Translations under genes and position numbers: made by a program
Notes under the pieces: model-generated
The model's database searches: none
Seen by the model: the letters and a program-made list of their open reading frames with translations, nothing else
Told to the model about the DNA's origin: nothing
Shown: positions 1-34,645 of the stretch, piece by piece
How the letters are laid out: each line of letters opens with the position of its first letter
Position numbering within the stretch: position 1 is the stretch's first letter
Assembly (NCBI GenBank): GCA_029263395.1
Contig: JAJCXO010000283.1
Span: forward strand, 1 to 34,645
Origin: Acidobacteriota bacterium
GTDB taxonomy: Bacteria > Acidobacteriota > Thermoanaerobaculia > Multivoradales > J023
Length of the DNA stretch: 34,645 nt
Direction: 5' to 3'

Positions 1-338
1 TTGATGATGAGGTCTGAAACCCCGAGCTGCTTAGCCTTCTTGATTTCAGTCCTGAAGTCTTTGACAGTGCAGACGATCACCGCGATGTTGCGAGTCCACG
101 AATCTGCTTTGAGGCGTCGTAACACCTCGATGCCGTGAACCTTGGGCATCATGAGATCGAGAATAATGACGTGCGGATCGAACGAACGCGCCAATTCGAG
201 ACATGCCTCACCATCGATCGCCACCGCGGTCTCGAACCCCACCTCCTCGAGCGCCCAACGGATCGACTGAGCGATTACGTTGACGTCGTCTGCAACCAGC
301 ACCCGGTACTTATAGTCCCCTCCAGCCGGGTTGGGCAT
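1..338 (-). CDS. Response regulator receiver (REC) protein, C-terminus cut by window edge
   Basis: The first 112 codons of a minus-strand gene are visible; the end lies beyond base 1. The ATG at 336-338 has a GGAAG ribosome binding site about 7 bases upstream. The protein reads as a CheY-like receiver: the acidic pair Asp17-Asp18 follows strand 1 (RVLVADD), and the likely phospho-acceptor is Asp61 in VIILDLMMPKVHG. A VIVCT segment supplies the conserved Ser/Thr switch position. It starts 14 bp after the stop of the Amt-hybrid kinase, so the two are almost certainly co-transcribed and the kinase HPt domain is the natural phosphodonor. Whether an output domain follows cannot be seen. Confidence 0.9.
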   Translation of the reverse strand, partial: MPNPAGGDYKYRVLVADDVNVIAQSIRWALEEVGFETAVAIDGEACLELARSFDPHVIILDLMMPKVHGIEVLRRLKADSWTRNIAVIVCTVKDFRTEIKKAKQLGVSDLII

Positions 339-352
339 GGGCGAGCTTCCTT

Positions 353-3300
353 TCACGACCTACAGAACGCCTCGAGAATCTCAGTCAGTTTTCGGATGTC
401 TAATTTGAGTGTCTCATATTTCGCCTTTACCTGCGCCCACTCCAAGCTTCGGGCAGCGCTTTCGAGACATGCCGCCGCATGCGTCACCGCAGGCGCGCAC
501 ACCGTGCCAGCCGCACCTTCTAAAGCATGAGACGCCTCGACCACAGCCTCGTGATCGTTCGCCTGGATAGCTTCCGTCAGAGCGGAGAGCCGTTTTGGTA
601 AGTCGTCTTGGAGAAAAATCTCGATCAGCATTTTGGCCCGCTGGCGGTTCCCGGCCCGACTCAGCAAACGCTGACCCTCGAAAACCCCGCCGCTGCCGTC
701 CCCCGACTCGGTGACCATCTCCGTTGCCGGAGCAGGATCGGTAGACTCATTTCGTGGAACCTCGAGGGCGACGCTTCGCAAGACCTCTGCCAACACCGTT
801 TTTTCGATCGGCTTGGGAACGTAGCCGTCGATTCCGACATCCAGGCAACGCTGCCGATCGCCACGCAATACGTCAGCGGTCGTCGCGATGATCGGTAGGT
901 AAGGCTCTCCTGGCTCCCGAGCGCGGATCGCGGCGGTCACCGCAAAACCATCCATATCCGGCATATGCATGTCCAGCAGCACCAGATCGAAGGTCTGCTC
1001 AGCTATCGCTTCCAAAGCCTCGGCACCGCTCGAGACAACCTCACAGTCGATCCCCCAACCGGCGAGCAATCCCACTGCCACAACCTGGTTGACCCGATTG
1101 TCTTCCACCACCAACGCTCGGCCCAGGACGCCGGCACGGTTCGGCGCCTCCTGCGGAGAGACGCTCGCCGATGGCACGGTTACAGTCTCCGTGCCCCTAG
1201 TCGTTGCCACGGTATCAACATCTCCGGCTGTAAGCGGCTGCAACCCACAACAGATCGTAAAATGGAAAACACTCCCCTCGCCGAGTTGGCTCTCTACCCA
1301 CATACGGCCGCCCATACCCTCGACTAGGCGCTTCGAAATCGCTAGGCCCAGACCGCTGCCGCCAAACTGTCGGGTAGTGGAGCTGTCAGCTTGCTCGAAT
1401 GCGCGAAAAATCACATGGTGCTTTTCAGGTGGAATGCCGGGACCACTATCGCTGACCGCAAAACAGAGCAACACCTGCTGCTCGTCGATGGGCTTCATCC
1501 CAACCGCAACCTCAACAGCACCAGCAGAAGTAAATTTGAGGCCATTTGCCACCAGATTGTTCAAGATCTGGCCCAGGCGCACAGGATCACCGCTCAGCGC
1601 ATCGGGCACCTCAGTCGCGACCTGGAGTTCCAGCTTCAGAGCTTTCTCCTCGGTTTGCAGAGCCAAGGTACCCAAGAAGCTCTCCAAAAAAGCTCGAAGC
1701 TCGAAGTCACGTGCCTCGATCTCGAGCTTTCCAGCTTCGATCTTGGAGACATCGAGAATATCGTTCAACAAGCGCAACAACGACACGGCCGACGTCTCGA
1801 CCATACCGAGGTATTGGCGTTGCTGCTCAGACAGCGGGGTTTCGAGCATCAAGGCGGTGATACCAAGGATGCCGTTCATCGGCGTTCGGATCTCATGGCT
1901 CATGTTGGCCAGGAACTGACTCTTGGATCGGGTGGCAGCCTCGGCCGCTTCCTTGGCGGTGCGTAACGCTCGGCGCGTCCGCTGGCGCTCGGTGATGTCC
2001 TGGAAACAAAGATGAAACTCCAGACGTTCACCATAGGTAGCCATCGTGAACGTGGCTTCGACCGGAAAGTGGCGACCGTCCCTCGTCTTGCCAAGGACCT
2101 CGACTCGACGGTCGAGATACGTACTCTCACCACCCGTCGTCAAGAAACTCAGCAACCCACTGCGAGTTGACTCGCGCTCGGATTCCGGTGTCACGAGCTC
2201 AAATACATCTTGGCCTATGGCCGCTTCGGAAGACCAACCAAAAATTGCTGCCGCCTGCGGATTCCAACCGAGAATGACACCCCGTTCGTTGACCGTAATG
2301 ATGGCATCCAAGGAGTGATCGATGGCTCGACGGTAACGGTCGGCACTGTCGCGAAGATCCTGCATCGCTTGCTGCAGAGCGCCGATCACTCGGTTGTACT
2401 GCGTCCCGATCACTCCAACGTCCGTTTGCGTATCAGCTTCGACACGCAGGCTCAAGTCTCCGGAAACTGCCTGGCGCTCCATCGCTGTCACCAACTCCAA
2501 GAGCTCGGTGTTGGCACCATGTTCGGCCACATTGAGTCCCCGCAACTCCTCTTGCTCAGACACCCTCAGCGGCACCCACCGGTCGATCAGACGCAATCCC
2601 AAGTAGCCACCACCAAAGGCCCAAGCACAACAAACCACCGCTCCGAGACCCTGTACTGCAAGCTGTTCAACCCGGCCTAATCCACTACCCAAAACCTCGA
2701 GGTCTCCCAACAGTGCCAGAGCCAGCGTCCCCCAAACTCCGGCCGCAGCATGAACCGGCACCGCACCAACCACATCGTCGATGCCTCGACGCTCTAGCCA
2801 CAGTGTCGCGGCCACCATCACCAGACCGCCAACCGCACCAATCACCACAGCCGCAAGGGTCGAAACTGCGTGACAGCCACCGGTGATCGAGACCAGACCC
2901 GCAAGCGCACCGTTCATCGCCAACTGCACGTTGGGCTGCCCGCGCCACCGAACCCCAACAGCCAACGCCGCAACCAGACCGGCGGCACCGGCCAGCATCG
3001 TATTGGCCACCACTCCCGGCACCCTTGGATGCCAACCCATGAAGCCACCACTGTTGAACCCAAGCCACCCGAGCCAAAGCAGAAAGACACCAAGAATTGC
3101 CAACGGTAAATTGTGGCCTCGGATCTCTCGAGGCTTACCATCCGCAGTAAACCGCCCGTGACGCGGTCCGAGCACCAACACAGCCGCTAGAGCGACCCAA
3201 CCGCCGACACTGTGGACCACAGAAACGCCAGCAAAGTCGCGAAAGCCGAGCTGCCCGAGCCAACCGTTCGGCATTCCGGCATCGGCGCCGTTCCAAACCC

Positions 3301-3724
3301 AATGCCCAAACACCGTGTAGATCGGTCCCGAAAGCAACAGTGTGGTTAGCAAGTAGCCGCCGAAGCGCATCCTCTCGGCCACCGCACCCGACACCGTAGT
3401 CACCGCCGTCCCACAGAACATGACCTGGTAGACAAAGAAGGCCGTCGGCCCACTTCCGATGCCGGCAAAATCGGTAAAGAATCCCGAACTGCCCAGCCAA
3501 CCACCGACGGTCGAACCGAACATCAGGGCATAACCGAAGCCCCAGAAAAGGAGCGCCGAGAGTCCAAAATCGGCGAGGTTCTTGACCGCGACATCAATCG
3601 AATTCTTCGATCGCGTCAACCCGGACTCGAGACACATAAAGCCTGGCTGCATCAGAAACGCCAAGCCTGCGCACAGCAGGAGCCACAGAGTGTCTACGCC
3701 TTGCGGCTCAATCATGCCAGCCAC
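353..3724 (-). CDS. Amt ammonium transporter fused to a hybrid histidine kinase (Amt-PAS-HisKA-HATPase-REC-HPt)
   Basis: An 1123-aa membrane sensor. Residues 1-385 are a complete Amt/Rh channel with many hydrophobic helices; DFAGVSVVH (Asp163, His171) and VPVHAAAG (His325) preserve the substrate-site Asp and the twin pore histidines of AmtB. Residues 390-455 form a HAMP-like linker usual in Amt-signalling fusions. A PAS domain follows (460-580), then HisKA with SHEIRTPMNG (phospho-His610), and HATPase_c with DSGPGI (759-764) and GGSGLGLAI (788-796). REC has Glu874-Asp875, Asp918 (LLDMHMPDMDG) and Lys971. The C-terminal HPt (about 1030-1120) has His1066 in SHALEG, where most HPt domains have Lys after Leu. 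The start is a GTG (3722-3724); an ATG three codons in is an alternative. Known relatives are Amt-kinase ammonium sensors such as Kuenenia Amt5. The likely role is sensing external ammonium and relaying phosphate to the adjacent REC protein; whether it still transports is unknown. Confidence 0.93.
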   Translation of the reverse strand: MAGMIEPQGVDTLWLLLCAGLAFLMQPGFMCLESGLTRSKNSIDVAVKNLADFGLSALLFWGFGYALMFGSTVGGWLGSSGFFTDFAGIGSGPTAFFVYQVMFCGTAVTTVSGAVAERMRFGGYLLTTLLLSGPIYTVFGHWVWNGADAGMPNGWLGQLGFRDFAGVSVVHSVGGWVALAAVLVLGPRHGRFTADGKPREIRGHNLPLAILGVFLLWLGWLGFNSGGFMGWHPRVPGVVANTMLAGAAGLVAALAVGVRWRGQPNVQLAMNGALAGLVSITGGCHAVSTLAAVVIGAVGGLVMVAATLWLERRGIDDVVGAVPVHAAAGVWGTLALALLGDLEVLGSGLGRVEQLAVQGLGAVVCCAWAFGGGYLGLRLIDRWVPLRVSEQEELRGLNVAEHGANTELLELVTAMERQAVSGDLSLRVEADTQTDVGVIGTQYNRVIGALQQAMQDLRDSADRYRRAIDHSLDAIITVNERGVILGWNPQAAAIFGWSSEAAIGQDVFELVTPESERESTRSGLLSFLTTGGESTYLDRRVEVLGKTRDGRHFPVEATFTMATYGERLEFHLCFQDITERQRTRRALRTAKEAAEAATRSKSQFLANMSHEIRTPMNGILGITALMLETPLSEQQRQYLGMVETSAVSLLRLLNDILDVSKIEAGKLEIEARDFELRAFLESFLGTLALQTEEKALKLELQVATEVPDALSGDPVRLGQILNNLVANGLKFTSAGAVEVAVGMKPIDEQQVLLCFAVSDSGPGIPPEKHHVIFRAFEQADSSTTRQFGGSGLGLAISKRLVEGMGGRMWVESQLGEGSVFHFTICCGLQPLTAGDVDTVATTRGTETVTVPSASVSPQEAPNRAGVLGRALVVEDNRVNQVVAVGLLAGWGIDCEVVSSGAEALEAIAEQTFDLVLLDMHMPDMDGFAVTAAIRAREPGEPYLPIIATTADVLRGDRQRCLDVGIDGYVPKPIEKTVLAEVLRSVALEVPRNESTDPAPATEMVTESGDGSGGVFEGQRLLSRAGNRQRAKMLIEIFLQDDLPKRLSALTEAIQANDHEAVVEASHALEGAAGTVCAPAVTHAAACLESAARSLEWAQVKAKYETLKLDIRKLTEILEAFCRS

Positions 3725-3823
3725 CGTATCAAGGACCCAAGCAGATTGTCAGTTGATATCAATGGATTCGAAGAGACTTCGGTTTACAAGAGGCCAGGAG
3801 TCAATCCCAGAGACAACACGAAC

Positions 3824-3851
3824 TTGATGTCAGATTAATCTGACATATAAG
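3824..3851 (+). promoter_or_regulatory. Putative sigma-70-type promoter (TTGATG, 16 bp, TATAAG)
   Basis: TTGATG at 3824-3829 and TATAAG at 3846-3851 are separated by 16 bp and read rightwards. They sit at the upstream edge of the AT-rich patch. If real, transcription starts near 3858, leaving a roughly 300-nt leader before the ATG at 4156 that would include the second palindrome. The match is by eye only. Confidence 0.4.
3827..3846. promoter_or_regulatory. Perfect 20-bp palindrome, probable operator
   Basis: ATGTCAGATTAATCTGACAT is its own reverse complement over all 20 bases. It occupies the spacer between the putative -35 and -10 elements, the classic position for a dimeric repressor. The cognate regulator is not identifiable; no DNA-binding repressor gene lies beside it in this window. 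Confidence 0.6.
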
Positions 3852-4009
3852 GCCAGAAATAAAAACTATACATTTTCCAGAACTATTAATCCCAATGATA
3901 TATGCTATTAAACTAATCCCCTGCCGGGCTCACTGGCCATCGAACGATGAGCACAGGACCTACTTGAGTCAACTCGCCAAGCGGCACGGGCCGCAGGCTA
4001 TTGATGCGA

Positions 4010-4027
4010 GACACATCATGATGTGTC
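4010..4027. promoter_or_regulatory. Perfect 18-bp palindrome, possible operator
   Basis: GACACATCATGATGTGTC is perfectly self-complementary and lies 128 bp before the ATG at 4156. Its half-site differs from that of the 3827-3846 palindrome, suggesting a different binding protein, or a symmetric RNA structure in the leader of the 4156 transcript. Confidence 0.5.
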
Positions 4028-4095
4028 CTGACTCTAGGGGGCCAGAAGAACGTCGATCCCGACATTCTCTGAACAGTAGGGGAACTACAAGCCGC

Positions 4096-4125
4096 GACTC
4101 ACTGCGCTTCGACCGTGCGTGAGTC
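4096..4125 (+). promoter_or_regulatory. Leader hairpin upstream of the 4156 gene
   Basis: GACTCAC (4096-4102) pairs with GTGAGTC (4119-4125) around a 16-nt loop, 30 bases before the start codon and about 20 before the ribosome binding site. It may affect translation or be coincidental; the stem is short. Confidence 0.3.
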
Positions 4126-4155
4126 ACCCGTGTTTCTTCAATCAAGGAGGACAGG

Positions 4156-4602
4156 ATGAACCGACGTATCAGTCTAGTTTCGATTCTCGCTATCTCTCTC
4201 ACTCTCGGCATCACCAGCTTCGCACTGGCGACTGAGGAGCAGCCGACGACCGAGCCCGCACCCCAAGCAGCCCCCCAACCCCAAACAACCGACGGTGAGC
4301 CGATGTACGTTGCCGGGATGCAAGTTGCGATCGATGAGACGACCGGTGAGCTCCGCCCTGCTACCGCCGAGGAGGCCGCAAACCTGGCGCAGCAATGGCG
4401 CCAGATATTCGTCCCGCGGAAGGCTGCGCCGCGTGCCTTTACCACCAAGAGTGGAGCGACGGCGGTTGAGCTACCCAACGACATGTTGAAGTTCTCTGTC
4501 GTCCGCATCGAAGCGGACGGGACTTTGACGACGGGCGAAGCCCACGGGCAGCAGAACGCGCGCGAGTTCATCGCTACCACCACCACTCCAGAGGAGGAGT
4601 AA
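4156..4602 (+). CDS. Small exported protein of unknown function, coupled to downstream zincin
   Basis: A 148-aa protein with a clear Sec signal (positive MNRR start, hydrophobic segment to about residue 24, ALA cleavage site), then a Pro/Gln/Thr-rich linker (26-46). The mature part contains an acidic VAIDETTGELRPATAEE stretch and a compact beta-looking C-terminal region ending in acidic residues. The ATG follows an excellent AAGGAGG site. The stop is only 3 nt from the next ATG, and the Glu codons at its end form the ribosome binding site for that gene, so the two are translationally coupled. The family is not recognised. A role as inhibitor, pro-piece or partner of the neighbouring peptidase is inference from coupling alone. 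Confidence 0.85.
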   Translation: MNRRISLVSILAISLTLGITSFALATEEQPTTEPAPQAAPQPQTTDGEPMYVAGMQVAIDETTGELRPATAEEAANLAQQWRQIFVPRKAAPRAFTTKSGATAVELPNDMLKFSVVRIEADGTLTTGEAHGQQNAREFIATTTTPEEE

Positions 4603-4605
4603 GCG

Positions 4606-6000
4606 ATGCGAACCAAACATCTCAGCCGTCTGACTCTACTCGTCTTCGCTGGGCTTTTGCTGGTGGCTACCCTGCCAGCTTCCGCCGCCAACGTCGTCGT
4701 CATCAATTTCGACCCACCAGGCGTTGGTCTCAACGATCCGACACCGGTCGCTCCCGTGGGCGGCAACCCGGGTACGACCTTGGGGGCCCAACGCGGCAAC
4801 GTTTATCTTCTAGCTGCACAGATTTGGGGCAGCACATTGGACAGCAGCCAAACAATTTTTGTCGCAGCTCAGTTTACTCCGTTGCCTTGCTCGCCTACCG
4901 GCGCAGTGCTGGGCTCCGCGGGTCCAACTTTCGTCGTCACCGACTTTCCTGGCGCTGGCTTCCCCGCCACTTGGTATTCCTCGGCTCAGGGTGACGCGCT
5001 TTCAGGCGTCGATCAAGTCCCCGGCTTCGTCGACATCGGCTCTAGTTTCAACTCTGACATCGACGATGATCCCAACTGCCTGGTCGGCCGTCAGTGGTAC
5101 TACGGCTTCGACAACAATCAAGGCGGCGACCTGGACTTCCTGACCGTGGTACTGCACGAGATCAACCACGGCCTCGGCTTCCTCGAGCTGGTGGATCCCA
5201 ATACCGGTGCACTATTCTTCGGTCAGCCGGACATCTACACCAAGTTCATGCTCGACCTGACGCTGAGCACAACTTGGGACACGATGACCGATGCCGAGCG
5301 GCTCTTCTCTCAGACCAACTCCGGCAATGTAGTGTGGAACGGTTCCAACGTCACCAACCAGGCACCATCGATTCTCGGACCCCGTCCATCCCTCAAAGTC
5401 CTGCAGCCCAAAGTCCTCAAGGGTAGCTACGAGGCTCAGGCAGCGAGCTTTGGACAACCGCTCGGCGGCGGTGGCGGCACAACCGGGCAGATCGTCTTGG
5501 CTGACGACAGCACTGGCGTTGGCACGGACGCCTGTGAACCGATCACCAACAACCTCAACGGCAAAATCGCGTTGATCGACCGTGGTGGTTGTGCGTTTAC
5601 CACCAAGGTTGCCAACGCCGAGGCGGCAGGCGCCAAGGGTGCCATCGTTGCCAACAACGCCCCCGATGGACCAGCGCCGATGGGAGGATCCGATCCTTCG
5701 ATCAGCATCCCGTCGGTCGGCATCACGCTCGATCTCGGCAACTCGATCAAGGCTGAGCTGCCAGGTGCCAATGCCAAACTCCTGTTGGACGACGATTTCC
5801 TCGCAGGTACAACCCAGGATTTCGTGCGGTTGTACACACCGGCTGTCGTCAGCCCGGGTTCATCGAAGTCCCACTGGGACACCTCCGCCGAGCCGAGTCT
5901 GTTGATGGAGCCGTCCATTACGCCGAATCTCGAATCTGCAACAACTCTGGACTTGTCGCCAGCGATGTTGCAAGACATCGGTTGGGTCCTGTTGCCTTGA
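4606..6000 (+). CDS. Exported zincin-type metallopeptidase with an inserted PA domain
   Basis: A 464-aa secreted protein: signal peptide 1-27 (ASA cleavage), catalytic region with VVLHEINHGLGFLE (His184, Glu185, His188), PA domain at about 285-395 (GKIALIDRGGCAFTTK and AGAKGAIVANN are typical), then LLMEP (Met434), which looks like the Met-turn, and a terminal MLQDIGW motif seen in secreted zincins. The PA domain therefore sits between the zinc helix and the Met-turn. The motif reads HExxHxxGxxE; metzincins normally have His or Asp at the last position, so Glu194 as third zinc ligand is unusual. It is likely an extracellular or periplasmic protease. The ribosome binding site is encoded by the end of the preceding gene. 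A strong hairpin follows the stop. Confidence 0.85.
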   Translation: MRTKHLSRLTLLVFAGLLLVATLPASAANVVVINFDPPGVGLNDPTPVAPVGGNPGTTLGAQRGNVYLLAAQIWGSTLDSSQTIFVAAQFTPLPCSPTGAVLGSAGPTFVVTDFPGAGFPATWYSSAQGDALSGVDQVPGFVDIGSSFNSDIDDDPNCLVGRQWYYGFDNNQGGDLDFLTVVLHEINHGLGFLELVDPNTGALFFGQPDIYTKFMLDLTLSTTWDTMTDAERLFSQTNSGNVVWNGSNVTNQAPSILGPRPSLKVLQPKVLKGSYEAQAASFGQPLGGGGGTTGQIVLADDSTGVGTDACEPITNNLNGKIALIDRGGCAFTTKVANAEAAGAKGAIVANNAPDGPAPMGGSDPSISIPSVGITLDLGNSIKAELPGANAKLLLDDDFLAGTTQDFVRLYTPAVVSPGSSKSHWDTSAEPSLLMEPSITPNLESATTLDLSPAMLQDIGWVLLP

Positions 6001-6016
6001 TCGCCTGACTCTGACT

Positions 6017-6041
6017 GGACCTGGGTGCCACACCCAGGTCC
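6017..6041 (+). terminator. Strong hairpin after the zincin gene
   Basis: GGACCTGGGTG and CACCCAGGTCC form a perfect 11-bp GC-rich stem with a 3-nt CCA loop, starting 17 bases after the zincin stop. There is no clear T-run after it, so it may be an imperfect intrinsic terminator or an RNA-stabilising 3' end. Confidence 0.6.
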
Positions 6042-6073
6042 GCTCTGCTATCCAACGGTGGTAATCTCACCGG

Positions 6074-7219
6074 GTGAACATCCGAGAGATTATCCCAGCA
6101 GAGCCCATTCCGCTTGCCTCGACTGCGTTGGCTTTGACGGTGTTGGCTTTAACTGTGCTAGCCAATCCCACTTTTGCTGTCACTCCTGGCCAAGACCCTC
6201 CAGTCGAAACCCATGAGGCCACCTCAACTGTAGCTGGCGACGGCACAGAAGCTGCCGATCAGCACCCACCGGCAACGCCTCAACTACCTTCCCAATCCGT
6301 ACGGTCGGGCTTTGGGGCACCACAACAGAACGTCGACGTTGAGGCTGCGATCCACCAAGCGATCGACCAAGGCTGGCAAGATTTCCACCTAATAACCGAG
6401 TGTCAACAGGCTGACGGTTTCAACACGACTGAGATCTTTGCCAATGGCGTCGGCATCTGGAACACCCAACGGCAATTCAACGTCACTCGTGACGAAATCC
6501 AGACTATGTTGCGGGCGCTACGCGACGCTGAGTTCGCTTACATGCCTGTAGTCCATCAAGCGGCGATCGCATCGCCGAAGCCAAGCTCGACGACACCACG
6601 TGTTCAATGCCAAATTCGATTGCGCCTCGATGCCACGGCCAAACGTGCCACGCAGTTGGTGGGAGGGTCTCCTGCCGAGTCTCTCCCAAACCTAGCCGGA
6701 CAACTGTTGGAGATCAGCCGCGGGCCGGCGGCCGCTGGAGTTGGAGCCAAACATCTAGATGATGGCCTCGAGAAAATTGCCCGTGGTGAACTCGCTCCGG
6801 AGACGCTGCGGCTCATGAGCCATTTGAAACCTTCACGCCACGAGGTGGACGAGATCGGATGGCAGCTCGAGTTGAAAAACGCTGTCGCCCAAACTCGATC
6901 GTACTCTCCCAAGACCGGTTATGGCAGACCCATGCGCCTCGCACTCTCCTGCGACGACTTGAAGGATTTGGCTGGCGAGTTGGCCGCGGAACATCCCCGC
7001 AGTCTCCCACGGCATTTAACCAGCACATCGCTGACGGTCATAGCCTTCGAGCTCTTCCGGCACAAGCGCCGGATTGAAACGACCCGCACCGGTAAGCCAG
7101 GTCCTGAGATCGAACCGCACCACAAGCAACGGGTCGAGCGAGTTCTGAAGATCCTGGGGAGGCTTCACCAGAAGATTCTGGACGAAGGCGAATCCATCGC
7201 CCCGAACCTCGCCCGATAG
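6074..7219 (+). CDS. Exported protein of unknown function
   Basis: A 381-aa product from a GTG start (the only convincing start upstream of the signal-like segment). Residues 12-36 are hydrophobic with an in-frame duplicated ALTVL motif and end in a plausible TFA cleavage site. A Pro/Thr-rich linker follows to about residue 85. Residues 85-160 carry a beta-rich segment followed by TRDEIQTMLRALRDAEF, the arrangement seen in small lipocalin-like secreted domains in which a helix closes on a Phe, but similarity is too weak for a family call. The rest is mostly helical and rich in Arg and His. It converges with the helicase gene, with 6 bp between their stop codons. No clear ribosome binding site precedes the GTG, so the start is the weak point. 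Confidence 0.65.
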   Translation: MNIREIIPAEPIPLASTALALTVLALTVLANPTFAVTPGQDPPVETHEATSTVAGDGTEAADQHPPATPQLPSQSVRSGFGAPQQNVDVEAAIHQAIDQGWQDFHLITECQQADGFNTTEIFANGVGIWNTQRQFNVTRDEIQTMLRALRDAEFAYMPVVHQAAIASPKPSSTTPRVQCQIRLRLDATAKRATQLVGGSPAESLPNLAGQLLEISRGPAAAGVGAKHLDDGLEKIARGELAPETLRLMSHLKPSRHEVDEIGWQLELKNAVAQTRSYSPKTGYGRPMRLALSCDDLKDLAGELAAEHPRSLPRHLTSTSLTVIAFELFRHKRRIETTRTGKPGPEIEPHHKQRVERVLKILGRLHQKILDEGESIAPNLAR

Positions 7220-7225
7220 CCCGTC

Positions 7226-9637
7226 TCAACGATTTGCGGCGAAGTTACGACGGATCCGAAAGGCTGCCAAGGCCACCGGCACCTCGCCTCTTGGCAACAC
7301 CTCAGCCAATCGACGAATATTCCGCTCCCACCCCGGCTGTGACGTCCAGGATCGCACTTTGACATGCTCCCGTTTGAGGTCACGAGCTCCCAGACGGACT
7401 GCCAGCTCGTCGCGTTGCCGACCCTTGGTGTCGACGGCTACCAGCTCAAAACCTTGGCTTCGCTTGTAGACCGCCAACAAGCCAAACGCCTCCTCGTCCC
7501 CAGGAACTTGGAGCAACGCGACGCGACCACGCTTGCCATCTTCGAGCTCGGCTAAAACACCCTCCACCAGCGGATGGCCAGAAGCAAAAAAGTCGAGATT
7601 GTCGTCATCAACGGCGGTGGCGCGATCAAACGTGCCGAGGTACCGGGCACCAACCGGCATGCCGGGAAGATGATCCACTAAGGCTTGAGCCCCATGTTCG
7701 ATCAGCCAACGCTGATCGCCACTCTCCTGCTCGACCTCGAAACCAAAACGCGCAGCAGCACGCAACACCACATCTTCGTTGAGTGACTCGAGATCCGGCG
7801 GAACACGCCTCAGGATCTCGTCAGCCATCGCCTGCCGGTAGGGCTCGTGATGTAACGCATGGTAGGCTGCCTCACGCACCCGAGCTCCCGCTTCACGGGC
7901 TTCTTCCAGTACTGAATCGAACACCGCTGGATCGACCTCAGTGTCGCCTTGACGTGCGACCCGGGCAATTTCCTGTTCGACATGGCGGAGCTCGCGCTCG
8001 AGACCGCCGAGTGCATCGGAGAACAATCCGATCTCTTCATAAAGTCTAGCCACCGCATGGCCGAGCCCTGAGGTCGGTCGAAAGTAGACGATCTCGGTCG
8101 GACGGATACGGCCGATGCGATCCAGACGACCGATTCGCTGCTCGACAACCGCCGGACTCCAAGGTAAATCGAACAGCACTAGCCGTCTACAGAACTCGAA
8201 ATTGCGACCCTCACCACCGCATTCGGTAGAGATCAGGATGGCAGGTCCATCCGACAAGCGGAATTGGGCAACCTCCACATCCCGACGTTTGAGGGAAAGC
8301 TCCTCGTGGAAAATCCCGACCCTGGCGGTGTCCCGACGCTCAAGTACCTTCTTCAGGAGATCAAGATGCTCGCGACGTGCGACGAACACCAAAGTCTTAT
8401 CACCCTGGCGACGCCAGCGGCGAGCCGAATCCACTAGCCAGGCTAGCCGTGGATCGTCATCACACAGTGGTTTGGACACGTCGTGCGGGAAGGCATCAAC
8501 CGTGACCGGATGCGGCTCACGTGGCGGCAAACCACCCACATCGACCCGGCGAGTGGCACTGGTGCAGGGTGGCAACGGGCGCCGGCTCGCCAGGCGCTCG
8601 TCGAACGAGTCTTCGCTGAGCTCGTCCGGCCGCAGGAGTTGCAGCAGACGAAAGAAACCGTGGGCGTCTTCCTCCAGGGGCGTGGCGGTCAGCAACAACA
8701 AACTGCGTCCCAACGCTGCGATCGGCTCGACGGCTCGATAGGCGGCATTGCCAGGATGTCCTGGGCGACGTTTGAGATGGTGCGCCTCATCGACCACCAG
8801 CAGATCGATCCCAGCTTCGATCGCTTGCTCACTGAGCCGACGATGGGTGCTCAGGTCCTCCAAGCTCACGATGACTTGGCGATAGACCTCAAATGGATTG
8901 AAGCCTTCCCCATAGTCGCGCTCGACGTCACGTCGACGCTTTTCGTCGAGCAGCACGAAAATCTGGTGATGTTTACGCCACAGCTCGCCGAGCCACTGCA
9001 CGGTCAACGCAGCGGGAGCGACCACTACCGTCCGCTCGGCGCGACCGGTGTGGATCAATCGGTTCATGATCAGGCAGGCTTCGACGGTCTTGCCGAGGCC
9101 AACTTCGTCCGCTAGCAGCCAACGAACCGGCGTAAACTCGCCCTCTGCAACCGCCTCGAGACCTCGGCAAGCGCGCTCGGCAACGTAGAGCTGGTGCGGA
9201 AAGAGACGAATGCGACCACCAAGGAACGACCCCAGACCATCAGCCTGGCGCAATTGTTGGAGACGTAAACCATCGAGCCGGTTAGCAAAATCGTCCCAGG
9301 CTCCAACGTCACCCCGCGCCAACGAATCCACCGGCGACGCCTCCTCAGCCAGGGGCCAGACCTCTTCTTGCGGTAGGTGACGACCGTCAGACAGGTGCAC
9401 CTTCTCCACCGAGTCGGTTGCGATGATCGTGACCACCTCACCAGTGGCCTCCACTCGCACCCGGCTACCGACGGCCAGGTGCAGCGGCGCCAAAGCATCC
9501 GCGTCGGCGGCGAAGCTGAGGATCTCCCCGCCCAGAGGGAATTCAACCAGCACTCGCCGCACGACCACTTCGACAATCCGCCCCGGACCGAGATCTGGGT
9601 TGAAGCGGTGGGAAAGTTTGTCGCCGAGCTTCCACAT
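7226..9637 (-). CDS. SNF2/RapA-like superfamily 2 ATPase
   Basis: An 803-aa protein. The N-terminal 90 residues form a beta-rich module like the small domains before RapA-type engines (GDKLSHRFNPDLGPGRIVEV). The first RecA-like lobe has LLADEVGLGKT (Walker A, 175-184), VVDEAHH (Walker B, 281-287) and LLTATP (315-320). The second lobe has TECGGEGRNF and VVEQRIGRLDRIGR (497-510), the motif V and VI signature of SNF2 proteins. A roughly 250-residue C-terminal region resembles the extension of RapA-like proteins. RapA recycles RNA polymerase; other relatives act in DNA mobility or phage defence (DISARM, for example), and this copy has no such partners nearby. It may be co-transcribed with the upstream GAF-like gene, 134 bp away. 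No obvious Shine-Dalgarno precedes the ATG. Confidence 0.9.
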   Translation of the reverse strand: MWKLGDKLSHRFNPDLGPGRIVEVVVRRVLVEFPLGGEILSFAADADALAPLHLAVGSRVRVEATGEVVTIIATDSVEKVHLSDGRHLPQEEVWPLAEEASPVDSLARGDVGAWDDFANRLDGLRLQQLRQADGLGSFLGGRIRLFPHQLYVAERACRGLEAVAEGEFTPVRWLLADEVGLGKTVEACLIMNRLIHTGRAERTVVVAPAALTVQWLGELWRKHHQIFVLLDEKRRRDVERDYGEGFNPFEVYRQVIVSLEDLSTHRRLSEQAIEAGIDLLVVDEAHHLKRRPGHPGNAAYRAVEPIAALGRSLLLLTATPLEEDAHGFFRLLQLLRPDELSEDSFDERLASRRPLPPCTSATRRVDVGGLPPREPHPVTVDAFPHDVSKPLCDDDPRLAWLVDSARRWRRQGDKTLVFVARREHLDLLKKVLERRDTARVGIFHEELSLKRRDVEVAQFRLSDGPAILISTECGGEGRNFEFCRRLVLFDLPWSPAVVEQRIGRLDRIGRIRPTEIVYFRPTSGLGHAVARLYEEIGLFSDALGGLERELRHVEQEIARVARQGDTEVDPAVFDSVLEEAREAGARVREAAYHALHHEPYRQAMADEILRRVPPDLESLNEDVVLRAAARFGFEVEQESGDQRWLIEHGAQALVDHLPGMPVGARYLGTFDRATAVDDDNLDFFASGHPLVEGVLAELEDGKRGRVALLQVPGDEEAFGLLAVYKRSQGFELVAVDTKGRQRDELAVRLGARDLKREHVKVRSWTSQPGWERNIRRLAEVLPRGEVPVALAAFRIRRNFAANR

Positions 9638-9771
9638 CAGGCGGAGAAGTTTAGTGCAATCAGGCGCCGATTCAGCCCCTGCCTCAACAGCAATTTGTAC
9701 CCCGGCAAGACCGCGCTTCGATAGCTGAGTCTGCCTCTAGCTGAGCCTTGTTTTAGTTGACGGGCCTTGCT

Positions 9772-10320
9772 TCAGCAACTGTAACGTTTGGTGGCGTCAA
9801 GGAAACGCCAGCGCCAGATCCCTTCCTGCCGGCGGGTCACCGCGACTGAGATCAACTGGGCCAACCACTCGACATGCTGCATCGTTTCACGCCGAAACGG
9901 TGGCCCCTCAGCACCACGAACCAAGTAGACCAGACCACCAATCCGGTGTTTTTCGGCATTGCTGCAGCCCATCGCCAACGGCTTCAAATCTTGGGCGCTA
10001 CGCATCCCCAACACCACCGGGTGGGCCAAGGTATTGCTCTGCCAACTGATCATGCCGTGATCCCGGACCTCTTCCAGGACACTAGGATCGGGCTCAACCT
10101 CGGAAAGCTCCAAATCTTCACGCGATCGGCAACGGGCCTTGCCACGAATGCGTTTGCCGTCGGCACCGAACAACACAATCATTCCGCGTGCTGCTTCGCT
10201 GAGCTCGATAATTCCATCGAGCGCCACGGTCAGCATCATTTCGAGATCCCCTTCACCTGAAGGGGGTCGACTAGGACCCGCAACCAGGGTGACATCGAGT
10301 TGAGCATCAGTAGTTGTCAT
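9772..10320 (-). CDS. GAF-like sensory/adaptor protein
   Basis: A 182-aa soluble protein. After about 25 variable residues it shows the GAF layout: a helix (EMMLTVALDGIIELSEA), ARGMIVLFGADGK, a middle helix (SVLEEVRDHG), a strand pair near RIGGLVYLVRG and a final helix (ETMQHVEWLAQLISVAV). This matches the isolated GAF domains that precede output modules in signalling proteins, but no output domain is present. The ATG has a near-ideal TAGGAGGAG site. It is divergent from the ECF sigma gene across about 159 bp, and upstream of the SNF2 ATPase on the same strand. Ligand and role are unknown. Confidence 0.75.
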   Translation of the reverse strand: MTTTDAQLDVTLVAGPSRPPSGEGDLEMMLTVALDGIIELSEAARGMIVLFGADGKRIRGKARCRSREDLELSEVEPDPSVLEEVRDHGMISWQSNTLAHPVVLGMRSAQDLKPLAMGCSNAEKHRIGGLVYLVRGAEGPPFRRETMQHVEWLAQLISVAVTRRQEGIWRWRFLDATKRYSC

Positions 10321-10479
10321 TGCTCCTCCTACCGGCCAATAGAGGCAACAGGCTGCAACTTTGTTTAGCCGGCCATCACGAAGATCTCCCGAGAAGCGAG
10401 CAAGGCTGTGGCATACTTCAATCTCGCAGCTGATATCGACTTCGAGCGGGCAACGTCGCCACAGAAAAGGAACCGTTCC

Positions 10480-11157
10480 GTGGATAAGGAAAATCCGGCC
10501 AGCCCCAACGGCGGGCTTTCCGAAGGCGACTCAGCAAGCCAGAAACATAGGGCAGCCGTTTTGGCTCAACGGCAAAAAATCGAGCAGGCAGTCGATGACT
10601 TCCAGCGCGGAATCGACCGAGATCGACGGTTCAAATTCCTGTTCGACAGCTACTATGAACCCACTCGCCACTTTCTCGCCAAACGAGTTTCTTCACCGGA
10701 TGATTGCCTCGACCTAACCCAAGAAACGTTCCTGAGGGTCTATAAAGGACTGGAGGGCTATCGCGGAGAGGCCCAGTTTGGAACTTGGGTGTTCCGAATA
10801 GCATTCAACACCTATCTGAAATGGCTCCGTCGTCTCAAGGCAGACGAGAAAAGCCCGGAGACCTTAAAGGGTGCCGAAGAGCTTGAGACTGCCTGGGAAG
10901 ACGAGGAAATGGTCGCCATTTCTCCTGACGAAACGCCTCTTGAGAGAACCCTTCAAACCGAGCGCCACCAGGCGCTGCACAGAGCCATCCATGAGCTGCC
11001 GGAACAGATGCGTCGATGTACCGAGCTGCGGATTTACCAAGATCTCAGTTATCGCGAAATCGCAGTCGTCATGCGTCGATCGATCGAAACCGTCAAGGTT
11101 CACCTGTTCCAAGCCCGTAAGAAATTGAAGGAATCATTCGGCGACGTTGATCTTTGA
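10480..11157 (+). CDS. ECF-type sigma-70 family RNA polymerase sigma factor
   Basis: Region 2 runs from FLFDSYYEPTRHFLAKRV through DLTQETFLRVYKGL to FGTWVFRIAFNTYLKWL, covering core binding and -10 recognition; region 4 is the helix-turn-helix LSYREIAVVMRRSIETVKVHLFQARKKL. There is no region 3, as expected for ECF factors. I chose the GTG at 10480 (225 aa) because an AAAAGGAA site sits about 8 bases upstream; an in-frame GTG at 10408 would add 24 residues but lacks such a site. A likely membrane anti-sigma factor follows 27 bp later, and a CHAT lipoprotein after that. The sigma factor would direct core polymerase to its own regulon; autoregulation is common for the family but no promoter match was established here. 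Confidence 0.92.
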   Translation: MDKENPASPNGGLSEGDSASQKHRAAVLAQRQKIEQAVDDFQRGIDRDRRFKFLFDSYYEPTRHFLAKRVSSPDDCLDLTQETFLRVYKGLEGYRGEAQFGTWVFRIAFNTYLKWLRRLKADEKSPETLKGAEELETAWEDEEMVAISPDETPLERTLQTERHQALHRAIHELPEQMRRCTELRIYQDLSYREIAVVMRRSIETVKVHLFQARKKLKESFGDVDL

Positions 11158-11184
11158 CGTCCCACTTGAACGGTGAGGGAAACC

Positions 11185-11973
11185 ATGACTGACCTGACAT
11201 CCACTACCAGCCCGACTCCGACAGACCAAGGACGGTCCCGCCATCCGGACGTCGAAACGTGGATCGCTTATCACGCAGGTACGGTTTCTTCAGACGAGCA
11301 CAAGCGAATGCAACGCCACTTGGCGAGTTGCCGCTCCTGCCTCGACCTAGTGCTGGATCTCGATCGCTTCGCCGAACCGACAGGTGACACCGACGGTAAC
11401 GTTTCAGATTTCGAACGTGCAGCGGTCTGGCGTTCTATGCAGCCTTACCTGGACACCGAATCCAGGACGTGGGCAACAGCTCCCCGGTCAACCTGGTTGG
11501 CGCTCGCTGCCTCGGTCGTCTTCGCGACGTCCGGATTATCTTTGTGGAGCGTGCAGCAGCGTGAGATGACAAGTCTCAATGCGCGAGTCGCCGAACTGTC
11601 CCGCCCTCACGCCAACGCCATCATCCTCGATCTGACACCGAGTTCGCGTCAGCGTAGTGCCCAGGGTGCCGAGGTCAAAACTTCGTTGCCGAAAGACGCC
11701 GGGCCGATCACTCTTATCCTCAACTTGGCAGAGCCTACAGATTACGCCGCTTACCGGCTCGAGATCCTCGACCAGGCTGGCCACGAGGTGCAACGGATCG
11801 ACACCCTGAAAATGCGGGATGTCGGCAACTTCACGCTCACGTTACCGGTTGGTTCGCTGACCAGTGGCGACTATGAGCTGCAACTCTTCGGCATCGACGC
11901 CGATAACCCCGCCACCGGCGATGCTCCCGCTGTCGAGACCCTGCTCGAGACCTATCCGATCAGCCTGCGGTAG
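11185..11973 (+). CDS. Membrane anti-sigma factor with zinc-finger (ZAS/zf-HC2) domain
   Basis: A 262-aa protein. The N-terminal cytoplasmic part has the zinc anti-sigma signature HLASCRSC (His45-x3-Cys49-x2-Cys52) with upstream His20/His30 as possible fourth ligand. A single transmembrane helix lies at 102-121. The outside part (about 140-262) is beta-rich and looks like an immunoglobulin-type sensor domain. The ATG at 11185 is chosen because GAGGGA precedes it at good spacing. It lies 27 bp after the ECF sigma gene and is its presumed inhibitor. The extracytoplasmic signal and the release mechanism are unknown; the CHAT lipoprotein encoded next is a candidate input or protease. Confidence 0.85.
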   Translation: MTDLTSTTSPTPTDQGRSRHPDVETWIAYHAGTVSSDEHKRMQRHLASCRSCLDLVLDLDRFAEPTGDTDGNVSDFERAAVWRSMQPYLDTESRTWATAPRSTWLALAASVVFATSGLSLWSVQQREMTSLNARVAELSRPHANAIILDLTPSSRQRSAQGAEVKTSLPKDAGPITLILNLAEPTDYAAYRLEILDQAGHEVQRIDTLKMRDVGNFTLTLPVGSLTSGDYELQLFGIDADNPATGDAPAVETLLETYPISLR

Positions 11974-12092
11974 CGGTAAGATTCCTCCGGTCGCCCGACT
12001 TTGTCGCCCGGTCTGGAGAGTCCAACGTCGCTGTATCGAAGCTCGCCCCACTGATCGCCCTCGCGGCCTGCGGTAGCCGTCACTGGTCGAGT

Positions 12093-15000
12093 GTGCCCAA
12101 CAGGGTCGCCCTCTGGGCCAACGCATCCTCAACCTGCGCCAACCTGTCCTCTCCCTGGGCCAACGTCTCATCCTGGACCACCGCGATATGCGTCATCGCC
12201 CTCTCGACCCTGTCGGCTTGCAGGAATGAGCCTGGGCCGCCTGTCGCTCAGCAGCCCGAACAGGCCATCCAGGAAGTCGAACCGGCCGCCAAGGAGATCG
12301 ATGCGCCCACCTCGCGCTCTCCTTCCGACCCAGAATTGGAGCTGGCAAGCCCGACCGCGGCGAAGCTGACCGGTGGACGGTCCCACATCTATCGGCTACA
12401 ACTCGACGCCAACACCTCCATTCATGTTGTTGTCGACCAACTCGAGATCGACGTGGTCGTGTCACTCTTCGCGCCGGACAACCAGTTACTGATCCAGTGT
12501 GACAAGCCGACCGGGAGAACTCAGGCAGAACAAATTTTTTGGGTCGTCGAGACGCCCGGAGAACATCGTCTCGAGATCAAAGCCTTGGGAGACGAAGCAA
12601 CCAACGGCCGGTACCGCGTGCACCTCGAGCACCTCCGGCCTGCGACCGCCACCGATCGCCAGCGGGCTGCAGCGGAGCGGCTCTATGCCGAAGGCAATAA
12701 GCTCCGTCAGCACCAAGATCCCGAAAGCCGCCGCCAAGCCGAAGCCGCAATCCGCGCCGCGATCGCTGGCTGGCAAGAACTCGGGGACCACTCGCGCATA
12801 GCCTTCGGCCACTATCGACTCGGCCGATTACAAACCGACCGACAACTGGCCATCATTGAATTCGAACACGCCCTCGCGTTGCTGGAGGATGATTCCGGAG
12901 CGTGGTTGAAGGCGACCGTCCTCCACTGGTTGGGCCGACTATATTTCCAATCGGGGGATACTCAACACGCCACAGAGCTTTATCAAAGAGCGCTGGCGCT
13001 GCGGAAGCAGATGGGCAACTCACGCGGTGAAGCCCTCACCACTAACAACCTCGGCTTGATCTACCAAGTGCTAGGGGAGACTCCCCGAGCCCTTGAGCAT
13101 TATCGCCGGGCGCTGGCCAGCTACCGTGAGCTCGCAGACGCCAAAGAAGAAGCCCGGACTCTCCACAATATGGGCAAAAGCTACCTGTCGATCGGACTCT
13201 ATAAAGATGCACTAGACCATCTGCGGTTAGCGTTGGAGATCAGACGACAGCGCGAAGATATCGCGGGGCAGGCTTCGACCTTGGCAGCAATTGGACAAGC
13301 TTACTCTGGGCAGGACGATCTCAGCCAAGGGCTCGAAGCCTACCAACAGGCGCTCGAGCTCAGTCGGCAGGCCGGGAATCGACGACTGGAAGCTATAGCA
13401 CTGACCAACACGGCAGTGATCCACGAGGCTCAAAGCCACCCAGACATTGCCCTCGAGCTAAACCGGCAGGCTCTCGGCATCTTCAGCGACCTGGGAGATC
13501 CGCACAACACCGCGAGGGCGTTGTACAACATCGGTTGGTTACTCGCTGGCCGCGGCGATGGCGGTGCTGCGATCGACTTCTACAATCAAGCCCTGGCAGT
13601 GCTGGAGGATGCCCAAGTACAGGATGTCAGAATCCAGGCCCTGCGCGGCAAGGCGCTGGCGGAACGCCAACGCGGTAACTTGAAGGCCGCACGCACGTTG
13701 TTCGAGTCGGCGTTGGAAGAGATCGAAGGACTGCGCAGCCAGCCTCAGAGCCAATCGCAGCGTTATTCCTACTTCGCCACCAAACAAAGCTACTACGACG
13801 CCTATGTCGACTTGCTGATGGAGCTCCATCGTCAGCAGCCCGACGCGGGTTTCGAAGCTCGGGCTCTGACCGCCAGCGAACGAGCACGGGCCCGCTCACA
13901 GCTCGATACACTCAACGAAAGTGGTGTCGACCTGCAACGCGGCGCCGACCCACAGCTGCGCCAACGAGAAAGAGCCTTGGAGAAAGACATCGAGGCCCTG
14001 GAACGCCAGAGGATGAGATGGCTAGATCTCGTCGACGGTGCCAAGACGCCCCAGCTAGAAGATCTCGAGCGCCGACTGAGGGAGCTGTTCATCGAGCACG
14101 GCAGAGTTCAACGTGCGATGCGCATCGCCAGCCCGCAATACGCAGCCCTGACTCAGCCGCAACCTCTGACCGCGGCCGAAATCCAGCACCGAGTCCTCGA
14201 CCGTGACACATTGCTAATCGAAATCGATCTCGGTGAAGAACGAAGTTATCTGTGGGCAGTCACCTCCGAACGCATCCATAGCTTTGAGTTACCGGCCGGC
14301 AAGGTGATCGAAAGACTGGCCGAAAAAGCGTACAACGCCCTGAGTTCCAGTCACTTGACCGCCTCACGGGTTCAGACTCGTCTGACCCTCGAAAGCTTGA
14401 GCCGTCTTCTCCTACAGCCTATCGCTCCGCTACTCGGTTCTCGACGTTTGCTGATCGTCGCCGAAGGCGCTTTACAGTACATCCCCTTCGGCTCGTTGCC
14501 GATTCCTACCTCGCAGGAAGCATCCGAAACGATCTCTCCAGACCATCGATCACCGCCACTTGCATCTCGCCACGAGATTGTCAGTATGCCTTCCGCATCA
14601 ACTCTGGCTATTTTGCGCGACCAGCTGGCAGGGCGCCGACCAGGTGCAGGCAAAATCGCCGTCATGGCGGACCCGGTGTTCGGTCCCGAAGACCCTCGCT
14701 TCCAGGATGCCCCGCCAGCAGGACTATCTGGATCGAGCGTTCGCGGACGGGTCGCTCCAGAGCCGCGAACATATGATCGCCTGATCTTCTCGCGTCGAGA
14801 GGCCGAAGATATTCTGGCCTTGGTCCCGACCGAGGAGAGTTTGGCGGCAATCGGCTTTGACGCCAATCGAGAGGCTTTGATGAGTGGCCAATTCGCCTCG
14901 TATCGTTTTCTCCACTTCGCCACCCATGGTGAGCTCAATACCGCACACCCCGAACTGTCGCGCCTGGTCGTGTCACAGCTCGACCGTGCCGGTCGTCCGA

Positions 15001-15350
15001 CCGACGGCTTCGTTTTTGCTCATGAGATCTACAACCTCGAACTGTCCGCCGATCTCGTGGTGTTGAGTGCTTGTGAAACCGCCCTCGGTGCAGAGATCCG
15101 CGGCGAGGGTCTGCTCGGCCTTACCCAAGGTTTTATGTATGCCGGGGCGGCAAGCGTCATCGTCAGCCTGTGGAACGTTGACGATGAAGCGACCGCCGAG
15201 CTGATGGCCTTGTTCTATCGCAAGCTGTTGCTCGACGAGCTGCGACCAGCAGCAGCCTTGCGAGTAGCCCAGATGGCTATCGCCGACGAGCCCAAATGGC
15301 AAGCACCATATTACTGGGCTGGATTCGTGCTGCAAGGAGAGTGGCGTTGA
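12093..15350 (+). CDS. PPC-TPR-CHAT lipoprotein (caspase-like protease candidate)
   Basis: An 1085-aa protein starting at GTG. Residues 29-43 are a hydrophobic segment ending in the lipobox LSAC (Cys43), so it is probably a lipoprotein, although the leader before it is unusually long and holds three ANxSS-like repeats. A beta-sandwich PPC-like domain follows (about 90-175), then seven or eight roughly 40-residue TPRs of the kinesin-light-chain type (about 190-560), a helical linker, and a C-terminal CHAT domain (about 700-1085). The CHAT dyad is intact: His945 in HFATHG and Cys994 in LSACET, followed by the typical GLTQGF and SLWNVDD segments. CHAT proteins are caspase/separase-clan peptidases often triggered through their TPRs. 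Linkage to the sigma/anti-sigma pair suggests an envelope-located protease or sensor in the same response. Confidence 0.9.
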   Translation: MPNRVALWANASSTCANLSSPWANVSSWTTAICVIALSTLSACRNEPGPPVAQQPEQAIQEVEPAAKEIDAPTSRSPSDPELELASPTAAKLTGGRSHIYRLQLDANTSIHVVVDQLEIDVVVSLFAPDNQLLIQCDKPTGRTQAEQIFWVVETPGEHRLEIKALGDEATNGRYRVHLEHLRPATATDRQRAAAERLYAEGNKLRQHQDPESRRQAEAAIRAAIAGWQELGDHSRIAFGHYRLGRLQTDRQLAIIEFEHALALLEDDSGAWLKATVLHWLGRLYFQSGDTQHATELYQRALALRKQMGNSRGEALTTNNLGLIYQVLGETPRALEHYRRALASYRELADAKEEARTLHNMGKSYLSIGLYKDALDHLRLALEIRRQREDIAGQASTLAAIGQAYSGQDDLSQGLEAYQQALELSRQAGNRRLEAIALTNTAVIHEAQSHPDIALELNRQALGIFSDLGDPHNTARALYNIGWLLAGRGDGGAAIDFYNQALAVLEDAQVQDVRIQALRGKALAERQRGNLKAARTLFESALEEIEGLRSQPQSQSQRYSYFATKQSYYDAYVDLLMELHRQQPDAGFEARALTASERARARSQLDTLNESGVDLQRGADPQLRQRERALEKDIEALERQRMRWLDLVDGAKTPQLEDLERRLRELFIEHGRVQRAMRIASPQYAALTQPQPLTAAEIQHRVLDRDTLLIEIDLGEERSYLWAVTSERIHSFELPAGKVIERLAEKAYNALSSSHLTASRVQTRLTLESLSRLLLQPIAPLLGSRRLLIVAEGALQYIPFGSLPIPTSQEASETISPDHRSPPLASRHEIVSMPSASTLAILRDQLAGRRPGAGKIAVMADPVFGPEDPRFQDAPPAGLSGSSVRGRVAPEPRTYDRLIFSRREAEDILALVPTEESLAAIGFDANREALMSGQFASYRFLHFATHGELNTAHPELSRLVVSQLDRAGRPTDGFVFAHEIYNLELSADLVVLSACETALGAEIRGEGLLGLTQGFMYAGAASVIVSLWNVDDEATAELMALFYRKLLLDELRPAAALRVAQMAIADEPKWQAPYYWAGFVLQGEWR

Positions 15351-15471
15351 CCAAATTGTCTAATCCGAAGAAAAGCATAATTGATAGTAAACAAAAGAGC
15401 GGAAAATAGGTTCTTAAAGAGAGACAGAGGGAGGCTAGGGCTTGATGATGACTTTATTGAAGGAGACCGCC

Positions 15472-15570
15472 ATGAACGCACCTTACAGCAGAGACGCTTG
15501 GATTCTCCACGAAGAGGAAAATGGCCCAGGAGAAGAGGACCAAAGCACCAGCACCAGCGGCGGTGGCTGA
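15472..15570 (+). CDS. Putative 32-aa peptide gene
   Basis: The ATG at 15472 is preceded by GAAGGAGACCGCC, one of the best ribosome binding sites in the window (AAGGAG, about 8 bases away). The product begins MNAPYSRDAWILHEEENGPG, is strongly acidic in the middle, and ends in a Ser/Thr/Gly tail (STSTSGGG). A terminator-like hairpin lies 37 bases after the stop, so promoter-like AT-rich DNA, RBS, ORF and hairpin form a self-contained unit. There is no signal peptide and no Cys. It could be a small regulatory protein, a leader peptide or a modified-peptide precursor; none is shown. The family is not recognised, and a chance open frame is possible at this length. Confidence 0.5.
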   Translation: MNAPYSRDAWILHEEENGPGEEDQSTSTSGGG

Positions 15571-15606
15571 AACGTTCTCTAGGTAAGCGTCAACAGTCTG
15601 ATTGGG

Positions 15607-15629
15607 TCCGCCATCCCTTGGGTGGCGGA
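15607..15629 (+). terminator. Terminator-like hairpin after the small peptide gene
   Basis: TCCGCCATCC and GGGTGGCGGA form a 10-bp stem (one T-G wobble) with a 3-nt CTT loop, followed by TTTCTGTATCTGT. The partial T-run supports intrinsic termination of the short transcript. Confidence 0.6.
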
Positions 15630-15647
15630 TTTCTGTATCTGTGGCTA

Positions 15648-15719
15648 CCTAGTGTCTCTGGCAAGCCTAGTGTCTCCGGCAAGCCTAGTGTCTCCGGCAG
15701 ACCTAGTGTCTCTGGCAGA
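15648..15719. repeat. 18-bp tandem repeat, four units
   Basis: Four contiguous 18-bp units with consensus CCTAGTGTCTCYGGCARR start at 15648, 15666, 15684 and 15702, with a degraded start of a fifth at 15720. Units differ at two or three positions only. There are no spacers, so this is a minisatellite and not a CRISPR array. It ends 75 bp before the carbamoyltransferase ATG. Confidence 0.9.
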
Positions 15720-15794
15720 CCTACTGCCCGCCGTCGCCCTTCGCTGATGGGCGGGCTAGCTGGCTCTTCATGAGTACCGTAAGCTTGGCGGCCC

Positions 15795-17582
15795 ATGAAT
15801 ATCGTAGGCCTATCAGCTTTTTACCATGAGTCGTCTTGCTGTCTGCTCCGCGACGGCAAGCTGCTGCATGCGGCCTCCGAAGAGCGTTTTACACGCGTCA
15901 AGCATGACCCTCGTTTGCCTGCCGAGGCCTTTCGTTGGTGCCTCGAAGCGGCAGGCCTGGGGATCACCGACCTCGACGCAATCGCCTACTACGAGTCGCC
16001 CCGCGACAAACTTTCTCGCCAACTTTGGGCCGGATGGCGGCGCGGACACTCAACCGATACCGGTTGGCTCGATCCGACAACACCTGAACGGGCGGTGCGC
16101 GAACGTTTAGGTTTTGATGGCAAGTTCCTGAGCTTTCCCCATCATCTATCACACGCTGCCAGCGCCTTCTATTTTTCTGGCTTTCCTGAAGCGGCAGTGC
16201 TGACCGTCGACGGAGTCGGTGAATGGTCCACCATGACCTATGGCACCGGCCTCGGACACCAGTTGGAAATCTTCGAAGAGGTCGCCTTCCCACACTCCCT
16301 CGGTCTGCTCTATTCGACCCTCACCGCGTTTCTCGGCTTCAAGGTCAATGACGGCGAGTACAAAGTGATGGGGCTCGCACCCTACGGTAAACCTCGGTTT
16401 GTGGACCAGATCTGTACGCTGGTGGCGATGGGACAAGGTGGGCAGATCCGGCTCAACCTCGAGTATTTCGACTTCGTCGCCGGACCATTGATGTTCCGCC
16501 CAGCCATGAGCGACCTTTTCGGCACACCGCCACGCAGACCAGGCTCCAAGCTCGAGCCGATCCACCATGACCTCGCCCGCAGCTTGCAACTGGTGGTCGA
16601 AGAGATCTTGCTCGAAAAGGCCACTTATCTCCAACAACAGTCGGGTGCCTCGAAGCTATGTATGGCGGGGGGTGTTGCACTCAACTGCGTCGCCAACGGA
16701 CGACTGCGAAGGGAAGGGCCCTTCGATGATCTTTTCATCCAGCCGGCGGCCGGCGACTCCGGGGGCTGTTTGGGAGCAGCCGCGCTCGCCCACCTCGACC
16801 TCACCGGGGCACGAATCGATGACCAACCTCAACGGCATGCCCTGCTCGGTCCCGCCTACCCCCCCACCAACATCGCCGGCCTGATCGCAGCTACCGGCCT
16901 GCCAGCGGAAAACTACCGAAACCGCGAGCCGGAACTGTTAGCCAACACCGCCCAGCGCCTAGCCGACGGTGAGATCGTCGGCTGGTTCCACGGTGCGATG
17001 GAACATGGCCCCCGCGCTCTCGGCGCACGAAGCATTCTTGCCGATCCACGGACGGCCGAACAGCGTGAACGATTGAATCGGCTGATCAAGAAGCGGGAGA
17101 ACTTTCGGCCGTTTGCGCCCAGCGTGCTCGCCTCCCAGGCCCGCGAGCATTTCGAGCTCGAACAAGCTTCACCCTTCATGCTGGAGACCTGCCAGGTGGT
17201 CTCCGACCTCGATTTGCCCGCGGTGACCCACGTCGACCGCTCGGCCAGGCCGCAGACAGTCGATCCCGAGACGCACCCGAGATATGCCGCGTTGCTGGCA
17301 GCCTTCCAAGCTCTCACTGGCTGTCCGGTACTGCTCAACACCTCGTTCAACGTAGCCGGAGAACCGATCGTCTGCTCGCCGATCGACGCCTTGTTCACCT
17401 TTGCTCGAGCTGGACTCGATGCCTTGGTGCTCGAAGACTACTTGCTCACCCGTGACATGCTTCCCGACAATTGGCCGCAACTCCTACGTAACTGGGACCG
17501 CGCTGCAACGGACCCGTTCGCTACGGACTCCTTCGCTGCAGATCGTCGAGCGATCAGCGAAGCGCTCTACACGTTCGTCTAG
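15795..17582 (+). CDS. Carbamoyltransferase, NodU/CmcH family
   Basis: A 595-aa cytoplasmic enzyme of usual family length. The N-terminal Kae1-like domain starts NIVGLSAFYHESSCCLL (His11) and carries the metal-site cluster PHHLSHAASAF (His116, His117, His120), VLTVDGVGEW and CMAGGVALNCVANGRL. The C-terminal YrdC-like domain has EHGPRALGARSILADPR and ENFRPFAPSVL. Relatives use carbamoyl phosphate and ATP to place a carbamoyl group on hydroxyls of sugars or natural products (NodU on Nod factor, CmcH on cephem, TobZ on tobramycin). The acceptor here is unknown. The SGNH-fold protein begins 44 bp downstream, and such pairs may tailor the same glycan or small molecule. The ribosome binding site is weak. 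Confidence 0.93.
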   Translation: MNIVGLSAFYHESSCCLLRDGKLLHAASEERFTRVKHDPRLPAEAFRWCLEAAGLGITDLDAIAYYESPRDKLSRQLWAGWRRGHSTDTGWLDPTTPERAVRERLGFDGKFLSFPHHLSHAASAFYFSGFPEAAVLTVDGVGEWSTMTYGTGLGHQLEIFEEVAFPHSLGLLYSTLTAFLGFKVNDGEYKVMGLAPYGKPRFVDQICTLVAMGQGGQIRLNLEYFDFVAGPLMFRPAMSDLFGTPPRRPGSKLEPIHHDLARSLQLVVEEILLEKATYLQQQSGASKLCMAGGVALNCVANGRLRREGPFDDLFIQPAAGDSGGCLGAAALAHLDLTGARIDDQPQRHALLGPAYPPTNIAGLIAATGLPAENYRNREPELLANTAQRLADGEIVGWFHGAMEHGPRALGARSILADPRTAEQRERLNRLIKKRENFRPFAPSVLASQAREHFELEQASPFMLETCQVVSDLDLPAVTHVDRSARPQTVDPETHPRYAALLAAFQALTGCPVLLNTSFNVAGEPIVCSPIDALFTFARAGLDALVLEDYLLTRDMLPDNWPQLLRNWDRAATDPFATDSFAADRRAISEALYTFV

Positions 17583-17626
17583 AAGATTGTCTAGCCGGTA
17601 GCCACCGGTAGGCTACGATCTGAGCC

Positions 17627-19855
17627 ATGCATCGAGATCCTAGAAAAGCCGTCTGTGATGAGTTGGCTGAGCAGCTTTCGACTCCTGAAGGTCTACGTAC
17701 CGCACGCCTGCTCGAGCTCCAGGACATCCTGAGCCCACAATCCCCACCGATCGAGGCTACGACGACTCAACCGTCGGCAAGGCTGCCTCACCCCGCAACC
17801 CCCAGCCCCGAACCAATCAGCATCTGGCAACCTCTCCCCACAGACTCTACCGACGGTGGCACCCAGCCGAGATTTGGGCGCCCACCGCCGCACCCGCTGG
17901 GGGATCACTATGCCAGGCGGCCGGTCATCGAAGCCCGCAAACCCATCGGCACCCGACGGATCTGCTGGTTCGGCGAATCGGTAGCCGCCGGCTATCTGCT
18001 CGCACCTCACTTCACCCCAGCCGAAGAGCTTCAACGTCGGCTGCTCAGGCTGGATGACGATGCCAACTTCGACGTTGTTGATCTGTCCAGGACCAATGAA
18101 ACTCTCGGCCCAATGGTGACCACACTCGAGCAGTCCCTCCAGCTCGAACCGGATCTTTGGATCCTGTTCGCCGGCAACAACTGGAACCTGCTCGAGACCT
18201 CGACTTGGTCCCCCTACGTCCCGTCGGTAAGGAGCCGCCAGCTTTATGGCCTGGCCCTGCGCCAGCACGGTCTGAACGGGCCTATTCGACTCGCACGACA
18301 ACAGCTACGGCAGAAGGTCACCCAAACGTTCGAAGCCATCGCCGAGATGGCGAATCGTCATGAGATTCCGGTGATCGTGGTGATTCCAGAAGTCAATCTG
18401 GCGGACTGGGAAGACCGGCAGCCGGTACCATGGCTACCAGGCGACGGATGTCATCGATGGTACGAGATCTACGCCCGTGCCATCCAACATCTCAGCGACG
18501 GCCAAGTCGCAGAGACCTTGCGTTTAGCCGATGACTTACTGGAGCTCGACGGCGGTCTCTGCACCTCGACTCACCGTCTTCGGGCTCGAGCTTTAGCCAC
18601 CGACGACCGGCTTGCCGAGGCGCGTACCGCCGCCGAAGCCGAAGTCGAGGCGGGACGCTACGCTTCCCAGGCTTTCTTGAGTGCACCACGGATCTCGACC
18701 TCAGAACAAGACCTGCTACGCACTCAAGCGACCCACCATGGTTTCACTAGCGTCGACCTGCCGCGTCATTTTGCCGAAGTCACCGGCAGCCCCCTACCTG
18801 GCCGCCGACTATTTCTCGACTACTGCCATCTGACCGTTGAAGGCGTCGAGATTGCGATGCAGGCGGTAGCCGACAAGGTTCTGCACCTGTCGAGATTGAC
18901 ACCTGAGCCCACGGCACTCTGGCAGGTGGATGGTCCGCGTGACGCTGCGACCACCTGCGAGATCGCTGCCGCCAAAATCTCACCAGCTGTCAGCGCTCTT
19001 GCCAAACTCGGCGCCGCCATTCACAGCGCCCACCGCTTACTCACCGTCGGTGATCATCATCCAACCCTACTCGGCTGGTGCCGTGATGCCTTGGCCGACG
19101 ACCCCAACATTGCCAAAACCCTGAGAGATCTCCTCATCGCCCGATGCTCTCCCTGTCCGGCGGTGATGACCGTCGCACAGCAGCGCCAATCAGCCGAACG
19201 TTACCCACTGCTGCTCCAGCACGGATGGCGCTGGGATTACCTCGACGCCGACCTCCTACTTGTTGGCTGCCAGGTACTGGCAGAGCTCGCCGCACCAGTC
19301 TCCTGCGACACCCTCCTCACCTCCGGTGGCGACGACCAACATATCCGGCGTCTCTTGCTGGAGCATCATCAAGTAAGGTCCGAAGGGGTCGAGCTCACCC
19401 GTCCGCCTTATCTTTGGCAACCTCTGGAACGCTTCTATCCCGAAGCGATGGCAACCCGAGGCTTGACCGGCAGAGCCGTTTATCGCTCTCCCTGGCCAAC
19501 TTCGAGCTTCTGCCTGGTCACCGACGCAACCCACACCATCGAACTGACCGCGACCGTCCGCCTACCTCGGATCGAGAACGCTACCGCTAGCTGCCGGGGC
19601 CCGCTCAGTCTCCACGTCAACAACCTCGAGCTAGGATCACACCAACTCGACCTGAACTGGACCCGCTGGGACGTCGTGATTGCTCCATCCAGCCTGCAAT
19701 GTGGCCTCAATCGAGTGACTCTGAAGTGGCCTCCGCCAGGCGACGTCGGCGACCTCGCCCTCGCCAACACCCTCTTCAGGTTAGAGAACGGACTCGAAGC
19801 CGATTTACACCCGACCTTCGGTGAGGTGTTTTCGCTTCGAGCGAGCCGCTCATAG
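17627..19855 (+). CDS. SGNH/GDSL-fold protein with helical insert and C-terminal beta domain
   Basis: A 742-aa protein without a signal peptide. After a Pro-rich N-terminal 100 residues, the SGNH blocks can be read: RICWFGESVAAGY (Ser118, GES in place of GDS), LFAGNNWN (Gly183, Asn185) and LFLDYCHLTVEG (Asp398, His401). All four catalytic-type residues are present, so it may be an active esterase or acyltransferase. Residues 285-350 look like a TPR-like helical insert before the last SGNH block. Residues about 640-740 form a beta-sandwich-like C-terminal domain that could bind carbohydrate. It lies 44 bp after the carbamoyltransferase, on the same strand and probably in the same operon. Substrate unknown. 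Confidence 0.75.
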   Translation: MHRDPRKAVCDELAEQLSTPEGLRTARLLELQDILSPQSPPIEATTTQPSARLPHPATPSPEPISIWQPLPTDSTDGGTQPRFGRPPPHPLGDHYARRPVIEARKPIGTRRICWFGESVAAGYLLAPHFTPAEELQRRLLRLDDDANFDVVDLSRTNETLGPMVTTLEQSLQLEPDLWILFAGNNWNLLETSTWSPYVPSVRSRQLYGLALRQHGLNGPIRLARQQLRQKVTQTFEAIAEMANRHEIPVIVVIPEVNLADWEDRQPVPWLPGDGCHRWYEIYARAIQHLSDGQVAETLRLADDLLELDGGLCTSTHRLRARALATDDRLAEARTAAEAEVEAGRYASQAFLSAPRISTSEQDLLRTQATHHGFTSVDLPRHFAEVTGSPLPGRRLFLDYCHLTVEGVEIAMQAVADKVLHLSRLTPEPTALWQVDGPRDAATTCEIAAAKISPAVSALAKLGAAIHSAHRLLTVGDHHPTLLGWCRDALADDPNIAKTLRDLLIARCSPCPAVMTVAQQRQSAERYPLLLQHGWRWDYLDADLLLVGCQVLAELAAPVSCDTLLTSGGDDQHIRRLLLEHHQVRSEGVELTRPPYLWQPLERFYPEAMATRGLTGRAVYRSPWPTSSFCLVTDATHTIELTATVRLPRIENATASCRGPLSLHVNNLELGSHQLDLNWTRWDVVIAPSSLQCGLNRVTLKWPPPGDVGDLALANTLFRLENGLEADLHPTFGEVFSLRASRS

Positions 19856-19883
19856 ATGGTAGTCTCCCATCGTCTAGAAGATC

Positions 19884-21035
19884 ATGAGCATGAGACGCCA
19901 GCGAAGATATCGCCAGGCCTTGGAAGCCGCCTTGGTAGGCTTCTTGCTGTTGGGGGTGCCTGCTGTTCTCGCCGAACAACAGGTGACGGAAGCACCTGTC
20001 TGCGTCTTGCAATCAATGGACCTGATCATCGCGGATTCGACGGCTCGCCTAGTGCTGCTGACCGACGGTCCACCGGCATCACTCGGGACCAGAATCGAGC
20101 CCAACGAAGGTATCGTGCTCGATCTCGCAAGCTGTATCTCGGGGTCCGAAGTTTCAGGCCGCAGCTTTGACGAGGGGTTGGTCGCAGGGCTAGAGCTCGT
20201 GCAAACCGGCCCGACGCTGGCGGTTGTCGTCGAAGCCCGTCGACCTTTCGAGTACTCGGTCAGCTCCAAACAAGACCGGGTGGAGGTGACTCTAAGACCG
20301 GCAACACCAGCTCTATCCTTGGTGCGGGTACTCGAACCCTTGCCGATACCCAGTGCACCGGATTCAAGCCCGGCTCCTCCGCCGCCAGATCTCCAACCCC
20401 AGGCCGTTGCTGCTGTCCAACCAATCGAGCCCGCCGTCCCCGAGACGGAACCCGAGGCTGCCCCCAAGCCAACCACCACCGAACAAGCTCGCAACACGCT
20501 GAAAACTGAGCGATCGTTTGCAGCGCAGCTCGTTGACGGTGCCAGAGTTTCGATCGAACGAGCGCCGGCTTACGATTCCGGCTACTCCGTCATCGCCTAT
20601 CCCAACGGTGATCCAGGATGGGACAAGGGGTCGGGGGTCGATCTGATTGTGCGCACCTACCGGCAGCTTGGCATCGACCTCCAGCAACTCATCCACGAAG
20701 ACATCTTGGCGGCCGGACGCGCCTACGGTGTCCGTGAGCCTGATGCCAATATTGATCATCGGCGGGTTCGTAATCTGGCCACTTTTTTCGAACGCCATGG
20801 CCAGACCTTACCGCTGAGTGACCAAGCTGAATGGCGCGCCGGAGATGTCATCTTCTGGGCTCTCGACAGTCCACGCATCAATAGCGTCGGCATTGTTTCC
20901 GATCAGTTGGGCGCGAGTGGCCAGCCAATGGTCATCCATCACAGCCAGAATTCCGTACCCGAAGAGCAGGACATACTTTCCGACTGGCCGATCGCCAGTC
21001 ATTTTCGCTGGTGGCCGCCTTTACCTAGCCAATAG
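19884..21035 (+). CDS. Exported AMIN-DUF1287 protein lacking the expected catalytic Cys and His
   Basis: A 383-aa exported protein: Arg-rich start and hydrophobic signal to about residue 30, an AMIN-like beta domain (about 45-140, used by cell-wall amidases to bind the envelope), a Pro-rich linker (150-200), and a C-terminal DUF1287 domain. The DUF1287 match is strong: GIDLQQLIHEDI, ANIDHRRVRNL, AGDVIFWALDS and ASHFRWW follow the family in order. In family members I recall, GVCTDVV and HIGIVSD supply a Cys and a His of an NlpC/P60-like site; here the places read GSGVDLI (Gly251) and SVGIVSD (Ser334). This suggests a non-catalytic wall-binding protein. It follows the SGNH gene by 28 bp and is likely co-transcribed. 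Confidence 0.85.
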   Translation: MSMRRQRRYRQALEAALVGFLLLGVPAVLAEQQVTEAPVCVLQSMDLIIADSTARLVLLTDGPPASLGTRIEPNEGIVLDLASCISGSEVSGRSFDEGLVAGLELVQTGPTLAVVVEARRPFEYSVSSKQDRVEVTLRPATPALSLVRVLEPLPIPSAPDSSPAPPPPDLQPQAVAAVQPIEPAVPETEPEAAPKPTTTEQARNTLKTERSFAAQLVDGARVSIERAPAYDSGYSVIAYPNGDPGWDKGSGVDLIVRTYRQLGIDLQQLIHEDILAAGRAYGVREPDANIDHRRVRNLATFFERHGQTLPLSDQAEWRAGDVIFWALDSPRINSVGIVSDQLGASGQPMVIHHSQNSVPEEQDILSDWPIASHFRWWPPLPSQ

Positions 21036-21059
21036 GCTGTGAATCCTGGTGAGCTGCCG

Positions 21060-21404
21060 TCAGTCGTCGCTGGCAAACAGCCCCACAAACCACGAGACCA
21101 GACTGACCATCAACGCTCCCATGATGGCTGAACCGCAGCCCATGACGTTGAATCCAGGCACAACCGCCGCAGCTAGCGCAAACGCGGCGCCATTGACGAC
21201 CAGGTAAAATAGTCCCAAGGTCACCAACGTGATCGGCAGGGTCAGCAGCGTCATGACTGGCCGCACAATCGCGTTGACGAAACCGAGCACCAGGGCGCCG
21301 ATGATCAATGCCGGCCACGACGAGATCTGGACTCCCGGCACCAGGTAAGCCGCGGCGGCCAGCGCAATCGCGATAATCAACCAATGGGTCAGAAATCGAC
21401 TCAC
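21060..21404 (-). CDS. Four-helix membrane protein, Phage_holin_4_2 (PF04020) family
   Basis: A 114-aa protein that is almost entirely membrane-embedded, with about four hydrophobic helices. The family hallmarks are the short N-terminal helix, LIIGALVLGFVNAIVRPVM and LTLPITLVTLGLF. These proteins are widespread in bacterial chromosomes; the holin name comes from sequence resemblance, and no lysis role is implied without phage genes nearby. The start is a GTG (21402-21404) with a GGAG site about 9 bases upstream. It converges with the DUF1287 gene. A tandem 16-bp imperfect repeat lies immediately upstream. Confidence 0.88.
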   Translation of the reverse strand: MSRFLTHWLIIAIALAAAAYLVPGVQISSWPALIIGALVLGFVNAIVRPVMTLLTLPITLVTLGLFYLVVNGAAFALAAAVVPGFNVMGCGSAIMGALMVSLVSWFVGLFASDD

Positions 21405-21413
21405 TGTGTTTCA

Positions 21414-21450
21414 CTCCAGGTCAATGGTGTTGTTCTCCTGGTCAATCGTG
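21414..21450. repeat. Imperfect direct repeat upstream of the holin-family gene
   Basis: CTCCAGGTCAATGGTG (21414-21429) recurs as CTCCTGGTCAATCGTG (21435-21450), 14 of 16 bases identical with a 21-bp period, or two helical turns. The spacing would suit a regulator binding one DNA face upstream of the minus-strand GTG at 21404, but no binding protein is known. Confidence 0.4.
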
Positions 21451-21480
21451 CCTCACCCCTAGTGACGAGTGTATTCCAAG

Positions 21481-23715
21481 TCAGAGATGACGCTCGAGGT
21501 ATTCGAAGATCATGGTGTAGAGATGCACGTTGTGATCGGCACCGGTGATGCCATGGGTCTTGTTGGGGTACAACATGAGATCAAATTGTTTCCGGTGCTC
21601 GATCAACCCATTAATCATCTGCAGGGTATTCTGAGGATGGACATTGTCGTCGTGGGTGCCGTGAATGAGCAGCAACCGCCCTTTGACATCTGCGGCACCC
21701 TGTACTGCTGAAGTACGGATATAAGCCTCAGTTTGTTCGTCGGGCAACCCCATGTACCGTTCGGTGTATATCGAATCGTAAAGCCGCCAGTCGGTGACCG
21801 GTGCGCCGGCAATCCCGACCTTGTAGAGATCGGTGTGCCCCATTTGGAAACAGGTGGAAAAGCCGCCGCCGCTCCACCCCCAAACCGCGAGCCGGTCGCC
21901 ATCCACTTGGGGTAACGCGCTGAAGTACTCCACCGCTACCGCGGCATCCGCTGCGGCAATCGGCCCAATATTGTGATCGGCCAAGGCAGCGTGTTTGTGC
22001 CCGGGAATGGCCGAGGAGCGGTCATCTATGTAGCCGACGATATAACCCTGCTGGACAAGGAATTGATGAAAGAGGTGACGGCTGCCGCGGCGAGTATCAC
22101 GAATGGTGGGAACACCCGCCATGCCGTAAACATAAATCAGCATGGGATACTTCTTGCCGCGCTTCAGCTTGGCAGGCTGCATCAACAACACGCGCACGGT
22201 TGCGCCATCAGGCGCTTCGAGCTCGCGAATCTCGGACTGCACTAAGCCATAGTCTGACAGGTCGTGATCCCGGAAGATCTCGATGTTGGCTCCGGATGCC
22301 GGGTGGTGCACCGTCCGACGACGAACAACCGACGGATCGAGCGCCGAATACTGATCGACCCAGGCCGTGGCAGACGGACTCATATCGATCGCGTGGGTGC
22401 CCTTTTCCCGAGTCAATCGTTCCTTGGCCGAACCATCGAGCTTGATGCGGTAGAGGTCTCGTCCGAGTAGGTTGTCCTCGTTGGAGCTGAAGTAGACCCA
22501 CCCACCGTCTTCATCAACCCCTTCGATCGCGGCGAGACGGAACTCACCCTCCGTCAACTGACGCACCAACTCACCATCCCGCTGGTAAAGATACAGGTGG
22601 CGCAGACCGGAGCGCTGAGACGTCCACAGAAAGTGCTGACCATCAGCCAAAAAAGTCAGGTCATTGGTGATGTCGACCCAATGCGGGTCCCGTTCGAAAA
22701 ATACCGATCGTGAACGCCCGTTGGTGGGATCAGCCAACACTAATTCGAGCGCCTCTTGATGACGATCCAGCAGCTGCACCGCAAGGTTCTCGGCGTCGGC
22801 CCAGTCAAACCGCGGGATGTACTCGGCAGCACGATCGAGCCACACGGTGCGCGCCGTGTCCACGGCCACTATGCCGACCCGAACCCGTGGGTTCGGGGCC
22901 CCCGGTTGCGGGTAACGCTGCAACTCTACCGTCGCCTGCCAGGCCAACTGCTCGGTGATGGGATACGTCGGCACCGAGCTCTGATCCATTTCAAGGAACG
23001 CAATATGCCGGCTATCCGGGGACCAGTGATAGCCCGTACGGACGCCAAACTCCTCGGGATAAACCCAATCGAGATCGCCATGCAGCAACAGCTCGTGCCC
23101 GCCATGCGTCAGCTGTTTCGCCTCGCCACCGGCCACCGGCACCACCCATATGTCGTGATCCACCACAAAGGCGATCGACTCACCATCGGGCGAGAACTTG
23201 GGATCCAACACATCGGTTTTCGATGGCGCCAGTACCGTCGCTTCTTTGTCCGCCAAGTGGTAGAGCAAAACTCGCCCGGAGCTGGTGAACAGAATCTGCG
23301 AGCCATCCGGGGAAAAATGATAGGCCGAGACCTCAAAACGGGTCCGTCGCGTCTTCTCGCGCTCGTCGACACCAGCCTGCGACGGTGATGGGGCCATCGC
23401 CGCCAACTCCTCGGCGGTCACCAGAATCTTCTTGTCACCAGACTCGAGATCAACAATCCACAGATCGCGCCCCTCCTCGGCATCGTCCTCGCTGTCCGCC
23501 GCTGGCTCACCCGCCGGCCCCTCGGTCTCCAAGAAATAGGTCAGACGGCCGTCCGGCGTCCAAGCCAGCTGAGACGGTTCGTCGGCTGCCAAGCCGTCGT
23601 CGAAGATCGCCTCGATGGTCAGTGCTTTGTGTGTCTCCTTGGCATCGACGGCAGGAGACAGCAGGCCCGTTGCCATGAGACAAACAACGACCCAAAGGAC
23701 TCTACTATTGCGCAT
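21481..23715 (-). CDS. Exported dipeptidyl peptidase IV-like serine peptidase (S9B)
   Basis: A 744-aa protein with a signal peptide (1-25, VDA cleavage). The N-terminal beta-propeller has repeated FSPDG and WSPDS motifs and the substrate-binding DWVYPEEF (216-223), equivalent to the DW-x-YEEE motif that anchors the free N-terminus of peptides in DPP IV. The C-terminal alpha/beta-hydrolase has Ser615 in GWSGGG, Asp in GTHDDNVH (about 689-690) and His721 in NKTHGI, a complete triad. It likely removes N-terminal dipeptides from peptides in the periplasm or outside. The ATG has a TAGGAG site. It stands alone: 76 bp before the holin-family gene and 59 bp after the DUF4276 gene. Confidence 0.95.
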   Translation of the reverse strand: MRNSRVLWVVVCLMATGLLSPAVDAKETHKALTIEAIFDDGLAADEPSQLAWTPDGRLTYFLETEGPAGEPAADSEDDAEEGRDLWIVDLESGDKKILVTAEELAAMAPSPSQAGVDEREKTRRTRFEVSAYHFSPDGSQILFTSSGRVLLYHLADKEATVLAPSKTDVLDPKFSPDGESIAFVVDHDIWVVPVAGGEAKQLTHGGHELLLHGDLDWVYPEEFGVRTGYHWSPDSRHIAFLEMDQSSVPTYPITEQLAWQATVELQRYPQPGAPNPRVRVGIVAVDTARTVWLDRAAEYIPRFDWADAENLAVQLLDRHQEALELVLADPTNGRSRSVFFERDPHWVDITNDLTFLADGQHFLWTSQRSGLRHLYLYQRDGELVRQLTEGEFRLAAIEGVDEDGGWVYFSSNEDNLLGRDLYRIKLDGSAKERLTREKGTHAIDMSPSATAWVDQYSALDPSVVRRRTVHHPASGANIEIFRDHDLSDYGLVQSEIRELEAPDGATVRVLLMQPAKLKRGKKYPMLIYVYGMAGVPTIRDTRRGSRHLFHQFLVQQGYIVGYIDDRSSAIPGHKHAALADHNIGPIAAADAAVAVEYFSALPQVDGDRLAVWGWSGGGFSTCFQMGHTDLYKVGIAGAPVTDWRLYDSIYTERYMGLPDEQTEAYIRTSAVQGAADVKGRLLLIHGTHDDNVHPQNTLQMINGLIEHRKQFDLMLYPNKTHGITGADHNVHLYTMIFEYLERHL

Positions 23716-23774
23716 GACGAACTCCTAAGTTGACCACAACGTCACTGAGCTTCTGTGGTTGTCTAGTGTCCTAG

Positions 23775-24395
23775 CTAGCGGATGCTTTCCGGATGTGCCA
23801 AGCAATTGAACAGCCGATCAGCGTACTTCGACGCTTGCCGTACCAGGCTCGCGTCGACGAGAGCGAGAATATCGAAAGAGTGCCTGCCCTTGTTGTAGGA
23901 GCCCTTCGTCTTGGTAAACCTGGACGCATCGCGCAGCCCCTTCAAAACATCGGCCTTGGAAATTGCCTCGATGTTCTTGCGCCGCGGTAGCGCGTTGTCG
24001 TTGAAGCCTTGTCCGAAGTAACTGCTGAGCATCTTCCTATCAGCAAGAAACCAATTCTCCATACATTGGACCATCAGGTGGCAATGGCCAGCTTTGGCAC
24101 CGGAAGGTTGGCTCCAGTGATCGCCTGACTGTTTTTGCAGGTGGGTCCAGGCGCTGCTATCTGTCAAGACAGGAGCTTCGCTGTCCACGAGTAATAGAGC
24201 AAAGGTGTCGGGGTCTTGTTTCAAGGCAATGCAGAAGTCTTCATAAGCTGACTGGCGGCTGCCGCTGGCGATGATCCGAGGCACTGCTCCTTCCAAACCG
24301 GCCTTGCGGAACAATTCACGAAAGCCTCTTCGGCAGGCAGACCGCAGCCTCTTGGCATCGCCGCCCCCTTCAACGTACAGTCGCACCGCTACCAT
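23775..24395 (-). CDS. DUF4276 TOPRIM-like protein paired with an AAA ATPase
   Basis: A 206-aa protein from the ATG at 24393-24395, which overlaps the ATPase stop by 7 nt and has AGGTGG before it; a longer reading from 24455 has no support. VRLYVEGGGD (Glu9) and LLLVDSEAP (Asp71, Glu73) match the TOPRIM-type acidic residues, and QCMENWFLAD is a DUF4276 hallmark. DUF4276 is distantly related to the nuclease-type TOPRIM domains of OLD proteins and to the DUF4435 effector of PARIS. Translational coupling to the ATPase implies a complex. The inferred role is a nuclease or effector controlled by the ATPase, probably in defence; the sequence does not prove this. Confidence 0.85.
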   Translation of the reverse strand: MVAVRLYVEGGGDAKRLRSACRRGFRELFRKAGLEGAVPRIIASGSRQSAYEDFCIALKQDPDTFALLLVDSEAPVLTDSSAWTHLQKQSGDHWSQPSGAKAGHCHLMVQCMENWFLADRKMLSSYFGQGFNDNALPRRKNIEAISKADVLKGLRDASRFTKTKGSYNKGRHSFDILALVDASLVRQASKYADRLFNCLAHPESIR

Positions 24396-25552
24396 CGAGT
24401 GCCACCTAGATCTCCTCGCGTCCAGAGCTGACCCAGGCTGTACTTCTCGAGCCACTGAGCGAGCTGTACCGAGTCCAATCGTCGGGCGGATGTCGCGCCA
24501 TGATGCTTATCGAAGACCATCACAGCTTCTGGGGTCTCGCTCAGCGCATCGACCAGAATATCCGAATGCGTCGTGACGACTAGCTGCGTTCGATCCGATG
24601 CCTCGCGCAGCAAGCGAGCCATCTCCGGCAACAAGTCGGGATGGAGACCTAGCTCGGGTTCTTCGATACAGATCAACGGCGGCGGCTCGGGATGGCACAA
24701 AATCGTCAACAGACAAAGATACCGCAACGTCCCGTCCGACAACCGCGTGGCCGGGATCGTGGTCGCGGATTCCTGCAAAAAAACTTGCACGGTTCCGCCC
24801 TCAATAATGACGTCGAAATCCTCGATGCCTGCGTAGAGCTTCTGAAGCTCCACGAGGAGCTTTTGTTTGACGGCGGGTTGCCGCCGCAGTCGATTGAGTA
24901 CCAAGCCGAGATTGCGAGCGTCATCGGCGAGGAAATCGTTCGGCAAATCGGCCTTTTGAGGCAACCTCGGGGGCGTGTAGCGCCCGAAGGCCCACTCGCG
25001 ATAGATACGGATTCGCTGCAAAACCTCGCCGAGATACGTTACCTCGGGATATTGATCGGGGTCTTTACGCTGCGAGAGGATCGATTGATCAGGATGAATG
25101 TCTTCCCTTCGTAGCTCACGCCGTTCGTGGTTGACGTTGAGCATTGGCCGCCCGTTGGAGTAACCGAAGTAGAGGTACCGCTTCTCGTATCCTGGTAGAG
25201 GCTCGAGGTTCTCGATCCGCTCATCGACCAGCTCGAGACGTCCCGCCGACTCCGAAATAGCTATTCGGTGTCGCAACGACATGCCATCGCCACGTGGATA
25301 GTCGACAACAGCTTCCAAGCTAGCCGTCGGGGTAGCCTCTGCACCCTTCCACAGCCAGTCGGCAATCCCACCACCCTCGCGGATCGGTACCCTCAGGTCA
25401 CTCGGCGCCGAACGCAGCAGCGCAATCGCTTCGATCAGATTCGACTTGCCTGACCCGTTGGGACCAATGAGCACATTCAACGGTCCCAACTCGAGCTCGG
25501 ATTCGCTCCCGAAGGATAAGAAGTTCGCCAGTTTCAGCCGGTGGATCAGCAT
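24389..25552 (-). CDS. OLD/RecF-like AAA ATPase (AAA_15/AAA_21 type)
   Basis: A 387-aa ABC-type ATPase. Residues 1-37 (LKLANFLSFGSESELELGPLNVLIG then GPNGSGKS at 30-37) are the Walker A head of SMC/RecF/OLD proteins, here split by position: FLSFG at 11-15 is the usual strand. A helical middle (about 140-240) replaces a long coiled coil. The signature LSDGT (271-275), Walker B LICIEEPELGLHP (293-305) and H-loop TTHSD (His329) complete the site. It starts 10 bp after the Hsp70 stop and overlaps the DUF4276 start. OLD ATPases carry TOPRIM on the same chain; in PARIS the ATPase (AriA) is separate from the TOPRIM effector (AriB). This pair resembles the latter with DUF4276 as partner. Confidence 0.9.
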   Translation of the reverse strand: MLIHRLKLANFLSFGSESELELGPLNVLIGPNGSGKSNLIEAIALLRSAPSDLRVPIREGGGIADWLWKGAEATPTASLEAVVDYPRGDGMSLRHRIAISESAGRLELVDERIENLEPLPGYEKRYLYFGYSNGRPMLNVNHERRELRREDIHPDQSILSQRKDPDQYPEVTYLGEVLQRIRIYREWAFGRYTPPRLPQKADLPNDFLADDARNLGLVLNRLRRQPAVKQKLLVELQKLYAGIEDFDVIIEGGTVQVFLQESATTIPATRLSDGTLRYLCLLTILCHPEPPPLICIEEPELGLHPDLLPEMARLLREASDRTQLVVTTHSDILVDALSETPEAVMVFDKHHGATSARRLDSVQLAQWLEKYSLGQLWTRGDLGGTRW

Positions 25553-25562
25553 TCAGCCAACT

Positions 25563-28406
25563 TTACCGGATCACCAAGCCACTGGGCAGGCTATCGCCGA
25601 AAACCAGACGCTTCTCACCGGACTCCAGCTCGCCACCCACCCGCACCAGTTCGCGGTAGTGGTCTGAAGCCCCCACAGTGTCCAGCCACTCGACCACCCG
25701 CTCGCGGACTTCGGTCGAGATGTCGCGGTAACGATCCTCGGTCCGCCGCGCCAGCTGCATGACGGCAAAGGCCAGCGCTGGCCGGTCCCGCGGGATCGCC
25801 ATCATCCGCTCGAGCCAGGCTTCGACGATCTCAACGTCGACTACACCGTTGGGTGGACCGTAGGCTGGCACCCGGGCACCGAGGCGTGCCAACGCCCAAT
25901 GTCGACTACCACTGGACGCTTCGGGGCCTTCCGCCTCCAACACGGTCAGGGCACGGTCTCCGAGTTCCTGCTTGATCCCGGGAGCCAACCACTCGAGGGC
26001 CGCCAGCAGACGCTGGATCTCCGCCATTTCGTGCTGGTTCTGCCGCCGCTTGTTGGTGGGTGCGTTTTTGAGCTCCGCCATGAGAGGTTGCGTCAGGGCA
26101 TGTTGCTGACCGGCGGTGAGACCACCGGACAACCGACGCCATAGCACCCACCATTCGCCGCGGCACATCTCGTTGCGGGGGTGGACCAGCTTGCGGTGGA
26201 ACAACTGCCAAGTACGAGCCATACGCCAGTCGTCCACCGCCACCCCGAAGCCTGGACGCAGGGAGAAACCCAGCAGGTTCAGCCATCTCGCCTCGTGAGC
26301 GATCGAGAAACCACGCCCGGTCTCGTTGTGGATCAGCGCTTGCCACAGCGCACGCAGCAATGATGGCGGCCAATCCCATCGCCCTTGCCCCACCGCCTCT
26401 TCCAGACGCTTCATCAGCTGGTCGGGTTGTGCCGTCTTGCCGCCTCGGCCAAACGTCTCGACGATCAGCCGCTCACAGTCGACAACTGTTTCTTCTTGCA
26501 CGATCCCCGCCGCCTCACCCGCACCACGATGTTCCGTGGCATCGGTCTGGACGGTGGATCGAACGTCAAACTCCAAACGCCAACTGCGATTACCCTCCGC
26601 CTCACTACACCACACCGAAAGGGTTCCTATTTCGGTCAAGCGAGCGTGAACCTTGACGCGGACTTTTTCCGCACCCTTCTTCTTGCCGGATCGCAGCACG
26701 GTACGGATCGGTGGCAACGCACGCAACTGTTCCGGATCGACGTCGATCAAATCCCCGGGGCGGTCCCCCGAGCGAGTGCTGGACGTGAAAATTGGAAACT
26801 CGACCGGCTCGCGGATCAACAGCTCGAAGTCTCGATGGTCGAGGACCACTTCGCTGCCTTCCTCGAGCCCGGAAGGCACCAGGCAGAGCGCTTTCGACAG
26901 ACCATCCTCAACGGGTTCGGCGCCGGAACGTTCGTCGGCACCGACGTAGTAGGCATGGGCCAAGCCACCTTGGATCCGCTCACCCTCGCCACGCCGCACC
27001 ATGCCAAAATACGCCGCCCCTTGAGCCACCGCCAGATCGAGACGCTCGGACCGCAACACCCGCGGCGCCCAATTGTCCTCGCCAAACCAGGAGGTGAGCA
27101 CGTCGAGGACCCGATCCCGCAACGCCTTGCCAGCAAAAAAGCCTCCATTGAAGAGTACCGCGTCGGGCCGCACGGCCGCTTGCGCCACGTCTGCATCGGT
27201 CCTCGTAGCATCGTACCTTGCAGCATCGGTGCTCGCAGACGCCGAACCAAGAAATTGCGCCAGATAACGAGTGATGCCGGAGTCGGGAGCATAAGGCAGG
27301 CCGAGCTCCCGGAAGCCGGACGCCCTCGGAGCGGGTCGATCCGCCAACGAGACCTGGGGCAGAAAACCCTCGATCAACAACTCACGGACCTCAGCCCGAG
27401 TCACCTCCACACTGAGCGCACCACCGAACAGCTTCGAACCGCCACCAGGTAGGGTGACCGTCAGACTCGCCGGCGGCCGACGACCGAGGAGACTCTCCTT
27501 GGCCTGCCGCGCCCGGTGGATCAAAACGCTCCACTGCCGGCGATCGAGCTTGGCGGCGACAGGTTTGGCAGCGGCAAGCTTGGCTTCGAGATGATGGGCA
27601 AGTGCCAGATCCAGGTTGTCGCCACCCAGGATCAGGTGATCACCGACCGCGACGCGCCGAAACCTCAGACTGCCATCGTCCTTGCCTTCGACCCGGATCA
27701 GCGTCAGATCGGTGGTACCACCACCAACGTCCAACACCAGCACATTCTGATCCGCTTCCAGCGGCGCCTCGGCGGTCTCGGCTCGACGATAGATCCAGGC
27801 ATAAAACGCGGCTTGCGGCTCTTCGATCAGCACAACCCGAGGCAGCCCGCCAGCTCTCGCTGCCGCAACTGTCAGCTCGCGTGCGATCTCGTCGAACGAA
27901 GCCGGTACCGTCAGCACAACATCCTGTTCCGCCAGCGGATACTCGGGATGCGTCGCGTCCCACGACTGCCGAATATGCTCGAGGTAGCGGCGGCTGACCT
28001 CCATCGGCGACAGCTTCTTGATCTCCGGTGCACCCCGCCATGGCAGCAGCGCCGCCGTGCGATCGACACCGGAGTGGCTCAGCCACGACTTGGCGGAGGC
28101 CACCAATCGGCTGGGCATCTCTGCTCCGCGATCGCGAGCCAACGCACCGACCACACACTCCGAACGACTCTCCCACGGCAGAGCCAAAGCGCCGCCTTCT
28201 TGGTCGGCCGTCATCGGCTCAAAATGAAACGAAGGCAGGCTATCGAGACGCTCGATCGTCGACGGTGCCGTCAGCTGATGGACAAGGAAAGGCTCGAGAG
28301 TCCACGGTTCGACCTCGGTATCCACATGGAAAACCGCCGAATTGGTGGTTCCCAGGTCGATCCCGACAACATAGCGGGCAGGGGTTGAGTCTTGATCGTC
28401 GCGCAT
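25563..28406 (-). CDS. Hsp70-family chaperone with DUF3731-type C-terminal region
   Basis: A 947-aa protein from the ATG at 28404-28406 (an upstream in-frame TTG at 28412 would add two residues). The actin-like nucleotide-binding domain has VVGIDLGTTNSAVF (phosphate 1), VLVLDVGGGTTDLTLI (phosphate 2) and RVVLIEEPQAAFYAW. After about residue 420 the substrate-binding domain of DnaK is replaced by a long, mostly helical region rich in Trp and Arg, the layout of Hsp70 proteins with DUF3731. Such proteins are stand-alone relatives of HscC/DnaK with unknown clients. No DnaJ or GrpE is nearby. It is the first gene of a three-gene operon with the ATPase and DUF4276, which is unusual and suggests that the chaperone serves or guards that pair. 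Confidence 0.92.
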   Translation of the reverse strand: MRDDQDSTPARYVVGIDLGTTNSAVFHVDTEVEPWTLEPFLVHQLTAPSTIERLDSLPSFHFEPMTADQEGGALALPWESRSECVVGALARDRGAEMPSRLVASAKSWLSHSGVDRTAALLPWRGAPEIKKLSPMEVSRRYLEHIRQSWDATHPEYPLAEQDVVLTVPASFDEIARELTVAAARAGGLPRVVLIEEPQAAFYAWIYRRAETAEAPLEADQNVLVLDVGGGTTDLTLIRVEGKDDGSLRFRRVAVGDHLILGGDNLDLALAHHLEAKLAAAKPVAAKLDRRQWSVLIHRARQAKESLLGRRPPASLTVTLPGGGSKLFGGALSVEVTRAEVRELLIEGFLPQVSLADRPAPRASGFRELGLPYAPDSGITRYLAQFLGSASASTDAARYDATRTDADVAQAAVRPDAVLFNGGFFAGKALRDRVLDVLTSWFGEDNWAPRVLRSERLDLAVAQGAAYFGMVRRGEGERIQGGLAHAYYVGADERSGAEPVEDGLSKALCLVPSGLEEGSEVVLDHRDFELLIREPVEFPIFTSSTRSGDRPGDLIDVDPEQLRALPPIRTVLRSGKKKGAEKVRVKVHARLTEIGTLSVWCSEAEGNRSWRLEFDVRSTVQTDATEHRGAGEAAGIVQEETVVDCERLIVETFGRGGKTAQPDQLMKRLEEAVGQGRWDWPPSLLRALWQALIHNETGRGFSIAHEARWLNLLGFSLRPGFGVAVDDWRMARTWQLFHRKLVHPRNEMCRGEWWVLWRRLSGGLTAGQQHALTQPLMAELKNAPTNKRRQNQHEMAEIQRLLAALEWLAPGIKQELGDRALTVLEAEGPEASSGSRHWALARLGARVPAYGPPNGVVDVEIVEAWLERMMAIPRDRPALAFAVMQLARRTEDRYRDISTEVRERVVEWLDTVGASDHYRELVRVGGELESGEKRLVFGDSLPSGLVIR

Positions 28407-28620
28407 CGGCAACGGACCCTATCAAGACCAGGGCACTTCAACCCAATGGACTCACTGCCCGCTCGCAATCCCGAGTTCATCCATTCGAATCAAGAATCGA
28501 GGCGTTCAGCCCCAGATCCACCACAATCGTCCTTGCCGGCGTCGGAGCGACCTGTCGGCAGACTATGATTCATCCTGACACCAACTGACCATCGACAAAC
28601 AGCGGTAGGAGGCCGATGCC

Positions 28621-30642
28621 ATGCAGCCAACCAAGGCAACACGAGCCTTTTTGCTCACAGTGCTCTGCGGCTCGATCATCGCGGTTGCGCCGAGTTCGGC
28701 GCAGCAGACCAGCACCTCCTTCACCGAATCGATCGACGTCGACTTGATCAACGTCGAGGTGGTGGTGACCGACAAACAAGGCGAGCCGATCACCGACCTG
28801 ACCCGCGACGATTTTGAGATCTTCGAGGACGGCCAGGCGATGGAAGTGACCAACTTCTATGTAGCAAAGGGCCATGCGGTCGAAAATCCTCAAGCCAGCC
28901 CAAACGCCAGCCAGCCACCTCCTGTGGCGGCCACGTTGACACCCGCAGCACCTGATGCCGAAGCGCCGCGACCCGCGGGAGTCACCCCACGTCTCAACCT
29001 GATCCTCTTTGTGGACAATGTCAACATCCAGCCGACCAACCGTAAGCTGCTATTCGAAAACTTACGGCAGGAGTTGAGGGACGGCGCGCTCGTCGACAGC
29101 CGGGTGATGCTGGTGGCGATGAACCGTCGCATCGAAGTCATGGAGCCGTTTACCGACGATATCGAACGCGTTTTCGCCGCTCTCGAGGTGATGGAGAAAC
29201 AGTCGAGTATTCATGCCCTGGTCGATAGCCAGCACCGGCTGTTCTTGAGCAGACTGGCTCGCTCCGACATCCAGGACTTTCCGTGCAGTCAGCCCAACCG
29301 ACCGCCGCCACCGCCGCCGTCAGGAACCGGAACCGCAACCGGACCCGGCACGGGCGGCGGGAGTCGACTCGGTGGGTCGGGAAGTTCGGCGTTCAGAGCC
29401 GCGCTCCGAGATGCCGAAGACCTGGCCTCGGACGTCATCAGGCTGGGTGAACAACGGTACCAGACCGCTCGCAGCACCGTGCAGGCCTTGCAGTTCTTCA
29501 CCGACACCTTGGGCGGCTTACCCGGGCGCAAGGCGCTGATTTATCTGAGTGACGGTATTCCCATGCGTCCCGCGGAGTCGTTGTCCGAAGCCTGGATCGC
29601 CAAATACGCCCTCTGGATCCAGCAGCATGCCGACTGCATCGACTCCTTCTCAGGCTCGGCCCTCAGCCGAGCCACCACCGGATCGGGGGTCCGTCAATTC
29701 AACCTACGGGGCGATCTTTCACGTTTGCGAGAAAGGGCCAGCGACAACAAAGTCACGTTTTATCCGATTTCGAATCATGGCCGCGGCGGCACCCTGATCT
29801 CGGCTGAGGTCCCGGGAAGTACAGACGGCGCGTCGGGCACCATGATCCGCAGCGCGATGATCGCCGAAGCGCAAGACCGCACGGCCACTCTGTTGCAAAT
29901 GGCTGAGGACACCGGCGGCCAGGCACTGACCGGCAACGCCAACATCGGCGAGCTCATCCGTCGCTTGAACCAAGACTTCTCCAGCTTTTACTCCCTGGGC
30001 TACACGGCTCCTACCGTGACCGGTGAAGACGGCAAACGCAAAGGCGGCAAACGCGACAACACGTACCACAAGATCGAAGTCAAGGTCCGCCGCGAGGGGG
30101 CGAAAGTGCGCCACGTCGCCGGCCGACGGGACAAATCCTGGGTCGATCGGCTGGGCGACATGACCGCCGCGGCCGCCCTCTTCGGACTCGAAGCCAATCC
30201 CCTCGGCATCCAACTCCAGCGCGGCGAGCCGGTGCCCGACGGCAAACGGTTCAAGGTGCCGATTCTGGTCCAGATCCCTTTCAACCAGATCGAGATGCTC
30301 AACCACGGCGAGAGCTACTCAGCTGACCTGACCCTGCTGGTGGTTGTACGAGACGACAAAGGCGGTTTCTCGCAGCCCCGGCGAATCGACTTACCGGTCG
30401 AGATTCCCCAGGCGCAGATCGAGCAGGCCCGACAGCAGTCGGCAGCCTACCCGTTGGAGCTGAACATGAAGAAAAACGCCCAGGTAGTTGCGGTGGGAGT
30501 GCGCGACAACATCGCACAGACCGCTTCGTCCGTCACGCTCGACTATGACTTCGGCGGCGGTGACGACGACACGTCGTCGGACGATGGCACCCAGGAAACC
30601 AAGAAAAAGAAAAAGAAAAAGAAGAAGCCCGGGAAGGGCTGA
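28621..30642 (+). CDS. Acidobacterial VWFA-related exported protein (TIGR03436 type)
   Basis: A 673-aa protein with a signal peptide (1-28) and an excellent TAGGAGG ribosome binding site. The N-terminal region VDLINVEVVVTDKQG ... LTRDDFEIFEDG is the signature opening of the acidobacterial VWFA-related family. The VWA-like core starts LNLILFVDNVN; the DxSxS metal-site motif is not present at this position, so metal-dependent adhesion is doubtful. A Pro/Gly-rich loop (about 222-250) precedes ALIYLSDGIPMRP, and GGQALTGN and YSLGYT are further family landmarks. The C-terminus is a beta domain with a tail of nine lysines. Function is unknown; it is likely periplasmic or surface-associated. It is divergent from the Hsp70 gene, and upstream of the ADOP permease by 110 bp. 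Confidence 0.92.
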   Translation: MQPTKATRAFLLTVLCGSIIAVAPSSAQQTSTSFTESIDVDLINVEVVVTDKQGEPITDLTRDDFEIFEDGQAMEVTNFYVAKGHAVENPQASPNASQPPPVAATLTPAAPDAEAPRPAGVTPRLNLILFVDNVNIQPTNRKLLFENLRQELRDGALVDSRVMLVAMNRRIEVMEPFTDDIERVFAALEVMEKQSSIHALVDSQHRLFLSRLARSDIQDFPCSQPNRPPPPPPSGTGTATGPGTGGGSRLGGSGSSAFRAALRDAEDLASDVIRLGEQRYQTARSTVQALQFFTDTLGGLPGRKALIYLSDGIPMRPAESLSEAWIAKYALWIQQHADCIDSFSGSALSRATTGSGVRQFNLRGDLSRLRERASDNKVTFYPISNHGRGGTLISAEVPGSTDGASGTMIRSAMIAEAQDRTATLLQMAEDTGGQALTGNANIGELIRRLNQDFSSFYSLGYTAPTVTGEDGKRKGGKRDNTYHKIEVKVRREGAKVRHVAGRRDKSWVDRLGDMTAAAALFGLEANPLGIQLQRGEPVPDGKRFKVPILVQIPFNQIEMLNHGESYSADLTLLVVVRDDKGGFSQPRRIDLPVEIPQAQIEQARQQSAAYPLELNMKKNAQVVAVGVRDNIAQTASSVTLDYDFGGGDDDTSSDDGTQETKKKKKKKKKPGKG

Positions 30643-30752
30643 ACACCCCGCATTCAAACCCATCAGCTGCCCGCAACGTCTAAGCACCTGAGCCCTTGCA
30701 GCTCGCAGCCGTTGCAGCCTCCAACCTCCGCACCTTCGGGGAGAGCAGCTGG

Positions 30753-33215
30753 ATGAACAATCCGTTCCAAGACCTGCGCCAGGACCTTCGCCACGCTCTG
30801 CGCTCGCTCCGCAAGAGTCGTGGCTTCGCCGCGGTCGCCGTTTTGACGCTGGCGATCACCCTCGGCGCCAACGCCACCCTCTTCGCCCTGATCGATGCCG
30901 TACTGCTGGAGCCTCTGCCGTTTGCGACGCCGGATCGGTTGGTGGCGCTGTGGAGTGCGCAGCCCGCGGACAACACATTCAAGGATCGGGTGCGTGCGAT
31001 CGACTACCTCCGCTGGCGCGAGCGCAGCGATGCCTTCGACCGGATGGCATTGTTTTCCTACGACTCCCAGACACTCACTGGCAGCGGCGATCCACAACAA
31101 ACTTTCGGCTCGCGGGTGACCGAAGACTTCTTCCCGATGCTCGGTGTGACACCGCTCTACGGCCGTGTATTCGAGCCCACAGATTACGCCGCAGACGCAG
31201 CGCCCGCGGTGGTGGTGAGCCACGCCCTGTGGTCGCGTCAGCTCGGCGCCGATCCCGACGTGGTCGGCTCGACGATCACCCTCGACGGCCAGGGTTACAC
31301 CGTCATCGGCGTGCTGCGTCGCCAGATCATGCCGCTGGTAGCCTGGCACTTGGGTCGACTCGAACTGGGTTCGAGCCAGGCCCACTTCTGGCTCACCAGC
31401 GATGCCGAAGCCCTGCAACCGACCAGTGGTGTCCACGGCGTCCTCGGCCGACTCGCCCACGGCGTCAGCCTCGAGCTCGCCACCGACCGCATGGATGCCA
31501 TCGCCCGCGGTCTCGAGGCCGACGATCCAGACACCCATGAAGGCTACCGCGTGACCCTGGTACCGGTCCTCAGCGAAGCCGTCGGCGACGTCTCGCAGTC
31601 ACTGTGGCTCCTATTGGGTGCCGTCGGTCTGACCTTGCTGATCGCCTGCGCCAATATCGCCAACCTCTTCCTAGTCCGCGCCGACCAGCAGCGCAAGGAA
31701 TTTGCCATCCGGTCGGCCCTTGGTGCCAGTCGACTGCGCATTTGGCGACAAGTCATCCTCGACGGCGCCCTGTTAGCACTCGCCGGGGCGATCTTGGGCA
31801 CACTCTTCAGCATCTGGGCCTTACACCTGCTGCCCCGGCTGAGTCCGGCCGATATCCCGCGCCTCGACGAAATGACCCTCGATCTGCGAGTGCTCGGCGC
31901 CACCTTCGGATTGTGCCTGTTGTGCGGCCTGCTGTGTACCTTGGTGCCGGCCTTTCAGGCCGGCCGGCTGGATCTCGACACCACGTTACGAGCCGGCGGC
32001 AGGCAAGGTTCCGGGCCGGGTAACCCACGGCTGCGACAGTTGCTAGTCGTGACAGAGATGGCGTTGGCCGTGATCTTGGTGGTGGGCTCAGGGCTACTCC
32101 TGCGCAGCTTCTCGCGGCTGTCCGCGATGGATCCAGGGTTCGAGCGTGGGCATGTCCTGACCTTCAAGTTGATGCCACCCCGCAGCGATTATTCCGAAAT
32201 GCATGGACTGACTGGCTTCTATGACCGTGCGTTGGAAACAATGCGTACGATGCCAGGTGTAGTCTCGGTTGCGGCGGCCTATGATCACCCCCTCGACTCC
32301 AACTGGACGCAGAGCTTTCGGGATGTCAACGGACCTGAGCCCGAGGCATGGCAGACCGGCGCCTTCCGCACGGTGACGCCGGAGTATTTCGACACCATGG
32401 GGGTCGAGGTGACCGCGGGCCGTGGGTTCACCCCCGGCGACGACGCCGAGGCGGCCGGCGCTGTAATCGTCAACCAGACCTTCGTGCGTCGCCACTTCCC
32501 GGACCGTGAACCCCTCGGCCAGCAGCTCGAAATGGTCACCACCCACTGGCAGTGGGGCGACGACGCTATCCCGTTCGCGTTCCGTGTCGTCGGCGTGGTC
32601 GAAGACGTGCGCTTCAAGGGCTTGGCCTCGCCGTCGGAAGCCGCTTTCTATCTGCCGTATCAACAGACACCCCACTTCACCATGACCGCCCTGGTTCGGA
32701 CCGAGCGCGAGCCACAAGCGCTGATGCCAGAGATCCGCTCCCGACTGCGAGCGATCGACCCGCGAGTGCCGATCGCCAACATCAAAACCTTGGACGCTCT
32801 GCTCTCCTCCGAGGTTGCAAAACCGCGCTTCAGCGCCCTCGCCCTCACCGGCTTTGCTGCCGGCGCTTTGCTCTTGGCGGTCCTTGGACTGTGGGGCGTC
32901 CTTAGCTATTCGATCCGACAAAAAGTCCACGAGATCGGACTTCGCATGGCGTTGGGGGCAGCCGGCCACCACCTATTTCGCTGGGCGGTCTGGCACGGCC
33001 TACGTCCAGCCCTGCTCGGCCTCACCGTCGGCTTGCTCGGCGCCGCGGCACTTTCCCGTCTATTCCACAGCTTGCTGTACGAGATCAGCCCAACCGACCC
33101 CGTCACCTTCCTGGCGGTACCCATCACCTTGCTCGCCGTGGCCTTCCTCGCCTGTCTCGTGCCAGCAGCCCGGGCAGCCCGCACCGACCCAATGACCGTC
33201 CTCCGTGAGCAGTGA
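30753..33215 (+). CDS. ADOP-type ABC permease (MacB/FtsX-like, orphan)
   Basis: An 820-aa permease. I chose the ATG at 30753, where the family N-terminus begins (NPFQDLRQDLRHALRSLRKS) and a GGGGAGAG site lies 8 bases upstream; the frame is open 19 codons earlier without support. Layout: helix 1 (FAAVAVLTLAITLGANATLF), a MacB-like periplasmic core, a block of three helices (about 285-420), a second FtsX half with LLVVTEMALAVILVVGSGLLLRS split around 440-460, a second periplasmic core, and three C-terminal helices with the LRMALGA motif. The duplicated MacB_PCD-FtsX plan and length match acidobacterial duplicated orphan permeases. No ATPase gene is adjacent, as is usual for this family. The transported substrate is unknown; MacB relatives drive export from the periplasm by mechanotransmission. 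Confidence 0.93.
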   Translation: MNNPFQDLRQDLRHALRSLRKSRGFAAVAVLTLAITLGANATLFALIDAVLLEPLPFATPDRLVALWSAQPADNTFKDRVRAIDYLRWRERSDAFDRMALFSYDSQTLTGSGDPQQTFGSRVTEDFFPMLGVTPLYGRVFEPTDYAADAAPAVVVSHALWSRQLGADPDVVGSTITLDGQGYTVIGVLRRQIMPLVAWHLGRLELGSSQAHFWLTSDAEALQPTSGVHGVLGRLAHGVSLELATDRMDAIARGLEADDPDTHEGYRVTLVPVLSEAVGDVSQSLWLLLGAVGLTLLIACANIANLFLVRADQQRKEFAIRSALGASRLRIWRQVILDGALLALAGAILGTLFSIWALHLLPRLSPADIPRLDEMTLDLRVLGATFGLCLLCGLLCTLVPAFQAGRLDLDTTLRAGGRQGSGPGNPRLRQLLVVTEMALAVILVVGSGLLLRSFSRLSAMDPGFERGHVLTFKLMPPRSDYSEMHGLTGFYDRALETMRTMPGVVSVAAAYDHPLDSNWTQSFRDVNGPEPEAWQTGAFRTVTPEYFDTMGVEVTAGRGFTPGDDAEAAGAVIVNQTFVRRHFPDREPLGQQLEMVTTHWQWGDDAIPFAFRVVGVVEDVRFKGLASPSEAAFYLPYQQTPHFTMTALVRTEREPQALMPEIRSRLRAIDPRVPIANIKTLDALLSSEVAKPRFSALALTGFAAGALLLAVLGLWGVLSYSIRQKVHEIGLRMALGAAGHHLFRWAVWHGLRPALLGLTVGLLGAAALSRLFHSLLYEISPTDPVTFLAVPITLLAVAFLACLVPAARAARTDPMTVLREQ

Positions 33216-33289
33216 CACCCGAGGCGATCCCGAGCGCTACCTGCAAGACCACTATAGACAGGACTCCTGCGTAACGCCCTAAATAAAAA

Positions 33290-33325
33290 GGAGCGACCCT
33301 GAAGAACAAGCCAAAGGCTCGTTCT
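33290..33325. repeat. 36-bp direct repeat, left copy
   Basis: Matches 34383-34418 in 35 of 36 bases (32 contiguous identical bases at 33294-33325). It contains an imperfect hairpin, GAACAAGCC-AAA-GGCTCGTTC, with one A-C mismatch. It stands 84 bp before the toxin stop codon. With the right copy it brackets the whole toxin-antitoxin module. Confidence 0.9.
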
Positions 33326-33330
33326 GCCTC

Positions 33331-33362
33331 GGGCAGTGGTACCGGGCAGTGGTGCCGGGCAG
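33331..33362. repeat. 13-bp tandem repeat, about 2.5 units
   Basis: GGGCAGTGGTACC (33331-33343) is followed by GGGCAGTGGTGCC (33344-33356) and GGGCAG (33357-33362). It lies just after the left 36-bp repeat. No open frame of interest covers it. Confidence 0.75.
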
Positions 33363-33409
33363 ACCTCTACGTTACCGGGCTAACGCTGCGTGTGGAAGGT
33401 GGCATGATG

Positions 33410-33916
33410 TTAACCGTTGTCCGTTTCTCCAGCTCTTCGTAGCAGCTCTTCCACTACCGCTCGCGAAATGCGATAACCCTGATTTAAGAGGTCAGAAAGC
33501 AGAGGCTCGATTGTCGCTACGGCGCCTCTTTGTTTTGCCAACAATAGAAGACCTCCCGTGCCTAGTACCCGGATCCTTATCCGCTTCGCGACCTGCCGAC
33601 CTAGTCGGTCGTCCATGAGAGCGCCTGTTCGCCGTACAAGAGAGAGCTCGATGACGGCTCGTTCGCCAGCTCCCAGAGATGGTGGGAAAACAATGTCCGC
33701 GGGCCCTGGCGGCTCCGCGACTTGTAATTGTTGCTCTTCGATTGCGGCGTGGATCAATCGCGCACCTGGGAACTCAGAGTCTCGGCAGCACTCAGCAGCG
33801 ACTGCGGTAGGAATCAGAACCGTATTGAAGATTGACTGAATGAGGTCGAGAGAACCAATCCTTGCCAGTCCGATCAGTGGTCCTGAGTCGGCGACAATCG
33901 AACGATTCTCAGCCAA
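33410..33916 (-). CDS. DUF3368 PIN-like toxin of a toxin-antitoxin pair
   Basis: A 168-aa protein. SIVADSGPLIGLARIG gives the first PIN-type Asp (residue 10), GAGERAVIELSL the acidic helix, and ALMDDRLGRQVAKRI the second acidic cluster; LGTGGLLLLAKQRG is a DUF3368 landmark. PIN toxins are metal-dependent RNases, so the likely activity is RNA cleavage when the antitoxin is lost. The only possible start is TTG (33914-33916), since an in-frame stop lies three codons before it; it overlaps the antitoxin stop by 8 nt, and GAAGAG sits about 10 bases upstream. The weak start plus overlap would keep toxin below antitoxin. It is located between two 36-bp repeats. Confidence 0.88.
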   Translation of the reverse strand: MAENRSIVADSGPLIGLARIGSLDLIQSIFNTVLIPTAVAAECCRDSEFPGARLIHAAIEEQQLQVAEPPGPADIVFPPSLGAGERAVIELSLVRRTGALMDDRLGRQVAKRIRIRVLGTGGLLLLAKQRGAVATIEPLLSDLLNQGYRISRAVVEELLRRAGETDNG

Positions 33917-34232
33917 AGCTCGCTAACTCTTCGTCGAGCTCTTCGGGCGGGTAACTGACAGCATCAACTCCAGCGGCTGCCAACGTCTCGAGAAATTTTT
34001 CTACTGGCGAGTTTGCGAATCGGGCGGCCTTGCTCAAGCTCAGAACTCCATCGGCATAAAGCTTGACCGCCAACGCTTCATAGACTCCGGCTTCGAGGAG
34101 ATGCTGGTTCATTGGTACCGCCACAAAGACCGGCCGACCGTGCTTGGTCACCACGGCCAGGTCTCCGGATTCGGCGCCTCGAACAAGCTCCCCAGTACGT
34201 TGACGTAGATCACGGATGTTGAAGCTTTGCAT
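33909..34232 (-). CDS. Antitoxin with fused Phd/YefM and UPF0175 domains
   Basis: A 107-aa protein from the ATG at 34230-34232, with GGGGG about 8 bases upstream; a TTG five codons earlier is less likely. Residues 1-45 (QSFNIRDLRQRTGELVRGAE, then VVTKHGRPVFVAVP) are a Phd/YefM DNA-binding antitoxin domain. Residues 50-107 (YEALAVKLYADGVLSLSKAA, FLETLAAAGVDAVSY, acidic end) match UPF0175, the usual partner of DUF3368 toxins. The first part probably binds the operon promoter while the C-terminal part neutralises the toxin. It is the first gene of the two-gene operon. Confidence 0.88.
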   Translation of the reverse strand: MQSFNIRDLRQRTGELVRGAESGDLAVVTKHGRPVFVAVPMNQHLLEAGVYEALAVKLYADGVLSLSKAARFANSPVEKFLETLAAAGVDAVSYPPEELDEELASFG

Positions 34233-34382
34233 GACTTGAGCCCCCAAATGTGCCTACATATGATAGCACAATTCTTATGCCTTCCACTGTTCGACGAACT
34301 GACCCATTGATACTGCCCGCACTCGTGACCAGGGGCACCTATACCGGGGCCCGCACCGGCTTTGCCCCCGCCATTAGATGGG

Positions 34383-34418
34383 GGAACGACCCTGAAGAAC
34401 AAGCCAAAGGCTCGTTCT
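34383..34418. repeat. 36-bp direct repeat, right copy
   Basis: Same orientation as 33290-33325, one mismatch, 1093 bp apart. In this copy the internal hairpin is extended by an outer stem (see 34388-34426), which the left copy lacks. It lies 150 bp before the antitoxin ATG. Confidence 0.9.
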
Positions 34419-34426
34419 CCAGGGTC
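34388..34426. terminator. Long two-part hairpin overlapping the right repeat
   Basis: Outer stem GACCCTG/CAGGGTC (34388-34394 with 34420-34426) encloses the imperfect inner stem GAACAAGCC-AAA-GGCTCGTTC. There is no clear T-run on either strand. It lies 45 bp after the stop of the minus-strand gene at 34471, so it may end that transcript, or be an extragenic repeat element. Confidence 0.4.
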
Positions 34427-34470
34427 TCCGTTACCACTCTAGGCTGTCTTCAAACGCTCCGGCAGCCTGC

Positions 34471-34645
34471 CTAGTTGGAGCAGATCGACACGTCGTCGAT
34501 GCCACACTCGACCAGGTCGCCGGTTGCCGAGCCGTCGGAGCACTGGACCCGCAGCTGGACGTTGGAGCCGGACGGGATCGACGCCGTGGCGGTGGCCCAG
34601 GCGGCATTCTGAGTTGTGTCGCCGTTCGAGGCCAGGGTGTTCCAG
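34471..34645 (-). CDS. C-terminal end of a secreted protein, N-terminus outside window
   Basis: The last 58 codons of a minus-strand gene entering from the right edge, ending in TAG at 34471-34473. The visible part is small-residue rich and beta-like: WNTLASNGD, ATASIPSG, VQLRVQCSDG, ending LVECGIDDVSICSN. The GIDDVSI ending and two-Cys pattern are typical of the C-terminal jelly-roll domains of secreted peptidases and adhesins in this type of genome. The main domain cannot be seen. Confidence 0.75.
   Translation of the reverse strand, partial: WNTLASNGDTTQNAAWATATASIPSGSNVQLRVQCSDGSATGDLVECGIDDVSICSN

Follow-up and report, generated by a model that had tools for sequence, protein, structure and literature searches.

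Restriction-modification (R-M) systems have been reported to insert with "long and variable target duplication", of the order of 100 bp (PMC3874152, PMC3031569). A review on toxin-antitoxin (TA) systems cites a paper of 2000 for the mobility of R-M systems (PMC2654758). The open question addressed here is by which route small TA modules arrive at their places in chromosomes when no mobile element can be recognised. No paper on such a footprint for TA modules was recognised in our literature search, which covered mostly titles and listings and is weak evidence of absence.

The locus described here lies at the end of a contig from an Acidobacteriota bacterium. The whole stretch of 34,645 nucleotides that was analysed is called the window. 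From the sequence, we estimate with a probability of roughly 0.7 that a type II TA module of ~1.06 kb was inserted into the terminator of a neighbouring gene, here gene X, and that 36 bp of the target was duplicated in a repair-type event.

The repeat pair and the enclosed module

The repeat search in the window recovered the two 36-nt direct repeats of the first-pass annotation at the same coordinates and in the same orientation (Table 1). They are identical at 35 of 36 positions, with a start-to-start distance of 1093 bp, and are the sole exact direct repeat of at least 25 nt within the window. When up to 3 mismatches are allowed, their 31-nt core is matched twice in the window and never in 100 dinucleotide shuffles. 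The likeness between the copies breaks off sharply at either end. An assembly artefact is an unlikely source of the repeat because it is only 36 bp long.

Table 1. Features of the repeat-bracketed locus in the window.
Feature	Position	Strand	Basis
macB-like permease gene (MacB_PCD, FtsX), left neighbour, intact	30696..33215	+	Pfam, ORF
T-tract, TTTTTATTTA on the minus strand, would complete the gene X terminator	33280..33289	-	read from sequence, flank joining
Left 36-bp copy: inner stem, without the X-side outer arm	33290..33325		repeat search, folding
Three 13-bp tandem units (third diverged), just inside the insert	33330..33368		read from sequence
Toxin, DUF3368, 168 aa, TTG start assumed	33410..33916	-	ORF, Pfam
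Antitoxin, Phd-type N-terminus + UPF0175, 107 aa from ATG	33909..34232	-	ORF, Pfam, NCBIfam
TTGTGCTATCATATGTAGGCACA, 23-bp motif, probable operator/promoter	34249..34271	-	identical in L073
Right 36-bp copy	34383..34418		repeat search, folding
Full hairpin 3' of gene X, lacking a T-tract	34385..34429	-	folding
Gene X, 3' end, runs off the contig end	34471..34645	-	frame ending in GIDDVSICSN and stop; related coding stretches in other genomes

The search for the repeat beside other genes, which had been proposed as a check, gave no further copy. In the genome of the window (10.68 Mb, 291 contigs) the 36-bp sequence is present twice, both times at this locus, and with up to 3 mismatches it is absent from all of the 294 other genomes searched. 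A palindrome pattern has zero matches among viral contigs. On these three counts, the idea of a dispersed element of the REP or MITE kind was rejected. Elsewhere in the window, positions 15648-15737 hold a tandem array of an 18-bp unit resembling CCTAGTGTCTCYGGCARR.

The insert is 1057 bp long, with a GC content of 57% against 64% in the flanks. ORFs and Pfam matches of the interval agree with the annotation that the repeats enclose exactly one Phd-UPF0175/DUF3368 operon. The toxin matches PF11848 (DUF3368) with 46.5 bits (cut-off 27.3); we take it to be PIN-like, and a search of solved structures at E 0.1 gave no relative. The antitoxin matches UPF0175 with 50.4 bits (cut-off 27.9) and NCBIfam phd_fam above the cut-off, while its N-terminus reaches 29.0 bits against Phd_YefM, slightly below the cut-off of 29.8. 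The antitoxin gene is the first in the operon, and the two frames overlap. With both families in one operon, the module is, on sequence evidence, a type II TA module of the UPF0175/DUF3368 kind with a predicted toxin action. Nothing other than the TA pair, and no recombinase or integrase, was recognised among the ORFs and Pfam matches of the insert. For 13 intervals, that of the window among them, a search up to 150 bp from each end gave no inverted ends above shuffles, and there is no tRNA gene within the window.

The motif TTGTGCTATCATATGTAGGCACA is situated 16 nt before the antitoxin ATG, and the Desulfobacterales module L073, with a 50% identical antitoxin, carries it unchanged. A degenerate form with 18 fixed positions was built from the sequence of the window and those matching it best; allowing up to 3 mismatches, this form occurs at 17 of 31 loci, or at 15 of 29 if the same-place pairs (L052/L061 and L053/L085) are counted once; in all, there are 21 such matches over the 315,158 positions of the same loci. 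The motif is probably the autoregulatory operator and promoter of the module.

None of the 117 other neighbourhood genomes (118 searched, including that of the window) matches the toxin at E 1e-25, and the best toxin relative among 396 genomes of the phylum is 51% identical. Scans of genome and viral contigs for the toxin and of viral contigs for the antitoxin confirmed no relative, and phage records contain no DNA match. On plasmids, the relatives are all below 60% identity (20 records for the toxin, 2 for the antitoxin). With an antitoxin alignment as the query, 27 loci were found in named records. Most of these records carry the label Gammaproteobacteria or one of its orders, the rest being some Acidobacteria, one Desulfobacterales and one Spirochaetaceae; a recognisable toxin adjoins the antitoxin at 20 of the 27 loci. 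The module family is present across several phyla, and the Phd-type N-terminus is common to the antitoxins of the window module and of relatives such as L052 and L081.

The hairpin between macB and gene X

The macB-like gene and gene X are convergent, and the repeats with the insert stand between them. The product of gene X is probably a secreted protein. The contig ends in this gene. Several stretches of the same genome are related to its C-terminal coding part (C263 and C286, 74-79% DNA identity), and this may be the reason that the assembly stopped there.

Folding of the minus-strand RNA gives -35.4 kcal/mol (z -7.3) for the right copy and -16.9 kcal/mol (z -1.5) for the left copy, and the additional outer stem, which the annotation described for the right copy, is real. 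The hairpin of the right copy is located ~40 nt past the stop codon of gene X and consists of an 18-bp stem and 3 outer pairs. An intrinsic terminator needs a T-tract directly after its hairpin. On the minus strand, the sequence 3' of the left hairpin is GCTCCTTTTTATTTA, while the right hairpin is followed by GTTCCCCCATC instead of a T-tract; neither had been mentioned in the annotation. The outer arm is kept only at the right copy and the T-tract only at the left copy. If the insert and one copy are removed in silico, the joined flanks read as the 18-bp stem with 3 outer pairs and then TTTTTATTTA, a combination that neither present copy has.

We read these joined flanks as the reconstructed empty state. 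Gene X would have had a complete intrinsic terminator, placed in the short stretch that separates it from convergent macB, and the insert would have opened this terminator. The 36 bp of this terminator would then have been duplicated, one copy per side, with both neighbouring coding sequences left intact. The repeat is considered to be the duplicated target because the terminator halves, the outer arm and the T-tract, are divided between the two sides. The T-tract begins 5 nt past the 18-bp stem in the joined flanks, which counts against a terminator, and the automated terminator scan called neither copy. In favour of a terminator, 15-mers with at least 9 T, as in the joined tail, make up 187 of 38,837 noncoding 15-mers sampled from contigs of the same genome. 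The annotation had regarded the repeats as mediating the event or bounding a small mobile cassette. The hairpin is better read as the terminator of the target gene than as a cassette end, and the repeat as a product of the insertion rather than its cause.

It can also be supposed that nothing was inserted, and that the duplication concerned a terminator hairpin alone, with the TA module and gene X each using one copy. Both copies are indeed at the places expected for terminators, and the left one could serve the TA operon. That the repeat is not dispersed, that the outer arm and the T-tract are on opposite sides and that the module family spans several phyla make this supposition very improbable.

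An empty site was sought in relatives. When the DNA of 33200-34645 was compared with 59 genomes, the other matches fell only inside the X end of the query. With the macB protein as the query (30 genomes, E 1e-150, the best 32 candidates or fewer from each), the others were only 38-40% identical. At the window locus, these searches found no empty site.

Direct repeats around other DUF3368 modules

The first scan, of 57 loci including that of the window, found direct repeats around several modules; on the contigs of the window's own genome, 11 of 1179 control points were bracketed in the same scan, the window's own bracket included. A later sample covered up to 19.5 kb around 60 of 74 DUF3368 places in other genomes, the 14 left out including several near contig ends. 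By a loose test, 11 of the 60 loci were bracketed; among 1667 control points there were 65 with a bracket, and these came from 12 loci. By a tight test, whose limits (spacing 700-1300 bp, identity at least 85%) were chosen after the data of the loose test, 5 of the 60 loci had a bracket, as did 14 of 1243 control points taken in the same loci, these 14 being spread over 7 of them (Fisher p 0.001). With one control point drawn per locus, the mean was 0.64, and 5 or more occurred in 1 of 2000 draws. Without L210, discussed below, 4 of 60 are left (p 0.008; 3 of 2000 draws reached at least 4). The tight bracket is missing at 55 of the 60 loci. L204 (68/82, low-complexity) was removed from the tight count by the 85% filter. 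By eye, the control brackets of L166 and L177 resemble tRNA repeats, L155 is repeat-rich, and the bracket of L082 is a paralogous TA duplication.

The neighbouring genes of the following cases were named by eye from translations, and Pfam was used for the MazF-like gene of L167, the toxin of L211 and L188. In L156 (genome G128), a DUF3368 module stands between 63-bp copies of the 3' end of a ccmF-like gene. The search of this genus included 3 genomes, G128 itself among them. In the sister genome G154 the flanks meet on one copy, with a gap-free alignment of 271 bp to the joined flanks, and G166 is also without the module, its left flank being partly diverged. By parsimony, the module would have entered G128 and duplicated its target. 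Together with the two-copy status of the repeat, the split terminator and the other bracketed modules, this single-copy site of L156 supports well the insertion half of the earlier interpretation as a footprint of insertion or excision.

In L167 (8532-10361), a DUF3368 module and a MazF-like (PemK_toxin) module follow one another; three copies of an E1-beta-like gene start, 80-98 bp long, stand between and around them. The bracket of L211 is 34 bp (33/34) of a gene 3' end, and its toxin scores 21.4 bits, under the DUF3368 cut-off of 27.3. L165 has a bracket of 42 bp (38/42), and L138 one of ~125 bp that reaches the contig end. In L073, 82 bp of the 3' end of a HigA-like gene is repeated, in a TA-rich stretch with more repeats. 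In L081, the ~153-bp repeat corresponds to the gap between two convergent genes and both of their 3' ends, with an antitoxin and no toxin inside. L188, from the controls, has 47 bp (41/47) around a PIN-domain gene. By eye, non-TA inserts in L163 (66/66), L195 and L170 have a like footprint. In L163 (8356-9346), the perfect 66-bp repeats are spaced at 925 bp. The 238-aa gene between them does not resemble a TA gene and adjoins a DUF3368 gene.

L210 (8795-9958) is no longer counted among the target duplications: ~90-bp inverted repeats (74%), of which further copies are present elsewhere in that genome, overlap its direct repeats of 40 bp. In L210 and L212, from two species of the same genus, one and the same module is flanked by the same pair of genes but has opposite orientations, the reversed one being in G253; in G507 and G504 the flanks of L210 are close together. 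Because of the inverted repeats and the opposite orientation in G253, L210 is considered to be another kind of element.

The duplications differ in sequence, in length and in place, whether gene starts, gene ends or intergenic gaps, and their lengths vary by insertion (34, 36, 42, 63, 80-98, 82, ~125 and ~153 bp). Since the length varies and there are neither a recombinase gene nor inverted ends, a fixed-stagger transposase is unlikely. The variation in length, together with the absence of a recombinase gene, favours a repair-type insertion, in which a break with long staggered ends would have been joined to foreign DNA and the ends filled in.

Variable-length direct repeats without a recombinase could also be given by one-sided homologous recombination, where a donor module beside a similar gene X terminator pairs on one side and is joined illegitimately on the other. 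The two different TA modules at one E1-beta start in L167 could be explained in this way. The process requires, however, a donor whose module is already beside the same gene, and none was found for the window. The copies of L156 are 62/63 alike and match the sister genome at 61/63 and 60/63, values too close to decide. We consider one-sided recombination unlikely for the window.

The genome of the window contains five DUF3368 places, on C283 (the window), C67, C176, C69 and C266. The place on C67 (L104 13066-16686; C67 153066-156686) consists of tRNA-Gln and then an island between identical 135-bp repeats that start with the tRNA 3' end, the right repeat being at the contig end. By eye, this island contains an integrase-like fragment, a transposase-like gene and a UPF0175/DUF3368 pair. 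On C26, 33209-34940 (L121/L122), two diverged copies (80-84%) of the same tRNA-Gln-type repeat, ~1.6 kb from each other, enclose small genes; next to them is an integrase-like fragment. On C176 (L154 3027-4210; ~36026-37209), a DUF3368 toxin and a small upstream gene are inside a short CRISPR-like array: three 34-nt units (the third degenerate) with 67-69 bp spacing, then ~1 kb with the TA pair, and a fourth unit. Another CRISPR-like array, with the repeat GGTCGATCCCCGCGGGTACGGGGAAACC and ~61-bp spacing, is found at C263 187795-189158. No such direct-repeat bracket was seen around DUF3368 on C69 and C266.

As the C67 island demonstrates that TA modules of this genome do occur in such islands, and as the 36-bp repeat is palindromic, the window module might be considered as a minimal integrative element, with the hairpin as its attachment site, the two copies as attL and attR, and a site-specific recombinase encoded elsewhere. 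This is quite unlikely, given that the 36-bp sequence has no second site in the genome, that the duplications of the other modules are quite different in sequence, length and place, and that no integrase is recognised in the insert.

If a repair-type insertion with target duplication took place in the window, the direct repeats should later permit precise deletion of the module. If the module is addictive, cells in which it is lost would be selected against.

Comparison with known systems

It can be speculated, as a tentative and rather doubtful generalisation from these sequences, that TA modules of the DUF3368 type are minimal mobile genes, ~1 kb with operator, antitoxin and toxin and without a recombinase, which repeatedly enter gene ends with long and variable target duplications; their addictiveness would retain insertions that would otherwise be lost by recombination of the direct repeats. 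If this were true, TA modules would reveal, and be enriched at, a general and normally short-lived route of gene insertion. With the footprint and, in one case, the empty site of a sister genome, the question of how TA modules come to their chromosomal places can be tested by genome comparison.

The stems of integron attC sites contain unpaired extra bases; the stem in the window is continuous by eye, without such bases. Like REP and MITE sequences, the repeat is a short intergenic hairpin sequence, and unlike them it has just two genomic copies. Direct repeats around a TA module are shared with tRNA-targeted islands, of which C67 is one in the same genome; unlike these, the window contains neither a tRNA gene nor a recognised integrase, and its repeat is a terminator hairpin. 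In the scores of both Pfam families, in gene order and in the overlap of frames, the module is like other UPF0175/DUF3368 type II TA modules, and it differs in the added Phd-type N-terminus of its antitoxin.

The R-M insertions share with these loci a potentially addictive gene pair, the lack of a linked mobile element, target repeats of variable length and, for L156, the empty site in relatives. The cargo here is a ~1-kb type II TA module and not an R-M system, the duplications range from 34 to ~153 bp, against the order of 100 bp, and the empty site of the window is reconstructed. The long and variable target duplication joins TA modules to R-M systems, in which the same footprint has been described.
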